This document shows positions 1 through 64,000 of a DNA stretch of 64,000 nucleotides, one piece after another. Where the stretch lies: the NCBI RefSeq assembly GCF_007859755.1, contig NZ_SJPF01000006.1:186010-250009 (forward strand), given 5' to 3'. Source of the stretch: Blastopirellula retiformator. GTDB lineage: Bacteria; Planctomycetota; Planctomycetia; Pirellulales; Pirellulaceae. The notes under the pieces were generated by a model. That model had not been told where the DNA came from, searched no databases, and saw only the letters and a list, made by a program, of their open reading frames with translations. The position numbers were made by a program, and so were the translations under genes. The stretch's first letter is position 1; every line of letters begins with the position of its first letter.

Positions 1-6
1 GTTGGT

Positions 7-480
7 ATGCTTGGCTTGTGGGCTATGACGCCGCCGGTGGAGTCTCCGCCGCTGATTGGCGCCGATGGCGTCGTGGTTAGTAAGGAAGCTTCGGCCGAAT
101 TGATTGACGAAGCCTTTGCGGCGGTACGGGCAGATGACGTGTCGCGGGTTCGGCAGTTTTTGGACAATGGCTATTCGGCCAATGTTCGTAGCCCGCGGGG
201 TGATACGTTGTTGATCGTCGCCGCTTATCGCGGTAGTGACGCCGTGGTGGAGTTGCTGTTGGCTGCGGAAGGAACGGCACTCGATGCGCAGAATAGTGCG
301 GGGCTGACGGCGGTTTCGGCGGCGGCGTTTAAGGGGCATGACGATTCGCTGCGGCAATTGATCGCCGCAGGGGCAAGCGTCAACTCGAACAGCCCGGCAC
401 AGCAATCGGCGATCATGTTCGCCAAGATGGCCGGTAAGGCGAGCACCGTCGAGATCTTGAAAGAGGCTGGCGCCAAGTAA
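7..480 (+). CDS. Ankyrin-repeat protein, possibly cut by the window edge
   Basis: Small protein of up to 157 residues whose second half consists of about three to four ankyrin-type helix-turn-helix repeats. The repeat signature is visible as G(D/L)T-LL/AVSAAA-G-VVELLLAAEG, followed by GLTAVSAAAFKGHDDSL and an AAGASVN turn. Ankyrin repeats are protein-binding scaffolds, and the partner cannot be told from sequence. No stop codon lies between the first ATG and the left edge of the window, so the gene may begin earlier; no signal peptide or membrane segment is visible. The next gene is 231 bp downstream, so it is probably transcribed alone. The fold is fairly certain, the start is not. Confidence 0.8.
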   Translation: MLGLWAMTPPVESPPLIGADGVVVSKEASAELIDEAFAAVRADDVSRVRQFLDNGYSANVRSPRGDTLLIVAAYRGSDAVVELLLAAEGTALDAQNSAGLTAVSAAAFKGHDDSLRQLIAAGASVNSNSPAQQSAIMFAKMAGKASTVEILKEAGAK

Positions 481-711
481 GCGGCCGGGCTACTTCCTCG
501 CTACAGGCAGTCCGATTGGAGGCGAAGGCGATTCTGGCCCCCCCTTCCAGACCGATCCGCCGCGGGTCGTGTCGATTATGTGGCTAAGAAATGCCCTGCC
601 CTGGGGATGCGTTCGTTGTATGCCTTATTTCGGCGGTATATATTTGAGTTACGTCACGAAACGCGTGCAAACCCCCGTAAGTCACCCACTCCATCCGAGG
701 ACTCCTCAGGT

Positions 712-1611
712 ATGACCCATTTTGATCGCCGCTCTTTCCTGAGTCTGTCGGCCGCCGCTGCCGGCGCTTTCGCTCTGCCGACCTCGTCGCTGCTGGCCGC
801 TGACGCCAAGGCGCCCTTCAAGATCTCGCTCGCCCAATGGTCGCTGCACAAGGCGCTCAAAGGTGGCAAGCTCGACAATCTCGACTTCGCCAAGACCGCC
901 AAAGAAGAATGCGGTATCGAAGCGATCGAATACGTCAACCAGTTCTTCAAAGACAAGGCCAAGGACGAGAAGTACCTGGCCGAAATGAACGCCCGCTGTG
1001 CCGATCTCGGCGTTTCGCAGCAGCTGATCATGATCGACGGCGAAGGGGACCTGGGCGCCAGCGACGACGCCAAGCGAACCGCGGCGATCGAAAAACACTA
1101 CAAGTGGGTCGAAGCGGCCAAGACGCTCGGCTGCCACTCGATCCGGGTCAACGCCCGCACCGACGCCAAGTACGACGAAGGAATGAAGCTGGCCGCCGAC
1201 GGTCTTCGCCGCCTGAGTGAGTTCGCCAAGCCGTACGAAATCAACGTCATCGTCGAAAACCATGGCGGCCTGTCGTCGAACGGCGAGTGGCTGGCCGGCG
1301 TGATGAAGACGGTCGACCTGCCGAACTGCGGCACCCTGCCCGACTTCGGCAACTTCCACAGCTACGACCGCTACAAAGGGGTCGACGAAACGATGCCGTT
1401 CGCCAAGGCGGTCAGCGCCAAGAGCCACGACTTTGACGCCGATGGCAACGAAACCCACACCGACTACTTCAAGATGATGGATATCGTCGTCAAGAAGCAT
1501 GGCTATCACGGCTATGTCGGGGTCGAATACGAAGGTAGCAAGCTGCCCGAGATCGAAGGGATCGTCGCCACCCGCAAGTTGCTGGAACGTTGCGCCGAGA
1601 AGCTGAGCTAG
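712..1611 (+). CDS. Tat-exported sugar phosphate isomerase/epimerase-like TIM-barrel protein
   Basis: Protein of 299 residues. I chose the ATG at 712 because it begins a clear twin-arginine signal ([17 protein letters not shown]) and follows a purine-rich stretch; a longer reading from 580 would bury that signal. The mature part is a xylose-isomerase-like TIM barrel (AP endonuclease family 2 fold). Candidate metal-binding residues sit at barrel-strand ends: [24 protein letters not shown] and VGVEYEG near the C-terminus. Such proteins isomerise or epimerise sugars or sugar acids, and many planctomycete paralogues are exported; the substrate is unknown. A strong terminator follows directly, so it is the last or only gene of its transcript. 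Confidence 0.85.
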
Positions 1612-1643
1612 GAACTGCTAGCACTCCAGCTGGATGAACACAG

Positions 1644-1678
1644 GCTCCTCTCGCGACTTCGCGAGAGGAGCTTTTTTT
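1644..1678 (+). terminator. Rho-independent terminator after the sugar isomerase-like gene
   Basis: A perfect 12-bp stem (GCTCCTCTCGCG at 1644-1655 with its complement at 1660-1671) closes a 4-nt loop and runs straight into seven T residues. It lies 33 bases after the stop codon at 1611 and is oriented to end that transcript. Confidence 0.92.
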
Positions 1679-1689
1679 GTGCGCTACTG

Positions 1690-1801
1690 CTTGGTGGCAT
1701 GCTCTTACGGCGTCTTCGACGGAAGAGCATGTCTTGGTCCCGCGAGAACGCATCAAAGACATGCTCATCCCGCAAAGACGCGGGAAGAGCATACCACCAA
1801 G
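1690..1801. repeat. 112-bp cloverleaf-like palindromic element
   Basis: The outer arms CTTGGTGGCATGCTCTT (1690-1706) and AAGAGCATACCACCAAG (1785-1801) are 17-bp inverted repeats with one mismatch. Inside them lie a second inverted pair (AGAGCATGTCTT near 1723 and AAGACATGCTC near 1757) and a small hairpin CCCGC-AAAGA-CGCGGG near 1769. No reading frame with coding character crosses it. The 11-mer AAGACATGCTC also recurs near 54326, which suggests a dispersed family. Probably a palindromic repeat of the REP or miniature-element kind. Confidence 0.7.
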
Positions 1802-2228
1802 TGCCTGGAACCTGGCCGATTACCATTACCCAAACGCATGACGCTGGCGACGGCGAAAATCGACCATGCTTCGAAAGCATGACAGCGGCCCGGCTGGGTT
1901 TGGACCTGACCAGGCTGATTGATGCGCGAAACCGGCATCCGGGAATCTTTTGGGACTATTTTCAACAAAATTGGCCGCTGAAACGGGGACACACCCCGCG
2001 ATGAGAAAACTGGGCGTGCTTAAAAGTTGTGCAACTCGACCACTGCCCAAAAAAGTGGCGCGACTGCCGCCAAACTGTGCATGCATTGCCAGTAGCTGTA
2101 AGTGCTTGCAGTGCAATCATTTCGATGCTGCTCTTGACTCGATGGCAAGGATTCTGGGATACCCTTTACCGTCGCGTTCACGGTGAAGGACTGAACGCCA
2201 ATTTCCAATCGAAAGGAAGGAGCCCGAA
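1802..2228. other. Non-coding stretch before the ribbon-helix-helix gene
   Basis: About 430 bp without a credible gene on either strand: the short frames here lack ribosome binding sites and known domains. The right end carries the strong Shine-Dalgarno GGAAGGAG at about 2214-2221 that serves the gene at 2229. I see no convincing promoter boxes. Confidence 0.5.
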
Positions 2229-2825
2229 ATGCCCGATTTCCACCAACACGGCAGCACGTTCGCCAACCCGAACCAGCCGCAACCCGGTTATGCCCCGAAC
2301 AACCCGTACGCCGCCACGCCGCAGCGTCTGAACCAGCCGACCCCGACATCGACTCCGATGTCGACCTCGCCGCTGGCCCAGACCCCGAGCACGCCGACCA
2401 CCACCGGTGCGAGCACCGCTGTCGGTACGATGGCGCCGCAAGCGTCGGTCGCCGAGAAGAAGCAGGAAGCCCTGCGGGTCGCTCGCGACCTGTTCCGCCA
2501 GTCGCCGGACTGGGTCACCTTCTTTCGCGAGATCCTCGGCGTCGAAGGTGTGGTCCGTCGTTTGTTCAACGTGCCGGAACAGCTGAACGACTTTGAGAAG
2601 TGCGAAGAGTACGGCGAGATCCAACTGATGATCGCCAAGCTGCGTGAACGGACCAGCGTCCAGGCCGAATCGAAAGAACCGACCCGCGTGATCACCGTTC
2701 GCCTGCCGAAGAGCCTGCACGAGTCGCTCCGGGTCGAAGCCCACACGCGTCGCACCAGCATGAACAAGCTCTGCATCTCCAAGTTGCTTCAGGTCGTCGA
2801 CGACTCGATGATTCCGAACGACTAA
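2229..2825 (+). CDS. Protein with disordered Pro/Thr-rich N-terminus and C-terminal ribbon-helix-helix domain
   Basis: 198 residues with an excellent Shine-Dalgarno (GGAAGGAG) 8 nt before ATG. Residues 1-75 are low-complexity, rich in Pro, Gln, Asn, Ser and Thr. A helical middle section (about 76-145) follows. The last 50 residues contain RVITVRLPKSLHESLRVEA and then RTSMNKLCISKLL, the beta-strand and two helices of a MetJ/Arc or HicB-C-terminal DNA-binding fold. No toxin partner such as HicA lies next to it, so it is not an obvious toxin-antitoxin pair. It may be a DNA-binding regulator whose targets are unknown. Confidence 0.75.
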   Translation: MPDFHQHGSTFANPNQPQPGYAPNNPYAATPQRLNQPTPTSTPMSTSPLAQTPSTPTTTGASTAVGTMAPQASVAEKKQEALRVARDLFRQSPDWVTFFREILGVEGVVRRLFNVPEQLNDFEKCEEYGEIQLMIAKLRERTSVQAESKEPTRVITVRLPKSLHESLRVEAHTRRTSMNKLCISKLLQVVDDSMIPND

Positions 2826-3099
2826 ACCTGTTCGTCGCTTCCGATCGATCGCTTGCGAACGCCACGGGCGGCGATTTATTGGCATGGACGCCAGCCGAGT
2901 TTTTGATCGGAAACCAAGACGAACGGGCTCTGCACCTTTCGGGAATAACTCGCGCCAGCGGCGGACAAGTCGGTCCGCTGCGGCGCGATTTCCTGTCGGC
3001 GGCGCCACCAATGGCGGAAAAAATTTGACAAACCGGTTTCCCCCGCGATAACCAAAGGGATCGATCTTTGTCCCCAGAGAGGGTGGGAGAAACAAACAG

Positions 3100-3456
3100 A
3101 TGTCCAAACACGATGCGGCGGTCGTCGACGCGCCGACGACGCAATCCGATACCAAGACCGATACTCGCGACCAGACGAAGCGTCAGCCGCCGTACGCGGT
3201 GATCTTGCATAACGACGACATCAACACGTTCGACTTCGTGATTGAGACGCTCCGCAAGGTCTTCGGGTACGAGATCGAGAAGTGCATCCAACTGATGCTG
3301 AACGTTCATAACAACGGGCGCGGCCCCATTTGGAGCGGCGCCCTCGAGGTTGCCGAACTGAAGGCGGACCAGATTCGCTCGCGCGGCGCTGACCCGCAGA
3401 TGAAGACCCGCGGCGCGTTGCCGCTGCGGGTGACGCTCGAACCGCTCCCTCAGTAG
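3100..3456 (+). CDS. clpS: ClpS, adaptor of the Clp protease
   Basis: 118 residues, with a good Shine-Dalgarno (GGGAGAAA) before ATG. ClpS binds the N-domain of ClpA/ClpC and delivers N-degron substrates. The family signature is intact: YAVILHNDDINTFDFVIETL, then the helix ending in FGYEIEKCIQLMLNVHNNG. The D-D pair and the H in VHNNG belong to the N-degron pocket. The first 30 residues are a polar, probably flexible extension. Past the core, the C-terminal strand carries a planctomycete-like variation (ALPLRVTLEPLP). clpA/clpC is not in the window. Convergent with aroA. Confidence 0.93.
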   Translation: MSKHDAAVVDAPTTQSDTKTDTRDQTKRQPPYAVILHNDDINTFDFVIETLRKVFGYEIEKCIQLMLNVHNNGRGPIWSGALEVAELKADQIRSRGADPQMKTRGALPLRVTLEPLPQ

Positions 3457-3483
3457 GGCGGCGATTGAAGAATCGCGCCGGCG

Positions 3484-4773
3484 CTATTGGAAGTTGACGC
3501 CGGCCAGCCGCGCAAGATCCGCGAAGTAGTGCGGGTAGGTCTTGTTGGTGCACGTGGGGTTCAAAATCACGACGCCCGGCTGACGCAATCCGACCAGGGC
3601 CAGGCTCATCGCCATCCGATGGTCGTTGTACGTTTCGATCTCGGCGCCTTGCAGCTTGCCGGGGATGATCGTCAGGCCGTCCTCCAGCTCTTCGACGATG
3701 GCGCCCAGCTTTCGTAGCTCTCGCGCCAAGTCGCCAATTCGGTCGGTCTCTTTGTGGCGATTGTGGGCGACGCCGGTCACAGTGGTCGGCCCATCGGCAA
3801 ACAAGGCGACCGCGGCTAGCGTCTGGACGGTATCGCTGATGGCGTTCATGTCGATGCAGATGCCATGCACGCGACTGCCGATCACTTTAATCGAGTTCTC
3901 CCCGTATTCGACCTGGCAGCCCATCTGCTCAAGACACTCGCAGAACGCGACGTCTCCTTGCAGCGCTTCGCGCGAAAGCCCTTCGACCGTGACGCTGCCG
4001 CCGGTGATCGCCGCAGCGCCCCAAAAGTAACTGGCGGCCGACGCGTCAGGCTCAATCGCGTACTCGCGGCCTTGGTACTTGCCCGGGGGGATGACCAGCT
4101 TCGTCAAATCGCCGGCGTCGACCGTCACGCCAAAGTCGCTCATGATGGCGGCCGTCATCTGCACGTACGGCTTTGAGACCAACTCGCCCACCACTTCCAG
4201 CGTTACGCCGCTCGCCGCATAGGGCGCGGCCATCATCAGGCCGCTCAGGTACTGGCTGCTGATGTCGCCGGCGATCTTGGCGGCGCCGCCGACCAGACCG
4301 GTCGTTTCGACCACCACCGGCGGACAGCCGTTGCCGGTTTCGCTGCGGCAGGTCACTCCCAGCCGCGAAAGGGTATCGAGCAAGTCCTTGATCGGCCGCT
4401 CTCGCATCCGGGGAATGCCATCGAGCCGGTACTTCCCGTCGCCGGTGGCGACCATCGCGGTGAGAAAGCGAATCGTGGTGCCGCTGTTGGCGACAAACAG
4501 ATCGGCTTCGCGGGCAGGAATCGCTCCCCCCGTACCGGCGACGCGAATTACCTTCGCATGCGAATCATGCTGCACTTCGATTCCCAACTGCCGGAGGCTG
4601 TCGATCATCACGTGCGTATCTTCGCTCTCTAGCGCGCCAGTCAGCACCGAATCCCCTTCGGCCAGGGCCGCGATGACCAGGGCCCGATTCGTCAGGCTCT
4701 TCGATCCGGGAGGCAGGATCGAACCGAGAATCGGCGGAGCGGGGGAAATTTCAATTCGGCTGGTCACTGGCAC
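3484..4773 (-). CDS. aroA: 3-phosphoshikimate 1-carboxyvinyltransferase (EPSP synthase)
   Basis: 429 residues, full length for the family. It catalyses the sixth step of the shikimate pathway, joining phosphoenolpyruvate to shikimate 3-phosphate in the cytoplasm. Signatures visible: [20 protein letters not shown] near the N-terminus (phosphate-binding Lys and Ser), [13 protein letters not shown] (the usual NAGTAxR region with Ser-Thr variation), [10 protein letters not shown], and near the C-terminus [14 protein letters not shown] and [15 protein letters not shown]. It lies downstream of the beta-barrel gene on the same strand, but a 95-bp gap and unrelated function suggest its own promoter. 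Confidence 0.96.
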
Positions 4774-4868
4774 ATCTCAATCAGGGCGAAATTAGGGGTC
4801 TCCTCTATCGTAGCTCAAAAGCGGCTCTTCGACTTGGGGGAGAGGCGACCAGATTTCGCCGGCAACGA

Positions 4869-6641
4869 CTAGAAAATGATGGTCTCGGAGATCGAAATGC
4901 CGTCGCGGCGATAGATCTCGGTCTCGGAGAAGTTGATCACGCCCAGCGCCTCAAAAAAGCTCCGCTCGCTCGTCTTCCGCAAGTAGCGGAGCCCGAAACC
5001 CCAGACCGGATCGCCGGTCGGCGCCTCGAAGGCGATTTCGGGAATGATCGACTCATCCTCGTGATGGCGGAAATATTGCACGCCGAGCGCGACGCCGGCG
5101 TTCGGCCCGACTTGCCGTCCCGAGGCAATCTGCACCAGCGGGTCGACCTCAAACGCGGTGCGCAAACGGTTGTAGTTGCCGCCGCCGGCCGGGTTCCAAC
5201 CGTCTCGGGCATAAAACGCGTTGCAGTAGTAAACGCAATGATCGATGCCGAGCACTTCGTGATCAAAGTAGCGGGTCAGGTTGCTTTCCAGCACGAACAG
5301 CTGTCCCTCGCCGATGCCTGCCTGGTCGCCGAACTTGAACATCGCCCGGCCGGTCAGCGTGACCGGTCCATAAAACTTGGTGCGGCTATAAGCGAGGAAC
5401 TGTTGATTGCGGCCGGGGGCGTCGGGCGCGTTGAGCGACAAGGCGCTAAACTCGTGGAATACCCGGTTGTAGTCGGCCGAGACATTGACGCCGAACAAAC
5501 CGGAGTCGGGATCGGCCGTGTTGTTGACGTCGGTCGCCGCGTAAATTCCTTGGACGTTGATGTTGCTGATGTTGCCAAGCAAGGTCGTGTTCTTGTTGAC
5601 GACGACTCCCAGCATCTCGTCATTCATCAACAGCCCATTGTGCAGCGCGAACGGAAACCGCCCGGCGGTGACAAAGATGTCGCGGACGGCGAACGGACTG
5701 AAGTACCCGCCAAACATGCTGGCGAGTTCTCCTTCAAACCAATACCGCGTCGGTTCGCCGGTCGAGTTGTCGATATAGCCGGCCGGATCATTGAAGCGAT
5801 AGTACGAACCGCCGGTGTTCCCTTTACCGATCGGACGAAACTGCAGGTGAAAGCGCTCGGTCCCGGTCAGTTGCAAATCGAAGTCGGCGATCAACTGATG
5901 ACCGATCCCGTCTTGTCGGTTGGTTCCTTGGCGATACGCCAGGGCGACAACCTCGTAGCTGCCGTAACCGACGAACCGCGGCTCCCAGTTGTTGTAGCCG
6001 CGGAACCAGGTCAGATCCCACACCTTGATCGGATCATTGCCGAGGAACTGCGCGAAGTAAGTCAGCGGCAGCGGCGCAACAAAGTTCTCCGGCAACCGCA
6101 GGTACTCGTAGTGATCGTCGTCCGCTTCGGTCGGCCAGCCGAGATGATCCCCTTCCGGACAGTAGAGATACGAACCGCCATGGTTCCACAGCTCTTCTTC
6201 TAGCGGCGGCAGTTCGATATCGTCAGTCGGGTCAGGCGTATCGATCGACTCCGGCAGCGGCGGAATCGACGTGTGGAAAAACTCATCGGCCGGCGGCAAC
6301 AGCGCTTCGGTCGGCTTCTTGGGATTGGGCGCAAACATCGCCACGTCGGTCCGAGCTCGATAGTTGCTGGGCGCATCGAGATGAACCGGAGGCAGCAAAC
6401 GAACCGGGGCGCTGTTCGCGAAGTCGTTTGCCGGCTGCTCCACTTCCCAGTGCCGCGTCTGCTGGGAACGGCTCAGCGATTCGCTCTGGCGACCACGCAC
6501 CGGATTGATCGGGTTCGCCTTTTCGACCGCCCAACCAGGCAGCGGCGCCGGAACTTGCGCAAACGCATCGCTCGCTAGCGGCGACATGCCAGCTGCGGCC
6601 AATAGCGCGGCAATCCACTTTCGACTCCAACCAGTGCTCAC
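4869..6641 (-). CDS. Outer-membrane beta-barrel (porin-like) protein coupled to a hexaheme cytochrome
   Basis: 590 residues. I place the start at GTG 6641 because GAGGTGA lies 5 nt upstream and the GTG overlaps the TGA stop of the upstream cytochrome gene (GTGA). The N-terminus is then a signal peptide, with the hydrophobic stretch WIAALLAAAGMSPLASDAFA. About 170 Pro-rich linker residues follow. From about 190 on, alternating amphipathic strands rich in Tyr, Phe and Gly continue to a C-terminal aromatic residue (ETIIF), typical of outer-membrane barrels. No heme motifs occur in it. Translational coupling suggests that the two products work together, possibly as an outer-membrane porin-cytochrome conduit, though this is an inference. 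It could also be an unrelated porin. Confidence 0.7.
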   Translation of the reverse strand: MSTGWSRKWIAALLAAAGMSPLASDAFAQVPAPLPGWAVEKANPINPVRGRQSESLSRSQQTRHWEVEQPANDFANSAPVRLLPPVHLDAPSNYRARTDVAMFAPNPKKPTEALLPPADEFFHTSIPPLPESIDTPDPTDDIELPPLEEELWNHGGSYLYCPEGDHLGWPTEADDDHYEYLRLPENFVAPLPLTYFAQFLGNDPIKVWDLTWFRGYNNWEPRFVGYGSYEVVALAYRQGTNRQDGIGHQLIADFDLQLTGTERFHLQFRPIGKGNTGGSYYRFNDPAGYIDNSTGEPTRYWFEGELASMFGGYFSPFAVRDIFVTAGRFPFALHNGLLMNDEMLGVVVNKNTTLLGNISNINVQGIYAATDVNNTADPDSGLFGVNVSADYNRVFHEFSALSLNAPDAPGRNQQFLAYSRTKFYGPVTLTGRAMFKFGDQAGIGEGQLFVLESNLTRYFDHEVLGIDHCVYYCNAFYARDGWNPAGGGNYNRLRTAFEVDPLVQIASGRQVGPNAGVALGVQYFRHHEDESIIPEIAFEAPTGDPVWGFGLRYLRKTSERSFFEALGVINFSETEIYRRDGISISETIIF

Positions 6642-8611
6642 GGAGTCACCTCGATCACGCCATTCCACGAATCGATGACGACAATCTCCAGCAGATGCTT
6701 TAGATGCGGCGTACCGATGTGATCCAGCAGCGTGGGAGGAAGGTGGCGGAAGTTCAAACGGACGTCGACCGTGTAGACGCCGGGGCATGGCGGCACAAAC
6801 TTGTAGGTCTGACCCCGGGTCGCCAGCGGCGGCAAGCTTCCCTTGGCGATCCGGAACGTGCCGGGACGACCAAACGACGCCGACAAACCGTTGTTCGGAC
6901 GCAGCACGTTCAGCGGCAGGATGTTGCGATTGACCGATAACACGACCGTCCGATCGGTCCCCTTGTTCGACAGGGCGACAAACTTGTTCTGGAAGTTGAG
7001 CAAGTCGCGGTCGTAAGGAATCTCGCCGGTCAGCACCTGGTGGCTATGGTCATCACGCAGGTCGGCGTTCTTGTCCAAGTCGCCGGAAGCGAAGACGACG
7101 CGTCCTTGTTGATCATGGACCGTGATCGCGACCCAGACCTGACGCTCGGCGGTGAAGCCGGTCGGCAGACTGTGCCCCGCCATGATGCTTTCGACATCAA
7201 CGCGCACCGCCGTCTTCTTGCCAACTTCGGCACACTGCGGCGAATCGACATGGATCACCGCGGCGTTCTTCAGCACTTCGTACCGCTTGGCGTCGGCGAT
7301 CTCCAGCGAGCGACGATTCTTCTTTCGCAGCGCCGTCAACGATTCTTTCTGGTACGGCGTCAGGTTGTTCCAGTCGCGGTAGTCGGTTTCGTACATCCAG
7401 TCGAGCTTCTCCGGAAACTCCGTATCCGGCAGCAGCGAATAGTCAGGCCCCGCGAACGTATGATCGGTCAGGTGACGCAGCGGCAGGTGCGGGTCTTTGA
7501 CCCCGGGCAAGATCGCCGCAAAGCCGAGCGGACGATCGCAGTCAGCGATCGGCTTGCCTTGGACCGGCCCCATGTGACACGACTGGCAGGTCTGTCCCAT
7601 CTTGGCGGCCGGGCTGTTTTGCCATTCGCTGAACGCCTCTTCCAGGCGAACGCCGTCGGCGCTGGTCACGTCATGGCACTCGCCGCAGAACTGCGACGAC
7701 TTCATGTAAGGGAAATCGCCCGAGGGATGCGTCCCGGTCGTCGGTCCGGTCGGCGAATCGTCAAACGGACCAAACATGCAGGTATCGAGCAGACCGCCCG
7801 GCTGTACCGGCACGCGGCCCGACGCTTTGTAATGCACGGTGCTGCGGCGATGGCAGGTGATACAGGTCACCCCTTCCAGCGAAACCCGCGAGCGATGGAC
7901 GTTGCGGGTGCTGCCGGTTTCGCCCAGGGCAATACCGATCGGCGTATGGCAACGGGTGCAGAAGGTGCCGATGGTGCCGCCGGTCCGTTCGATCAGCGTC
8001 AGCGTAAACGCTTCAAAGATCGGGCTCTGCTGCCCGTAGGCGTGCATCGACCGCGACCATTCGTCGTACTGCTTGGGATGGCATTCTTTGCACTGCTGAG
8101 CGCTGGGGAAATCCATCTCGGTGATCGGCGGCTTGCAGTGCACCGGCAGCGTGAACTCAAGGGCGCCATTGGTGATCCAGCGATTGATGATTTCCAACTG
8201 CCCGGCGGCGAGCCATTCGAGCTTCTCCGGCGGCATCTCCGGAGTGCGGGGAGCGAGCGCTTTGGGATTCTGGTGCACGTTCCAGTTGACGTACTCCCAC
8301 AGCATCGAATCTTTCGGCTTGCCGGGCACAATCAGCTTCTGCCCGTACATCTCGGCGTCGATCATCGCCTGGTAGCTGGAGAGGTCAATCCGTTCCGTAT
8401 TGGGACGATGACAGGCGGCGCATTTGTTCTGCAGAATCAGATAGACGTCAGGCCAATCCGGATCATACGGATAGTTTCCTGGCGTTACCAAATGAGGCAC
8501 CGCGACCGCTTCCGGCTGTCCGGGAACGATGAGTGAAAGTACGGCGATCGTACCAACTAGCGCCGTCACCAGCGCAAACGCGCGGCGGCTTTGTGCAACC
8601 CGTTGCAACAT
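6638..8611 (-). CDS. Exported hexaheme c-type cytochrome
   Basis: 657 residues from ATG 8611, chosen because a signal anchor (residues 11-30) then follows at once; a longer reading from 8773 would add a region without export signal. Six CXXCH heme motifs are visible: CAACH (64), CKECH (174), CTRCH (218), CITCH (250), CGECH (309) and CQSCH (342). The second is followed by an EWSRSMHAYG stretch seen in cytochrome c554-type multihemes. The first motif sits in a planctomycete cytochrome-domain setting (LILQNKCAACHRPN). Residues after about 450 form a beta-rich domain without hemes. It should move electrons in the periplasm; donor and acceptor are unknown. Overlaps the barrel gene by 4 bp. Confidence 0.85.
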   Translation of the reverse strand: MLQRVAQSRRAFALVTALVGTIAVLSLIVPGQPEAVAVPHLVTPGNYPYDPDWPDVYLILQNKCAACHRPNTERIDLSSYQAMIDAEMYGQKLIVPGKPKDSMLWEYVNWNVHQNPKALAPRTPEMPPEKLEWLAAGQLEIINRWITNGALEFTLPVHCKPPITEMDFPSAQQCKECHPKQYDEWSRSMHAYGQQSPIFEAFTLTLIERTGGTIGTFCTRCHTPIGIALGETGSTRNVHRSRVSLEGVTCITCHRRSTVHYKASGRVPVQPGGLLDTCMFGPFDDSPTGPTTGTHPSGDFPYMKSSQFCGECHDVTSADGVRLEEAFSEWQNSPAAKMGQTCQSCHMGPVQGKPIADCDRPLGFAAILPGVKDPHLPLRHLTDHTFAGPDYSLLPDTEFPEKLDWMYETDYRDWNNLTPYQKESLTALRKKNRRSLEIADAKRYEVLKNAAVIHVDSPQCAEVGKKTAVRVDVESIMAGHSLPTGFTAERQVWVAITVHDQQGRVVFASGDLDKNADLRDDHSHQVLTGEIPYDRDLLNFQNKFVALSNKGTDRTVVLSVNRNILPLNVLRPNNGLSASFGRPGTFRIAKGSLPPLATRGQTYKFVPPCPGVYTVDVRLNFRHLPPTLLDHIGTPHLKHLLEIVVIDSWNGVIEVTP

Positions 8612-8810
8612 CTCGAGAATCCGTCCCTTGAAGTTCCATCCGTGAAGGGGCGTCCGGTGGATAGGACACACGCAATCACTAGGAATTTTCGGCGGATTTC
8701 CGCTGCGAATTCTCCCAAAGCGAGGGGAGTGTTGCGACGCTTGCAGTAGGTTCGACTCGTCTAATCGGACCAAGCCGTTAAAGCTGCACAGCCGCGCTTC
8801 AAGTCAATCG

Positions 8811-11375
8811 TTATAAAGAATTTTGCAGTTCGGCGATCTGATCGCTCAGTTGCTTGTTGCGGGCCTTTTTCGCCGCAGTTTCCGCCACCTTGGCGACGGC
8901 CAGCGCGTCATCACGACGTCCCGCCTTCGCTAATTCGGGGGCCAGCGTCAACGCATATTGAGCGACGCTCTCTTGCTGCTTCGAGCTCTCGCTAGCAGAC
9001 GCTAGCTGAAACGACTTCAGATTCCATTCTAGCGGGTCGATCTCGAATCGCTTGGCCCAGGCGTCGACAATCTCATCACACAGCGACAGTTGATCTCCCT
9101 TGGCCGCTTCGGCCAGGGCGTAGCGGAACGTGACGAACTGCAGTTCGGTCTCACCGTCGAGCGATTTGCCGGCGCTGAGCAGCTTCTTCGCCAGTTCGGT
9201 ATGATCGCTAGAACGCTTGGCGCTGGCGAACTGCGCCGCCCACTTGCCTTGGAACTCGGCGGTCGCCTCCATCAGGGAGTCGTCGGCCGGAACGGGGACT
9301 TGCACCAGCAGATCGTCCGCCAGGTTGTAGTTGTCGTCGACGATTTTCGGCAGATCGCCCAGATCGGCGCCGGCCAACTTCGCCTCGCTCCACATCGCGA
9401 CGGCCCGCTCCGTCCCTCCGTCCGGAGCGACAAACAGGAACGAACCGCAAACCACCTTCGCGTTACCCTCGTCGCCAGACAGGTTCTCTTTGGCGAAGTG
9501 CATCGCCAACCCGGCTGGCATATCGCTCAAGGTGTAGCGTTTGTTCTCGCCATTGACCCGCAGCACCAGGTAGTCGGCCCGGTTCTCGACGATTCGCGCC
9601 ACCGTCGAACCGACCGTCAGATCGGTGTCGGCCGTCAGACCGGCGATCTCATCGCTGACCGCTTGCCAGAACCGCTGGATGTTGTCGGTCAACTCTTGCA
9701 GTCGGGCTAACTTTTCCTGATGTTCCGGCAATGTCGCCAACAGACTGGCGTTGTTCAACATCCGCTGAGCATCTTTCGGTCGACGCTCGGAGAGCGCTTG
9801 CTTGGCGGCGGTCAGCGTCTGTCCCAACTCAACGGCGATCGACTTATCATCGACGGCCAGCGAATCGACCGATGGGAGGGCCATCCCCGGAGGCGTCATC
9901 CCTGGAGGCGTCGTCATCATCGGCTCCGGCGTCATGCCGGTCGGAGGAGTCGTCGAGGTCATCTCCGGCTCGTCGGTCATCGCGACGGTCGTTGACGCCG
10001 GTCGCTGCGTGGGGGCGTACCGCTTCTTTTCATCCGCCAGGGCGACGTAGCTCGAAATGTCGGCGCCTTGCGCGGCCGCTTCTTTCCAGACGTTCATCGC
10101 GTGGTCGGGATCGGCGATCTCGGAGAAGAGCAGGAACGAGCCCTCAACCAGCTTCTTTTTCGCGTCGTCGCCTGGCAGCCCATACAGCGCCAGTGCGCGG
10201 CGAAGACCTTCCGGCAGGTTCTCCAGTTCGTAAGATTTCGACTGCCCGGCGACTCGCAGAACCAAGTGAGTATCAGTCTTCGAGGCGACCGAGAACTCGG
10301 TCGTGCCGACCTGCAGTTGCTCGCCACCTTGCAGTTTGGCCAGCGACAAATCGACCGCCCTGTGGAAGGCGACCAGATCCTTCGCCAGTTGATCGACGCG
10401 TTTGAATTCGGCTTCGCCCTCCTCGGTCTTGGTCAACTTGGCGACGCCGGCCATGGTCGTTTGGGCGGCATGATAGTCGCCGGCGTCCAACTGTCCCCAG
10501 GCGGTTTTGATCGCGGATCGCAGCTGCGATTCTTCGGCGGGGGTCGCTTTCGGCTTGGCGGGCGGTTTCGGCTTCGGCATTTCTCCCATCTGGTCCATCC
10601 GCTCTTTCGGATCGCCCAGACCGGGAATTGAGCCTGCCAGTTCGTCCGCGGTGGGGCGTTTATCCGACAGGAACTTCCGCTCTTTCTTCTTCTTTTCGGT
10701 CGGCTTCTGGTCAACTTCCGGCTCGTCGATCGTCGGCGCCGGCTCGACCGGATCATCCTGGGCCACCTTTTCCGGCGTTTGCGTCGATTGCCAGTAGATG
10801 TAGCCGCCGCCGGCGGCCGCTGCGAGGGCCAAGACGGTCAGCGCTGAGGCCCAGAAGGCGCCCGAGCCACGCTTGGCCCGCGATTTAGCTCGTTTGGCGC
10901 TCGAAGCGCCGCTATTTCCAACCGCGACTGCCGGTTCGGCGGCGCCAGAAGCTGCGGCCGGCGGAGTCGGCATCGCCGGACCTGCCGGCTGCCCTCCCCC
11001 CTGTGGAGCCAGGTAGGCTGGATTGGCGCCATATTGGGGCGCGGCGTAGGGAGCGCCCCCTTGCTGGGCTCCACCATATTGGGCCCCGCCGTATTGGGCG
11101 TAGAATTGTTGTAGCTGCTGGTCGTAGATCGCCTTTTGCCCCGGGTCTTGCAGACAGGCGCGAGCGGCGGTGATTTCTTGCAGAATCTGCTGCCGAGACG
11201 CTTCTTCGGCGCCCCCATGCTGCGTCTGGACCCGCAAGAACGCCTGTTCGCCCCCGGCGGCGATCGCTTGTGGATCGGTCTCGTAGGTCCGTAAACCGAG
11301 CAGCGCGTAGTAGTCAGGACGTCCGTAAACGGAGAGCCCGAGCCAGCGATAGTACGGATTGTTCGGATCGGTCAT
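8811..11375 (-). CDS. Membrane-anchored protein with degenerate J-domain and internal duplication
   Basis: 854 residues. Residues 20-90 resemble a DnaJ domain (YYALLGL, then a helix ending ARACLQDPGQKAIYD), but the HPD tripeptide needed to stimulate DnaK is missing; HGG stands in the loop. A Tyr/Gly/Gln/Ala-rich linker (90-160), a basic patch and one transmembrane helix (about 173-194) follow. The rest is probably periplasmic: a Lys/Glu/Pro-rich spacer, then two related modules (about 300-435 and 570-690). Each module has the pattern strand-LVLRV-(A/N)G-K-Y-L-(N/D)LP-GL, then EGSFLLF or CGSFLFV and an A..W.EA..GAD helix. The C-terminus is helical. Role unknown. The divergent alpha-2-macroglobulin gene shares its upstream region. 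Confidence 0.75.
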   Translation of the reverse strand: MTDPNNPYYRWLGLSVYGRPDYYALLGLRTYETDPQAIAAGGEQAFLRVQTQHGGAEEASRQQILQEITAARACLQDPGQKAIYDQQLQQFYAQYGGAQYGGAQQGGAPYAAPQYGANPAYLAPQGGGQPAGPAMPTPPAAASGAAEPAVAVGNSGASSAKRAKSRAKRGSGAFWASALTVLALAAAAGGGYIYWQSTQTPEKVAQDDPVEPAPTIDEPEVDQKPTEKKKKERKFLSDKRPTADELAGSIPGLGDPKERMDQMGEMPKPKPPAKPKATPAEESQLRSAIKTAWGQLDAGDYHAAQTTMAGVAKLTKTEEGEAEFKRVDQLAKDLVAFHRAVDLSLAKLQGGEQLQVGTTEFSVASKTDTHLVLRVAGQSKSYELENLPEGLRRALALYGLPGDDAKKKLVEGSFLLFSEIADPDHAMNVWKEAAAQGADISSYVALADEKKRYAPTQRPASTTVAMTDEPEMTSTTPPTGMTPEPMMTTPPGMTPPGMALPSVDSLAVDDKSIAVELGQTLTAAKQALSERRPKDAQRMLNNASLLATLPEHQEKLARLQELTDNIQRFWQAVSDEIAGLTADTDLTVGSTVARIVENRADYLVLRVNGENKRYTLSDMPAGLAMHFAKENLSGDEGNAKVVCGSFLFVAPDGGTERAVAMWSEAKLAGADLGDLPKIVDDNYNLADDLLVQVPVPADDSLMEATAEFQGKWAAQFASAKRSSDHTELAKKLLSAGKSLDGETELQFVTFRYALAEAAKGDQLSLCDEIVDAWAKRFEIDPLEWNLKSFQLASASESSKQQESVAQYALTLAPELAKAGRRDDALAVAKVAETAAKKARNKQLSDQIAELQNSL

Positions 11376-11804
11376 GACGGCAAATCATCTATTGGGTAGG
11401 CGGGAATCGGGGAGCGAGTCGGCGTCACGACGGGGAGTGCCTCTTCTCCGTTAGACGACGCTGGTCAGCATTTCGTTTTCTGCCGACCTCCCCCCTGTCC
11501 TCCGGGGTGGTCGGATTTATCCAACTTTATCATATTCGGCGGCGCCATTTCCTCGCAAAAGCATACGGCGAGGACAAGACGACTATTTCTTTTTTGCCAA
11601 AGTATCTTCGTTGGTTTCGCACAAACTTTTCTATAAAACTGCCATAATCCACTTTACCGCCTTTCCCCGGGCTGACGAGGCCGCCAGTTCGCAATCAAAG
11701 TTTTCAGAAAACTATCCGGCCAGCTAAGTCGTCATGGTTGTTGATTGGCAGAATGCGGAGCAATCGGGCGCCATCCGCAAGTGACTAAGCATCAGGTTAG
11801 GAAT
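11376..11804. promoter_or_regulatory. Divergent intergenic region between the J-like gene and the alpha-2-macroglobulin gene
   Basis: About 430 bp without a gene. The part from 11520 to 11660 is clearly more AT-rich than its surroundings and contains promoter-like AT boxes (CTATAAAA near 11631, CATAAT at 11643-11648). No good -35 partner stands at a standard distance, so I cannot fix a promoter. The macroglobulin Shine-Dalgarno (AGGTTAGGA) lies at about 11794-11802. Confidence 0.4.
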
Positions 11805-14800
11805 ATGAACAAGAGATTCGCCGTAAGGTTTCGCTTTGTCGAGTTTGCACTGGTACTGGCTGTCGTCGGCGTCATCGGCGCCATGCTGGCCGGACAATTA
11901 GGAACGCTCGCCGTGCAGAACCAACCAACCGACTTTGCGCAGCTCGACAAACTCTATCGGCAAGGCAACTACAAAGAAGCCTACGAGCAAGGTCGCCCGC
12001 TGTTTCTAAACGCGGATAGTAGTCCTGACGAGATTCGCACGCATCTCTACCAGATGACCAGCGCCCTGCAGCAACTGGCCCGCGTCGAAGAGCAAGCTGA
12101 CTTTCTCGAAGAAGTGGTCGCCGCTCATCCCGAAAAGTGGCAGGTGCTGGCTGGCGTCGCCGCGCAATATCAAAACATTCAACACTACGGCCAGATGATC
12201 GACAACAAGTTTGTCCGCGGCGCCCGTCGCAATCGCGGCCAATGGACCAACAGCATCGAGCGAGATCGCGTCCGTGCGTTGCAGTTGTACGAACAAGCGC
12301 TGCCGCTGGTCGCCAAAGAAAACAAAAAGGGACAAGTCGCCAACTTCTATAACGAACTTGCCCAGTTTGTGATGAATGGTCGCGGCGGCGGCCAGGCCTG
12401 GCGTTTGCAATACCTGACGGCGACCAACGAGCTGCCCGACTACGAAGAAGGCTATGGTCGCGGCGCCCCGACGCAGGGCGCGCCGGTCGACGCCGACGGC
12501 AAGCCAATCTACTACAGCGAACCGAAGTCATGGCAAGAGGCGACCAACGACGGCGAGCGTTGGCGGTGGGCCCTGGCGATGATGGTCGAAAATCAACCGA
12601 ACATGAAGGGGAACGCGCTGCATCAACGGGCCAGCTTCGCCTCTTCGCAATTTGGCGTGCAAACGCTACAGCAGTTCGGCTTTTTCCCCCGCGGCGGTCA
12701 ACAGCAAGACGACGACGCCGATACCGGCACGTTCGCCCTGCACACGCTGAAAGAAAATGAAACGATCGCTCGCCTGGCCAATGGGATCCAACGTTTCGAG
12801 ATCCCCGACGAATTCAATCACATCGCGCTGTTCAAGGAAATCTTGAGCGCCAAAGACGACGGCTATGTCGAAGCGAGCTACAGCCATCTCGCGAACAACT
12901 TTGAGAACCGTCGCCAATATCCCCGCGCTGCGCAGCTCTGGCGCGATGCGATCGAAAAATTTGGTCCCGGCAACAACAGCTATCGCCAGCGGCAGCTCGA
13001 TCAAATCATCGGCAACTGGGGACAGTTCCAAGGGGGCGAAGTCGCCGCCGCCGGACAAGGCGCCCAGCTGCAGTACCTCTTCCGCAACGGCAAGAAGGTC
13101 AGCCTGACCGCGTCGCCGATCGACGTCAACAAATTGCTGGCCGACGTGAAGAGCTATCTGAAGTCAGGCCCCAACCGGGTCGAATACCAACGGATGAACA
13201 TCCAGGACCTTGGTTCGCGGATCATTCATCAAGATGGGGGCAAGTACGTCGGCAAACCGATCGCCGAGTGGAGCGTCGACCTGGCCCCGCGTGAGAATCA
13301 TTTCGACAAGCGAGTGACGATCGCCGCCCCGCTGCAAAACGCCGGCGCCTACCTAGTCAAGGCGCAGATGGAAGATGGCAACCAGGTCAGCATCGTCGTC
13401 TGGATCGCCGACTCGGTCATCCTCGCCAAGCAATTGGATCAGGCGAAGCTCTACTACGTCGCCGATGCGGTGACCGGCAAAGCGCTGCCCGGCGTCAACG
13501 TCGAGTTCTTCGGCTATCGCCAAGACAACATTCGCGGCACGAACCGCTTTAACGTCACCACCAAAAACTTCGCCGCCAACACCGACGCCAACGGTCAGAT
13601 CACGATCGACAAGTCGAAGGTCGACGACCGGATGCAGTGGATCGTCATGGCCCGGCCAGAAGGGCACGGTCTGGCCTACATGGGCTTTGACGGCATCTGG
13701 TTCGGCCAGCGTCACGATGCCGAGTACAACGCCACCAAAGCGTTTCTGATCACCGATCGCCCCGTCTATCGTCCCGACCAGACCGCCAACTTCAAGTTCT
13801 GGCTCGGCCACGCTCAGTACGACAAAGAAGGCCCGAGTCCGTTCGCCAATCGCCAGTTCCGCGTGCAGATCAACGATCCGCAAGGGGAAAAGGTGTATGA
13901 GAAGCACCTGACCACCGACGAGTTCGGCGGCATGGTCGGCGAGTTCCCGATTCCGGCCGACGCCAAGCTCGGCTCGTATCAGATTTACACCGATCATGGC
14001 GGCGGCTCGTTCCGCGTCGAGGAGTACAAGAAGCCGGAATACGAAGTCAAAGTCGACGCCCCGACCGAACCGGTCATGCTGGGCGAGAAGATCGAAGCGA
14101 CCATTACCGCCAAGTACTTCTTCGGCGCCCCGGTCACCAACGCGACCGTGAAGTACAAGATCACCCGTTCCGACTATCGCCAAGATTGGTATCCAATCGC
14201 CCCGTGGGACTGGTTCTACGGCAAGGGCTATTGGTGGTTCGCGTATGACTACGACTGGTATCCTGGCTACCGCAACTGGGTCGGTTGCACGCGGCCCTAT
14301 CCGTTCTGGTTCCCCTTCCCGCGAAATCCACCAGAGCTGGTCGCCGAACAGGAAGTCGAAATCGGCGCTGACGGAACCGTCAAGGTCGAGATCGATACCG
14401 AATTGGCCAAAGCGATTCACGCCGACAAGGATCACAAGTACTCGATCACCGCCGAAGTGCGTGACGAGTCGCGCCGCACCATCGTCGGCAGCGGCGATGT
14501 GCTGGTCGCCCGCGAGCCGTTCAAGGTCTTTACCTGGCTCGATCGCGGTTACTACCAAGTCGGCGATACGATCCAGGCCAACATCAAAGCCCAAACGCTC
14601 GACGGCAAACCGGTCTCTGGCCCGGCCGAGCTAGTCCTTTACAAGATCACCTACGACGAAAATCGGAAGCCGATCGAAACCAAGGTGCAAACCTGGAATC
14701 AAGAGGTCGGCCCCGAAGGTTTGAGCAGCCTGCAGATCGAAGCCTCGGCTGCCGGACAATATCGTTTGTCGGCCAAGGTGACCGATTCTAAAGAACATGA

Positions 14801-17800
14801 GATCGAAGGCGCCTTCATCTTCACCGTGATCGGCGCCGGCTTCACCGGCAGCGACTACCGCTTCAACCACTTGGAGTTGATTCCGGACAAGAAGGACTAT
14901 CAGCCGGGCGACACCGTCAAGCTGCAGGTCAACACCGATCGTCCCGGCGCCACCGTGCTGCTCTTCGTTCGCCCGACCAACGGCGTCTATCTGCCGCCGC
15001 AGCGTTTGCAATTGGCCGGCAAGAGCCAGGTGGTCGATATCGCCGTCGTCAAGAAAGACATGCCGAACTTCTTTGTCGAAGCGGTTACCGTCTATGACGG
15101 CGCCGTCTACCAAGAGACGAAGGAGATTGTCGTGCCGCCCGAAAAGAGGATCATCAACGTCGCGGTCGATCCTTCCTCAAAGGAGTACAAGCCCGGCGAA
15201 GAGGCGACCGTCAAGATCAAGCTGACTGACGATACCGGCGAACCGTTCATCGGTTCGACCGTGATCTCGATCTACGACAAGGCGGTCGAGTACATCTCCG
15301 GCGGCTCGAACGTCGGCGACATTCGCGAGTTCTTCTGGAAATGGCGCCGCCATCACCACCCGTCGACCAGCGACAGCCTTTCCAAAGCGTCCTACAACCT
15401 CAATCCGCCTGACAAACCAGGCATGGGCTTCCTTGGGGTCTTTGGCCATAGCGTCGCCGACGAACTCTCAGACGACTCCGGCATGGATAAGCAGATGATA
15501 GCCGAAGGGATGGCCATGGGGGGTGGACGTGCCATGCCGATGGCGGCCGGCGCTCCCGGCATGATGATGGCCCGCGGCGCGATGGCGAAGTCATCGAACC
15601 TGTTCGCCGCGGACGCCGTCGCCGAACTGGAAGCGGCGCCGGCCGGCGGAGAAGCGCAGCAACAAGCCGCGCCCAACGTCGAGCCGTCGGTCCGCACTAA
15701 CTTTGCCGACACCGCCCTGTGGGTTGGCGCCCTGACGACCAACAAACAAGGGGAAGCCGAAGTCTCCTTGAAAATGCCCGAAAACCTGACCACCTGGAAG
15801 GTCAAGTCGTGGGCGATGGGAGACGGTACCCGCGTCGGATCGGGTGAGGCCGAGGTGGTTACCACCAAAAACCTGCTGATCCGTCTTCAGGCGCCGCGTT
15901 TCTTCGTCCAGACCGACGAAGTGGTCCTGTCGGCCAATGTTCACAACTACCTGAAAAACGCCAAGGCGGTGCAAGTTTCGCTCGAAACGCCCGGCGGCTT
16001 GCTCGACCATCTTGATCCGTCCGAGCAGACGATCAAGATCGAAGCCGGCGGCGAACAGCGCGTCGATTGGCGGGTAAAGGTTCTCTCGGAAGGAACCGCC
16101 GTCATTCGCATGAAAGCGCTGACCGACGAAGAGTCGGACGCCATGGAGATGAGCTTCCCGGTCAAGGTCCATGGCCTGCTGAAGACCGAATCGTGGGCCG
16201 GCACGGTTCAGCCGGAAGTCGACAACGCCTCGCTCACGGTCACCGTGCCGCAGCAACGTCGCGTCGACGACAGCCGCCTGGTGGTTCGCTACACGCCGAC
16301 TTTGGCCGGCGCCATGGTCGACGCGTTGCCCTATATGGTCGACTACCCGTACGGCTGTACTGAGCAAACGCTCAACCGCTTCCTGCCGACGGTGATCACG
16401 CAGAAAGTGCTGCTCGATATGCAGCTTGATCTGAAGTCGATTCAGGAGAAACGCAACAACCTGAACGCCCAAGAGCTGGGCGATCCGGCCGAGCGTGCCG
16501 CCCAGTGGAAACGTTTCGAGCGGAACCCGGTCTTCGAGATGGAGACCGTTCGCAAGATGGTGACCGACGGGGTGCAGCGTCTGACCGACATGCAAAACTC
16601 CGATGGCGGCTGGGGCTGGTTCTCCGGCTACAACGAACGGAGCTACCCGCACACCACCGGCGTGGTCGTGCATGGTTTGCAAGTCGCCCAGGCCAACGAT
16701 GTGGCGATTGTGCCCAACGTGCTAAACAGCGGTTTGGATTGGCTCACCAGCTACCAGGCGGCCGAAGTCACGAAGCTGCAAAACGCCGACGGCGACAAGA
16801 AACCGCGTAAGCAGAAGGCCGACAACACCGACGCCTTCGTCTACATGATCCTGGTCGACGCCGGTCGAGAAAACCGCGCCATGCGTGATTTCCTCTATCG
16901 CGATCGAACCAGCCTGTCGGTCTACGCCAAGGCGATGTACGCCCTCGGTCTGCACAAGATGCAGGACGCCGACAAGCTGGCGATGCTCGAGCGGAACCTC
17001 CAGCAGTACCTGGTGACCGATCTCGAAAACGAAACTGCCTACCTGAAGATGCCGGAAGACAACTACTGGTGGAACTGGTACGGCGATCCGATCGAGGCCA
17101 ACGCCTACTACCTGAAGCTGCTGACCAAGACCGATCCCAACGGCAAGACCGCTCCCCGAATGGTCAAGTACTTGCTCAACAACCGCAAGCACGCGACCTA
17201 CTGGAAGTCGACCCGCGACACTTCGCTCTGCATCGAAGTGATGGCCGACTACCTCCGGGCGACCGGCGAACTGAAGCCGGAGATGACGGTCGAAATTTGG
17301 GTCGACGGCCAGAAGAAGGAAACGACCGAGTTCACCAAAGAGAACCTGTTCACGGTCGACAACACCTTTGAACTCGTCGGCAAGAACGTCACCGGCGGCG
17401 ATCACAAGATCGAGATCCGCCGCCAAGGGGAAGGCGCCGTCTACTTCAACGCCTACCTGACCAACTTCACGCTGGAAGACTTCATCACCAAGGCCGGGCT
17501 CGAAGTCAAAGTCCAGCGACGCTTCTACAAGCTCGTGCCGGAAGAAAAAGAAGTCAAAGTCGCCGGCGACCGTGGTCAGGCGATCGACCAAAAGGTCGAG
17601 AAGTACCGCCGCGAACCGCTCGAAACGGGCGCCCAGCTCGTCAGCGGCGACCTGGTCGAAATCGAACTCGTGCTGGAGTCGAAAAACGACTACGAGTACG
17701 TCATGTTCGAGGACCAAAAAGCGGCCGGCTTCGAAGCGGTCGACCTCCGCAGCGGCTACGACGGCAACAGCCTCGGCGCCTACAAAGAACTCCGCGACGA

Positions 17801-17978
17801 CCGCGTCACGTTCTTCGTCCGCCAACTACCCCGCGGCCGCCACAGTTTGACCTACAAACTACGAGCCGAAATCCCCGGCAAGTTCAGCGCCCTCCCGGCA
17901 ATCGCCGAAGCGATGTACGCACCGGAACTGGTCGGGAACTCGGATGAGATGAAGATCTCGATTGTGGATCAAGAGTAG
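11805..17978 (+). CDS. Bacterial alpha-2-macroglobulin-like protease trap
   Basis: 2057 residues. ATG 11805 was chosen over 11745 for its AGGTTAGGA site and because a signal anchor (about 11-31) then starts immediately. An N-terminal helical, TPR-like part (to about 450) precedes a chain of MG beta-sandwich domains. A Gly/Ala/Met-rich bait-like segment lies near 1220-1275. After it come the A2M signature region (TALWVGALTTNKQGEAEVSL) and the thioester motif GCTEQ with Cys near 1518, intact. Next is the helical toroid with DGGWGWFSGY, then a receptor-like C-terminal domain. Bacterial A2Ms trap foreign proteases in the periplasm or on the cell surface through bait cleavage and thioester bonding. 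No penicillin-binding protein 1C gene (a common partner) is adjacent. Confidence 0.92.
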   Translation: MNKRFAVRFRFVEFALVLAVVGVIGAMLAGQLGTLAVQNQPTDFAQLDKLYRQGNYKEAYEQGRPLFLNADSSPDEIRTHLYQMTSALQQLARVEEQADFLEEVVAAHPEKWQVLAGVAAQYQNIQHYGQMIDNKFVRGARRNRGQWTNSIERDRVRALQLYEQALPLVAKENKKGQVANFYNELAQFVMNGRGGGQAWRLQYLTATNELPDYEEGYGRGAPTQGAPVDADGKPIYYSEPKSWQEATNDGERWRWALAMMVENQPNMKGNALHQRASFASSQFGVQTLQQFGFFPRGGQQQDDDADTGTFALHTLKENETIARLANGIQRFEIPDEFNHIALFKEILSAKDDGYVEASYSHLANNFENRRQYPRAAQLWRDAIEKFGPGNNSYRQRQLDQIIGNWGQFQGGEVAAAGQGAQLQYLFRNGKKVSLTASPIDVNKLLADVKSYLKSGPNRVEYQRMNIQDLGSRIIHQDGGKYVGKPIAEWSVDLAPRENHFDKRVTIAAPLQNAGAYLVKAQMEDGNQVSIVVWIADSVILAKQLDQAKLYYVADAVTGKALPGVNVEFFGYRQDNIRGTNRFNVTTKNFAANTDANGQITIDKSKVDDRMQWIVMARPEGHGLAYMGFDGIWFGQRHDAEYNATKAFLITDRPVYRPDQTANFKFWLGHAQYDKEGPSPFANRQFRVQINDPQGEKVYEKHLTTDEFGGMVGEFPIPADAKLGSYQIYTDHGGGSFRVEEYKKPEYEVKVDAPTEPVMLGEKIEATITAKYFFGAPVTNATVKYKITRSDYRQDWYPIAPWDWFYGKGYWWFAYDYDWYPGYRNWVGCTRPYPFWFPFPRNPPELVAEQEVEIGADGTVKVEIDTELAKAIHADKDHKYSITAEVRDESRRTIVGSGDVLVAREPFKVFTWLDRGYYQVGDTIQANIKAQTLDGKPVSGPAELVLYKITYDENRKPIETKVQTWNQEVGPEGLSSLQIEASAAGQYRLSAKVTDSKEHEIEGAFIFTVIGAGFTGSDYRFNHLELIPDKKDYQPGDTVKLQVNTDRPGATVLLFVRPTNGVYLPPQRLQLAGKSQVVDIAVVKKDMPNFFVEAVTVYDGAVYQETKEIVVPPEKRIINVAVDPSSKEYKPGEEATVKIKLTDDTGEPFIGSTVISIYDKAVEYISGGSNVGDIREFFWKWRRHHHPSTSDSLSKASYNLNPPDKPGMGFLGVFGHSVADELSDDSGMDKQMIAEGMAMGGGRAMPMAAGAPGMMMARGAMAKSSNLFAADAVAELEAAPAGGEAQQQAAPNVEPSVRTNFADTALWVGALTTNKQGEAEVSLKMPENLTTWKVKSWAMGDGTRVGSGEAEVVTTKNLLIRLQAPRFFVQTDEVVLSANVHNYLKNAKAVQVSLETPGGLLDHLDPSEQTIKIEAGGEQRVDWRVKVLSEGTAVIRMKALTDEESDAMEMSFPVKVHGLLKTESWAGTVQPEVDNASLTVTVPQQRRVDDSRLVVRYTPTLAGAMVDALPYMVDYPYGCTEQTLNRFLPTVITQKVLLDMQLDLKSIQEKRNNLNAQELGDPAERAAQWKRFERNPVFEMETVRKMVTDGVQRLTDMQNSDGGWGWFSGYNERSYPHTTGVVVHGLQVAQANDVAIVPNVLNSGLDWLTSYQAAEVTKLQNADGDKKPRKQKADNTDAFVYMILVDAGRENRAMRDFLYRDRTSLSVYAKAMYALGLHKMQDADKLAMLERNLQQYLVTDLENETAYLKMPEDNYWWNWYGDPIEANAYYLKLLTKTDPNGKTAPRMVKYLLNNRKHATYWKSTRDTSLCIEVMADYLRATGELKPEMTVEIWVDGQKKETTEFTKENLFTVDNTFELVGKNVTGGDHKIEIRRQGEGAVYFNAYLTNFTLEDFITKAGLEVKVQRRFYKLVPEEKEVKVAGDRGQAIDQKVEKYRREPLETGAQLVSGDLVEIELVLESKNDYEYVMFEDQKAAGFEAVDLRSGYDGNSLGAYKELRDDRVTFFVRQLPRGRHSLTYKLRAEIPGKFSALPAIAEAMYAPELVGNSDEMKISIVDQE

Positions 17979-18021
17979 ATCGAGATCAGCGTGAGCTTCA
18001 CGCAATTAGATAAACCTAGGT

Positions 18022-18057
18022 CGCGGCGGAGGGCTTTGCTCTCCGCCGCGTTTTTTT
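18022..18057 (+). terminator. Rho-independent terminator after the alpha-2-macroglobulin gene
   Basis: A 10-bp stem CGCGGCGGAG (18022-18031) pairs with CTCCGCCGCG (18041-18050) around a 9-nt loop, followed by seven T residues. It stands 44 bases after the stop codon and points with the gene. Confidence 0.93.
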
Positions 18058-18542
18058 GTAGGGCGGAAAGGGGTGGCACTGTCGTCCGCGACAGTGCTCT
18101 TCTTTGAATCAAGTTAGTGGACCAACCCTTCGGGAGATCGGGAACGAAAATTCTCTTTGACTTCCAAACAATCCTCCAATAGCTTGTCAAACATGAACCA
18201 AGTAGTTGTAGGTCAGGCCTCGGCCTGACGAACCTGCGAACCAACAATCGCCCCACCATTCGCACGGCCTTGCAAAGCATAGCGTTTCACCATTGGACAA
18301 CCGGCGCATGCGCATCGTCAGGCCAAGGCCTGACCTGCCAGGCTGTCGCAGACGACAGTGGCACCCGAAAAGCGAAGCCGAAAACAGTGCCACCCGGCCG
18401 ACAACGGCGATACGTGGCAGTTGGAGGAATGTCATGTTACTGATCGCGTGCTGATTGCTGTTGAGGTTTGATTGGCTACTCGCTATCGACGGTAAATCGT
18501 CTGACTTCAGGCGTAGCCCGCCGGTCGGCATGCCTAATGCCG
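18058..18542. repeat. Palindrome-rich intergenic stretch
   Basis: Nearly 490 bp without a believable gene. Two copies of the 18-bp palindrome GTCAGGCCwwGGCCTGAC lie at 18212-18229 and 18317-18334. Around them are inverted GTGGCACTGTCGTC/GACAGTGC-type motifs (near 18074-18100 and 18343-18395). These are dispersed intergenic repeats typical of such genomes and probably fold as hairpins in any read-through RNA. Confidence 0.6.
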
Positions 18543-19040
18543 TCAACTCTCCTTGGCGTCGACATTCGCAATAAACTGCTCCATCGCCTCGGACCATTTG
18601 TCGACTGGTGTGGGCTCGTCAATAAATGCCAGCAGTTCATCAAGGTATCGGTAATCGCAAAACTCGGCCGCCTGCCGTAGATCCGCATCCGGCACATCCG
18701 ATTCGGCGATTTGACGCATCAAGTCGGTGAGCAATCCCTGCGCCGTTTTGGAGACGATTTCTATGTCGGGTTCATCATGCCAACCATACCCAAAAACCAA
18801 CGTCGAATCACGCACCAAAACCAAGGTTTGATCGGCATTGGAAGACCACAAAGGGTAGGCCACATCGAATTCGTCAGACACATAGCACGTCCAACTTCCC
18901 TGCACCTCTTCAACCCAATACCGAAAGCAATCTGGCCGCTCTCTGGCAAACACGAATTCCGTAAACCGCGGCTCCAGCGACAATTCGGCAGCAATCTCAC
19001 GGGTGAACGGCTTTACTTTGGGATGATTGAGATCTTGCAA
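18543..19040 (-). CDS. Small protein of unknown function, immunity-protein-like
   Basis: Up to 165 residues, no signal peptide, acidic, with no cysteine clusters. It begins at a TTG directly after an in-frame stop, with no good ribosome binding site, so the N-terminus may be truncated. A mixed alpha/beta pattern is visible: YWVEEVQGSWTCYVSDEFD, then LVLVRDSTLVFGYGW, then three C-terminal helices ending in a KWSEAMEQFI stretch. I do not recognise the family. Size, acidity and the neighbourhood of other small orphan proteins, including a SMI1/KNR4 protein, resemble immunity-gene clusters, but that is only context. Confidence 0.6.
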   Translation of the reverse strand: MQDLNHPKVKPFTREIAAELSLEPRFTEFVFARERPDCFRYWVEEVQGSWTCYVSDEFDVAYPLWSSNADQTLVLVRDSTLVFGYGWHDEPDIEIVSKTAQGLLTDLMRQIAESDVPDADLRQAAEFCDYRYLDELLAFIDEPTPVDKWSEAMEQFIANVDAKES

Positions 19041-19490
19041 TTGACGTACTCAGACGATTGGAGGACCGGAGACTTCTTGCCAGGCGGCAGAGCTACAAGA
19101 CAGCACAGTATTGCATCGCTCGTGGGAAGTCAAAAGAATAGCACGAAGGCAATTGCCGGAACGCGCTTCGATGCCGACCGCGTCAATCTAGCTGGGAAAG
19201 CGCACTGTCGCAGATAACCGTGCCGCCCGGCGATCTCAAAAGCGACTAGATTCTAAGCCTGCAATTCTCGCAACTCCACATAGCTCCTCGAAAACCGGTT
19301 CCCAATGCCTGCAGCGACGATCTTGCGTGAACGCCCGACCGCTAGCGTTCGTGAAATCCAGTTCCATGCGACCGAAAATTGTCTCTGGGTCATGTTTGAG
19401 GACGAAGAATACACGCAGTGGTGCGGTATTTTCGGCGCAGGCACACAGCGTTACGAGGGGAAGATCATTGAATTGTCGGAGGGTGAATTT

Positions 19491-20750
19491 CACGGCGATC
19501 GCACCATAAATCACGTCGCCAGCAACACTTCCAGCAGATAGGCGTCGTTCCGCCCCGCTTTTAGCCGCTTGTTCTTCACGCCCACCTTGGCCGTTTTGTT
19601 GTTCTTCAAGAGGCTCAAACTCGTTCTTCGCAGCAGGCTGAAGTTGATGTCGGCGTTTCCTTTTCGGATGCGGCTTTGGTCCTCGCCGAACGTTACGTCG
19701 AGTTGCCAATGCAAACTGTTCTCGATGCTCCAGTGACCGCGGACCGCTTCGGCGAAGCGTTTGCCCGTGAGGTATTTGCTAACGATATAGTAGCGGACGT
19801 CGCTTGTCTCTTTGCCGTTTTGCTTGACGATGTTGATCGTCATGCCGATCGCTTTCAACTTCTTCCACTTGCTCGCGTACGGAAAATCATCTGCGTCGAT
19901 CGGGCAGAGATAATAGTAGCGCGACTCTTCGCGGCCATGCCCTTTCTCGTGCGTTTCGTGACGATGGACTTTCAGCTTCTTGAAGTCGACTTCCATCGCG
20001 GCGACGAAGTGATCGCGAATTGCCTGATGCAAGTAACGCTGATTTCCTTTGATCGCCAGGCAATAATCGCCGCCTGCGTCGACGATCTTTGCAGCGATCT
20101 CCTTTTGACAGCCCATCGCGTCGATCGTCACCAAACAGCCGGAAACCTCGATGATTTCGAGCAATTTCGGAATCGCCGTGATCTCATTACTCTTCGCGTC
20201 GGTCGCTACCTGACCCAGGCTCACATGATTAGCGGTCGCCCAGGCGCTGACCATGTGAATCGCCGCCTTGCTGCTGGCGGCGTCGAAACTGCGCCGCAAC
20301 GTCTTGCCGTCGATCGCGATGATTTGTCCGTCGGTAATGTCCTGCAGCGCCGTGATCCAACTCAGCAAACACTTCTCCAACTCGGCCGGCTTGAGCGCGC
20401 CCAGAATCGCGTTGAATCGATCGTGCGAAGGGACGCCGCTGCTCATGTCGAGAAACTTCGAAAGCCACTCCTTCTTATCCTCCGCCCAATCGGCGATGGC
20501 GACAAAATCGTCCGCCCCGCCGAGCACCGCGCAGAGCGACATCGTGACGATGTTGACCAGCGGATAAGTCACCTTCCGCGTGCGCGGATCGGTCAGGTCG
20601 GCAAAGTGCTGTTGAATCGAAGCGGCCGAAGAAGACATGCGGAAGACCTCCCTGCAAAGCGAACGCCTGGCGGCGAAACGGACGTCGCGAAATCGCCAAG
20701 ACGTATTTGCCGGATTATCGCAGATTGCCCATCATGGCGCAATCGCCGTG
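19491..20750 (-). mobile_element. ISAs1-family insertion sequence, complete, 1260 bp
   Basis: The ends are inverted repeats: the left end reads CACGGCGATCGCACCAT, and the right end read inward gives CACGGCGATTGCGCCAT, with 15 of 17 identical. The element is flanked by a perfect 10-bp direct repeat GGGTGAATTT (19481-19490 and 20751-20760), which is the target duplication. It holds one intact transposase gene. Intact ends, intact gene and unmutated duplication indicate a recent insertion. Confidence 0.96.
19511..20638 (-). CDS. ISAs1-family DDE transposase
   Basis: 375 residues, the normal length for this family, with no frameshift. An N-terminal DUF4096-type region (HFADLTDPRTRKVTYPLVNI) precedes the DDE domain, which begins with IIAIDGKTLRRSFD. 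LVTIDAMGCQKEIAAKI, CLAIKGNQRYLH and RGHWSIENSLHWQLDVTFGE follow. The D of AIDGK, the D of TIDAMG and the E of SIENSLHW are the likely catalytic triad. It catalyses cut-and-paste movement of the surrounding element and is probably still active. Confidence 0.96.
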   Translation of the reverse strand: MSSSAASIQQHFADLTDPRTRKVTYPLVNIVTMSLCAVLGGADDFVAIADWAEDKKEWLSKFLDMSSGVPSHDRFNAILGALKPAELEKCLLSWITALQDITDGQIIAIDGKTLRRSFDAASSKAAIHMVSAWATANHVSLGQVATDAKSNEITAIPKLLEIIEVSGCLVTIDAMGCQKEIAAKIVDAGGDYCLAIKGNQRYLHQAIRDHFVAAMEVDFKKLKVHRHETHEKGHGREESRYYYLCPIDADDFPYASKWKKLKAIGMTINIVKQNGKETSDVRYYIVSKYLTGKRFAEAVRGHWSIENSLHWQLDVTFGEDQSRIRKGNADINFSLLRRTSLSLLKNNKTAKVGVKNKRLKAGRNDAYLLEVLLAT

Positions 20751-21185
20751 GGGTGAATTTGCGATTCTAGTCGCAGGCAAGCTTTACCGCGTCAACGCAA
20801 ATAGCAAACAACTCGCTTTCGCTTCCGAACAAGACGACTTAACGGACGTCATCTATGCGCCCGATAGCGATCTTCTAATCGGGTGCGACTACACCACGCT
20901 CTATGTATTTGCCCCTCAAGGACTCAAGTGGAAATCAGAACGCGTCTCGTGGGATGGGATCGAGTTGGTCGATGTCAAGGAAAGTACGGTCAGCGGTTTT
21001 GTTCTCGATTTGTTCAACGATGTTGAAGGAGAAATAATGGCCCCAGCACAAAAAGTTCCCTTTCTGCTCTTCCTGGACGAATTGCACTTTGAATCGGAGA
21101 TCGACGGGAGTTGGTTTAACGCCGATTAAGATTCAGGCGTTCTATCAGCATAACCTCGGTCGAGCCCCAGCTCTTGAATTTGGCG

Positions 21186-21572
21186 ATGTCGAAAGTTCTG
21201 GGGCATGACCCATCGAATGCAACTAAGTTAAGCAAACCAGAAATGTCGTTTTCCGAATCGATGCGACTTGCGCTTGAGCAAGAGTTCGGCAAGGGCCAAG
21301 TCGTTGTAAACGAGCTTCGTGATGATTCAGGCGTTGTCGTCGTGCTGCCCATGCGCGATGATGGAAAGTCGAACGCTCAAATTCGCAATGCATCCGGAGA
21401 AGTTCGCTGCGAAATTGAAATCCCTGCAAGCTTCCGTGGCGGCAACGGGTTTGCGGACGCCTATTATGTGAACGGAGAGCTCACGGCAATATTCGTTCGC
21501 CCGGGGCGCGACTTCGCCTTCATCGTGGATGAGCAAACGGGGCGAATTCTTAAGTGTTACGAAACCAGGTAG
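21186..21572 (+). CDS. Small protein of unknown function
   Basis: About 128 residues from ATG 21186; the ATG at 21243 (MSFSESMRLALEQEFG) is an equally possible start, and neither has a good ribosome binding site. The C-terminal half alternates short beta-strands (VVVVLPMRDD, AYYVNGELTAIFVRPG, FAFIVDEQTGRILKCY), which resembles blades of a small propeller or a YD-like sheet. It shares the beta-rich look of the interrupted gene just upstream. No recognised family. It may be a remnant or member of an orphan small-protein cluster. Confidence 0.55.
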   Translation: MSKVLGHDPSNATKLSKPEMSFSESMRLALEQEFGKGQVVVNELRDDSGVVVVLPMRDDGKSNAQIRNASGEVRCEIEIPASFRGGNGFADAYYVNGELTAIFVRPGRDFAFIVDEQTGRILKCYETR

Positions 21573-21762
21573 CAACCGCTTGGCGCCACTGCCCAGAGAC
21601 AGTGCTCTTCCGGCACTCGTTTATAGGTTGTCCAGGCTTTAATGGGTAGAAACGGCCGTTAGTGATAACAACGAAGACACTGGCTAAGGCCAGTGGCGCC
21701 CGTCCGCCCGGCCAATACCCGCACTCATCCCAGCAAAACCAACACAGCGCAGAGAGATCCTG

Positions 21763-22284
21763 ATGGAACCTTCCTTTCGCCAATGGCTGATTGACCGCGA
21801 TGAACCTGCTATCGACGACGCCTTCTTTGACGACGAGTGTCCTCATTTCTTTGCCGTGGACTGGCGTGAAGACCCTGCAGATTTCGTGCAGGCCTGTGGC
21901 GACTGCCTAGATGGCGCCGACGTCCGCGCCGATTGGCAAGGAGATCTGCTGTTGATAATTCGCGATGGTAACGAGACGACTGTCTCACTGATGGACGACG
22001 ACGGCGATCAAGACCTCGCCATTCGCACCTTAAATGAGGCGCTTCAGCCCGACTACGAAATCCGGCTGCTGGCTTGCTCTCACGGAAGCGATACGGCAGG
22101 CTTCGCCGTGCTGCCGACTGCCGATTGGGAATCGCTGGACTCCGAACTATCGCAAGCGGTCAACGAGAACTTCGTCGCACTGGCGGCACTCCCCAACCTA
22201 TTCACCGAAATGACGGAAGAGCACCTCCCGGAAGCGGCCCGCCTACGTTTTGAACGGATGATGGAACGCAATCGGCAACGGTAA
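21763..22284 (+). CDS. Acidic small protein of unknown function
   Basis: 173 residues, strongly acidic, cytoplasmic by sequence (no export signal). The N-terminal 45 residues (FRQWLIDRDEPAIDDAFFDD) are followed by an alpha/beta core containing DLLLIIRDGNETTVSLMDDD and a C-terminal helical tail ending in LRFERMMERNRQR. I do not recognise a family. It converges with the SMI1/KNR4 gene (36-bp gap) and belongs to the same islet of orphan small genes. Confidence 0.65.
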   Translation: MEPSFRQWLIDRDEPAIDDAFFDDECPHFFAVDWREDPADFVQACGDCLDGADVRADWQGDLLLIIRDGNETTVSLMDDDGDQDLAIRTLNEALQPDYEIRLLACSHGSDTAGFAVLPTADWESLDSELSQAVNENFVALAALPNLFTEMTEEHLPEAARLRFERMMERNRQR

Positions 22285-22320
22285 CTGCCTTGCGTTCGCC
22301 GATGTGAGGGAGTCCTAGCA

Positions 22321-22845
22321 TCACGGTTGTCCTAGCTTATTTGCGATAAGTTCCGAGAACGAGTCGGCCAGCTTTACCGCTTCGTCATACCCAAGGTTGC
22401 AAGCATTGGCGAACAGCACGGGATAGTCTCCATCAATCGGATCGTCTCGCATGTCAAGCAAATAGAACGTTCCCCCGCCATCAAAACCGATGGGAGCGGA
22501 TAAAGGCATCCAATGAGGAATGCTGTAGAAGAGCATGTACTGGCGAACTTGATTCGTAGTGAACAATGGATCGAAATCTCGATTGTCGCCTGAGAATGAT
22601 CCACCGTTGGAATATTGCAAAAACGCTAGGTACGACTCGGGCAAGCGTCGATTAGGAAGCGGCCAGATTGCTGGGTTGAACGGAGGATCGAAGCTGCCTT
22701 CGCCCACGATGGCCCGATGTTCCGCATGCAACTCTTCGAGCTCTTGTGCGGTGAGTGGTGCGAATACGCTTTCGACGAACGCCGCTATCTCCGCATCGGT
22801 GGCGGGCGATTCTGGTTTGGCATTTAATCCTGGCGGCCACTGCAT
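22321..22845 (-). CDS. SMI1/KNR4 (SUKH superfamily) protein
   Basis: 174 residues. The SUKH core is clear: an N-terminal helix (EIAAFVESVFAPLTAQELEE), then the hallmark RRLPESYLAFLQYSNGGSF, a turn FDPLF, and the strand region APIGFDGGGTFYLLDMR followed by GDYPVLFANACNLG. In bacteria this superfamily is found mostly as immunity proteins against contact-dependent or polymorphic toxins. Some members only bind other proteins. No toxin gene is visible within the window, so its cognate toxin, if any, is unknown. Confidence 0.85.
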   Translation of the reverse strand: MQWPPGLNAKPESPATDAEIAAFVESVFAPLTAQELEELHAEHRAIVGEGSFDPPFNPAIWPLPNRRLPESYLAFLQYSNGGSFSGDNRDFDPLFTTNQVRQYMLFYSIPHWMPLSAPIGFDGGGTFYLLDMRDDPIDGDYPVLFANACNLGYDEAVKLADSFSELIANKLGQP

Positions 22846-24490
22846 CGTGAGTCTCTGCGGTAAGAAGACTTAGAAAAGACGCCCAGGCCCCGTGACCACC
22901 ACTTTGCGTGGCCATGCTTGTGTCGTCAAGTCAGGCAAGTTCTTTTTCCTATGGAATCGGTTGGCAACGTCTGGTTGGCATACCGATGGCAAGCCGCATT
23001 CATGGCTATGCAAGGCCGTGACCACGGTCCCCGCTTTACGCTTTCCGCTTTCCGCTGTAAGTCGTCCTCGACATTCGTCATTCCCACCATCCCCTCTTTT
23101 TGCTTGCCTGATTGCCTCGAATCCTGGTATAAATATGTCCAGGCATGCCGTGGGTTAACGCCTGCGCGTGAAATGCATGAATTTGCCTTTCACCGACCCC
23201 GTGGAGACGGGGAGTGATCTTGCCGCCGGGTGACTTTGCTCCTGGGCTGTTACGCCTGAGATCGTGGAGAGGAGCAAACGTAAGCCTGACGAAGGGACCA
23301 GTCGCCTGCGATTTTCGCGGGCAGTTACTGGCTGGGTCTTCGTTGACGGATACTTGCGCGTCGTTTTTGAGGACGTTGTTTGTTTCGGCGTACGCGCGGT
23401 GCGAGCGGGACGCGTTTGGCAGGCGTTTCTCTTGGAAAACGCCGGGCGAAACGAAAGGTCTGTGTTAGGAAGAGGTTGCGACGATTTCCGCCGGACGGCG
23501 AACCAGGGAGCAGAAAAAAAAGTGTGCGATCCAGTCCACTACGATTTAAAAAAGCGAAACGGTCCGGTCCAGTCGAAAACGATCGTAGCCCGAGTGCGCT
23601 AGGCCCCAGGAATGCGGCCGTTATGCTCCCGTGGTGCGAAGAAAAAACGAAATCGTCCAGTCCAGTCCGCAGCCCCAAGGGGGCAATCCAAAGTAGCCCG
23701 GGGTGGAGTCGTGGAAAGCGACGCAGCCCCGGGTCAGGAATCCGATTGAAAACGAAAGCCCTGAAGGGGGGCGCTAACGAGCGATGTACATGGTTTAAAA
23801 AAAACGGAATGGTCCGGTCCAGTTGGTCCGGAGTTCCGCAAAGCATGATCGAGGGGCCGTTTAGATCGCCCCCGTGGGGCTCACGCTTTGGTCGATGGAC
23901 AAAACCCAGCGCTACGTCGCCTGCCGGCGACTTCGCACTGGGCTGCTTTAGCGGCGCCCCTTTGGGGCAGAGGAAAAAAAGAAACGGTCCGGTCCGGTCC
24001 CACACAGTTCAGCCCTGGAGGGGCGCCCTAACCTAGCCTGGGGCGAAGTTGCCCATCGGGCGACGTAGCCCCAGGAGTGTGCGCCTCGATGGTCGAAAGC
24101 CCCGGAGGGGCGATCCAAGAAAGAAGAACGGTCCAGTCCAGCGTCAACGATTGATTTTGCGAATCGGTCCTGGGGCTACGTCGCGTGGCGCGACTTCGCC
24201 CCAGGCTAGGTTGCGACGGCCCTCCGGGCCTGGGAGATTGGCGGCGATTGGGATTGGCGACGTTTGATGAGGCGCCAACCGAATGGTAAGGCATTTTATC
24301 GCTGCGCGACCCGCACGGGGATGCCGGACGAGCCGCTCTGGGTTTGAAAAAACGAAACAGTCCGGTCCAGTGTTGGCGGTTCGCGCGAACAGGGGTCAGG
24401 TCGCGTTTTCGCAGGCGTGGTTTTTCGTGGTGGAGCGGTTGGCGGCGAAAACGAGACCAGGCCCCGTTTCGCGAGTCACGTCTGGTTTGC
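22846..24490. other. 1.6-kb tract without recognisable genes
   Basis: All reading frames here, on both strands, are low in coding character and repeat the same peptide fragments because they cross DNA repeats. A well-formed promoter-like sequence TTGCCT-N18-TATAAA lies at 23104-23133. Downstream of it is a hairpin-rich stretch (for example CCCCGT-GGAG-ACGGGG near 23198) up to about 23370, which might be an untranslated RNA. From 23513 on it holds the A-rich/GGTCC repeats described separately, with GC-rich hairpins of the GGGGCTACGTCGC/GCGACTTCGCCCC kind between them. Confidence 0.6.
23513..24370. repeat. Interspersed A-rich/GGTCC repeat, seven copies
   Basis: A short unit of the form A-run, (C)GAAAC, GGTCCGGTCCAGTCC recurs at about 23513-23538, 23546-23574, 23641-23668, 23794-23820, 23971-24000, 24117-24140 and 24345-24370. 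All copies have the same orientation. Copies vary by single bases and by the number of GGTCC/AGTCC steps. Spacing is irregular, from about 33 to 229 bp, and the sequences between differ, so it is not a CRISPR array. Read on the minus strand, each unit ends in a T-run. Confidence 0.75.
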
Positions 24491-25753
24491 TCATTCGGCC
24501 AGCGCCACCGTTTCCTCCAATTCGATGCCGTTCCCGATCGCTCGCTCAATAATATCGGCCGCCATTTGCGGACCGTTTAGGCAACTCATTTCGTCTCGCA
24601 GCTCGCCGGCTCGATGGCGAAACTTGGGATCCTTGAGAATCGTCATCAGGCCTTGGCGAATTCGCTTGGCCGAGGCCTTTCCCAGTCCCAACACGAGCCC
24701 GGCGCCGAGATGTTCGACGCGTCTGGCGACGCCGGGTTGGTCGTTGGTGATCGGCAGGCAGAGCATCGGCAAGCCGCGGGCGAGCGTCTCGAGCGTGGTG
24801 TTAAGGCCGGCGTGCGTGATGACGGCCAACGCCTTGTCGAGCAGTTGTAGTTGCGGCGCGTAGGGGACGACGATGACGTTATCGGGAATCGGAACATCCA
24901 ACTTCGCGTTGGCGCTGCCGAGGGCAAGCACCATTTGTACATCCATACCGCGGGCCGACTCGGCGATCGCGGCGTAGACATGGCGGAGTTTGTTTTGCAG
25001 CGTCCCCAGCGAAGCGTAGACCAGCGGCCGGTCGTCGAGTCGATCCCACGGGAAGTCGACCTGGCTGTCTCGGCCTGTCGTGTGCCAAGGAGCGGTGTAG
25101 TGGAAGTGAGCAGGCCGCGGATGGTTGGGAAAATCGAAGCAGGCTGGCTGCTGCGCGATCATCGCCCTGCCCCACTGCTGATCGAGCTCGGTCAGCATCA
25201 GCGGACGAATAGCGCCGGGGCCGCTGGCCCCGGCCAGGCGATCGAACAGCGTACAGACCAGCCGATTGGCCAAGCCGTTTTTGAGTCGAGCGAGCAGCCC
25301 GGTTCGATAAGGCCAGTTCATCGGCGGCGGCGGAACCGAGCCGTGGAAGTGCCCCGCCAGGGCGTTGCAGACGACGACGTAGGGAATCTGTTGTTCTTCC
25401 GCGACCACGGCGCCGGCCGGGGCGACCTGGTCGACGACAAGCGCCTCGATCTGGCGCTGCTCGATGATTTCAGGCAGCTCGTCGCGAGTCGCCATCGAAC
25501 TCCATTGAACCATTTTGCCGGTGTGCTTCATCGCGGCCAGGCCCGACAGCTCGCCCAGCTTGTCCCACCCGGCGTTGATCTGGGCCAAGTCGGCCAGCGG
25601 CGCCCAGGCCAAACCGGCTCGCGCGGCAAAAGGCTGGACTCGCGACGAACCAAGCAAGGTCACCCGATGACCTCGCCGAAGAAGCTCAGCCCCCAGGGTG
25701 GTCATGGGATTGAGATGACCATGCAGTTCCAGCGTCAACATTCCGTAATGCAT
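24491..25753 (-). CDS. UGT-type (GT1 family) glycosyltransferase
   Basis: 420 residues from ATG 25753, where the GT-B N-domain begins (HYGMLTLELHGHLNPMTTLG); a longer reading to 25966 adds no recognisable sequence. The C-terminal nucleotide-sugar binding domain is clear: PLVYASLGTLQNK, VIVVPYAPQLQLLDKALAVI, then THAGLNTTLETLARGLPMLCLP and NDQPGVARRVEHLGAG. The architecture and motifs resemble zeaxanthin glucosyltransferase CrtX and macrolide glycosyltransferases. It transfers a sugar to a small lipophilic acceptor, possibly a carotenoid, but no carotenoid genes lie nearby. Single gene with a 780-bp upstream gap. Confidence 0.85.
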   Translation of the reverse strand: MHYGMLTLELHGHLNPMTTLGAELLRRGHRVTLLGSSRVQPFAARAGLAWAPLADLAQINAGWDKLGELSGLAAMKHTGKMVQWSSMATRDELPEIIEQRQIEALVVDQVAPAGAVVAEEQQIPYVVVCNALAGHFHGSVPPPPMNWPYRTGLLARLKNGLANRLVCTLFDRLAGASGPGAIRPLMLTELDQQWGRAMIAQQPACFDFPNHPRPAHFHYTAPWHTTGRDSQVDFPWDRLDDRPLVYASLGTLQNKLRHVYAAIAESARGMDVQMVLALGSANAKLDVPIPDNVIVVPYAPQLQLLDKALAVITHAGLNTTLETLARGLPMLCLPITNDQPGVARRVEHLGAGLVLGLGKASAKRIRQGLMTILKDPKFRHRAGELRDEMSCLNGPQMAADIIERAIGNGIELEETVALAE

Positions 25754-26273
25754 ACCGGCAAACGCTCCGTTCCGAGAGACTTGGACGATCGCCGACAGAG
25801 CCAATTCAGGGTTTGCCCTGCCGCCAATCTCTGCGAAGCGGGAAAGATTGCCGGATGCTACATGGAATTTATCAAGGACGCGAGAAATAGAGTGATATTC
25901 ATGAAGGGGTTCCATCGCGAGGTTGCTCTGCGAATAATTCGATCGACCGAACAATCTTTCGATCAAATCACGCCGCAGATCGCTGGCGTCGGCGCTACCT
26001 TCGCGCGAACCCCACCGCCCCAGGCGCCCTCCGAATAGCAGGCACGCAGTTTCGCCGTCCCGTGATTGGGATTCACCAAAACTTCAAGCCGGCTTCGCTG
26101 GGAGTGGTGGGTGGTTACGGTTGAATGCGGCTGCTGGATAAGGGTGTTGAAATCGGGCGAAAAGGGGCGAATTGGCCGCTTTGAGCTGGTTCGCCTCGCA
26201 GACTCTTCACAAAATGCCTGCCATCCGGTGGCGAACGAGCTTGGTTGGAGCCTAACGGTTCGGCCAAGAAACG
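25754..26273. other. Intergenic region between glycosyltransferase and HNH genes
   Basis: About 520 bp between divergent genes. It is AT-richer near 25890-25960. I see no domain, repeat or terminator that I can support here, apart from the promoter-like boxes at its right end. Confidence 0.4.
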
Positions 26274-26303
26274 TTGCTGTAGAAATCGGGGATGTGGTAT
26301 GCT
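26274..26303 (+). promoter_or_regulatory. Sigma-70-like promoter upstream of the tRNA-like element and HNH gene
   Basis: TTGCTG (26274-26279) and TATGCT (26298-26303) are separated by 18 nt, which is close to the consensus. Transcription would begin near 26311 and include the tRNA-like element and the HNH gene. Prediction from sequence only. Confidence 0.5.
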
Positions 26304-26381
26304 GAGGGCCTGACTACGCTCCCCTCCTCACCCCAACGGGGTCGGAATCCAGGCCTACACAAGTCCTTTGATCGAGCCTAA

Positions 26382-26505
26382 GCGACTGTAGCTCAAATTA
26401 GGCAGAGCGTCCGTTTGACGGTTAGAGAGCGCCCCTGAAGGCAGCGTCCTTTGTGGGCCACGTCCGTTTTGACGGCCAGACATCGGTTCGAAACCGATCA
26501 GTCGT
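26382..26505 (+). ncRNA. tRNA-like element with enlarged central region
   Basis: The outer parts have exact tRNA geometry. The 7-bp acceptor stem pairs GCGACTG (26382-26388) with CAGTCGT (26499-26505), including one G-T pair. A two-base TA linker and a D-arm GCTC-AAATTAGGCA-GAGC (26391-26408) follow. The T-arm is ATCGG-TTCGAAA-CCGAT (26482-26498), which joins the acceptor strand without a gap. Between D-arm and T-arm lie 73 nt instead of about 23. This insert contains two near-identical hairpins CGTC-CGTTT(T)-GACG and a third, GCGCC-CCTGAA-GGCAGC. No normal anticodon arm can be drawn and no CCA follows. It ends 28 nt before the HNH start codon. Confidence 0.65.
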
Positions 26506-26533
26506 TATCGACAATAACCTCAGGGAGAGATGG

Positions 26534-27127
26534 ATGTCGGCAATCCTCGAGCGCCCAACGCTCGTACTAAATCGAAACTGGCAGCCGGTTGGCGTCGCTT
26601 CGGTGGCCCGCTCGTTGACCAAGGTGTTTAGCGGTACGGCGCGGATCGTCGACCCGCTGAGCTATCAATTGTACGACTGGGAAGATTGGTCGCAGCTGGT
26701 CCCGAACAAGGACGAGCCGTTCATCTCGTCGCAGCGGTTGCGGATTCGCGTTCCGGAAGTGGTCACGCTGGTCAACTATGACCGCGTCCCGCGGAACACG
26801 GTCACGTTCAGCCGTCGTAACGTGTTCAAGCGCGACAACTACACGTGCCAATATTGTGGCGCGCGGCCCGGTAGCGAAAGCCTGACGATTGACCACGTGT
26901 TGCCTCGCGCCCAAGGGGGCGAGTCGAGCTGGGAGAACTGCGTGTTGGCTTGCGTCGAGTGCAACCATTCGAAGGCGAACCGCACGCCCGATCAGGCGAA
27001 GATGCCGCTCCACGCGATTCCGGTTCGTCCCCGCTGGTCGCCGGTTTACGCGGCCCGCCGCGTGCGGATCGAATCGTGGGCCAAGTTCATCAGCGAAGCG
27101 TACTGGGATACCGAACTGGGCGCCTAG
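26534..27127 (+). CDS. HNH endonuclease family protein
   Basis: 197 residues. ATG 26534 is fixed by AGGGAGAG 5 to 12 nt upstream. An N-terminal domain (ILERPTLVLNRNWQPVGV) shared by a widespread stand-alone HNH family precedes a zinc-bound HNH module: CQYC (105-108), LTIDHVLPRAQGGE with the catalytic D-H pair (120-121), N135 of SWENC, then CVECNHSK (140-147). All metal and zinc ligands are present. Such enzymes cut DNA, but the cellular role of this family is not established. It is preceded by a tRNA-like element and closed by a strong terminator, so the pair forms a self-contained unit. Confidence 0.88.
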   Translation: MSAILERPTLVLNRNWQPVGVASVARSLTKVFSGTARIVDPLSYQLYDWEDWSQLVPNKDEPFISSQRLRIRVPEVVTLVNYDRVPRNTVTFSRRNVFKRDNYTCQYCGARPGSESLTIDHVLPRAQGGESSWENCVLACVECNHSKANRTPDQAKMPLHAIPVRPRWSPVYAARRVRIESWAKFISEAYWDTELGA

Positions 27128-27154
27128 ACGCTTGGCTGAACTTACCGAAACGCA

Positions 27155-27195
27155 AACAGCCGTCCGAGCTTAGCTCGGACGGCTGTTGTTTTCTA
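27155..27195 (+). terminator. Rho-independent terminator after the HNH gene
   Basis: A perfect 15-bp stem (AACAGCCGTCCGAGC at 27155-27169 and its complement at 27173-27187) closes a 3-nt loop TTA and is followed by GTTTTCTATTC. It begins 27 bases after the stop. Confidence 0.93.
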
Positions 27196-27207
27196 TTCTG
27201 GGTGGCG

Positions 27208-27336
27208 TTGCCACGTCTTCGTGGCAATGATGGTGCGCGGAAAAGTCGCTTGACCGTCCGCTACTCAACGCCCCACAAAATGGACGAAGCCAGACCGGAA
27301 CTTGCTAACGCATTCATTGCCACGCGGACGTGGCAA
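27208..27336. repeat. Pair of identical 8-bp-stem palindromes
   Basis: TTGCCACG-N4-CGTGGCAA occurs at 27208-27227 (loop TCTT) and again at 27317-27336 (loop CGGA). The stems are identical and the loops differ, as expected of a structured dispersed repeat. They lie between convergent genes. Confidence 0.7.
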
Positions 27337-27373
27337 CGGCGCCCCGGCCAACAGCGTCGCCCGCTGCTACGTG

Positions 27374-29059
27374 TTATCCCGCCACGACCGGCGGCGTGGT
27401 GACCAGCTGTTGCGATTCCAGCTCGATCAGTTCGGCGTAGGCTTTCTGCACCTTTTCGTCGGCCATGATCGGCAGGTTGATCGCCAGGGCGCGGGTTTCG
27501 AGCCAGTACTTCAGACGCTCGAGTTTGACGATGTCGAGGTTCAGCTTTTCGCCCTTCTCTTTCAGCTCTTCCATCTCGGCGTCGAGCTCTTTGAACTTGA
27601 CATAGTCGTCGTTTTCCAAGATCGCCTGTTTGACGACATCCCCTTCTTCCGCGATCAGGCGAGCCGCTTCCGGATGCCAGGCGCTGCCCAGGGACGGCCA
27701 GCGAACTTGCAGCATCTTGGCGACTTCGACCTTCGACTTCCTTTGCTCGGATCGTTTCCCGCGGATATCGTCGTCGATCTTCTTCTTTTCGTCTCGCAGA
27801 CGCTTGATCGCTTCGTCGACCTGTTTGCCGCGATCGGCGCCGGTCAGCTCAAAGCGAGCGCTCAGCCCTTCGATCACTTCCCGCTCACAAGGCGAAGCGG
27901 TCGCCAGCAGCGCCGCGATCGGCGAATGGGTGCTCAGCAAACCATCCTTACCTTCGGTCGCCGAGTAGTAACGCAGCAGCGCGTCGGACGTACGGGTCGG
28001 AATATCGATCGTGTCGGCGGTTAGCACCGTGTAAGCGTGCGCTTCGAGCAGCGAGCATTGACCGTCGGCGTCGTAGTCGGGCTTGTCGACCGAATTGCCA
28101 GTGCGGGTCTCGCCGGTCAGCGCTTCATAGAAGTAGGAAGAGTATTCGCGGTACTCGGCTTCTTCGATGTTTGGCGTACAGCCGGCGGCGACGCGATCCG
28201 GCACCGTCGAAAAGAAACCGCAGCGAGCATGCTCGGCCAGACCATTCTCGGGATCACCCCCTTTAAAGATCATGTTGCCGAAGCCGCCGCTGAAGCACTG
28301 CACCATGACGGCGATGACCGGCATGTCGGCCGGCAACTCGTCCAGCTTCTCGGTCCAATCGGTCACCTGCATCTTGTTCGAGTTCCACAAGTGCGTGATG
28401 TTATCGACGAGCGGCTTTTCGCGTTTCTTCGGCTTCTCGTCTTTCTTCTCGTCTTTCTTCTCGTCTTTCTTCTCGTCCTTCTTCTCGTCCCCTTCCTCTT
28501 TGGCGTCCTCTTGCTTGCCGTCGTCCGTCTTCTCTTCGTCCTTGTTCTCGGCGTCGTCTTCCTTCTCCTCCTTCTTGACGCGGACTTCGGTCTCGGGCTT
28601 CCCTTTGCCGCCGTGTCCGGTGAAGTAGAAAATCAAACGATCGTCCTTGTTCAGCCGTTGCGCCAGGTCCTCCAAAGTCTTCTCAATCACTTCCGGTTCG
28701 GCCGCGCCGCCGACGCCGTCGATCTCGAAGTTGCGATAGTTGAACCGAATGCCGTTGCTGGGACCAATCATCTCGGCCAGCAGGGTCCGCACGTCTTCCG
28801 CGTCGCGATCAACGTCTTCGTACTGCAAGTCGGGCTGCGGATTGTCGCCGTCACCAAATAGAATCAGGTGCTCGTGCTTATCGAGCCCCAAGCGAGCGAG
28901 CGTCCGCTGAAAATACTGCACGTTCTTTTCGAGCGAGATCTGACTGCTCTTGGCGATCGGGCCACCGCCGACGGTCAGAAAGTGATCGGCCGCCTCGGTC
29001 GTCGAGGCGAACAGCGCGACGGTAGCGCAAACGGAGAAAATTGATGACAATCGAACCAT
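27374..29059 (-). CDS. Exported caspase-fold (clan CD) cysteine peptidase homologue
   Basis: 561 residues from ATG 29059, which starts a signal peptide (LSSIFSVCATVALFASTTEA). The caspase/legumain fold is recognised by LIFYFTGHGGKG with His149 and, after an insert, VIAVMVQCFSGGFGN with Cys255, the expected catalytic dyad. Between them (about 158-216) lies an almost purely Lys/Glu/Asp segment containing a KDEK repeat, a place where this fold normally has a short loop. Later regions include CGFFSTVPDRVAAGCTP and a long C-terminal coiled coil (about 430-540). C13/C14-type homologues of this kind are exported proteins in planctomycetes; the substrate is unknown. Single gene. Confidence 0.82.
   Translation of the reverse strand: MVRLSSIFSVCATVALFASTTEAADHFLTVGGGPIAKSSQISLEKNVQYFQRTLARLGLDKHEHLILFGDGDNPQPDLQYEDVDRDAEDVRTLLAEMIGPSNGIRFNYRNFEIDGVGGAAEPEVIEKTLEDLAQRLNKDDRLIFYFTGHGGKGKPETEVRVKKEEKEDDAENKDEEKTDDGKQEDAKEEGDEKKDEKKDEKKDEKKDEKPKKREKPLVDNITHLWNSNKMQVTDWTEKLDELPADMPVIAVMVQCFSGGFGNMIFKGGDPENGLAEHARCGFFSTVPDRVAAGCTPNIEEAEYREYSSYFYEALTGETRTGNSVDKPDYDADGQCSLLEAHAYTVLTADTIDIPTRTSDALLRYYSATEGKDGLLSTHSPIAALLATASPCEREVIEGLSARFELTGADRGKQVDEAIKRLRDEKKKIDDDIRGKRSEQRKSKVEVAKMLQVRWPSLGSAWHPEAARLIAEEGDVVKQAILENDDYVKFKELDAEMEELKEKGEKLNLDIVKLERLKYWLETRALAINLPIMADEKVQKAYAELIELESQQLVTTPPVVAG
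28432..28489. repeat. 12-bp tandem repeat inside the caspase-like gene
   Basis: About five copies of a 12-bp unit (TTCTTCTCGTCT on the plus strand) encode the DEKK repeat of the charged insert. Copies differ at single third positions, for example CTCGTCC. Such a repeat can change length by slippage in steps of four amino acids without breaking the frame. Confidence 0.8.
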
Positions 29060-29361
29060 AACTCTTCTGTCCTCGTGAAAGTCAAAATTTTTGACGTTTA
29101 ATTCGTGCGCCATGTTGGCGCGCCACGAAGGGCGGCGACGATCCCAAACGGACGCCATCGCAATTCCACAACGAGACAGCTTCGATAGCGTCATCACTCA
29201 GAGAACTAACCAAGTTGGCCGCGAATAGTTTCGCTGAATCGAAGCCTCAACGAGCGATTCGCAGCCATGCCGTGCAACCGAAAAACGTCGCAAGGCAATC
29301 GGCAATTGTACTTGCCATTCGCGAGAAAGCGCGGACAGATCACCACAAAATGCAAAAAAGG

Positions 29362-29808
29362 TTAAGAGACGTTCGCGACGTCACCAACGGCGACCCTCGC
29401 CGCTCGGGTGACCATCGCAAACCAGCCCGATAGCTTTTCGTCGTTCGGCTGCGTCTTTCCCGACTCTGGATGCTGGGCGTAACAGGGCGCCCACGGCCGC
29501 GTCAGGCGAACGACGGCGTCCCCCAAGGCGATCTCGGTTCCCTCCGGCAAGTTGGCTAGGCCGAGCCCGCACACCGTGACGTTTTCTCCCACGCTCCCCG
29601 GTGGCGGCGATTGCCCGTCGATCAGAAGCCGCTCGTACATCTCGGCGTCAAACAGGCTAACCGCCCGCTCGTTCGTCTCATGTTCGATATAGCGATGCTT
29701 GTCGCCAACCACGCCCTGCGGCGTCAGTTCGACCACGCTAGTCGCATAGCGCGGGATTCCACCAGAGGCGGAGACGCAGACCGCAACGACTTTGCCTTGC
29801 TCGTTCAT
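29362..29808 (-). CDS. MOSC-domain protein
   Basis: 148 residues from ATG 29808, whose ATGA overlaps the stop of kptA, so the two are translationally coupled. MOSC (molybdenum cofactor sulfurase C-terminal) features are visible: GVVGDKHRYIEHETNERAVS, PPPGSVGENVTVCGLGLANLPEG, and the conserved cysteine in TRPWAPCYAQH. MOSC proteins handle sulfur or reduce N-hydroxylated compounds together with the molybdenum cofactor. Why it sits at the end of an NAD-salvage operon is not clear. Confidence 0.85.
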   Translation of the reverse strand: MNEQGKVVAVCVSASGGIPRYATSVVELTPQGVVGDKHRYIEHETNERAVSLFDAEMYERLLIDGQSPPPGSVGENVTVCGLGLANLPEGTEIALGDAVVRLTRPWAPCYAQHPESGKTQPNDEKLSGWFAMVTRAARVAVGDVANVS

Positions 29809-30365
29809 CCGCTGGCCACTTCCAAAAGACTCAAATACTGCGGCGGAACCTCGTCGGTCAGCCACACCTCGTTCGGCGTCACATAAAACAGATAGCCGTC
29901 GGCGTGCATCCGTCCCGCCGCGATCTGCAACAAGATAGGCTTGCCGCGGCGCTGACCGACGGCGCTGGCGGTCGCTTGATCGTGATGCAAGTGAACATGA
30001 TGGCGGGCCATCTTCTTGAGCCCGGTCTCCAGGATGATCGCGACCGAACGTTCCGGCGTTCCGTGCAACAGGAACTCCGGCGGCGTCGCCGGTTGATAGC
30101 CGAGATCGACTTCGACGGAGTGTCCCTGGGTGGCTCGAATTTGGGCGCCATCTCCGGAGAATTGAAAACGCCGTTTGTCGTTCGTCTCCACGACTTCATT
30201 TAATTGCTCGCGCGTTACACGCTTCCCGCTGCGATTGATCGCCGCCAGTAACGTCTCGACGTCGATCCAACCTTGCTCGTCGAGTTCAACTCCGATCTTA
30301 TCGGGCTGATGCCGCAGCACCAGACTTAAGAATTTGCTCGTTGACTTGAGCTGTTTCGCATCCAT
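29805..30365 (-). CDS. kptA: RNA 2'-phosphotransferase (Tpt1/KptA family)
   Basis: 186 residues from ATG 30365, preceded by GGAAAG; in-frame starts 12 and 18 nt earlier are possible. The family transfers a 2'-phosphate from RNA to NAD+, releasing nicotinamide and ADP-ribose cyclic phosphate. Signatures: SLVLRHQPDKIGVELDEQGW (catalytic Arg-His), FLLHGTPERSVAIILETGL, and RHHVHLHHD with RGKPILLQIAAG. The Arg/His set needed for NAD binding is present. It lies 19 bp after pncA and overlaps the MOSC gene by 4 bp. In the context of pncA, pncB and nrtR it may feed nicotinamide back into NAD synthesis. Confidence 0.93.
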   Translation of the reverse strand: MDAKQLKSTSKFLSLVLRHQPDKIGVELDEQGWIDVETLLAAINRSGKRVTREQLNEVVETNDKRRFQFSGDGAQIRATQGHSVEVDLGYQPATPPEFLLHGTPERSVAIILETGLKKMARHHVHLHHDQATASAVGQRRGKPILLQIAAGRMHADGYLFYVTPNEVWLTDEVPPQYLSLLEVASG

Positions 30366-30384
30366 GTTTCTTTCCATTTCCAAC

Positions 30385-30996
30385 TTATATGTCTGTACTG
30401 TTAACCAGCACGACGCCGCTCGCTTCCATCTGCTTCAGGGCGGCGGTCACATCGCCTGGTTGTAAATTGACGCCGCGACACGCGTCGGTGATCAGATAGA
30501 CCTGATAGCCGAGATCAATCGCGTCGAGCGCCGTAAATTTGACGCAGTAGTCGGTCGCCAGACCGGCGACGTAGACTGCCGTTACCCCTTTCGCCAGCAG
30601 CCACGCATGCAATCCGGTGGCGTGCCGGCGATCGTTATCAAAAAAACCGCTATAGCTGTCGACCTGCGGGTCATCCCCTTTGTAGATGACATGATCAATC
30701 GCGGCGGCGTCCAGATTTTCGGCAAACTCACTTCCCGCCGAGTGCTGCACGCAGTGGTCGGGCCACAAGATCTGCGGCAGCCCATGCAGGTCAATCTGAT
30801 CGCCAATCGCCTGGCCAAAATGCTGACTGGCGAAACTCTCATGCTCGGCCGGGTGCCAATCTTTGGTGGCGACCACCACATCAAAGCGATCGATGCAGTC
30901 GCTGATCACCGGAATGATCTGGTCTCCCTCGGGAACCGCTAGACTACCGCCGGGGAGAAAATCGTTTTGCACGTCGACCAATAGTAATGCCCGCAT
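30385..30996 (-). CDS. pncA: Nicotinamidase
   Basis: 203 residues, the normal length of PncA. It hydrolyses nicotinamide to nicotinate and ammonia in the cytoplasm. The catalytic Asp lies in LLLVDVQNDFLPGGSLAV. Metal-binding residues are in KDWHPAEHESF, the active-site Lys is in VIYKGDDPQVDSYSGFFD, and the nucleophilic Cys is in VAGLATDYCVKFTALDA. Twelve bp after nrtR in the same operon. With PncB it makes nicotinate mononucleotide from recycled nicotinamide. Confidence 0.96.
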   Translation of the reverse strand: MRALLLVDVQNDFLPGGSLAVPEGDQIIPVISDCIDRFDVVVATKDWHPAEHESFASQHFGQAIGDQIDLHGLPQILWPDHCVQHSAGSEFAENLDAAAIDHVIYKGDDPQVDSYSGFFDNDRRHATGLHAWLLAKGVTAVYVAGLATDYCVKFTALDAIDLGYQVYLITDACRGVNLQPGDVTAALKQMEASGVVLVNSTDI

Positions 30997-31008
30997 GGTT
31001 ACTGCCCC

Positions 31009-31698
31009 TTACAACTCAAAGTGAAATCCGTTCTTGACCAACTGCTGGTACTTCTCGCGATCAAAGCGATAGAGCCGCGCCGCTCGATGCGAAACGTCTC
31101 GCTCCACTTCGTTCAAGTCTTCCAGCACCCCCAGACTCAGCGCCTTCTTGCGGAAGTTGCGTTTGTCGAGCGGCCGCCCTAACACGATTTCGTACATCCG
31201 CTGCAACTGCCGCAGCGAGAACTTCTCCGGCAATAGCTCGAACCCAATCGGTTGATAGCGAACCTTGCCCTGCAGTCGCTCTTGCGCCATCTGCAGAATG
31301 TCGGCATGGTCAAACGCCAGGGTCGGCAGATCGTCCAGCTCGAACCAGGCCGCCGCTCGGGCGTCGGTCGCCGCTTCCAGCTTGTGATCTTTCAGATTGA
31401 CGAGCGCGTAGTAGGCGACCGTGATCACCCGCGTCCGCGGATCGCGATCGACGGCGCCAAACGTATAAAGCTGTTCCAGGAACAGCTCGTGGACGCCGGT
31501 CTCTTCCTGCAGTTCGCGAAGGGCCGCCTGATCAAGCGATTCCTCCATTTCGACGAAACCGCCCGGCAGCGCCCAGCCTCCTTCAAACGGCGGCGCGTCG
31601 CGCTGAATCAACAAGATCTTCAGCCCGTCGTCATCCAGGCCGAAAACGACGCAGTCGACCGTCACCGACGGGCGGGCATATTCGTAGACAAACGACAT
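31009..31698 (-). CDS. nrtR: NrtR-type Nudix transcriptional regulator of NAD metabolism
   Basis: 229 residues: an N-terminal Nudix domain ([20 protein letters not shown], with the box read as E-x7-REL-EETGV) and a C-terminal winged-helix part ([20 protein letters not shown], then [13 protein letters not shown]). That combination is characteristic of NrtR, which represses NAD biosynthesis genes and is released by ADP-ribose. The Nudix box appears intact, so some hydrolase activity is possible. It is co-transcribed with pncB (3-bp gap) and pncA (12-bp gap), and a TAGTGTA-N5-TACACTA palindrome stands in front of the operon. This makes autoregulation likely. Confidence 0.9.
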
Positions 31699-31701
31699 GA
31701 C

Positions 31702-33174
31702 TTAATCCTCCTGTTCCAAGCCGCGTGCCGCCTGGATCATCCGTTCTCGCTCGCGGTACAGTTTCCGATCGAGTCCCACCGGATAACCGTGCGGATTGAG
31801 TAGCCGGCGGACGCTCGGGTGAAAGCGCGCCAGTTCGGTTTGCGTGCGGGCCTGCATCTCGGCCAGCGTCGGCGATTGGTAAACGATCTCGCCCTGCCGC
31901 ACGATTGGTTGCAGTAACGTTTCGCACTCCATCGCCGCCGAGAGCTTTTTGCGGCGAGCCGGATCGGCCGGGTCGATGATTACCTTCTCGTTGGGCTCGC
32001 CCAGAAGTTCGTCATACATCAAGTCGCCGACGACGCGGCCATCACGCGAGTAACGTTTGACTTGCAGCCGCCCCGGAATGGTCGTCTTGATCCGTTGCTC
32101 CGAGAGCTTGATCCGTCGCTCCCATTCTCCTTGCTCGTTTTGGATCGCCGCCAGTTTGTAAACGCCGCCGAGCGCCGGCTGGTCGTAGGCGGTCGCCAGT
32201 CGTGTGCCAACGCCCCAGACCGAAATCTTGGCGCCTTGCTGTTTCAAACTTTGGATCACATATTCGTCCAGATCGCTGCTGCCGACGATCGCCGCCTCGG
32301 GGAAGCCTGCCTCGTCGAGCATCCGCCGAGCCTCGCTGCTCAAGTAGGCCAAGTCGCCCGAGTCGAGTCGAATGCCAACCATCTTGTGGCCGCGTTGTCG
32401 CAGTTCCTTTCCCGCTTCGATCGCATGACGCACCCCTTCGAGCGTGTCATAGGTGTCGACCAGGAAGACGCAGTTGTTGGGCATCGCCTCGGCATATTCG
32501 GCGAATGCTTGCGGCTCGTCTCCATACGCCATCACCCAGCTATGGGCATGCGTGCCGCGAACCGGAATCCCCAAAATCTTGCCGGCCAGCACATTCGACG
32601 TCGCTCCGGCCCCGCCGATGAACGCCGCCCTGGCGCCCGTCAAACCGCCATCGATCCCTTGGGCTCTTCTCAGACCAAACTCCAGGACCGATTCCCCTTG
32701 GGCGGCCTGGCAAATGCGGGCCGACTTGGTGGCGATCAAGGTCGAGAAGTTGATCAGGTTCAGTAGTGGGGTTTCGAGCAATTGAGCCACCAAGAGCGGC
32801 GCGGTGACCCGCACGAGCGGCTGGTTCGGAAATACAACAGTTCCTTCGGCGACCGCTTCCAGATCGCCGTTAAAGCGAAGCTGGGCGAGATAATCGAAGA
32901 ACCCTTCCTCAAACAGCGGGCGATCGTCATTGCCCCGCAGCGTCGCCAGGTAGCTCAGATCTTCGTCATCAAAGCGAAATTGACGCAGGTAGTCGATCGC
33001 CAGCCCCAGTCCAGCCGCGACGGCATATCCCCCCTCAAACGGCAACTTCCGGAAAAAGAGATGGAATGTCGCCAAGCGATCGGCACGCCGGCGTTTCCAA
33101 TAGCCATAGGCCATCGTCAATTGATAAAGGTCGGTCAGAAGGGCTAGCGACCCGCGATATACGGTGGGCAACAT
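31702..33174 (-). CDS. pncB: Nicotinate phosphoribosyltransferase
   Basis: 490 residues, first gene of the five-gene NAD operon, with a strong GGAGG site before ATG. It converts nicotinate and PRPP to nicotinate mononucleotide with ATP hydrolysis. Recognisable stretches: LLTDLYQLTMAYGYWK at the N-terminus, EFGLRRAQGIDGG, GTHAHSWVMAYGDE with the conserved His, FLVDTYDTLEG and MVGIRLDSGDLAYLS. The C-terminal Cys/His region of some homologues is shorter here. Regulation by NrtR is inferred from the operator 23 bp upstream. Confidence 0.96.
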   Translation of the reverse strand: MLPTVYRGSLALLTDLYQLTMAYGYWKRRRADRLATFHLFFRKLPFEGGYAVAAGLGLAIDYLRQFRFDDEDLSYLATLRGNDDRPLFEEGFFDYLAQLRFNGDLEAVAEGTVVFPNQPLVRVTAPLLVAQLLETPLLNLINFSTLIATKSARICQAAQGESVLEFGLRRAQGIDGGLTGARAAFIGGAGATSNVLAGKILGIPVRGTHAHSWVMAYGDEPQAFAEYAEAMPNNCVFLVDTYDTLEGVRHAIEAGKELRQRGHKMVGIRLDSGDLAYLSSEARRMLDEAGFPEAAIVGSSDLDEYVIQSLKQQGAKISVWGVGTRLATAYDQPALGGVYKLAAIQNEQGEWERRIKLSEQRIKTTIPGRLQVKRYSRDGRVVGDLMYDELLGEPNEKVIIDPADPARRKKLSAAMECETLLQPIVRQGEIVYQSPTLAEMQARTQTELARFHPSVRRLLNPHGYPVGLDRKLYRERERMIQAARGLEQED

Positions 33175-33197
33175 CAGTTTCGCCTCCAGCGTTTTGT

Positions 33198-33216
33198 TAG
33201 TGTATTCTATACACTA
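33198..33216 (-). promoter_or_regulatory. NrtR-type operator in front of pncB
   Basis: A perfect 7-bp inverted repeat TAGTGTA-TTCTA-TACACTA, 23 bp upstream of the pncB start, within AT-rich sequence that can serve as the -10 region. NrtR operators known from other bacteria are GTGTA...TACAC palindromes, and the regulator gene lies in the operon itself. Binding is inferred. Confidence 0.82.
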
Positions 33217-33388
33217 TAGATACCGCGCAGAAGGCGAAAGGTTCATGGCGGATCGAAATATCGTGAAAAAAATGCGGCCTTCCTGGGCGTCACTCCTGTT
33301 GACGGTTTGGCGTAAGTCCGTGCAAAATCGTCCCTTTGAGTCGCGTAGGCAGTTTTTATCCTCTGCGAAATCCTGGTAGGTTTTCTCC

Positions 33389-33721
33389 ATGTCGCTCGTT
33401 TTCCCCGTCGCTTCCCCCTTGGAAGCCGATCCCATGCACGAAGCGCCCCCCGAAATCACCGCCGACCTGTCGGACGACGGCGACGTGGATGACTACGATT
33501 CGTTTGACGACGACGACTTCGATGACGATTTCGACGAAGACTTTGAGGATTTCGAAGACCAGGAAGAACTGGGCGACGGCTTCGACGACAACCTCTTGGG
33601 CGACGACAACGATAGCGATGACGACGACGCCGACTTCTTCGAAGAGGACGAACAAGAGAAGGAGGATGAAGAGAAGGAGGAGGAGGATGACGACGACAAA
33701 GAAGGTGACGACAAGGACTAG
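33389..33721 (+). CDS. Extremely acidic Asp/Glu-rich protein
   Basis: 110 residues, or 95 if translation starts at ATG 33434, which also has a purine-rich upstream site. From residue 28 on it consists almost only of Asp and Glu with scattered Phe, Leu, Asn, Lys and Gly. It has no fold signature and is probably disordered. Such polyacidic proteins can act as histone-mimic chaperones, RNA-polymerase delta-like factors or DNA mimics, but nothing in the sequence favours one of these. The next gene starts 32 bp downstream and may be co-transcribed. Confidence 0.65.
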   Translation: MSLVFPVASPLEADPMHEAPPEITADLSDDGDVDDYDSFDDDDFDDDFDEDFEDFEDQEELGDGFDDNLLGDDNDSDDDDADFFEEDEQEKEDEEKEEEDDDDKEGDDKD

Positions 33722-33753
33722 TCGACTGCACTCCTTCGCCAAAGGCGACCATC

Positions 33754-34386
33754 ATGGCGATCTATTCGACTTACTTTCTCTGCAAGCCGAATGAATTGCC
33801 CGCCGCGTTCCCCGGCTGGAAGCCGCCGCTTCCGGACCCGGTCGTTCGCACGCAGATCAATCCCTATACCCGCGAAGCGCACACCGTCACTTCGCAAGAG
33901 CCCGACTGGGACGACTTCGATCCCGATCTGGTCGACCAGCAGTCGCCCCAGGTCGTGGCGATCGAAGGGGATTTTCAAAGCTATCTAGAAAGCCGCCTTC
34001 CGTCGGTGGTCCGAGCGCTGCCGCACCGCTGCAGCAAAGGGCTGACCAATTGCGAGCTGGAGCCGCTGGTCGCCGCCGACTTGGGTGAATTGGAAGTCGA
34101 GCTGGAAATTCCGCTTTACGCCCATCCCCTCTTCTCCGCTTGTTTGAATCAATTCCCCGCTCGTTTTGTCGATCATCTGCGGACCGCCGATGAGCCGGAA
34201 CTCGGGGATCTTGCGCAAGCTTGGGCCGCGCGGATGTCGACGCCCGACTACACGCACAATGTTGACGGCGAGCGGCTTTATGACGACTGGGACCCGGCCG
34301 ATGCCCGCCGATTGATGACGCCCATCGTCGAGTTGGCCGTAGAATGTGCCGCCGGGCAGTCGCTGTATCTCATGAACGAGTGGTAG
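33754..34386 (+). CDS. Protein of unknown function
   Basis: 210 residues, acidic, without export signal or membrane helices. It begins MAIYSTYFLCKPNELPAAFP. The middle has a helix with PHRCSKGLTNCELEPLVAAD, and the C-terminus runs through DDWDPADARRLMTPIVELA to LYLMNEW. I do not recognise the family. It probably forms a two-gene unit with the acidic protein before it. The convergent FHA gene and its terminator follow. Confidence 0.75.
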   Translation: MAIYSTYFLCKPNELPAAFPGWKPPLPDPVVRTQINPYTREAHTVTSQEPDWDDFDPDLVDQQSPQVVAIEGDFQSYLESRLPSVVRALPHRCSKGLTNCELEPLVAADLGELEVELEIPLYAHPLFSACLNQFPARFVDHLRTADEPELGDLAQAWAARMSTPDYTHNVDGERLYDDWDPADARRLMTPIVELAVECAAGQSLYLMNEW

Positions 34387-34396
34387 GGTTCGAACG

Positions 34397-34422
34397 AAAA
34401 AAGCCTCGCACGCAGGCGAGGC
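34397..34422 (-). terminator. Rho-independent terminator of the FHA gene
   Basis: A 7-bp stem GCCTCGC/GCGAGGC (34403-34409 and 34416-34422) with a 6-nt loop is followed, on the minus strand, by six T residues (the A-run at 34397-34402). It lies 38 bases past the stop of the gene at 34460. Confidence 0.87.
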
Positions 34423-34459
34423 TAGTCTCGTATTTGGGTTGCCCTGCATTCGGCAGCGT

Positions 34460-34870
34460 CTAGTCGCCGCCAAAGCGGCGATTGCTGCTATTGATGCCGG
34501 CTCGTTCCAGCAGCGACTTGCTGAGAATGTCTTCCATTACATTTTCATCTGCTGGCGGCGGCCCGACGGCGCCCAACTCGGCAGGATCGTATTTCAGTTC
34601 GTAAACATGCTTGGCGATCGCGATCTTGTCGCTTGGATCGATCCGCTTCTCGCCGGTCTGGACCCGTTCTTTGTTGACCTTGGTGCCGTTGCGGCTGTTT
34701 TGGTCGAGAACGTACCAATAACCCTTGCTTACGTACAATTGGCAGTGGTTCGAAGAAACGTTGGCGAATCGGAGCACGATGTCGCAGGTCTCTCGTCGTC
34801 CTACCAACAAGCTTTTCTTCAGCAGGGGAATCGGATCCCCCCCGCCCACAGGAATGAGCTCTCCAAACAT
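34460..34870 (-). CDS. FHA-domain protein
   Basis: 136 residues from ATG 34870. The FHA phosphothreonine-binding fold fills most of the protein: KSLLVGRRETCDIVL with the conserved Gly-Arg, ANVSSNHCQLYV with Ser and His, then WYVLDQNSRNGTKVN with Asn-Gly. All three conserved loop motifs are intact. The C-terminal 40 residues are polar. It probably reads Ser/Thr-kinase signals, which are abundant in planctomycetes, but no kinase gene is next to it. The neighbouring radical SAM gene is divergent. Confidence 0.92.
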   Translation of the reverse strand: MFGELIPVGGGDPIPLLKKSLLVGRRETCDIVLRFANVSSNHCQLYVSKGYWYVLDQNSRNGTKVNKERVQTGEKRIDPSDKIAIAKHVYELKYDPAELGAVGPPPADENVMEDILSKSLLERAGINSSNRRFGGD

Positions 34871-34987
34871 AGATGTTTGCCTCTGTTCTCTTTCGTCCCT
34901 TGGCCCACGACGAAAATGATTTAAGATAAGATGATTATTGGCCTTACGGATCACTCTAACAACTAAACAATTGCAGTCAACAATCCG

Positions 34988-35983
34988 TTGGTCGTAACTC
35001 CCCCCCTAAAAACACCAGACTGGCGACTCGCAGGGCATCGCTACTATTCGTATAACTTCTTTCTCCGCAAGAAGTTTGGCCAACGAATTCAAAAAGTTAG
35101 CGTTGACGCGAAATTTACTTGCCCCAATGTGGATGGTACCGTCGCCAAGGGTGGTTGTACGTTCTGTGACAATCGTAGCTTTAGCCCCAGCCGCCGCGTC
35201 CCGATCCGCAAGATCACCGATCAAATCGACGACGGCATTCGCCGCCTGAAGATGCGGTACAAAGTGGAGCGATTCATCGCCTATTTCCAGCCGGCGACCA
35301 ACACCTACGCTCCGGTCGAACGACTCCGTCCGCTCTACGAACAGGCGGTCTCGCATGAAAAAGTGGTCGGTATGGCGATCGGTACCCGTCCCGACTGCGT
35401 CCCGCCGCCGGTGATGGACCTGCTGGCCGAAATGGCCGAGCGAACCTACCTGACGGTCGAGTATGGCCTGCAGACAATCCACAATCGCTCGCTCGACTGG
35501 ATGAACCGCGGGCACCATGTCGACGCCTACTACGACGCGATCGAGCGCAGCCAGGGGCTCGGCTTCGAGATCTGCGCTCACGTGATGCTGGGCCTCCCCG
35601 GCGAAACGCACGAAGACATGATGGCGACCGCTAAGGCGATCGCCGACTCGCCGATCCAATCGGTCAAAATCCACAATCTCTACTGCGTGAAGAAGACGCC
35701 GCTGGCCGATCAGGTCGCCGCCGGCGAAGTTCGTCTGATGGAGTTGGACGAGTACGCGTCGACGTTGGTCGACTTTCTCGAACTGCTTCCGCCCGACATG
35801 CTGGTCGAACGGACCATCGGCGACGCCCCGCCTGATTATTTCGTCGGTCCGTCGTGGTGCCTGGACAAGCCGACCGCGCTGAAGACGATCGCCGATCGTC
35901 TCGAGGGTCGCGACACTTGGCAAGGGAAACGCTACGCCGGCAATCGAGGCGTTTGCGAGGCTCCCAGCGAGCAATTAGCCTGA
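34988..35983 (+). CDS. Radical SAM protein of the YhcC/YtqA (TIGR01212) family
   Basis: 331 residues from TTG 34988. This is the only usable start before an upstream stop, and it lacks a good ribosome site. The family hallmark follows the N-terminal RYYSYNFFLRKKFGQRIQKV: a cluster-binding region with cysteines in FTCPNVDGT and KGGCTFCDNRSF, an unusually wide first spacing typical of this family. Later motifs are YFQPATNTYAP, VVGMAIGTRPDC, LTVEYGLQTIH, HVMLGLPGETHEDM and VKIHNLYCVKKTPLA. Homologues are conserved but their substrate is uncertain; an RNA-related role has been proposed. Single gene. Confidence 0.9.
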   Translation: MVVTPPLKTPDWRLAGHRYYSYNFFLRKKFGQRIQKVSVDAKFTCPNVDGTVAKGGCTFCDNRSFSPSRRVPIRKITDQIDDGIRRLKMRYKVERFIAYFQPATNTYAPVERLRPLYEQAVSHEKVVGMAIGTRPDCVPPPVMDLLAEMAERTYLTVEYGLQTIHNRSLDWMNRGHHVDAYYDAIERSQGLGFEICAHVMLGLPGETHEDMMATAKAIADSPIQSVKIHNLYCVKKTPLADQVAAGEVRLMELDEYASTLVDFLELLPPDMLVERTIGDAPPDYFVGPSWCLDKPTALKTIADRLEGRDTWQGKRYAGNRGVCEAPSEQLA

Positions 35984-36051
35984 TACAGGTTCTTCGACTC
36001 CTCCTTCCCCCCTCCGTAGCGCATCGCCAGCCCGCCTGATGCGGCCCCATC

Positions 36052-37626
36052 ATGAACATGGCGACTCCTGCAGAAACTTCTCCCGCCCCGGTTCAGCCGG
36101 GCGACTGGCGCTCGTTTCTGCTCGAAACGGCGGCGATCACGCTGATCTTCGCCCTCTATGTGGCGACGCTGGGGCCCGAGGTCAATGAGCCGCACTATCT
36201 GTGCAAGGCGAAGCACTACTGGAACCCAGACTGGCTGAAAAACGATTTTTTCTTGTCCGCGCCTGGCGCTCATTACACCTTCTACTGGACGCTTGGTTCG
36301 TTGACGCTGCTGTTTCCGCTGCCGGTCGTGGCCTGGATCGGCCGGTTGATCTCATGGCTGGCGCTGGCCGCCGCGTGGCGATATCTCAGCTTCACGCTCA
36401 TTCCTCGCCGCTTGTGCAGCATCGCTACCGCCGCGATCTGGCTGGCGACCATGCACTATGGCCATCTCGCCGGCGAATGGTTGGTCGGCGGGGTCGAAGG
36501 AAAAACGTTCGCCTATCCGTTTGTGTTGCTGGCTCTAGCGCTAGCCCTACGAAATCGTTGGAATCCGGCCTGGGTATCGCTGGGAGGCGCTAGTGCGTTT
36601 CATATTTTGGTCGGCGGCTGGTCGGTAGTGGCGTTGTTTGTCGCCTGGGTTTTGATCGGGCGAAAGTCGACGCCCCTCTACCCGATGCTGACCGGATTGA
36701 TGGGAGGCGGACTTATCTCGCTGCTGGGGCTGGTCCCGGCGCTGCTGTTGACCGCCGGTCTGCCCGACGAAATGCAGACGGAAGCCCACCAGCTGTACGT
36801 TTTTTACCGCTTGCCGCATCACCTAGTCGTCCACCGTATGGATTCGCTGCGGCAGCTTTGCTTTGCGACCGTAACCGCCGGTTGGGCGATCTTCGCCTGG
36901 TCGACGCGGCGGCAGCGCCCCTTGCAGTTGATCAACGCGTTTGTGATTGGCAGTCTGCTGATCGCCGTCTGCGGCGTCGTGATTGACCAGGTCTTCTGCT
37001 ACTGGCTGGGGAATTTTGGTCTCGCAGCGAAACTGCTCCGCTTCTATTGGTTCCGGCTGAGCGACGTCGCTGTTCCGCTTGGGCTCGCCTTCAGCGTCGG
37101 CTGGCGGCTGTTTGTCGTCACCGAAGAGGATCGTCGCACGCTCGTTCGCCGGGCGTCGCTGGCGATCGTGTTGGCGGCGACAACAATCGCTTTGGGGATC
37201 CGCATCCAATCGCGGCTCGCTTCGCCGATGCCGCCCGCCGACGATATGGCGTCGGTTTCCGACTACAACCAGTGGCTGGCGATGTGTCGCTGGATTCGCA
37301 CGAACACGCCGGCAAACGCCGCCTTTCTGACGCCGCTCAATCAAGGCACGTTCAAATGGAACGCCCAGCGCAGCGAGGTCGTCACCCACAAAGATGTGCC
37401 GCAGGAAGCGTCTAGCTTGCTGGGCTGGAAAGAACGTCGCTGGCGGACGATGCGGTACGAACGGCTCTCGAGCGAGCAAGTTCGGCTGTTGAGCCGCGAC
37501 TACGGTTTCGGCTACGTTGTAGTCGACACCCATTCGCGCCCCGACTTCGCAGGCTGGGATTTTCCCCGCGTCTATCCGCTCGACGAGAACTCCGACTCGC
37601 CCTATGAAATCTTTCGCGTCCAATAA
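36052..37626 (+). CDS. Multipass membrane protein, possibly glycosyltransferase-like
   Basis: 524 residues with about ten hydrophobic segments between residues 20 and 390, and a soluble C-terminal domain (about 400-524). The first loop has LGPEVNEPHYLCKAKHYWNPDW, an acidic extracytoplasmic loop reminiscent of GT-C enzymes. The C-terminal domain begins with WIRTNTPANAAFLTP and ends YPLDENSDSPYEIFRV. This resembles planctomycete membrane proteins annotated DUF6798, though I cannot confirm this. It overlaps the next gene by 23 bp, so the two are co-transcribed. Confidence 0.75.
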   Translation: MNMATPAETSPAPVQPGDWRSFLLETAAITLIFALYVATLGPEVNEPHYLCKAKHYWNPDWLKNDFFLSAPGAHYTFYWTLGSLTLLFPLPVVAWIGRLISWLALAAAWRYLSFTLIPRRLCSIATAAIWLATMHYGHLAGEWLVGGVEGKTFAYPFVLLALALALRNRWNPAWVSLGGASAFHILVGGWSVVALFVAWVLIGRKSTPLYPMLTGLMGGGLISLLGLVPALLLTAGLPDEMQTEAHQLYVFYRLPHHLVVHRMDSLRQLCFATVTAGWAIFAWSTRRQRPLQLINAFVIGSLLIAVCGVVIDQVFCYWLGNFGLAAKLLRFYWFRLSDVAVPLGLAFSVGWRLFVVTEEDRRTLVRRASLAIVLAATTIALGIRIQSRLASPMPPADDMASVSDYNQWLAMCRWIRTNTPANAAFLTPLNQGTFKWNAQRSEVVTHKDVPQEASSLLGWKERRWRTMRYERLSSEQVRLLSRDYGFGYVVVDTHSRPDFAGWDFPRVYPLDENSDSPYEIFRVQ

Positions 37627-38275
37627 CGCCGCCAGCGCCACATGGACGCGATCGCTCTGCGCCCAGCTTGGCCCTACCCTTCCCCAACAGCCGATCCCTG
37701 GTCCCTATGGCCCGCAGTTGGTTTACGCCCGGCATCATGGCCCGCCGCGGCATGACGCTCGTCTGGCTTCTGTGCTGATCCATCTGTTTCCGCACGATGG
37801 CGTCTGGTCGTTTCCGCTGGTGCGCCGGGCGGACGTCGGCGACGTCCACTCGGGGCAGATCGGGCTTCCCGGCGGAATGATCGAGCCGCAAGAGACCGCC
37901 CTGGACGCCGCACGCCGCGAGTTTGAAGAAGAGACCGGCGTGGCGATCGCCGCGGATCAGGTCCAAGGAGAGCTTTCGCCCGTCTTTATCTACGTCAGCA
38001 ACTTCTGGGTGCGGTGCTTCGTCTCGTTCGGCCCCGAAATCACCCAGTGGTCTCCCTGCGATCGCGAAGTGGCCGAACTCCTGTTTCTGCCGCTAGGAGA
38101 ACTCTGGAACGAGCAGATTCGCTCCACGATCGACGTCAACCGCCGCGGCCTGCAACTGGCCGGCCCCGCCCTGGAGATCGGCGATCGCCTCTTGTGGGGT
38201 GCGACCTACCACATCCTGATGAACTTCGTCCAGACGCTACGGGCAGGCCAAAGCGGCCAGGAAAACGCCGCCTGA
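37604..38275 (+). CDS. Nudix hydrolase, CoA-pyrophosphatase-like
   Basis: 223 residues. The Nudix box is intact: GLPGGMIEPQETALDAARRE followed by FEEETGV. The start overlaps the upstream membrane-protein gene by 23 bp. The fold context SVLIHLFPHDGVWSFPLVRRA with DVHSGQIGLPGG upstream of the box matches the CoA diphosphatase (NudL/YeaB-like) group, which cleaves CoA to 4'-phosphopantetheine and adenosine bisphosphate. The substrate is not certain. The downstream argC gene is 112 bp away. Confidence 0.88.
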   Translation: MKSFASNNAASATWTRSLCAQLGPTLPQQPIPGPYGPQLVYARHHGPPRHDARLASVLIHLFPHDGVWSFPLVRRADVGDVHSGQIGLPGGMIEPQETALDAARREFEEETGVAIAADQVQGELSPVFIYVSNFWVRCFVSFGPEITQWSPCDREVAELLFLPLGELWNEQIRSTIDVNRRGLQLAGPALEIGDRLLWGATYHILMNFVQTLRAGQSGQENAA

Positions 38276-38387
38276 ACCTTGGGGGACTCCCCGTGTCTGA
38301 ATTGCCGCAAAGTTTTATACTGAAACGAACTTGGGAGTAATCGCCACCCCCAGCGGCGACTTTGACGATTTGGAGAAAGCTCGAAAC

Positions 38388-39404
38388 ATGACCATTCGCG
38401 TTGGCATTCTTGGCGCCACAGGATACACGGCATTCGAACTAGCGAAGATTTTGCTGCGCCATCGCGGCGCCAAGATCACGGCGCTGACTACCCGCCAAGA
38501 CGATCGCCCGCATGTTTCGTCGGTTCATTCGTCCCTGACCGGGCGGCTCGATCTCCATCTCGAAAATCTGTCGCTCGACGAACTGGCCGAGCGGTGCGAT
38601 TGCATCTTTGGCTGCTTGCCGCACGCCGCGTCGGCCGCCGTTGTCCCCAGTTTGCTCGAGCGCGGCCTGAAGGTGGTCGACCTCAGCGCTGACTATCGTC
38701 TGCGCGACGTCGCCGTCTACGAAAAATGGTATGGCGAAAAGCATCCCGATCCGGCTCGTTTGCCCAACTCGGCCTATGGTCTGCCGGAACTGTTCCGCGA
38801 CCCGATCCGCGGCGCCGAGCTGATCGCCAACCCTGGCTGCTATCCGACGGCTGCGACGCTGGCCCTGGCGCCGCTGCTGAAGAACGGCATGATCCAGCCG
38901 ACCGATATTTTGGTCGACGCCAAAAGCGGCGTCAGCGGCGCTGGGCGAACGCCCAAGCTGGGGACCCTCTACTGCGAGGCGAATGAGAGTTTCTCGGCCT
39001 ATGGCGTCGGCACGCATCGCCACATGCCGGAGATCGAGCAGAACCTGGAACAGGCCTCGGGGCAGAAGTGCAGCGCGATCTTTACGCCGCACCTGGTTCC
39101 GATGGACCGCGGTATTCTCAGCACTTGCTACGCCAAGCCGACGGCTCCGGTAACGACCGCTGAGGCGATCGCCGCGCTTCGCGAGTTTTACGCCGACGAA
39201 CCGTTCGTCCAGGTCATTGACGGACTGCCGACCACCAAGAGCGTCAGCGGCACGAACTACTGCCATTTGACGGCCCGCGTCGTAAACGATCGAATCATTG
39301 TGATCTCGGTGATCGACAACTTGATCAAAGGCGCCTCAGGCGCCGCGGTGCAGAACTTCAACATCATGTATGATCTGGCGGAAACGACCGCTCTGGTCGA
39401 CTAA
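38388..39404 (+). CDS. argC: N-acetyl-gamma-glutamyl-phosphate reductase
   Basis: 338 residues from ATG 38388 with GGAGAAAG upstream. It performs the third step of arginine biosynthesis, the NADPH-dependent reduction of N-acetylglutamyl phosphate. Visible: the nucleotide-binding VGILGATGYTAFELAKIL, FGCLPHAASAAVVP, VVDLSADYRL, and the active-site cysteine in LIANPGCYPTAATLAL. HLVPMDRGILSTCY and the C-terminal DNLIKGASGAAVQNFNIM complete the family pattern. Its TAA stop lies at the very edge of dispersed element copy A. argJ follows 210 bp on. Confidence 0.97.
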   Translation: MTIRVGILGATGYTAFELAKILLRHRGAKITALTTRQDDRPHVSSVHSSLTGRLDLHLENLSLDELAERCDCIFGCLPHAASAAVVPSLLERGLKVVDLSADYRLRDVAVYEKWYGEKHPDPARLPNSAYGLPELFRDPIRGAELIANPGCYPTAATLALAPLLKNGMIQPTDILVDAKSGVSGAGRTPKLGTLYCEANESFSAYGVGTHRHMPEIEQNLEQASGQKCSAIFTPHLVPMDRGILSTCYAKPTAPVTTAEAIAALREFYADEPFVQVIDGLPTTKSVSGTNYCHLTARVVNDRIIVISVIDNLIKGASGAAVQNFNIMYDLAETTALVD

Positions 39405-39557
39405 CTGCCTGTTGAAAAATGCCATCGCGGCATTTTTCAACCTCGCCGGGCTCAGAGCGTAGCTCTTCGCGGCTCGCAAAATAACGACTTACGTCGCTAT
39501 TTTGGGATCGCATCCATGCGATCACGCAGTCCGTCGAGAAAATCAACGGACTGCTAA
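39402..39557. repeat. Five-hairpin dispersed element, copy A
   Basis: One of three near-identical ~156-bp copies (also 45205-45360 and 63047-63200). It consists of five hairpins in a row: TTGAAAAATGCC with its complement; AGAGC/GCTCT; AAAATAACGAC/GTCGCTATTTT; GATCGCA-TCCA-TGCGATC; and GCAGTCCGT/ACGGACTGC. The ends are imperfect inverted repeats (TTA-C-G-C-GTTGA pattern). Copy A starts at the stop codon of argC and separates it from argJ. Confidence 0.88.
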
Positions 39558-39614
39558 CCGCCGGCGTCGGCGTTTCCTTGGCTCACCACTGCAATTCAGA
39601 TAAGCGACGGCGAT

Positions 39615-40823
39615 ATGGACGAACCCACACAACAGATCAAGATTCCCGCTGGATTTCGCTTCGCTGGGGTCCACTGTGGCCTGAAACGCAATCCGAACAA
39701 GGAAGACATCTCCTTGATCGTCTGCGACAACCCGGCGACAGCCGCCGGCGTTTACACCACCAACAAGGTGTTCGCCGCCCCGGTCCGCAGGGATCGCAGC
39801 CGCACGCCGTCGGACAAGATCCGCGCCGTCATCACCAACTCGGGCAACGCCAACGCCTGCACTGGTGAGCAAGGTGAGAAAGACTGCGCCGAGATGGCCA
39901 ATATCGTCGCCGAGCAGATCGGCGCCTCGGCCGACGACGTATTGGTAATGTCGACCGGCATTATCGGCGTGCATCTGCCGATGGAGAAGATTCGCAGCGG
40001 CATCGCCGCCGCCACGGGTCAAACCGGCGCCGAGGCGTCCGACTTTATCGCCGCCGCCCGCGGTATTCTGACGACCGACAACGGCAAGAAGATCGCGTCG
40101 CGTTCGGTGACCATCGATGGCCGCACCTTCCAGATCGCCGGCATGTGCAAAGGCGCCGGCATGATCGCCCCTAACATGGCGACGATGCTCGGCATCGTGC
40201 TGACCGACGCACCGCTGAGCGTCGACCAGGCCCAGTCGGTGCTCAGCCAGGTCGCCGACGAAACCTTCAACTGCATCCGGGTCGATGGCCACATGAGCAC
40301 CAACGACTCGCTGCTGCTATTGGCCAGCGGCGCCGAAGGGGGCGAAACGCTTACCGACGCCCAGCTCGATCAGCTTCAGGTCGCCATGAAAGAAGCCTGC
40401 GAAGAGATGGCTAGGCTGATTCCGGCTGACGGCGAAGGCGCTACGCACCTGATCAAGATCGACGTCGAGGGATGCGCCAGCGTCGATGACGCCAAGAAGA
40501 TCGCGATCGAAGTGGCCGACAGCCCGCTGGTGAAGACCGCGATCACCGGCGGCGACCCCAACTGGGGACGGATTGTCTCGGCCGTCGGCTATGCCGGCGT
40601 TACGTTCGACCCGCTGAAGCTGGAGCTTCGCCTGAACGACATCCTGCTCTACCAGGAAGGGACGCCGGTCCAATTCGACGCCAAGAACGTCTCGCAATCG
40701 ATCAAGGGCTCCTTTGAAACGCACGTCCAGCTGACGCTGTTCGAAGGAGACGCCAAGGCCCGCGTCTGGGCCAGCGACCTGACGGTCGAGTACGTGAAGT
40801 TCAACGCCGACTATTCAACGTAG
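39615..40823 (+). CDS. argJ: Bifunctional glutamate N-acetyltransferase/N-acetylglutamate synthase
   Basis: 402 residues. ArgJ recycles the acetyl group from N-acetylornithine to glutamate in the arginine pathway. The precursor cleaves itself at the Ala-Thr bond in GMIAPNMATMLGIVLTDA, with Thr becoming the new N-terminal nucleophile; this motif is intact. Other family stretches: VITNSGNANACTGEQGEKD, VLVMSTGIIGVHLPM, and GGDPNWGRIVSAVGYAG near the C-terminus. Together with argC it forms a partial arginine cluster; argB, argD and argF are not in the window. Confidence 0.97.
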   Translation: MDEPTQQIKIPAGFRFAGVHCGLKRNPNKEDISLIVCDNPATAAGVYTTNKVFAAPVRRDRSRTPSDKIRAVITNSGNANACTGEQGEKDCAEMANIVAEQIGASADDVLVMSTGIIGVHLPMEKIRSGIAAATGQTGAEASDFIAAARGILTTDNGKKIASRSVTIDGRTFQIAGMCKGAGMIAPNMATMLGIVLTDAPLSVDQAQSVLSQVADETFNCIRVDGHMSTNDSLLLLASGAEGGETLTDAQLDQLQVAMKEACEEMARLIPADGEGATHLIKIDVEGCASVDDAKKIAIEVADSPLVKTAITGGDPNWGRIVSAVGYAGVTFDPLKLELRLNDILLYQEGTPVQFDAKNVSQSIKGSFETHVQLTLFEGDAKARVWASDLTVEYVKFNADYST

Positions 40824-40844
40824 AATCGGGCGAAAAACCCAACA

Positions 40845-40995
40845 CTAGCCCGCCAGCGCCAGGGCCTGTTGATTTAATCCAATTTTCCGAAATAGCAGCA
40901 GCCTTAGCGCCGCTCGACAAGTCGTAACGGCGCTTAATTGGTTGCAATTTTTGGGTTTGCGATTAAATCGACAAGCCCTGGCGCTGCGGGCTAGT
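40845..40995. repeat. Long palindromic element, about 151 bp
   Basis: The outer arms are imperfect inverted repeats of about 37 bp, beginning ACTAGCCCGCCAGCGCCAGG at 40845 and ending GCGCTGCGGGCTAGT at 40995, with pairing continuing through GATTTAATC on both sides. A second hairpin (AGCGCCG...CGGCGCT) sits in the middle. A half-site of the same family (GCGCTGCGGGCTAGTG) appears near 43930 beside another gene end. It is probably a dispersed palindromic repeat or miniature element lying after argJ. Confidence 0.78.
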
Positions 40996-41145
40996 ATTTT
41001 CTCTGCTAGCACTGCTGTGCCCGCGGCGAAATCGCCCTGTCGCCATTCGGGCTATGGCGTTACACTTCTCCCTCAGCCGCCCGTTTTCTTCTTTACCGGC
41101 GGTGCCCGCTACGCTTGTTCCGCTTCGAGAAGGATGGATCGCACG

Positions 41146-42690
41146 ATGAGTATGGAAGCCAATCCGCGCAAACTTTCGGTCGCCATGATTGTGCGTGATG
41201 CGGCCGACGCGCTTTCCACGACGCTCGACTCGATTCAGTCGATCGCCGACGAGATTGTCGTGGTTAATACCGGCTCACAAGACAATACGCTGGCGCTCGC
41301 CCAAACTCGCGGCGCCAAGGCGATTTCCCACCCCTGGGAAGATAGCTTCAGCGCGGCTCGCAATTTCGCCCTCAGCCACGTCACCGGCGATTGGGTGCTG
41401 TGGCTCGATGCCGGCGAAACGCTCGACGCCGACGATCTGCCGAAGCTACGAGCCTTTGTCGATCAGGAAGCCGAAACCGACCTGGCTTACGTGATGATCG
41501 TCAAAGTTCCGCAAACCGCCGGCGGGATTGGGTCGGAACAGATCGGCAAGATCCGCCTGCTGCCGAACAACGGCAAGATTCGGTTTGAAGGTCGCGTACG
41601 GGAGACGCCGCTCGTTTCGCTCGCCGAGTGCGAAATGCAACTGGCCGCCCTTCCCTTTCCGATTCGCCGTAGCAGCCACGAACATGACCCGCAGCGCAAG
41701 ACCCGCAAGGCGGTTCGCGACGTCCAGCTGGTCAATCTTGAGATCCACGAAGTCGGTCCGAGCGCTCGCCTGTTGATCTGCATGGCCGAAGCGATGCAAG
41801 CCTTGGGCGATCACCAAAACGCGCTCACCTTCTATCAACAAGCGGGACAACTGGCCGAAGAGAACTCGACCGAATCGCTCGAAGCCTACTACGGGGTGCT
41901 GACTGCGCTGGACGAACAAGAGGACGGGCTCGAAAAGCAAATTCAAACCTGCCTGGCGGCGCTGGAATACTATCCGCTCGACGCGCAGTTGTTGTGCGCG
42001 ATGGGAGGTTACCTGCAATCGCAAGGTCAGCTGGAACTGGCGACTCGCTCGTTTGAAACCGCCTACAAATATGGCCAGATCAATCCCGAAACCTGGCACA
42101 TCGAAGACATCGACCAGATCGCCGTCTCTTGCTTCGCGCTGGCGAAGCAGCTGTCGGGCGAACCGGAGCGGGCCGAAGAGATCTTGAACGAAGCGTTGGC
42201 GGAACATCCGACGTCGATTCGGTTGCGGCGTCAGATCATCGACATGCACGTCAAATATGCCCGCCGTCCCGAGGCGATGGAGCACGTGCAGCAGTTGCCG
42301 GTCAATTTCCCGAATCGCGAAGCGTATCGCAGCGCTGTTCGCGGCGCGACAGCCGCCGCGCAAAAGAACTGGGTGGCGGCTCGCCCTTACCTGGAAACCG
42401 CCTACCGCAACGGCTGCCGCGAATCGCTTTGCCTGCGCTGGCTAAGCGTAACGCAGTTGGCCCTGGGACTGCAGGACGAAGCGATCGAGACCTTGAACGA
42501 GTGGCGTTCGATCGACGCGACTTCGCTAGAACCGCAACAGTTGCTCGCTTCGATCGAACAGGCGAATGCGACGGTCAGCATCCCTGGCGAGTCTCGCACC
42601 ATCCGTATCGATACCAGTCCCGAAGCGGCCCGCGGCGCCCGCACCGGCGACTTGCCGGTCAGCAAACAACGGAATACGCCGCAGATCTGA
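41146..42690 (+). CDS. Family 2 glycosyltransferase fused to TPR-like repeats
   Basis: 514 residues from ATG 41146 (AAGGA 11 nt upstream). The N-terminal GT-A domain (5-230) shows LSVAMIVRDAADALSTTLDS, IVVVNTGSQDNT and DWVLWLDAGETLD, the last carrying the metal-binding acidic motif. This is the subgroup of family 2 enzymes often fused to TPRs. From about 250 to 480 there are several TPR-like helical pairs (for example DHQNALTFYQQAGQLAEE). The tail is Ser/Arg-rich and disordered. It should be cytoplasmic, transferring sugar from an NDP donor; the acceptor is unknown, and no polysaccharide genes adjoin it. Confidence 0.87.
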   Translation: MSMEANPRKLSVAMIVRDAADALSTTLDSIQSIADEIVVVNTGSQDNTLALAQTRGAKAISHPWEDSFSAARNFALSHVTGDWVLWLDAGETLDADDLPKLRAFVDQEAETDLAYVMIVKVPQTAGGIGSEQIGKIRLLPNNGKIRFEGRVRETPLVSLAECEMQLAALPFPIRRSSHEHDPQRKTRKAVRDVQLVNLEIHEVGPSARLLICMAEAMQALGDHQNALTFYQQAGQLAEENSTESLEAYYGVLTALDEQEDGLEKQIQTCLAALEYYPLDAQLLCAMGGYLQSQGQLELATRSFETAYKYGQINPETWHIEDIDQIAVSCFALAKQLSGEPERAEEILNEALAEHPTSIRLRRQIIDMHVKYARRPEAMEHVQQLPVNFPNREAYRSAVRGATAAAQKNWVAARPYLETAYRNGCRESLCLRWLSVTQLALGLQDEAIETLNEWRSIDATSLEPQQLLASIEQANATVSIPGESRTIRIDTSPEAARGARTGDLPVSKQRNTPQI

Positions 42691-42700
42691 GCTAAGGGTT

Positions 42701-42869
42701 GGCCGCGATAGCTATCGGGGCCGACGAAGTCGGTTGGAAGCGTCATTCCGCGGCCGATCATGGATCAGTCGCCGCCAATTCAAACGGAGTTGCAAACCGC
42801 TGATTTTCTTTGGCCGCAGGCTGATGCTTCCTGCGGCTGCGCCGCCCCGATAGCGAGAGCTATCGCGGC
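42701..42869. repeat. Inverted repeat between convergent genes
   Basis: GGCCGCGATAGCTATCGGGG at 42701-42720 faces its complement within 42844-42869, where a short GAG insertion splits it (CGATAGCGAGAGCTATCG). Both halves are themselves hairpins. It lies between the convergent glycosyltransferase and dehydrogenase genes and could act as a two-way transcription end. No T-run is present. Confidence 0.65.
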
Positions 42870-42886
42870 TATCCAGTCGGACGTCG

Positions 42887-43828
42887 TTAGTTACCGCCGA
42901 CGCGCTTCAGCACCGTTTCCAGCGTTTGACGCAGCACCGTGCCGCTGTGACGCAGTTGCTGCACTTCTTTCGGCCAGAGGTCGATCTCGTAAGTGCCGAC
43001 GACACCTTCGCGGCCCACCAAGGTCGGCACGCTGAGGGCGACATTGCGGATGCCGTAGCAGCCATTCTGGACGCTGGAGACCGGCAAGACCTGGTTCTTG
43101 TCGAGCGCGATCGCTTCGATCACGTCGCGGATGGCGATACCGACGGCGAACCCGGCGCCACCTTTCTTCTTGATCACCTCGGCGCCGCTGCCGCGAGTTC
43201 GGGTGAACAATTCGGTCGCTTTGTTGGGGTTCCAGCCCGGGAACTTGTCGAGCGGCAACCCGTTCACCGAGGCGTACGACCAGACTGGCAACATGCTGTC
43301 GCCATGCTCGCCCAAAATCAAGGCTTTGACCTGCGTCGGGGGCAGTTTCATCTCTTGGGCGATCAGGCTGCGGAAGCGGATCGTGTCGAGTTGCGTGCCA
43401 AGACCAATCACGCGGCTGGTCGGGAGATCGAGACGTTGTGCGGCCAGGTAGGTCAGAATGTCGACCGGGTTCGAGACGACGAAGCAAATCGCGTCCTTCT
43501 TCACGCCGGCGCCTTTGACGCTATCCAGAATCGACAGGAAGAGATCGACGTTGCGGTTGATCAGGTCCAAGCGGCTTTCATCCGGCTTGCGGCGCAAACC
43601 CGCGGTAATGCAGATCACGTCGCTGTCGGGGATATGCTCGTATCCGCCGGAGGTGATGATCTGATCGGCGACGCTGGGCGTGCCGTGCAACAGGTCGAGG
43701 GCGTGACCGCCGGCCAGGTCGGCGTTCAGATCGAGCAGCGCGATCTCGCGAGCGATGCCGCCGCACTGCAGCGCGAACGCCGCACACGAGCCAACCAAAC
43801 CGCCGCCGCCGATGATGCTAACTTTCAT
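42887..43828 (-). CDS. Lactate/malate dehydrogenase family enzyme of the BMC operon
   Basis: 313 residues, full length, last gene of the microcompartment operon. The nucleotide-binding VSIIGGGGLVGSCAAFAL, AGLRRKPDESRLDLINRN, VVSNPVDILTYLA and catalytic His in ALILGEHGDSMLP are present. At the substrate-discriminating position (102 of LDH) the enzyme has Arg, as in malate dehydrogenases, rather than the Gln of lactate dehydrogenases. In the PVM-type compartment it may recycle NADH or oxidise lactate from lactaldehyde. It has no obvious encapsulation peptide, so it may act outside the shell. Confidence 0.87.
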   Translation of the reverse strand: MKVSIIGGGGLVGSCAAFALQCGGIAREIALLDLNADLAGGHALDLLHGTPSVADQIITSGGYEHIPDSDVICITAGLRRKPDESRLDLINRNVDLFLSILDSVKGAGVKKDAICFVVSNPVDILTYLAAQRLDLPTSRVIGLGTQLDTIRFRSLIAQEMKLPPTQVKALILGEHGDSMLPVWSYASVNGLPLDKFPGWNPNKATELFTRTRGSGAEVIKKKGGAGFAVGIAIRDVIEAIALDKNQVLPVSSVQNGCYGIRNVALSVPTLVGREGVVGTYEIDLWPKEVQQLRHSGTVLRQTLETVLKRVGGN

Positions 43829-43957
43829 GTCTCTTCCAACGTGTCAGGTGGGTGTTTTTGCGGGTGTATGATCGTGGCGATATTAGACATTCGTCATTTC
43901 CGAAACAGCCCGCATTCCCTTGCTTGCGCTGCGGGCTAGTGTGGAACCCTCGATTGC

Positions 43958-44824
43958 CTACGAGCGTTTCGCCAGTTCGGCCATCACGCGGGTGGTGATC
44001 GCTTGGATCAGGGCTTCCTGGTCGTTGCCGCCCAGGACCGGCGGAGCGGCTTGCGCCTTCGGGCCCATCGCCGGCGGAGCGGGGAACGCCTTCCGTTCGA
44101 CCAGCGAATCTTTCCAGCTGTCGCGGAAGATGTCGTTGGCGCAGATGTCGCAGTCTTTGTACTCTTCGGTGTTCCGCGGATCGCTCCAACCCCAACGCTG
44201 CTTCAGGTCGAGCAGTTCGCGTTCTTTTTCTTCGGTGAAGTATTCGATCCGGCCCAACTGCTTCGCCAAGATCAGCATGCGGCAGTAGGCGTCCAAAATT
44301 TCGGTCCACCAGTAAGCCCGCTCGACCGTTTCGCCGTAGCTGACGGTACCGTGGTTGGCCAGCAACATGATGTTGGTCTTATCGACGAACGGCAGAATCG
44401 TTTCGGCGAACGCCTTGCCGCCGGGGGTTTCGTACTTGGTGATCGGCACGTCGCCCAAGAAGACTTCGACTTCCGGCAGTACGCATTGCGGAATCGGTTC
44501 GCGAGCCATCGCGAAGGCGGTCGCGTGCGGCGGATGGCAGTGGACGACGCTCTTCACGTCGGCGCGACGCTGGTAGATTTCCAGGTGCAGCAGCGCTTCG
44601 CTGGAGCGCGGCTTGCGGCCGGCGATCTGCTTGCCGGTCATGTCGATCGTGGCGATGTCTTCCGGCTTCAAGAAGCCTTTCGACTGCATCGTCGGCGTGC
44701 AGAGGATTTCGTTCTCGCTGATGCGGACGGTAATGTTACCGTCGTTGGCGGCGGCGAATCCTTTGTTGTAGATCCGGCGGCCGATTTCACAAATGTCTTG
44801 CTTGATACGGTGAACGTTGGTCAT
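43958..44824 (-). CDS. Class II (zinc) aldolase of the microcompartment, fuculose/rhamnulose-1-phosphate type
   Basis: 288 residues. The core (1-210) has the class II aldolase/adducin fold: RIYNKGFAAANDGNITVRIS, SSEALLHLEIYQRR, VVHCHPPHATAFA (zinc-binding His pair) and MLLANHGTVSYG (third His). A Pro/Ala-rich linker follows. The final 17 residues (ALIQAITTRVMAELAKR) form an amphipathic helix typical of encapsulation peptides. In the characterised planctomycetal BMC this enzyme splits L-fuculose- and L-rhamnulose-1-phosphate into DHAP and L-lactaldehyde. A CDICAND stretch (about 228-234) is unusual and may bind a metal. Third gene after the repeat copy B is the dehydrogenase; this one is second. 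Confidence 0.93.
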   Translation of the reverse strand: MTNVHRIKQDICEIGRRIYNKGFAAANDGNITVRISENEILCTPTMQSKGFLKPEDIATIDMTGKQIAGRKPRSSEALLHLEIYQRRADVKSVVHCHPPHATAFAMAREPIPQCVLPEVEVFLGDVPITKYETPGGKAFAETILPFVDKTNIMLLANHGTVSYGETVERAYWWTEILDAYCRMLILAKQLGRIEYFTEEKERELLDLKQRWGWSDPRNTEEYKDCDICANDIFRDSWKDSLVERKAFPAPPAMGPKAQAAPPVLGGNDQEALIQAITTRVMAELAKRS

Positions 44825-44887
44825 CGCTTCTCTGCTCGCTTGGTGATGGAGACAGGTTCGCTAGTCGATTGCGGGGCGACTAGCCCG

Positions 44888-45178
44888 TTATTGGTCACGT
44901 AAATGGACGGTGTCGAGGATCGCCGCGTTGTAGGCGTCGACCGGCTTAAACTCGGGATAAAACGGCTGGGCCGCTTCTCCCCCTTCGCTGAGCGCGATCT
45001 GCTCGCCGACGCCCGTCGAAGATGGGTCAAAAACCACCAGGAACTCATCATCGAGCGGATCCTTCTCGCCGCGCAAATGCGAAAGCAGAAGCGGAACGGC
45101 CAGTTTGAGCTGGGCGCCCTGCAAGCTGGGGTGGACGCGGGAGAGCGTCACCTTGCCGACGATTTCTGCGATACGCAT
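44888..45178 (-). CDS. BMC-P pentameric shell protein (EutN/CcmL family), third copy
   Basis: 96 residues. The EutN/CcmL fold is recognised from MRIAEIVGKVTLSRVHPSLQ, LVVFDPSSTGVGEQIALSEGGEA and a C-terminal YNAAILDTVHL. Pentamers of this family close the vertices of the polyhedral shell. It differs clearly from the two other BMC-P proteins of the operon, so the three are probably not interchangeable. It is the first gene after repeat copy B, which separates it by 178 bp from the upstream gene. Confidence 0.93.
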   Translation of the reverse strand: MRIAEIVGKVTLSRVHPSLQGAQLKLAVPLLLSHLRGEKDPLDDEFLVVFDPSSTGVGEQIALSEGGEAAQPFYPEFKPVDAYNAAILDTVHLRDQ

Positions 45179-45204
45179 GAGTTCTAAAATCCCAAGCGGT
45201 TACT

Positions 45205-45360
45205 TAACTGCCTGTTGAAAAATGCCCTCGTGGCATTTTCCAACCTCGCCAGGCTCAGAGCATAGCTCTTCGCGGCTCCCAAAATAACGACTTACGTCGC
45301 TATTTTGGGATCGCATCCCTGCGATCCAGCAGCCCGTTGAGAAAATCAATGGACTGCTAA
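45205..45360. repeat. Five-hairpin dispersed element, copy B, inside the BMC operon
   Basis: Same element as at 39402-39557 and 63047-63200. It lies between the 223-residue protein gene and the third BMC-P gene, and its edge supplies the TAG stop of the former (45357-45359). In this copy the fourth hairpin has loop TCCC and the fifth has a CCC/TGG variant that keeps most pairing. Any operon transcript must cross five consecutive hairpins here. Confidence 0.88.
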
Positions 45361-46028
45361 GGCTTCAGGGCCGCCGGTGCGGCGACGGTCTGATGCCGAT
45401 GAATCGTTTCTAAAAACAGGGCGATCTGGTCGCGAGCAATCTTACCCGGATCCACCGCGATCACGTTGGCCGCCGTTTGCGGCAGCACGCGATCCAAAGC
45501 GTCGATTGAATCAACCGACGCCGCCCGCATCGTTGCATCGCGATTCGCCGCACAACAAGCCGCCTCGGGCGACTCGGTCAGCAGAATCACAATCTTGTCT
45601 TGTTTCACCGCCAAGGCGGCTTGCTTGACCGTTGACGTCAAATCGATAAAGACGCCCACAGGCCCTCGCTCGCGCCACGACATCACGCCGCTGGCGTTAA
45701 AAGCCAACACTTCGACCGGCTTCTTGGCCCGCTTGGCCGCTTCGCTGTCGCGAAGCAGTCGCACGCCCTTCTCTCGCAGCTGATCGCGAGCCGCCGGAGT
45801 CACGATCGCTTTGGGGGAAACGACCAGCGACTTGGCGCCGCCGATCTTTCCTTCCAGCGTCTCTACCGTGACCACTTTGTCGGCCAGCGCCACTTCGCTG
45901 CCGTCGCTCGAAATCTCGACGCTCGGAGCAAGCTGCACGCTGGTCGCTGCCGGACTCTTCTCGAGCGCACGTACCTGCTGGACGACCAGCCGCACAATGC
46001 GATCAACTTGTTCCGGGCTCAGTTGCAT
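45357..46028 (-). CDS. BMC-associated protein of unknown function with N-terminal encapsulation-like helix
   Basis: 223 residues. Residues 3-22 (LSPEQVDRIVRLVVQQVRAL) form an amphipathic helix very like those of the compartment enzymes. A linker and a small motif (VVTVETLEGKIGGAKSLVVS, then PKAIVTPAARDQLREKGVRL) follow; that motif is seen in several BMC accessory proteins. The C-terminal half (about 105-205) is an alpha/beta domain with VLAFNASGVMSWRERGPVGV, and AACCAANRDATMRAA. It has a Cys pair but no recognised catalytic site. Position among shell and enzyme genes makes a lumen role likely. The stop codon is provided by repeat copy B. Confidence 0.78.
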   Translation of the reverse strand: MQLSPEQVDRIVRLVVQQVRALEKSPAATSVQLAPSVEISSDGSEVALADKVVTVETLEGKIGGAKSLVVSPKAIVTPAARDQLREKGVRLLRDSEAAKRAKKPVEVLAFNASGVMSWRERGPVGVFIDLTSTVKQAALAVKQDKIVILLTESPEAACCAANRDATMRAASVDSIDALDRVLPQTAANVIAVDPGKIARDQIALFLETIHRHQTVAAPAALKP

Positions 46029-46049
46029 GTTGGTCTCTAAACGTCTCGT

Positions 46050-46310
46050 CTATTCGTCTGCGATTCCGATCACCGTCCAGCGAACCGGCGTCTTCGGGAA
46101 ACCCAACAGCTCGCGGGTCGCCTGACCGTCGCTGGTGATCATGACGGTTTCGCCTGGCCCGGCGCCGACCGCATCAACCGCCAACAGCGGATACCCATCG
46201 GGCGTTTCGCCATCGGCCATTTGCGGTTGCACGACAAGTAGCTTCCAGCCTTGCATCGAAGGATGCTTGACTGTGCTGGTCGCCGTGCCGACTACCTTCG
46301 CCAGATTCAT
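46050..46310 (-). CDS. BMC-P pentameric shell protein, second copy
   Basis: 86 residues from ATG 46310, five bases after the aldehyde dehydrogenase stop. MNLAKVVGTATSTVKHPSMQ, LLAVDAVGAGPGETVMITSD and the C-terminal WTVIGIADE are the standard EutN/CcmL strands, and the length is typical. Forms vertex pentamers of the shell. Confidence 0.94.
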   Translation of the reverse strand: MNLAKVVGTATSTVKHPSMQGWKLLVVQPQMADGETPDGYPLLAVDAVGAGPGETVMITSDGQATRELLGFPKTPVRWTVIGIADE

Positions 46311-46315
46311 CGTTG

Positions 46316-47755
46316 TTAGCTCTTGCCCGGGTGACCGAGGATGCACAAATCGTCAATCAGCGAGCAACGGCGTTCACGCGTAAACGTGAGCGGCGTCGTC
46401 ACCCCTTCGCCGGTCGGCGTGGCGATCGAGAACGAGACGTAACCCTCGCCTCCCAAGCCCAGCGACGCCATGCAGGGTCCATTTTTGACGAACAGCGTCG
46501 TATCCATCGCCCGGCCCATGCGGGTCATGTTGCGAACGTCGTTGGAGTGAATGATCGCCGTGTGCCGGAAGCCATGTTCATAGTATTTCGCCTTGTCGAT
46601 CGCTTCTTCCACATCGTGGCAGCGAACGAACGGGACGAACGGCATCATCTGCTCGACCGGCACGAACGGGTTGTGCTCGTCCGTTTCGCCGTAGACCAGC
46701 TCGACGCCGGGGTTGATGCTTTTGCCGGCCGCTTTAGCCAAGACGGCGGCGTCCTTACCGATAAAGTCTTTGGCGGCGACCATCTTCTTCTTGCCGTTCA
46801 CTTCGACTTCCGAGATCGCCACCTTGGTCAGGCGATCAATTTCAGCGGAGTTCAAACGGACGGCGCCGGCTCGATCCATCGCCTTCATCAGGTCGTCGAA
46901 GACCGAGTTGACGACGAAGACTTCTTTCTCGGCGATGCAGAGCAGATTGTTGTCGTAGGCGGCGCCTTGAATAATGCAGCGAGCGGCGCGATCGAGGTCG
47001 GCGGTTTCGTCCACGACGACCGGCGGATTGCCCGGCCCGGCGACGACCGCCTTTTTGCCGCTATTGAGCGCCGCCTTGGCGACCGCAGGACCGCCGGTGA
47101 CGCAGATCATCGCCACGTCGCGGTGATGGAAGATGATATCGGCCGATTCCAGGGTCGGCTCGGCGATCACGCAGATCAGGTTATCGATGCCGAGAGCGCG
47201 GAAGATCGCTTCGTTGTAGCGACGCACTCCTTCGACCGCGACCTTCTTGCCGCCGGGATGCGGGTTGACGACCAGCGTGTTGCCGCCGGCGATCATGTTG
47301 ATCGCGTTGCCGGTGATCGTCGGCAGCGAGTGGGTCACCGGCGTGATGGCGCCAATCACGCCAAACGGTGCATGCTCGATAATCGCCAGGCCATGATCGC
47401 CGCTGTAGACTTTGCTTTCGAGGAACTCGACGCCGGGAGTCATCTTGCCGAGCGTTTCGAGCTTCTCGATCTTGTGCGGCAAGCGACCGATCTGCGTTTC
47501 GTTCATCTCCATCGTGCCGAGTTCGACCTTCTGGTCCATCGCAATCTGGCGGATGATGTCGATGACTTGCTTGCGATCGGCGATCGTCCGTTCCGACAGA
47601 CGCTCGAACGCTTCGCGAGCGGCGCTGACCGCTTCGTTGGCACATTCAAAAATGCCGCGGCGTCCGGTGAAGCCGCTGGTAGCGGCCGGCGCCTGACCGA
47701 CTTCGGCCAGCACCTGCGCGACGACGTTGCGGATCAAGGATTCGTCGATTTGCAT
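46316..47755 (-). CDS. CoA-acylating aldehyde dehydrogenase of the microcompartment
   Basis: 479 residues. Residues 4-19 ([16 protein letters not shown]) are an N-terminal encapsulation helix, followed by a short linker. The rest is a PduP/EutE-type acylating dehydrogenase: [50 protein letters not shown] and the catalytic Cys in [15 protein letters not shown]. It oxidises lactaldehyde or propionaldehyde with NAD+ and CoA to the acyl-CoA inside the shell. PduL and the kinase downstream in the pathway are encoded upstream in the same operon. Confidence 0.95.
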
Positions 47756-47820
47756 GGCGAAAACTTTCGTTATCGTGGTGCGCGGCCAAGCCGCGCGGGG
47801 TGTCGCTGTGTGGGGGAAAA

Positions 47821-48276
47821 CTACTCGTCCGAGTCGGCCTCGGGTTCGGCCTCCGGCTCCGATTCAGGCTCCGGCTGTGGCGGAGGTTCCGGCTTGGGCG
47901 CCGGTTTGGCCGCCGCTTTCGGCTTCGGCTTTTTCGCTTCGACCGGCGGCGTTTCTTCCGCCGGCATCTCTTCTCGCGAATAGACGCAGGCCGCATCGAT
48001 GTGAGCCTGGTCGACAATGCCAACCACCACGCAATCGATCGGCAGGCTCTTCGTCTCCGGCGTCAGCCGGGCGCTGGAGCCTTGCGTGATCAGCACGAAG
48101 TCGCCGACCCCCGATCCGAGCATGTCGACCGCAATGAAGGTTCGTCCGGTCGTAACCAGCTTTTTGCGTTCGCTTGGCTCTAAGCGGTACGGTTCGACGA
48201 CCAGCAACTTATTGCCGACCATCGAGTCCACTTTTTGCGTGGCGATGACCGAGCCGGTCACTTTCGCGATGAACAT
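47821..48276 (-). CDS. BMC-P pentameric shell protein with long charged C-terminal tail
   Basis: 151 residues, where the family norm is about 85-100. The EutN/CcmL core fills residues 1-95 ([54 protein letters not shown]). A Pro/Lys/Glu tail (about 102-151) is first basic ([15 protein letters not shown]) and then acidic ([15 protein letters not shown]). The tail is certainly disordered and would protrude from each vertex, inside or outside the shell. Starts 3 bp after ackA. The reading frame is solid, with a good match at both ends. Confidence 0.93.
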
Positions 48277-48279
48277 CGA

Positions 48280-49467
48280 TCAGCTCTCCAACAGTTGCTT
48301 GGTTTGCCGGGCCACGATCAACTCTTCGTTGGTCGGGATAACCCAGATCTGCGTTTTGCTGTCATCGGCGTGAATGGCCGACTCGCCTTTGGCCGCGTCG
48401 TTTTTCGCCGCGTCCAGTTCGATTCCAAGTTCGCTCAGGTTCGCACAAACGTCAGCCCGCACTTGCTTGCCGTTCTCCCCGATTCCGCCGGTGAACACGA
48501 TCGCGTCGACTCCGCCCAGCTCGACCAGCATGCCGCCCAAATAGCGGCGGATCTCGCTGATATAGACGTCGATCGCCAACTTGGCGTCGGCGCTGCCTTC
48601 GGCGGCCGCGTTCTCTAGGTCCCGCATGTCGCCGCTGATCCCGCCGCTGATCCCAAGCAGACCGCCATGGCCGCCAAGATAAGCGAGCAGTTCTTCCAGC
48701 GACTTGCCGGTCTTGTCCATCAGCATCGGTAGGAAGTAGGCGTCAAAGTCGCCGACCCGATTGTTTTGCGGCAGCCCCGTTTGCGGGCTCATGCCCATCG
48801 TCGTTGCGGCGCTTTGCTTGTTGCGGATCGCACACAAGCTGCTGCTGCCGCCGAGATGGCATGAGATCACGCGGAGGTCGTCGCGTCCCAATAGCTCGGC
48901 CGAGCGAACGCCGATGTAACGGTGGCTCGCTCCATGAAAACCCCAGCGTTTGATTTGGTACTGGTCCGACCACTCTTTCGGAATCGCGTAATAGCGAAGC
49001 CGATCGGGAATGGTTTGATGAAAACCGGTTTCAAACGCCGCTACCAATGGAATCTCGGGAAGCTTCTCTCCCAACAAACGCATTGCGTTGATGTAAGGAG
49101 GATTGTGCGCAGGGGCGACGGGGCTCATCTCCGCCATCGCTTCCAGCACGTCCCGCGTCACTCGTTGTACGCCCGACACGCGTCCGCCGTGGACCGCCTT
49201 GAATCCGATCGCGGCGACTTCGTCCGCCGATTTCAGACAACCATGCTCGGCATCGGTCAGCTGCGACAGGCATTGCTGCACCGCCACTGCGTGGTCCGGG
49301 ACATGCGCGGTTCGATCTTCCTTCCAGTCGCCGATCTCGACCGAGCACGAGCTTTCGCTGCCGCCGATGCGGTCGATACCGCCGCGGGCCAGCTGGGTCT
49401 CGCTCTCCATGTCGTATAGGCGGTACTTGAAGCTGGTCGAACCGAGGTTGGCTACCAAAATCTTCAT
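48280..49467 (-). CDS. ackA: Acetate (acyl) kinase
   Basis: 395 residues, full length. ASKHA-fold signatures: [17 protein letters not shown] with Asn-Gly-Ser region, [53 protein letters not shown] and [14 protein letters not shown]. The enzyme transfers phosphate from acetyl-, propionyl- or lactyl-phosphate to ADP. In the compartment pathway it follows PduL and yields ATP. It has no encapsulation-type helix, so it may act outside the shell. Confidence 0.96.
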
Positions 49468-49529
49468 GGCGTAAAGGCTCCTTCCTGTGCGTACCGGGTA
49501 AAAAAACGAGCGTCGTACCTTGTTGCGAC

Positions 49530-49799
49530 TTAGCTGAAGTAAGCGTCGACCAGACCGTCAGCCGGACGCGGAATCACGTGGCTGCCGACCAACTCGCCAA
49601 CTTGCTGAGCCGCCGAGGCGCCCGCTTCGACCGCCGCGCGAACGCTACCGACGTCGCCGGTGACGACCGCGGTGATATAGGCGCCGCCGATGTTGACGCG
49701 CTTCGTAATCGTGACATTGGCGGCCTTCGCCATCGCGTCGGTCGCTTCGACCAGGCCGACCAATCCCTTGGTTTCAATCAGACCAATTGCAGTTTGCAT
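49530..49799 (-). CDS. BMC-H hexameric shell protein, second copy
   Basis: 89 residues from ATG 49799 (AGGA upstream). Single BMC domain: [54 protein letters not shown] and VIPRPADGL. These hexamers tile the shell facets, and the pore loop is in NIGGAY. It lies 47 bp after the first BMC-H gene. Confidence 0.97.
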
Positions 49800-49845
49800 C
49801 GTTTTCAATTCCTGTGGGGAATGTTCGTGAGTGGGTGGGGAGAGA

Positions 49846-50151
49846 CTAGCCAGCCGAACCGCCGTAGGTCACCGAGGGGGGCAACACGACCGTCAGATCG
49901 TCATGCGGACGCGGAATCACCTGCACGGCGACCACTTCGCCCACGCGACCAGCCGCCGCAACGCCAGCGTCAGTGGCGGCTTTGACCGCAGCGACGTCGC
50001 CCGTCACAAAGACCGAAACCAAACCGCTGCCAATTTTGTCCCAGCCGACGAACTTCACGTTCGCAGCTTTCATCATCGCGTCGGTCGCCTCAACGAGGGT
50101 GATAAAACCCTTCGTTTCGATCATGCCCAACGCTTCCATTGCCTTCGCCAT
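49846..50151 (-). CDS. BMC-H hexameric shell protein, first copy
   Basis: 101 residues from ATG 50151, with GGGAGAG upstream. BMC domain: [40 protein letters not shown] and VIPRPHDDL, plus a 14-residue C-terminal extension ([14 protein letters not shown]). The pore loop reads KIGSGL, different from the second copy. It is therefore probably a mixed facet with another permeability. Confidence 0.97.
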
Positions 50152-50241
50152 GGGGTGTCTCTCCCGATACAAAAAACAGGAAACGAAATTTCAACTCGCC
50201 GCGTCTGCTGTCGCTTGGCGGCGTCACATTCAACTTGTTCT

Positions 50242-50263
50242 AAAAAAAGGTCCGCGACCGACC
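50242..50263 (-). terminator. Possible weak terminator/attenuator between pduL and the shell genes
   Basis: On the minus strand, GGTC-GGTCGCG-GACC is followed by seven T residues. The stem is only 4 bp, so termination would be partial at most. It stands in a 185-bp gap, the longest in the first half of the operon. Confidence 0.35.
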
Positions 50264-50336
50264 AAGCTTCGTCATGGTGCAGTCTCAATTTGGCCGGTGC
50301 GGACGTAATTCGCTTTGCCGGATCAAAGCCTTGCGC

Positions 50337-51044
50337 TTAGTGCTTTTTGCACCCGCACGGCTCTTGCTTCACCAGCTTGATTTCAGTCGCTGCGTCCAAG
50401 TTGCAGGCGTTCCCCTCATCGGTATCGAGGTGAACTTCCAGCTTGCTGACGTCATCGGCCCGCACTAGCAGGTCTTCAAACGTCGTCGTGCAGCCGTTGG
50501 AGACGATCCGCAGGTTGACGCGATCGCCATTGGCGACGCCATAAGCCTGCGCATCGCGGTTGTTCATGTGGACGTGGCGTTCGGCCCGGATGACTCCTTC
50601 CCGCAGTTCGACCACGCCTTTCGGACCAACCAACACGCAACCAGGCGTACCGGCGATCTTGCCGCTGGCGCGGACCGGCACGTCGATCCCCAGCGAGATC
50701 GCGTCGGTAAAGGCCAATTCGACTTGGCTATAGTCGCGGGTCGGCCCCAAGATGCGAACCTTCTCCAACATGCGGCGACGCGGACCGACGACCATCACGG
50801 TCTCTTCGGCGGCGTAAAAGCCGTCCTGGTACAGGTCCTTCATCGGGGTCAGCGTGTGGCCGGGGCCAAACAGCGTTTCAACGTCGGCGTCGGTCAGATG
50901 AACGTGCCGCGCCGAGATGCTGACGACCAACTTGGACGGCTCACCCGCAGCCGGAGCGGCGGCGGCCGGCACTGCGTTGCCAGCGACAATCTGGCGAACG
51001 ATTCGTTCGATCGTCGTGCGATCGAGAGTCGGAGCTTGCGTCAT
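50337..51044 (-). CDS. pduL: PduL-type phosphate acyltransferase
   Basis: 235 residues. An N-terminal helix ([15 protein letters not shown]) matches the encapsulation-peptide pattern. The enzyme core has the two zinc sites typical of Pdu[20 protein letters not shown] and [37 protein letters not shown] lies between them. It converts acyl-CoA and phosphate to acyl phosphate and free CoA, regenerating CoA within the lumen. The C-terminus (PCGCKKH) adds a cysteine pair whose role is unknown. First enzyme gene after the regulator. Confidence 0.96.
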
Positions 51045-51082
51045 GGGAGGGCGCTTTAAAATCGACGGGGGTTACGGTGGGT

Positions 51083-51868
51083 TTAGCGTACGGCCTCGGG
51101 CGGCGTCGAGCTGTCGGCGACGATCGTATCGATCCCCGCCGTCTGCAAAACTTCGAGCCAATCCGGCGTGATTTGGTCATCGACCACCAGGCGGTCGATC
51201 TCATCCAGCGGACATTGGTGAGCCAGGCTCTGCCGTCCAAACTTCGTACTATCGGCGACGATGATCACTTCGCCGGCGGCGCGGACCATCGCTTGTTCGG
51301 TTTCGACCAACAACAGGTTGCTGTTGTAAAGTCCTTGCTCGGTGATGCCGGCCGTGCTGAGGACCGCCCGCCGAGCGTTTAGTTTGGCGATCATCTCGGT
51401 GGCGTACGGTCCGACCGAAACGCCGGTTCGGTTGTGGACGTAGCCGCCGACAAAAATCAAATCGGTCGTGCTGCTGGCCATAAACAGGTTGGCGACCGGC
51501 AGCGAGTTGGTGACCACTTGCAGCGTTCGTCCGACCAGCAGCTGAGCCAGCTCGTAGGTCGTGCTTCCGCCGTCTAAAAGGACCGTGTCGCCATCTTCGA
51601 TCAACGTGCTCGCCGCGCGGGCGATCTGCCGCTTTTTCTCCCACTGCATTTCTTGCCGGAGCTCAAAATGCGGGAGATTGGGGGCCGGGCCGGTGTAAAA
51701 GACGCCGCCATGCGTCCGCTTGGCCGAACCGAGGTCCTCTAACGAATCTAGGTCACGCCGGACCGTCGATTCCGAGACTTCCAGCTCGCTGGCCAAATCT
51801 GGTAGCGAGGCGAAGCCGCGCGACCGGACCAGCTCTAACAGTCGTGCTCTCCGCACTTCCGCTTGCAT
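51083..51868 (-). CDS. DeoR-family transcriptional regulator of the BMC operon
   Basis: 261 residues. N-terminal winged helix: RRARLLELVRSRGFASLPDL with DLASELEVSESTVRRDLD and LEDLGSAKRTHGGVF, the DeoR signature. The C-terminal DeoRC sensor domain follows: DGDTVLLDGGSTTYELAQLL, VVTNSLPVANLF and LVVDDQITPDW. Regulators of this family usually repress sugar pathways and respond to phosphorylated sugars. It is the first gene of the operon, and a palindrome 120 bp upstream could be its operator. Confidence 0.93.
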   Translation of the reverse strand: MQAEVRRARLLELVRSRGFASLPDLASELEVSESTVRRDLDSLEDLGSAKRTHGGVFYTGPAPNLPHFELRQEMQWEKKRQIARAASTLIEDGDTVLLDGGSTTYELAQLLVGRTLQVVTNSLPVANLFMASSTTDLIFVGGYVHNRTGVSVGPYATEMIAKLNARRAVLSTAGITEQGLYNSNLLLVETEQAMVRAAGEVIIVADSTKFGRQSLAHQCPLDEIDRLVVDDQITPDWLEVLQTAGIDTIVADSSTPPEAVR

Positions 51869-51987
51869 CGTCTGGAGGTCCTCAAGGGTAGCAGTTTATC
51901 GTCTTTCTTTACTCGACCTAGATTATGCATTCTCTTCTGACGAAAAACAATCAGTACGTGAAAGAATTCTCTCAAACACAGAAACTT

Positions 51988-52004
51988 AGCGTTCACGAAA
52001 CGCT
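51988..52004 (-). promoter_or_regulatory. Palindrome upstream of the BMC operon, candidate DeoR operator
   Basis: AGCGTT-CACGA-AACGCT is a perfect 6-bp inverted repeat with 5-nt spacer, 120 bp upstream of the regulator start codon. A second, weaker palindrome AAGTG...CACTT lies at about 52022-52038. The region 51869-52147 is otherwise free of genes and is AT-rich. Assignment as operator is inferred from position only. Confidence 0.45.
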
Positions 52005-52147
52005 CATATTGGCGCAATCCCAAGTGCTAGCAACACTTACAGAATTAAAAATGGGAACTTCAGTCAAAGAATAACGCCGACATGACCGCTGGGAACGCCA
52101 GAATGGCCAAGATCCGCCAAATCCGCCTGGCGGTTTTCTTTCACGGG

Positions 52148-52561
52148 TTATGCCGAATTAGCCGGCGGCGACGGCCGATAGAGCCTGTTGTTGGTTCGCC
52201 GCCAGCAACTCTTCCACGAGCGCAAAAAGGTTCTCGCGCCAAAGTAAACGCCGAAGCAGATCGCCGCGCCAACGCGTTGCGACAATGCCCGCGCCGCCAG
52301 GTAATTCATTCCGCCATTCAGCGCGCCAGCGATAGCTGGGAAGATGACGTCGACGAAGTAGCCAGCTAGATAGATGGCGAGTACGACGAATCGAAGTATC
52401 GCGGCCAACAAGATCGCCAATAGCGTCCAAGACGCGAATGCCGCACCACTTGGTCGATAGGCGGGTCGCATGATAAACCTGACAACGATCTTGCGGCGAT
52501 GAGGATTTTCGACAGACTCGCCGACAGTCTCCCCGGATTCCCCGAGATTTGCACTTCCCAT
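52148..52561 (-). CDS. Small membrane protein of unknown function
   Basis: 137 residues from ATG 52561. Hydrophobic segments are seen at about 48-70 (WTLLAILLAAILRFVVLAI), 70-90 and 105-120, flanked by Arg-rich ends (SWKSCWRRTNNRLYRP). No family recognised. Its start codon shares CATG with the start of the divergent GNAT gene, leaving no intergenic space. That is unusual, so either this gene or the longer GNAT start may be wrong. A CCGCCA/TGGCGG hairpin with TTTT lies just beyond its end but faces the other strand. Confidence 0.5.
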   Translation of the reverse strand: MGSANLGESGETVGESVENPHRRKIVVRFIMRPAYRPSGAAFASWTLLAILLAAILRFVVLAIYLAGYFVDVIFPAIAGALNGGMNYLAARALSQRVGAAICFGVYFGARTFLRSWKSCWRRTNNRLYRPSPPANSA

Positions 52562-53054
52562 GTCTTTGCCAGTCGACTTGACGAAGCGATTGTCAGCACG
52601 GCCTAAGCCAACACGCGATGGCAAACATTCTGTCATTACCTTTGCAGACCGCCCCAGCATCGAAGATTGGCTCCGCCTCCATAGCGAGAGCTTCCTTGGT
52701 GGACGTGCCCCATGGCCTGAGACGAGGTTCCGCCGCGAACTACTCGATCGCCTCTGGTTCTCGCCCGAGCACATGTGGTGGGCGATCTCCAACGACGGCG
52801 ACCGACCGATCGGGACGATCACGCTGGAAGTTGACGGCGACGCGGGGCAGATCCACTGGCTGATGGTTGATCCGGCGGCGCGTCGATCGGGCGTCGCCTC
52901 GGCGCTGCTGCAGGCGCTCGAAAATGCGGCTTGGGACGCTGGCGTACGACAGCTTTCGGCCGAAACGCTCTCGACCTGGGCCCCGGCGGTCGCTTTTTAT
53001 CGTCGGCATGGCTATCAAGCCCCGCCGATTGCCGATCGGGCGAAGTCGCGTTAG
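52560..53054 (+). CDS. GNAT-family N-acetyltransferase
   Basis: Up to 164 residues; a later start within the first 30 residues is possible. The acetyl-CoA fold is clear: DRPIGTITLEVDGDAGQIHW, LMVDPAARRSGVASALLQAL (the pyrophosphate-binding R-x-x-G-x-A pattern), and ETLSTWAPAVAFYRRHGYQ at the end. Acceptor unknown. The next gene starts 44 bp later on the same strand. Confidence 0.9.
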   Translation: MSLPVDLTKRLSARPKPTRDGKHSVITFADRPSIEDWLRLHSESFLGGRAPWPETRFRRELLDRLWFSPEHMWWAISNDGDRPIGTITLEVDGDAGQIHWLMVDPAARRSGVASALLQALENAAWDAGVRQLSAETLSTWAPAVAFYRRHGYQAPPIADRAKSR

Positions 53055-53098
53055 AGTACGTTTTTCCTGACACTTGTTTGATTCCAGCTGAGAGCCCT

Positions 53099-53425
53099 AT
53101 GTCCGAACGTAAGCACATCGCTCACAACGTTTTCTTTACCCTCAAAGACCAGTCGGTCGAAGCGAAGGAAAAGCTGGTCGCCGAGTGCCACAAATACCTG
53201 ACCGGGCACCCAGGCTGCTTGTACTACTCGGCCGGTTTGCTAACGCCGGAACTCGATCGCCCGGTCAACGACCGCGACTTTGACGTCGCGCTGCACGTGA
53301 TTTTCGATTCGCTCGAATCGCAAAACGCCTACCAGACGGCGGAACGCCATCTGGAGTTCATCGCCAACAACAAGGAGACCTGGGAAAAGGTTCGCGTCTT
53401 CGACTCGACTGTCGGCAACGGTTAG
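53099..53425 (+). CDS. Dabb (stress-responsive alpha/beta barrel) domain protein
   Basis: 108 residues. Single dimeric alpha/beta-barrel domain: HIAHNVFFTLKDQSVEAKEK, then DFDVALHVIFDSLESQNAYQ and ERHLEFIANNKETWEKVRVF, with the conserved His pattern (VALHVIF; HLEFI). Function of the family is mostly unknown. The next gene begins 5 bp after the stop, so they share a transcript. Confidence 0.92.
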   Translation: MSERKHIAHNVFFTLKDQSVEAKEKLVAECHKYLTGHPGCLYYSAGLLTPELDRPVNDRDFDVALHVIFDSLESQNAYQTAERHLEFIANNKETWEKVRVFDSTVGNG

Positions 53426-53430
53426 TCGCC

Positions 53431-54264
53431 GTGCCGCGCACGATCGAAGAACTGAAAGCCCGAAAGCCGGCCCGTCGCGGTAGCGAAGTGCCGGCCGACG
53501 TCTTGAGGGCGATGAACGCCGGGCAGATCGAATCGCGCAACCTAGTCGAATGGCTGATCATCGACCAGGCGAAGCTGCTCAAAGCGATCTTGCCGCAAAT
53601 CGGCCTGACCGACGCGGCCGCACAAAAGTCGCTGCTTAAAGAGGCGCGGGCGCTCAGCGAATCTGGCATCATGCAGCGCTGTAGCGGCATCGGCGCCGCG
53701 TTTCATCAGACGCTCGGGGGCGCAAGAGAATCGGATGCGATCTTCGCAGCCATGACGCAGCACGCCAGCGACACGGTGCGCATCTGGGCCGCATTCGCCG
53801 ACACGGCCAATCCCAAGCTCACCTTCCCGCAGCGACTGAAACGGGTACGCAAGTTCGCGATTGATCCGAACGCCGGGGTGCGCGAAATCGCCTGGATGGC
53901 GGTACGCGCGCCAGCGTCTGACGCGCTGATCGACGAGGTCCATCGCCTGCAACCGTGGGCCGAGAACAAGGATCCGTTCGTTCGCCGGTTTGCGATCGAA
54001 GCGACACGTCCCTGCGGCGTCTGGTGCGCGCATCTCAAACGGCTGAAGGAAGACCCGACGCCGATGACGGAATTGCTGGACGCGTGCCACAGTGACGACG
54101 CGAAGTACGTGCAAGACTCGGTCGCCAACTGGCTGAACGACGCCAGCAAGTCGCAGCCTGACTGGGTGATCAAGACGTGCGATCGCTGGACGGCCGAATC
54201 GAAGACGCCGCAGACGAAAAGAATTGTCCATCGGGCGCTACGGACGTTGCGGAAGAAGAAATAG
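53431..54264 (+). CDS. HEAT-repeat DNA alkylation repair protein (AlkC/AlkD-like)
   Basis: 277 residues starting at GTG 53431, 5 bp after the Dabb gene. The protein is all-helical, with HEAT-type repeats from about residue 90. The segment DPFVRRFAIEATRPCGVWCA followed by KDDAKYVQDSVANWLNDASK-like text near 225 matches the AlkC/AlkD glycosylase superfamily, which removes N-alkylated bases without base flipping. The sequence at that point reads DDAKYVQDSVANWLNDAS. The catalytic Asp/Trp set cannot be confirmed without alignment, so a non-enzymatic role is possible. Confidence 0.8.
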   Translation: MPRTIEELKARKPARRGSEVPADVLRAMNAGQIESRNLVEWLIIDQAKLLKAILPQIGLTDAAAQKSLLKEARALSESGIMQRCSGIGAAFHQTLGGARESDAIFAAMTQHASDTVRIWAAFADTANPKLTFPQRLKRVRKFAIDPNAGVREIAWMAVRAPASDALIDEVHRLQPWAENKDPFVRRFAIEATRPCGVWCAHLKRLKEDPTPMTELLDACHSDDAKYVQDSVANWLNDASKSQPDWVIKTCDRWTAESKTPQTKRIVHRALRTLRKKK

Positions 54265-54363
54265 AGAAAGATCGCCTAGATACCGTATGCACTGCTAGAC
54301 AAGCCAGCAGTGGCACACGTTGAAAGACATGCTCATCCAAAAAAACTCGGCAAGCAGCGTACC

Positions 54364-54612
54364 ATGGCGCGACCAACTCATGACAAGCCGATCTCGCCAG
54401 ACGAACGACAACTTGCCGAGCGGCTAGGTTTCGTCACGGGCAAATGGTATTGGATTCGGCGGAGCGACGGCAGTTTGTCTCCCCACCTGTTTCATCGCAT
54501 CGAAGTCGACGCCCAGGGAAACTACGTCGGGCAGTTTTTCGTCGGTAGTTTCTTGCGCAGATTCCCGCTAAGCGCGGCGGTCGGCGAGGCGACCATGCCG
54601 CGCAAGCGGTGA
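54364..54612 (+). CDS. Small protein of unknown function
   Basis: 82 residues from ATG 54364; an alternative start at 54310 would cross a dispersed repeat. Basic, no membrane helix. The sequence contains ERLGFVTGKWYWIRRSDGSL and HRIEVDAQGNYVGQFFVGSF, a probable small beta-sheet. No family recognised. It converges with the XRE gene at only 18 bp. Confidence 0.6.
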   Translation: MARPTHDKPISPDERQLAERLGFVTGKWYWIRRSDGSLSPHLFHRIEVDAQGNYVGQFFVGSFLRRFPLSAAVGEATMPRKR

Positions 54613-54630
54613 ATCTTACGTGCCGCTGCT

Positions 54631-55164
54631 CTAATCGCGCATCGCTCGCAGGATCGAATCGTCCGAGATGCTGCGCTGCGCCGTGCGGCCCAGATCGTCC
54701 AGCGAGCGGCGCTGGCCGACATTGTTCCACGCGTTGACTTCGTTCAGCTCGGGCATAATGTCGTTGAGCTGATCGACCAACGTTTCGGCCATGATGCGAA
54801 CGCTCGATTCTTTGGAGCGTTCGAGGATCGCCTTGGCGGTCTTCATCACGCGAACCAGTTTCGCCCGTTGCCGAATTGGAGCCGAGAGATCGCACTCCGG
54901 CTCTTCCAATAGATCTTGCACGGGGACGTCCAAGGCCTGGCTCCAGCGATAGAGCTGGGTCAGGAGCAAATCAGACGTCTCTTCCTCTTCGTCGCGCACT
55001 TGCGAAGAGGTGATGCCAAGCCGTCGAGCTGCCGTGCGGAGCGATACGCCTTGTTCTTTGCGCACCTCCCGGATTCGATGCAGCGGCCTCTCAGGCTGCG
55101 TCCGAATGCGCGGAGATACAAAGGCCAACGAACCGCGAGTCAGTTCGAAAGGAACCGTTGCCAT
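54631..55164 (-). CDS. XRE-family helix-turn-helix regulator
   Basis: 177 residues. The HTH lies at about 28-85: IREVRKEQGVSLRTAARRLG, then ITSSQVRDEEEETSDLLLTQLY and LDVPVQDLL, a standard Cro/C1-type domain with extended recognition loop. The C-terminal 90 residues are helical (AKLVRVMKTAKAILERS, then MAETLVDQLNDIMPELNE) and probably dimerise. Target unknown. It is transcribed away from a nearly 500-bp gene-free region. Confidence 0.88.
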   Translation of the reverse strand: MATVPFELTRGSLAFVSPRIRTQPERPLHRIREVRKEQGVSLRTAARRLGITSSQVRDEEEETSDLLLTQLYRWSQALDVPVQDLLEEPECDLSAPIRQRAKLVRVMKTAKAILERSKESSVRIMAETLVDQLNDIMPELNEVNAWNNVGQRRSLDDLGRTAQRSISDDSILRAMRD

Positions 55165-55656
55165 AATCTGTCCTCCCTAAGTTCCGGTGACGCCGAAAGG
55201 GAGAACGAAAGCAAAGATACAAGTTTCCGACCGCGCAGCAACATCGTTCCGAACAAGTCGGAATGGAAAAAAATTGCCCGATCGATTGGAAATTGAACTC
55301 TGTTCCGCTAACCCGCCGCTACGCCAATCAACTGTCCTGAGTCGTTTTGACCGCGTATTCGACGTCTAGTTTTTATCGGGAGCCGCTTTTTGATGAGCCT
55401 CGACCTGCGGCAGACGATTCTACAGCAAGTACTGTACGACCCCCGAAGTGATGGGACGCCTGAGTAACCCTCCAGGCACGAAATAAATCCGAAAGTGCCT
55501 CTTTTAGGAAGAATGGACCTGGAAGTCCTCTTTGGCGATTCTAGATTCTACCGGAGATGGCGGATCAATTCAAGAAATACTTATCCGCTATTTTCAAATC
55601 GATGCCACAAGCCGACGCCTAGCGCAGGCAATTCGGATGTTAGTTTTTTCCCAGAT
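55165..55656. other. Gene-free region upstream of the XRE regulator
   Basis: About 490 bp with no frame that looks coding; the longest ones lack ribosome sites and merely oppose the neighbouring genes. It presumably contains the XRE promoter. I see no clear boxes, repeat or terminator in it. Confidence 0.45.
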
Positions 55657-56187
55657 TTATTCGCCTAGAGCGAAATTGCCGATCTTCCGCAGGAAGTTGG
55701 GGCGCGGCATCAGGTCGGGCGAATGCGCCGGGCGTTCTTTCTTGACGTCCGAGCCCCACTGCATCAGCCGCTCGAGCAGGTTCTGGTCGATCCCCAGACC
55801 GGGGCTGCTCGGAACTTGCGGCGCCGCCGCGACCGGAATGGCGGCGTTCTCTTGGTGCATCTGCCACATCCCCACCAGGTCGGCTTCGCTGACCGGCTTG
55901 CGGGCATCATGAATCAGCACCACTTCTCCCACCGCCTGCTGACTGCCGGTATCGACCGCCGAGGCGATTCCACGGCAGCGGGCGTGGCGAAGTACTTTCA
56001 CCTGCGGATACAGGTATCCGAGGTCTTTGGCCACTTCTTCGGTGTGGTCGGTCGATCCGTCGTCGACGATGACCAGCTCAAAATGGTCGGTCAGTTCCGG
56101 CAATACGTCGAGCAGACGTTCGACGTCGCGCGCCAGCCACTGCTGCGCGTTATGAACCGGCATGATTAGGCTCAGCGACTTGTCCAA
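55657..56187 (-). CDS. Family 2 glycosyltransferase, short
   Basis: 176 residues. I chose TTG 56187 because GAGAGGTGA lies just upstream and LDKSLSLIMPVHNAQQW begins the fold directly; the longer reading to 56469 has no support. The GT-A core shows FELVIVDDGSTDHTEEVAKD and LIHDARKPVSEADL. The protein stops after the N-terminal nucleotide-binding half, much shorter than full enzymes (250-300 residues), so it may be a partial domain or act with a partner. No sugar genes nearby. Confidence 0.8.
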   Translation of the reverse strand: MDKSLSLIMPVHNAQQWLARDVERLLDVLPELTDHFELVIVDDGSTDHTEEVAKDLGYLYPQVKVLRHARCRGIASAVDTGSQQAVGEVVLIHDARKPVSEADLVGMWQMHQENAAIPVAAAPQVPSSPGLGIDQNLLERLMQWGSDVKKERPAHSPDLMPRPNFLRKIGNFALGE

Positions 56188-56523
56188 CGTCTCACCTCTC
56201 TTCACTCGAGTCGACTTCGTGACGACACTTCTAACCGGGATTCGTTCCACAGCGGGGCGCATTGTCAGGCCATAGCGGCGTGATAGCACCCACATTGGGA
56301 AAGATCGGCGGAAGCGCGGGGCTTTTTCAATCTCCCCGTTTCGCGCTTGCTTAGCCGGTTCGTGCCGTAAAGTTGGGTTGTGACGTTTGCAAAGGGGTAA
56401 ACCGCGAGTCTGCCGCCCGTAGACTAGTCGGGGCCACGCAACAATTGAGCGACCCTGTTGACCCGACATCGATTCCTGTCGAAAACTGAATCGAGTAGCA
56501 CTTATTTATCTGGAAAGCCCGCG
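56188..56523. other. Divergent intergenic region before hisI
   Basis: 336 bp between the divergent glycosyltransferase and hisI genes. It must hold both promoters. I can point to no convincing -35/-10 pair or operator. Confidence 0.4.
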
Positions 56524-56919
56524 ATGTCCATTTCCCTGCCCCGAGAACCTGATTTCGCCAAAGCGGGCGGACTGGTCCCCGCGATCGCCCAAGACGCCGA
56601 CAATGGCGAGGTCTTGATGATGGCCTGGATGAACCCCGAGGCGTTTGCCGAAACGCTCGCTACAGGGCGAGCCGTCTACTTCAGCCGCAGTCGCGGCAAA
56701 CTGTGGCGCAAAGGAGAAGAAAGCGGGCACGTTCAGACGGTCGTCAGCATCTTCGTCGACTGCGACGCCGATTGCCTGTTACTGAAAGTGCGGCAAGAAG
56801 GCGCCGCCTGTCACGAAGGATATCGAACCTGCTTCTTCCGCCAGATCGGCCAGGACGAAACGATGATTCTAGGAGAGCGGCTAGTCGATCCGGCCCAAGC
56901 ATACGGCAAGAAACCGTAA
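56524..56919 (+). CDS. hisI: Phosphoribosyl-AMP cyclohydrolase
   Basis: 131 residues, normal for the stand-alone form. It opens the purine ring of phosphoribosyl-AMP in histidine synthesis. Signatures: [40 protein letters not shown], and the metal site [13 protein letters not shown] with Asp and Cys residues, followed by [12 protein letters not shown] with the third Cys. All zinc and magnesium ligands are present. The usual fused HisE part is absent. No other his genes are nearby. Confidence 0.96.
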
Positions 56920-57105
56920 TCAAAGCCTGGATTCCCTAGTTCCTCAAACGTAACCGTCCGGCCAACCGCACTATCAACGACAGATTTCTTTACGCAGAAA
57001 CGGCATTTCTGGAATTACTTGCCGTTTTTTTCTAGCTCCTCACAACTTCCGCCCGATATATTGGGCGGCAGTTGCAGGACAATCTCTAACTCGAGGAACA
57101 CAGCG

Positions 57106-57414
57106 ATGTTAATGATCTTGGTAATTCTTCTCGCTATCGTTGCACTGGTGCTCGGAATTCTCCAGTTGATCTACTTCATTCAAGTATTGATGCGGATGTT
57201 TAGCAACGATGAGTCGACGCTCGGCATTATCTGCATCGTGCTGACGCTTTGCAGCGGCTTCGGACCGCTGCTGACCTACATCATGGGCTGGGTCAAAATG
57301 GACAAGCTCCAGACGCAAGCGATCATGCCGAAATGGACGACCTACTTGGTCGCCCAACTCGTGATCACCGTGCTGCTCATGATTCTGTTGGCGCTCCTCG
57401 GTCCGGCGAACTAG
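57106..57414 (+). CDS. Small three-helix membrane protein
   Basis: 102 residues from ATG 57106 with GAGGAACA upstream. Three hydrophobic segments: about 1-25 (ILVILLAIVALVLGILQLIY), 40-60 and 80-100 (AQLVITVLLMILLALLG), with a short charged loop (KMDKLQTQAIMPKW). No family recognised. A strong palindromic terminator follows at once. Confidence 0.75.
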   Translation: MLMILVILLAIVALVLGILQLIYFIQVLMRMFSNDESTLGIICIVLTLCSGFGPLLTYIMGWVKMDKLQTQAIMPKWTTYLVAQLVITVLLMILLALLGPAN

Positions 57415-57440
57415 TCGCTAAGCGAACTACAACGATAAAA

Positions 57441-57467
57441 GGACCGCCAAGCTTGGCGGTCCTTTTT
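57441..57467. terminator. Bidirectional rho-independent terminator
   Basis: A perfect palindrome with 11-bp arms (GGACCGCCAAG and its complement, 57441-57462) is followed by TTTTT and preceded by AAAA, so it can end transcripts of both convergent neighbours. Confidence 0.93.
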
Positions 57468-57503
57468 CATTTCTTGCCTCTTGCAGGGCAGGCCCCCGCA
57501 GAG

Positions 57504-57872
57504 CTACGTCCCGGCGATCGGCAACCAGCGGCCATCGTTCAAGTGCCACGATTGTCCGTCATCTTCGTCAAACAAGATCGCCGCATAGCGGCCCGGCTGC
57601 GTTTGCATCAGCTTGACTTGATAGGCGCCGGTTCGATCTTTCAAATCGCGGGAAGGCTCGATCTTCACCCAGGCGCCTTCCTGCATCTCGACCGATTCGC
57701 CGGTTACCTGGTTGTAACGAATCGCAACCCAGCGGCCGTTGCTAAGCGAAACCATCTCGACGTCAAACGTCCCTTGCGGACGGGGCTTTTGCTTTTTGTC
57801 ATTCTTGGCGACGGCGACCGTTACGGCGCCGATGCAGCAGACAAGCACGAGCGGCAGAATCAGTTTTCGCAT
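57504..57872 (-). CDS. Small secreted protein of unknown function
   Basis: 122 residues. Residues 1-22 are a signal peptide (KLILPLVLVCCIGAVTVAVA). The mature part is beta-rich, with a twice repeated pattern: VSLSNGRWVAIRYNQVTG, then GAWVKIEPSRD and QSWHLNDGRWLPIAG. No enzyme motif. Periplasmic or exported. Confidence 0.75.
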   Translation of the reverse strand: MRKLILPLVLVCCIGAVTVAVAKNDKKQKPRPQGTFDVEMVSLSNGRWVAIRYNQVTGESVEMQEGAWVKIEPSRDLKDRTGAYQVKLMQTQPGRYAAILFDEDDGQSWHLNDGRWLPIAGT

Positions 57873-58374
57873 GATGGGGCCTCACTATGGGACAAATAGT
57901 AACCACATAAAGGGGTAGTTTGTTTGTTATCAATTATCTTGAGATTCTCCGCAACCTAATATTGCCGCGGCCCCTGGCTTGACGACGCTCCCCTACCTCC
58001 GCCAGGCGAGCGTCCCCCACACTGACTAACAAAACTCAACACCCTTACACACCGCTATTAACGCTTTACCGGCAAAGATCTCTCCATTCGCCACCTGCCC
58101 CATCGGGCATGCCCGTCGCCGATGTACGAATCCTTATTTCTCTGTTTTGCGCACAAGACTCTCCGATCCGCCGCACATCGAACCCCCATATCTACAATAT
58201 ACATACTAAGTTTTATTAGGTTTCAATGAATAACCGGCACTCCGCGGGAAGAGCGATTGTTTCGCCTCGCTCAACTTTTTCTACTGACCCGAATCAAGTC
58301 GGAAGCGGTCGCGTGCTCGCTTCGCCATCGTGTTAATCGAAACACTTTCCTCCTATTTCTAAAGAGTTGATGAA
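57873..58374. other. AT-rich intergenic region before the DUF1559 gene
   Basis: About 500 bp without a gene. The part 58100-58230 is AT-rich (TATCTACAATATACATACTAA near 58190) and a plausible promoter region for the DUF1559 gene. No repeat or clear operator seen. Confidence 0.4.
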
Positions 58375-59343
58375 ATGAGCCTCGGTACTTCTTCAGGTCT
58401 CAAATCTCGCCGTCGCGGCTTCACCCTGGTCGAACTGCTGGTCGTAATCGCGATCATCGGCGTCTTGATCGGGCTGCTGCTACCCGCCGTCCAACAGGCC
58501 CGCGAAGCGGCTCGCCGGATGCACTGCCAAAACAATCTGAAGCAGATCGGGCTGGCGCTGCACAACTACCACGACACTTACAATTCACTCTCGGCCGGCA
58601 ATCAAGGTTCGCCGTCCGCGACCTCCTACAGCGGCCATGGCTGGACCTGGCACTCCAACATTCTCTCTTTTCTCGAACAGAACACGTTGTTCGACGCGAT
58701 CCAGGGCTCCGACGGTTGGGGCAACGAATCGGGCAGCCAAAGCTCGGGCAAACCGCTGATCGTGCAGGCGACCGTCGTCAAGGCCTTCTGGTGCCCTTCC
58801 CAAGAAGACGTCACGAATGGCCCACAAAAAAATGGCTACCAGCCGTCCAACTACAACGGCAATATGGGAACCCGGATCGGCAGCAGCGGTGACAATTGCA
58901 AATCATCCGACATCCAAGATCTCGACGACATGCGTTCCGAGGATTGGGGCTGCATGAACGGAAATGGCATTTTTTACGTCGATAGCAAGACTCGCTTCGC
59001 GGACGTGCGAGACGGTTTGTCCAACACGATCTTTGTCAGCGAAGTCGTCGACACGGGGGGCGATACCATCGGGTATTGGAGCAATGGCGCCGATCGTCGC
59101 GCCATTTTCTCGTCCGGGGCCGACGGCAATCCCCCCTCCGAAATGACCGAGTATCTGATCGCCGCCGAAGGGAACGATCCGATCAACGGCGGCTCGGAAG
59201 AAGCGGCCGGCAGCTGGCATCCCGGCGGCGCCAACTTCTGCATGGGAGACGGCAGCATCCGCTTCCTGTCGGAAAACATGAACATGGCGACCTATCAAGG
59301 CCTTAGCACTCGCCGCGAAGGCGAAGTTCTGGGCGCCTACTAA
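58375..59343 (+). CDS. DUF1559 prepilin-like exported protein
   Basis: 322 residues. The N-terminus is a type IV prepilin/pseudopilin signal: [20 protein letters not shown] with cleavage expected before Phe. After the helix comes the DUF1559 signature ([20 protein letters not shown], then [11 protein letters not shown]). The C-terminus has the usual [19 protein letters not shown] motif. The family is greatly expanded in planctomycetes and its members are exported surface proteins of unclear task. A lipoprotein gene follows 99 bp downstream, as is common for this family. Confidence 0.95.
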
Positions 59344-59442
59344 GCCGTCATTTGCCAACCGAAAAGGCCGCGCCGTCAATCCCACAGCGGCGGCGGCCAA
59401 GCGGAAATCTCAATTTCCTTCAACCCACAAAAGAGTTGTCCT

Positions 59443-59916
59443 GTGAAATCGAAACAAGCTGGTCGCCTGGCGGTGGCCCTGTCGGTGATATTGCTGGGCC
59501 TGCCAGGCTGCGGCGGTCCTAGTGATCAACCTGACTTGGGCCGGGTGCATGGCACCATCACCATCGACGGCACTCCCCTGAGTGGCGTCGTTGTCGTCTT
59601 TCAACCCGAAAGCGGTCGTCCAGCCCATGGCCGCACCGACGCCAACGGCCAGTACGAACTGACCTACATTCGGGACACGCGCGGAACGAAAGTCGGCCGC
59701 AATCGCGTAGAGATTGCCCCGAGCGAAGAAGAGGATGAACCTGCCCAGGACGAATCCGACACCGAAGAGGTCCAGCGCAGCCGGCCGACCAAGTCCGGCA
59801 AACCCCGAATCCCCGCTCGCTACAACATCAAGAGCGAACTCGAAGCCGACGTTCAGCCTGGCGACAACACGTTCGATTTTGAACTAACGTCGAAGACGGG
59901 CCGATCACGCCGGTAG
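59443..59916 (+). CDS. Lipoprotein with carboxypeptidase-regulatory-like domain
   Basis: 157 residues from GTG 59443. Lipoprotein signal with lipobox LPGC at about residue 23. A single beta-sandwich domain (30-110) follows: GRVHGTITIDGTPLSGVVVV, FQPESGRPAHGRTDANGQYE, LTYIRDTRGTKVG, as seen in transthyretin-like/CarboxypepD_reg domains. An acidic, Arg-rich spacer (about 88-118) interrupts it. Such proteins often stand after DUF1559 genes in planctomycetes and may work with them at the cell surface. Confidence 0.87.
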   Translation: MKSKQAGRLAVALSVILLGLPGCGGPSDQPDLGRVHGTITIDGTPLSGVVVVFQPESGRPAHGRTDANGQYELTYIRDTRGTKVGRNRVEIAPSEEEDEPAQDESDTEEVQRSRPTKSGKPRIPARYNIKSELEADVQPGDNTFDFELTSKTGRSRR

Positions 59917-59944
59917 GTTTTCGGCTTTATCAATCATCAAGCAA

Positions 59945-59972
59945 GGCGTTGCCGACCGGCAGCGCCTTTTTT
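59945..59972 (+). terminator. Rho-independent terminator after the lipoprotein gene
   Basis: A 9-bp stem GGCGTTGCC/GGCAGCGCC (one G-T pair) with loop GACC runs into six T residues. It begins 29 bases after the stop. Confidence 0.9.
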
Positions 59973-60163
59973 GCTGCGCTGCTCGCGGCGAAGTAGGCGG
60001 GTTCTTTTTTTCCCAAGTCCCGCAATCTCGATCCCGGCCGCTTTCGGAGATTTCTCCGCTGAAAGCAGCCCCGATGCGAAAGATCCGTTCGGACGGGCCC
60101 GCGTTTCCGTCTATACTGCCGGAATCACCCGCAACGAAATCTCCGATCCCCTCGCGACTTGCC

Positions 60164-61717
60164 ATGCCTGCTCCCCTCCTCTCTCGCTGCGTCACCTTGC
60201 TACTGTTGTCTCTGTGGGTCGCTGCCGCCCATGCCGGCGATCGCCCCAATGTCGTGCTGATGATGGTCGACGATCTTGGCTATTCCGACTTTGGTTGCTA
60301 CGGCAGCGAGATCGAAACGCCCCATATCGACGCCCTCGCCGACGGCGGTCTGCGGTTCCGCAACTTTTGCAATACCGCCAAATGCCATTCCTCGCGGGTG
60401 TCGCTATTGACCGGGCTCTACTGCGATCAAGCTGGCGCACAGTCGTTAAGCCGCGGCGTCACGATCGCCGAGGTGCTTGGCGCCGCTGGATATCACACGG
60501 CGATGGTCGGCAAGTGGCATCTGGGCGCCGAGCCGACCGATCGCGGCTTTCAAAAGTACTTCGGCCACCTCTCCGGCGCGACCAACTTCTTCGTCGGCGA
60601 CGACACGTTCCGTCTCAATGGCAAAAAATGGAACGACTTCGACGAAGACTTTTATACCACCGACGCCAATATCGCTTGGGCCGAGAAGTTCCTGACCCAG
60701 GCCATGGAAGAAGATCCCGACAAACCGTTCTTCCTGTATGTCGCCCACAACGCGCCCCACTATCCGCTGCAGGCCCGCGAAGAAGATTTCCGCAAGTACG
60801 AACATCGTTACGAAGAAGGCTGGGACAAACTGCGGGCCGCCCGGTACCAGCGGCAGTTGGAGATGGGCCTGATCCCGAAGGCCTGGGCCCTATCACCCCG
60901 GCCAGAGCATGTGCCGGCGTGGGACGAACTATCGGAAGAGCAGCGCGACTGGGAGCGCCGCCGGATGGCCGCGTTCGCCGGCATGGTCGACCGCGTTGAT
61001 CAAACGACCGGCCAACTGGTGAAGTTCCTGAAAGAGAAAGGGGTCTACGACAACACGCTGATCCTGATCTGCAGCGACAACGGCGCTTGTCCGTTTGATC
61101 GGACCAAGGGAAAAGAGTTCGATCCGTGGGATTCTCGCTCGTACTGGTGTTACGACACCAGCTGGTCGCACGTCGGCAACACGCCGTTTCGCCTGCACAA
61201 GCAAAACCAGCATGAAGGTGGGATCTCGTCGCCGCTGATCGCCCATTGGCCGGCCGGGCTAAAAACCAAGCCGGGCGAGATCACCGACCAACGGGCTCAC
61301 TTGATCGACGTGATGGCGACCTGCATCGAACTGGGCGAAACCGAGTATCCTGCCCAGTGGTCTGGCCGCAACCTAGAGCCGCTCCAAGGCAAGTCGCTGC
61401 TGCCGATTTTGGCCGGCAAGACTCGCCAAGGCCATGACTTCCTCTACTACCACTTCGCCACCAACCGCGCCATCCAAAAAGGGAAATGGAAGCTAGTCAC
61501 CCATCGGGCGTCGCAGTGGGAGCTGTACGATATCGAGAACGATGGAACCGAACTGCACAACGTAGCTGACCAACATCCCGAAGTGGTCGCCGAGCTTTCC
61601 GCTCTCTGGCAAAAAACGGCGACCGAGACCGATCACCTGAAGCCGACCCAAACGCGTCCTGTCTCGGGAAAAACCCCGCCGCTACTCAACAAAAACGGCA
61701 CGCCCGCCAAACGCTAG
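60164..61717 (+). CDS. Exported arylsulfatase-family sulfatase
   Basis: 517 residues from ATG 60164, which opens a signal peptide (LLSRCVTLLLLSLWVAAAHA). Sulfatase fold: RPNVVLMMVDDLGYSDFG (metal-binding Asp pair), then CNTAKCHSSRVSLLTGLY with the formylglycine Cys and the Arg. The +2 position is Ser instead of Pro or Ala. HTAMVGKWHLG and LILICSDNGACPFD (second metal site) follow. It removes sulfate esters, probably from marine polysaccharides, in the periplasm. A maturase (FGE or anSME) must be encoded elsewhere. Single gene, ended by a region without clear terminator. Confidence 0.93.
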   Translation: MPAPLLSRCVTLLLLSLWVAAAHAGDRPNVVLMMVDDLGYSDFGCYGSEIETPHIDALADGGLRFRNFCNTAKCHSSRVSLLTGLYCDQAGAQSLSRGVTIAEVLGAAGYHTAMVGKWHLGAEPTDRGFQKYFGHLSGATNFFVGDDTFRLNGKKWNDFDEDFYTTDANIAWAEKFLTQAMEEDPDKPFFLYVAHNAPHYPLQAREEDFRKYEHRYEEGWDKLRAARYQRQLEMGLIPKAWALSPRPEHVPAWDELSEEQRDWERRRMAAFAGMVDRVDQTTGQLVKFLKEKGVYDNTLILICSDNGACPFDRTKGKEFDPWDSRSYWCYDTSWSHVGNTPFRLHKQNQHEGGISSPLIAHWPAGLKTKPGEITDQRAHLIDVMATCIELGETEYPAQWSGRNLEPLQGKSLLPILAGKTRQGHDFLYYHFATNRAIQKGKWKLVTHRASQWELYDIENDGTELHNVADQHPEVVAELSALWQKTATETDHLKPTQTRPVSGKTPPLLNKNGTPAKR

Positions 61718-61925
61718 AAGGTAGGGTAGGCCGTGCCTGCCGAGATGGATACGGCTGCATATCTGCCGACGCGGCCTGCCCCAAAACAGTGCGTTTATGC
61801 GCGAAAAGAAAACATCTTCCTGACAGTCCTTCGTTGAGAACTGACGCCGTTTCTCCCGTGTATAATTGACCGCCAAACGCGAGTCGATCAAAGTGCGCGG
61901 CGTCAACATTTCCCCAGGACAGTCC

Positions 61926-62618
61926 ATGTCAGCAAAGCTCCTATCAACGTTCTGCCTGCTTAGCTTCGCCCTCATCGGTTGTGGTTCGCCCAGCGGTTAC
62001 GACGCAGCGGAGACCGCCTACATCAATGGCGAGTACGAGAAGGCGATTGAACTATTTACGGAAGTTGCCAAGACCTCCGACAACCCGGCAGTTTATTGCA
62101 ACCGCGGCAACTGCTATTCGGTCCTAGGGAATATCGATGCAGCGTTGGCGGACTATGAAACCGCAATCGATTTGATGAACAAAGTGACGGACGATCCCAA
62201 CGATCCAAATCTCGCTTACTTCTACTACAACCGCGGCTTCGCCTGCGATATGGCAGGCAAGTATGGGCAAGCGATCAAGGACTACGAACGAACGATCGCC
62301 GTCAACGCGACCTACCCCGACGTCAAGAACCACCTTGGCTGGGTGTTGGCGACCTGTCCCGAAAAGAAGTATCGCAACCCGAAGCGAGCCGTGGAAGTCG
62401 CGACCCTGGCCTGCGAAGAAAGCCAATGGCAAGACGGTTCGGTGATCGATACGCTCGCCGCCGCGCATGCCGCCGCCGGCGACTTTGCGCAGGCGGTCCA
62501 GCGCCAGGAACAAGCGATCGCACTGATCGAAGAGGATGAGGGCAGACCAGAGTTAACGGAACGGCTAGAGCTATATCGCAATAAGAAGCCGTTCGTCGAC
62601 GCTCCGCCGGTGAAGTAG
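61926..62618 (+). CDS. TPR lipoprotein
   Basis: 230 residues from ATG 61926. Lipoprotein signal LLSTFCLLSFALIGC with Cys at 19. TPR units follow: YINGEYEKAIELFTEVAKTS, then AVYCNRGNCYSVLGNIDAAL, AYFYYNRGFACDMAGKYGQA and a degenerate C-terminal pair (AAAHAAAGDFAQAVQRQEQA). A scaffold for protein contacts in the periplasm; partner unknown. Single gene. Confidence 0.9.
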   Translation: MSAKLLSTFCLLSFALIGCGSPSGYDAAETAYINGEYEKAIELFTEVAKTSDNPAVYCNRGNCYSVLGNIDAALADYETAIDLMNKVTDDPNDPNLAYFYYNRGFACDMAGKYGQAIKDYERTIAVNATYPDVKNHLGWVLATCPEKKYRNPKRAVEVATLACEESQWQDGSVIDTLAAAHAAAGDFAQAVQRQEQAIALIEEDEGRPELTERLELYRNKKPFVDAPPVK

Positions 62619-62714
62619 CGTGTAACACGTGAAGGTGTTAGGGTATGCATTTGCTTATTCCGAATTCGACCGCTCGTTCAACCCAAGAAATGCTGGACGA
62701 AAAAGTGTGAGCGC

Positions 62715-63047
62715 ATGATGCCCGATGGCCCGAAGTCGCCGTCACGACCGACGGTAAAGCGCCTATTTGCGTTGTCGAGCAATCGATGCGCATACCCAGA
62801 TTGCTCAACTCAATTGGTTGACCCAGCGACTGGATCGATCGTAGGCGAAGTCTGTCACATCAAAGGTGAAAAACCAGGAGCCCCACGTTACGACAGCGAG
62901 CAGGATAACCAGTCTCGCCATAGTTTTGAGAACTTGATTCTTCTTTGCAATTCTTCTTTGCAACGTCCATCACAAAATCGTTGACGATGATGAAGAGCTG
63001 TTTTCGGTCGAACGTTTACTCCAAATGAAGTCAAGTCATGAGACCCT
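62715..63047 (+). pseudogene. HNH nuclease gene broken by a 13-bp duplication and by repeat copy C
   Basis: The reading begins with RLFALSSNRCAYPDCSTQLV and VGEVCHIKGEKPGAPRYD, the N-terminal half of a zinc HNH module. At FENLILLC the frame is lost because TTCTTCTTTGCAA is present twice in tandem (62938-62950 and 62951-62963). Removing one copy restores NVHHKIVDDDEELFSVERLL, the missing HH pair and following helix. The restored gene then runs into dispersed element copy C at 63047. So it is doubly damaged and not expected to make an active enzyme. Family members usually carry more C-terminal sequence, which the element seems to have replaced. Confidence 0.87.
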
Positions 63048-63200
63048 AACTGCCTGTTGAAAAATGCCCTCGTGGCATTTTCCAACCTCGCCAGGCTCAG
63101 AGCATAGCTCTTCGCGGCTCGCAAAATAACGACTTACGTCGCTATTTTGGGATCGCATCCATGCGATCACGCAGTCCGTCGAGAAAATCAACGGCCTGCT
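63047..63200. repeat. Five-hairpin dispersed element, copy C
   Basis: Third copy (see 39402-39557 and 45205-45360). Its first half is identical to copy B, and from GCTCGCAAAATAACG on it is identical to copy A up to the last 10 bp, where the right end is altered (GCCTGCTCG instead of GACTGCTAA). It abuts the broken HNH gene. Confidence 0.87.
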
Positions 63201-63497
63201 CGAGGTTCAGTCCAGGGAACTATGCCTTGGGAATGGGACGGGGCAAACAATCCGTTGGCGAGGATGCGTGGAAGGCGCAACCACACGGAAAGGTTGGAAA
63301 ATCGCTCGCCGTTGCGATCGAGTTCGGCGTGGTCAATGGTCGGGGCCAAATTTTGAAATGGCCGTTCGATCGACGACAAATCCCCTCCCCTGCCCTTCTG
63401 TCAGATTGGCAGCCCTGCCCTGGCTCGCTCGCCTCGCCCAAGTGACCATTTCAGAAAAACGTTTCCCAGTCAGGACTTACGACGCAAGACATTTTGT
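63201..63497. other. Gene-free stretch before groES
   Basis: About 300 bp with no coding frame that can be supported. I looked for a CIRCE element (TTAGCACTC-N9-GAGTGCTAA) in 63200-63632 and found none. Confidence 0.5.
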
Positions 63498-63513
63498 TGG
63501 CACACCGGTTGCT
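63498..63513 (+). promoter_or_regulatory. Candidate sigma-54 promoter upstream of groES
   Basis: TGGCAC-ACCGG-TTGCT matches the -24/-12 consensus TGGCAC-N5-TTGCW exactly, 120 bp before the groES start codon. A match of this length could occur by chance. Confidence 0.4.
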
Positions 63514-63632
63514 CTTATGGGGCTCCATCTTGAAATTCCGCAAGATTGGCAGCCGGTGCGCTTCCTAGGCGCCTGGCATCCTCATATCCCCATGTTCCTC
63601 AAACTTGGATCATTCTCGGAGGAAATCGACGA

Positions 63633-63962
63633 ATGGCGACCGCGACCAAAAAGAAAACCGCTTCCAAGCCCCGTTTGCAGCCCCTTGGCGACCGTGTTGT
63701 CGTTAAGCGTGACGAAAGCGAAGAAATGACCGCCGGCGGCATCGTTCTGCCGGGCGCCGCTCAAGACAAGCCTTCGCGCGGCATCGTCGTCAGCGTCGGC
63801 AATGGTCGTCTGTTGGACGACGGCACCCGCGCTCCGCTGCAAGTCGCTGAAGGCGATCGCGTCATCTTCAGTCGTTACGCCGGCAACGACACCTTCCAGA
63901 TCGGCGACGACGAAGTCATCTTGATCCGCGAAGACGACATTCAAGCCGTCCTGACCGACTAG
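63633..63962 (+). CDS. groES: GroES co-chaperonin
   Basis: 109 residues from ATG 63633 with CGGAGGAAA upstream. GroES caps the GroEL folding chamber. Signatures: LQPLGDRVVVKRDESEEMTA followed by GGIVLPGAAQDKPSRGIVVS (mobile loop and beta-barrel), and the C-terminal DDEVILIREDDIQAVL. A short Lys/Thr-rich N-terminal extension (ATATKKKTASKPR) is longer than in Escherichia coli. groEL would be expected just past the right edge. Confidence 0.96.
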   Translation: MATATKKKTASKPRLQPLGDRVVVKRDESEEMTAGGIVLPGAAQDKPSRGIVVSVGNGRLLDDGTRAPLQVAEGDRVIFSRYAGNDTFQIGDDEVILIREDDIQAVLTD

Positions 63963-64000
63963 GTTTTCGCCCCGACAGGGCTAAGAACCAACCACCGAAC

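Follow-up and report, generated by a model that had tools for sequence, protein, structure and literature searches.

PCC4 is a porin-cytochrome system that was proposed from genomics (He et al. 2017) and suggested to act as an EET conduit (PMC5566968). As described in the accessible text of that paper, it comprises a porin, 5-heme, 4-heme and 10-heme cytochromes, and an inner-membrane protein with five TM helices and two WX3HX13H motifs; in subgroup II, said to include Planctomycetes, the gene for the inner-membrane protein is preceded by one for an Fe-S protein (PF13247), and the same text gives no experimental support for the system. A second group for comparison is the PHC family (Thermochromatium tepidum c552, 5ze8; Geobacter ExtKL; Gsu2801; cable-bacteria PHCs), in which, according to the available description, a five-heme core is followed by an Ig-like beta domain (PMC11976967). 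Verrucomicrobia, a related phylum, have been proposed to carry porin-multiheme clusters, which the accessible text describes as having eight hemes and no fewer than 20 transmembrane motifs (PMC5615132).

We analyzed a window of 64,000 nt of Blastopirellula retiformator (GCF_007859755.1, contig NZ_SJPF01000006.1, forward-strand positions 186,010-250,009) in which a hexaheme cytochrome gene and an outer-membrane beta-barrel gene overlap (Table 1). By published description, rather than by sequence, the window pair and its relatives resemble PCC4 in joining a porin to a 5-heme periplasmic cytochrome, but the window genome shows only these two genes of the set, with the cytochrome extended at its N terminus by one more heme domain. 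The cytochrome likewise shares the architecture of the PHC family but adds a PSCyt1 domain, with the barrel gene directly downstream. Going by published descriptions, the pair is unlike the Verrucomicrobia clusters in heme number and barrel size, and differs from Geobacter ExtI-ExtKL in gene order, rhodanese gene and selenocysteine (PMC5877670 and PMC6148476, as far as their accessible texts go). With MtrAB/MtoAB/PioAB it shares only the general idea of an outer-membrane barrel partnered with a multiheme cytochrome, since those systems have 26 strands and a 10-heme wire, whereas the window has a barrel predicted to be porin-sized and 5+1 hemes. The first-pass annotation held that the pair resembles no known system in detail; this does not survive comparison with PCC4 gene clusters and with pentaheme cytochromes of the c552/ExtKL type. 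We found no description of a stand-alone porin and pentaheme pair in the main texts of the open-access literature searched.

Table 1. Features of the cytochrome-barrel locus, in window positions.
Feature	Position	Strand	Details
Hexaheme cytochrome gene	6638..8611	-	657 aa, ATG start; Pfam PSCyt1, Cytochrome_C554, Cytochrome_C7
Predicted Sec signal peptide, cytochrome residues 1-38	8498..8611	-	read by eye
PSCyt1 one-heme domain, N-terminal, matched residues 64-113	8273..8422	-	Pfam PF07635
CAACH heme motif of PSCyt1 domain	8408-8422	-	
Pentaheme core, residues 170-350	7562..8104	-	CXXCH at 174, 218, 250, 309, 342
Ig-like beta domain, C-terminal, residues ~450-655	6647..7264	-	GHxxPTG and DxDxNxDxxD motifs
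GTGA stop/start overlap, 4 nt	6638..6641	-	translational coupling inferred
Outer-membrane beta-barrel gene	4869..6641	-	590 aa, GTG start
Clade-A-conserved segment preceding barrel, residues 144-185	6087..6212	-	LPPLEEELWNHGGSYLYxPEGD...LRLPE
Barrel domain, residues 222-590	4872..5978	-	AlphaFold2, Foldseek, VIA-align

Read along the coding strand, the junction is GAGGTGACTCCGTGAGCACT, in which the TGA of the cytochrome and the GTG of the barrel share GTGA, and the AGGTGA just 5' of the barrel GTG looks, read by eye, like a Shine-Dalgarno sequence. Coordinates and junction sequence both bear out the overlap reported at first pass. The four-nucleotide overlap is not universal: among 22 clade-A relatives checked (24 were fetched), six have an overlapping barrel-frame start (L032, L038, L039, L048, L051, L054) and the remaining 16 do not. 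Blastopirellula marina DSM 3645, a cultured relative, also has the two-gene form.

The cytochrome carries six CXXCH motifs, at residue 64 and at the five core positions of Table 1, and all six are invariant across 23 aligned sequences (alignment A1, without L042 and L053, in which the cytochrome frame is broken). Together with the signal sequence, these motifs support the earlier claim of an exported six-heme protein. Read by eye, the signal has a cleavage site resembling one between AVA and V, and no lipobox was flagged for the window protein; four relatives match a loose lipobox pattern, and solubility may therefore vary among relatives. The N-terminal domain belongs to PSCyt1 by score (PF07635, 25.8 bits; curated cut-off 22), and the conserved column at Met126, which is invariant, makes this residue a candidate sixth ligand of its heme. 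The core matches pentaheme c552 5ze8 (profile E=7.6e-10), and all 42 aligned members keep five CXXCH motifs, Met347 and His190, plus His384 and His480 further on. The DxDxNxDxxD motif of the beta domain is calcium-loop-like and may have a calcium role. The structural model of the cytochrome (pLDDT 55, no hemes) is of too low quality for positioning hemes or docking, with the beta-domain strands partly confident; its best Foldseek match is again 5ze8 (E=1.5e-6), a match used for the beta domain only. The combination of pentaheme core and Ig-like beta domain that characterizes PHC/c552 proteins is thus recovered against 5ze8 both by profile and by fold, and the sequence comparisons indicate a core of the pentaheme c552/ExtKL type. 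Membership of ExtKL itself was dropped, as the cytochrome scores 47.3 bits against NF040886, whose curated threshold is 250.

The barrel protein has a hydrophobic N-terminal signal and a C-terminal Phe that is invariant in 23 aligned sequences (alignment A2, without L042 and L046), and it has no sequence matches in Pfam, NCBIfam or the PDB. A single-chain AlphaFold2 model gives the barrel domain 20 strands, of which 16 span at least 10 residues; residues 21-137 and 150-216 have pLDDT below 50. VIA-align placed it with MOMP, OprD/Occ and AlgE (Z about 24-26); MtrB and other folds are missing from its list, an absence that carries no weight. Foldseek TM-scores by query were moderate, at 0.34-0.43. 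These predictions agree with the first-pass view of the second protein as an outer-membrane barrel. MOMP, OprD/Occ and AlgE have 18 strands. We computed a lumen of 16-26 Å for 16-18 strands, before loops, and of 34-42 Å for 26 strands. The barrel had no match to PF11854 (MtrB_PioB) at E<=0.1, nor did the genome at E<=0.001. The barrel is predicted to be porin-sized, with the MOMP/OprD/AlgE fold, and too narrow to sheathe the cytochrome in the manner of MtrB and MtrA. Barrel size and the absence of MtrB_PioB led us to set aside an MtrAB-type sheathed conduit as the leading reading; the lumen, and the cleavable-looking, lipobox-free signal of the cytochrome, likewise tell against the MtrAB-type packing suggested at first pass. 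A narrow barrel combined with a soluble cytochrome had been named in advance as what would speak against a conduit, and the narrow-barrel half of this holds by prediction because the modelled barrel is porin-sized. The conserved segment at residues 144-185, which falls in a low-confidence region of the model, is a candidate contact for the cytochrome.

The two genes travel together. In a 343-genome sample of the phylum, the cytochrome lies directly upstream of 50 of 53 barrel matches, the exceptions being two barrels at contig ends (G171, G166) and one in G219 (C37); the count covers all 53 listed barrel matches and all listed cytochrome matches (85 loci). Seen from the cytochrome, 60 phylum loci score above 150 bits, of which 55 have a downstream barrel (the 50 of the match count and five found by closer reading: G345, G206 C61, G338, G359, G405), four run into a contig end (G392 C153, G320 C36, G166 C436, G399) and one, the strong cytochrome G219 C167, has no barrel in the 2.5 kb up to the contig end. 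G219 thus holds a separate barrel and a separate cytochrome besides a normal pair on C21. The other 25 of the 85 loci, which have no barrel match, score 91-145 bits over the heme core only and are taken for other multiheme families. In the family sample (all 64 listed cytochrome matches, E<=1e-30) a barrel was found for 59, and for a 60th (G016 C38) by closer reading; the rest are a contig end (G095), one of two cytochrome pieces (G030 C189), G079 and G094. A contig search returned 28 loci: all 24 of clade A (L032-L055) are paired, as is L056 (Rhodospirillales), while by tblastn L057 and L058 have a weak cytochrome match and no barrel, and L059 has neither. Two preliminary match lists held the best four and best three candidates per genome and are thus incomplete, and no plasmid match was obtained when the Rhodospirillales barrel served as query.

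Phylogeny pointed the same way. The cytochrome and barrel trees both split into clades A, B and C (support 0.976-1.0), with six members sampled from clade A and with cytochrome L048 and barrel L049 (left without partners by the choice of rows), extra tandem cytochromes, L117 and L119 dropped; the L117 and L119 barrels were missed by the ORF caller, though one of the preliminary match lists has both. Distances in the two trees are correlated (Mantel r 0.93 for 36 pairs; 2000 shuffles reached at most 0.217), although common ancestry alone also raises r, and within clade A the correlation of 0.951 (6 pairs) does not exceed that of shuffles (0.953). In G345, where a B pair and a C pair stand in tandem, every barrel groups with its directly upstream cytochrome. 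Flanking genes differ from clade to clade while the pair stays together. Cytochrome and barrel are an inherited unit across much of the phylum, and the conserved separation in relatives that had been named as refuting the first-pass reading is not what we see. Invariant heme motifs, the invariant terminal Phe of the barrel and the conserved gene order make the observation more than a chance one.

We also examined which redox genes accompany the pair. Further ones lie near 15 of the 17 clade-C pairs read; the pairs of G345 and G196 have none of them nearby. Six clade-C clusters have the full set of FAD/NAD/2Fe-2S reductase, 4-heme (two such genes in 2/6), cNMP/4Fe-4S, inner-membrane and 10-/11-heme genes. 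Their inner-membrane protein has two WX3HX13H motifs and, by crude hydropathy, 3-5 TM helices, and an Fe-S gene precedes its gene in all six (scans of two of them, L056 and L125, both gave a PF13247 match). In gene content, these six clusters match PCC4 as published. We then considered 29 chosen genomes, namely 13 with clade A only, nine of the 13 with clade B, and seven with clade C (one of which, G284, also has a clade-A pair). The inner-membrane gene was found in 9/9 clade-B genomes, at a second locus that in all five cases read also holds Fe-S and 10-heme genes, and in 6/7 clade-C genomes, one being the source of the query; the genome search did not find it in G302 (clade C). It was found in none of the 13 clade-A-only genomes, the window genome included. 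The Fe-S gene was strongly matched in the nine clade-B genomes and in 5/7 of clade C, with weak partial matches in 3/13 of clade A and no match at E<=1e-10 in the window genome. Read by eye, no 4-heme or 10-heme gene lies beside the window pair, and one 4-heme query, run without a positive control, had no match in the genome. A weak match there to the FAD/2Fe-2S reductase (26% identity, one internal stop) was not accepted as a homologue. Among the loci read, the PSCyt1 heme is limited to clade A. The window pair has the PCC4 trait of a porin adjoining a 5-heme periplasmic cytochrome (a core plus one extra heme); neither the inner-membrane gene nor the PF13247 Fe-S gene was found in its genome, nor were 4-/10-heme genes seen in the cluster. 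The pair resembles the outer part of an electron-transfer system that has been proposed for bacteria, and this organism appears to have lost the inner part.

We favor, with confidence evenly poised for and against, a reading in which the two genes represent a PCC4-type system of which just the outer-membrane end has been retained, with the cytochrome docking at the barrel and swapping electrons with small compounds. The cytochrome would be exported, loaded with six hemes, and docked at, rather than inserted into, the periplasmic mouth of the porin-sized barrel, with its c552/ExtKL-type core turned towards the barrel. Small redox-active compounds entering the barrel could then be oxidized or reduced at the docked hemes. 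The fused PSCyt1 heme would stand in for the missing inner module (a haem-b-like protein of the inner membrane, an Fe-S protein, and cytochromes with 4 and 10 hemes) by swapping electrons with the ordinary periplasmic cytochrome c pool, a replacement that we infer from correlation only. More speculatively, and on balance improbably, a planctomycete lineage may have reduced a multi-part system to two genes by fusing PSCyt1 as a link into the cytochrome c pool and dropping the inner-membrane module, leaving a minimal electron route to outside compounds. If so, Blastopirellula-type bacteria would gain a minimal electron-exchange route to extracellular compounds, and should the pair pass electrons to or from the outside at all, these planctomycetes would have a redox link to their environment that has gone unrecognised. 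The three states seen here (single cluster, split system, orphan pair) show which components lineages can lose and point to porin and pentaheme cytochrome as the likely functional core. As the two-gene form occurs in a cultured relative, this half can be tested apart from the other PCC4 parts.

A true trans-outer-membrane conduit, in which part of the cytochrome (e.g. the PSCyt1 domain) sits inside the barrel and hemes reach minerals or electrodes, strikes us as rather unlikely. The conduit idea of the first-pass annotation is upheld insofar as relatives sit in clusters like those of PCC4, which the accessible text of PMC5566968 proposes as EET conduits. Moreover, the Cyc2 protein of Fe(II) oxidisers, in which porin and cytochrome are fused, has been modelled with ~17 strands (PMC10654088, in the part available), which offers a proposed precedent for one heme in a narrow barrel. 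Against it, the estimated lumen is too small for the pentaheme core even before loops are considered, the barrel is kept in clades B and C although the PSCyt1 domain is absent there, and by eye the ORF list showed no other CXXCH gene beside the window pair.

We consider it unlikely, too, that the barrel is a solute porin admitting a substrate (e.g. an oxyanion) that a periplasmic multiheme oxidoreductase reduces or oxidises with no contact needed. A hypothesis along these lines exists for ExtI and ExtKL of Geobacter, and selenite and tellurite reduction is reported to be impaired in a Geobacter extI mutant (PMC5877670, accessible text). In fold, the barrel resembles solute porins and an alginate exporter, and the core is weakly related to ExtKL/MccSep and MccA. 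There are also only three invariant non-CXXCH His residues for five core hemes (42 sequences), which leaves room for an open site. However, the ExtKL score is far below threshold, the selenocysteine position of the ExtKL/MccSep GHxxPxGU motif aligns with Phe, Ser, Leu or a gap rather than Cys (in a region of very weak alignment to MccSep), and close one-to-one co-inheritance is more in keeping with a complex than with a loose pathway.

That the genes are mere operon neighbors with unrelated functions is very improbable and largely refuted: operon membership alone proves little, because in the genus the pair sits between a DnaJ-like gene and aroA, all on the same strand, but the pair is intact in 24/24 clade-A loci and at nearly all phylum barrels while its flanks change by clade, and the two trees are congruent.

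The cytochrome gene and the barrel gene that lies downstream of it (see table) overlap in GTGA, where the TGA stop of the first runs into the GTG start of the second, as the first-pass annotation had correctly observed; AGGTGA ahead of the barrel-gene start is a possible ribosome-binding site. Of the named relatives found, Blastopirellula marina DSM 3645 is the closest, its cytochrome being 85% identical and its barrel 75%; other genomes of the genus reach 91%. The pair's neighborhood in the genus, as read in B. marina, consists of a DnaJ-like gene on one side and aroA on the other.

Coordinates of the gene pair and of one further reading frame in the window
Feature	Position	Strand	Remarks
Cytochrome gene, 657 aa	6638-8611	minus	six CXXCH motifs
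Barrel gene, 590 aa	4869-6641	minus	GTG start; directly after the cytochrome gene
Very long ORF, 2077 aa	11745-17978		possibly of alpha-2-macroglobulin type, judged by look

We investigated whether the two genes are inherited together. Among 28 loci from named genome records, the barrel followed the cytochrome on the same strand at 24 of 24 close-type loci (L032-L055, all of clade A) and likewise followed it in a Rhodospirillales MAG (L056); it was absent at three weak cytochrome matches. Among the matches listed for a phylum-wide sample of 343 genomes, 53 barrels occurred in 50 genomes; 50 of the 53 barrels had a cytochrome directly upstream, and two of the other three lay at contig ends. Of the 85 cytochrome loci listed in this sample, 60 scored above 150 bits, and these had a barrel downstream (55), reached a contig end (4) or lacked the barrel (1; contig C167 of genome G219); the other 25 were weak matches to the heme core only. 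G219 carries a lone barrel (C37), this lone cytochrome (L164) and a normal pair (C21) on three contigs, and the two genes may stand apart in this genome. Strong cytochrome matches numbered 64 in a family-level sample and came with a barrel in 59 cases, and later reading added one further barrel.

Trees of 36 pairs (6, 13 and 17 in clades A, B and C, respectively) split the cytochromes and the barrels into the same three clades, with support of 0.976-1.0. Cytochrome and barrel distances correlated at 0.93 (maximum of 2000 shuffles, 0.217), a type of correlation that shared descent alone also increases. Within clade B the value was 0.943 (shuffles, 0.813) and within clade C 0.84 (0.486), while that of the six clade-A pairs, 0.951, was not above shuffles (0.953). 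Genome G345 carries tandem pairs of clades B and C, and both of its barrels grouped with the cytochrome immediately preceding them. The cytochrome and barrel are a unit, and joint inheritance and congruent trees bear out the earlier claim that they belong together. Arrangements beyond a single pair include cytochrome-barrel-cytochrome-barrel from two different clades at a single locus (L112, 2447-9974) and two tandem pentaheme cytochrome genes before one barrel gene (L113, 3207-7483; L114, 5023-9212; L131, 6370-10772).

Pfam matched the first heme region of the cytochrome to PSCyt1 and some of the other hemes to cytochrome c554/c7-type models. Its best solved relative is 5ze8, the pentaheme cytochrome c552 of Thermochromatium tepidum (profile E=7.6e-10), which also ranked first by fold (E=1.5e-6) from a model with a poor heme part. 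In a published analysis (PMC11976967), pentaheme cytochromes that carry an Ig-like domain form a group taking in c552, Geobacter ExtKL and cable-bacteria cytochromes. Five CXXCH motifs are invariant in all 42 members compared, as are His190, His384, His480 and Met347; because of these three histidines, three of the five core hemes may have an obvious invariant His partner, the others being Met-ligated, variable or open. The PSCyt1 domain at the N-terminus holds the sixth heme, which was found in clade A only among the loci read; Met126 is the likely sixth ligand of this heme. The beta domain contains a loop, DxDxNxDxxD, that looks like a calcium site. We saw no lipobox in the window cytochrome; four relatives matched a loose lipobox pattern. 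The window genome has three further multiheme cytochrome genes with 4, 8 and 8 CXXCH motifs (L138, 5180-6943; L139, 6039-7877; L140, 5606-8047), with no barrel of the pair's family beside them in the stretches read.

The barrel protein had no sequence match in Pfam, NCBIfam or PDB. AlphaFold2 gave a good barrel over residues 222-590 (ten-residue block means 56-95) with 20 strands, of which 16 span at least 10 residues, and pLDDT below 50 at residues 21-137 and 150-216. The closest solved folds were porin-type barrels, namely MOMP (Z 26.3), the OprD/Occ family (about 24-26) and AlgE (about 25), all 18-stranded, with moderate Foldseek TM-scores (0.34-0.43 by query, 0.48-0.63 by target). Calculated from the strand count at a typical tilt, the lumen measures 16-26 Å at 16-18 strands, before loops, whereas the same estimate gives 34-42 Å for the 26-stranded MtrB. 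On this model the window barrel would not sheathe a pentaheme protein, and the MtrAB-type sheathing first proposed is thus probably wrong. Published models (PMC10654088) have about 17 strands for Cyc2 and 26 for MtrB/MtoB/PioB.

We found further redox genes near 15 of 17 clade-C pairs (several Planctomycetota families plus L056), but not near those of G345 and G196. Six clusters are complete (L113/L141, L114/L142, L125/L143, L131/L144, L128/L147 and L100/L148). Each has a membrane-anchored FAD/NAD/2Fe-2S reductase; 4-heme genes of c554 type, one or two in number; a cNMP/4Fe-4S gene; an inner-membrane protein in which the WX3HX13H motif occurs twice; and a cytochrome with 10 or 11 hemes. The cNMP/4Fe-4S gene was scanned in L056 and L125 and matched PF13247 in both. 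The remaining clusters are partial, have 15- or 17-heme genes in their place, or are cut off by the contig end. PCC4 is a porin-cytochrome system proposed from genomics, and its subgroup II, a proposed electron conduit, is stated by He et al. (2017; PMC5566968) to occur in Planctomycetes. Judged by gene content, order, heme counts and motifs, the complete clade-C set agrees with this subgroup. Porin-cytochrome ancestry was rightly suspected, but the first-pass annotation was wrong that the pair resembles no known complex in detail: its clade-C relatives' clusters agree with PCC4 subgroup II and its cytochrome core is related to c552. Cytochromes with 17 and 15 hemes lie near clade-C pairs at L126 (8480-10516), L153 (12959-14995) and L152 (309-2444).

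Clade B, which is mostly Pirellulaceae, had the inner-membrane gene at a separate locus in 9/9 genomes searched, beside Fe-S and 10-heme genes in all five such loci read (L158-L162). With the same search, six of the seven clade-C genomes, the query's source among them, yielded the gene, and none of 13 clade-A genomes (at least 97% complete) did, including three (G019, G172 and G436) with weak partial Fe-S matches (E 1e-18 to 5e-13). Because this gene was found in clades B and C and not in clade A, the pair makes up the outer end of a PCC4-like system without the inner end, a reduced variant of the proposed porin-cytochrome kind. Homology, co-inheritance, the loss pattern and the predicted fold are what the data show directly.

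Since clade A retained the pair, apparently lost the inner module and alone has the extra one-heme domain, the most likely mechanism is that the PSCyt1 domain would now pass electrons to or from the general pool of cytochrome c, and the pentaheme core would dock at the periplasmic mouth of the barrel and react with small redox compounds coming in through it. Docking, partner switch and substrate class are what we infer for the pair. Alternatively, the pair could be a true conduit with one heme inside the lumen, or the barrel might, by analogy, be a plain solute porin supplying a periplasmic oxidoreductase, an idea discussed for ExtI and ExtKL (PMC5877670).

Across Planctomycetota, the PCC4-like system occurs as one cluster in clade C (L141, L142, L143, L144, L147 and L148) and as two loci in clade B, one with cytochrome and porin genes and one with Fe-S, inner-membrane and 10-heme genes. 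The Rhodospirillales MAG has a clade-C cluster (L056, 198-8074) that may reflect horizontal transfer or mis-binning; its barrel shares 36-46% identity with 14 clade-C barrels from planctomycetes.
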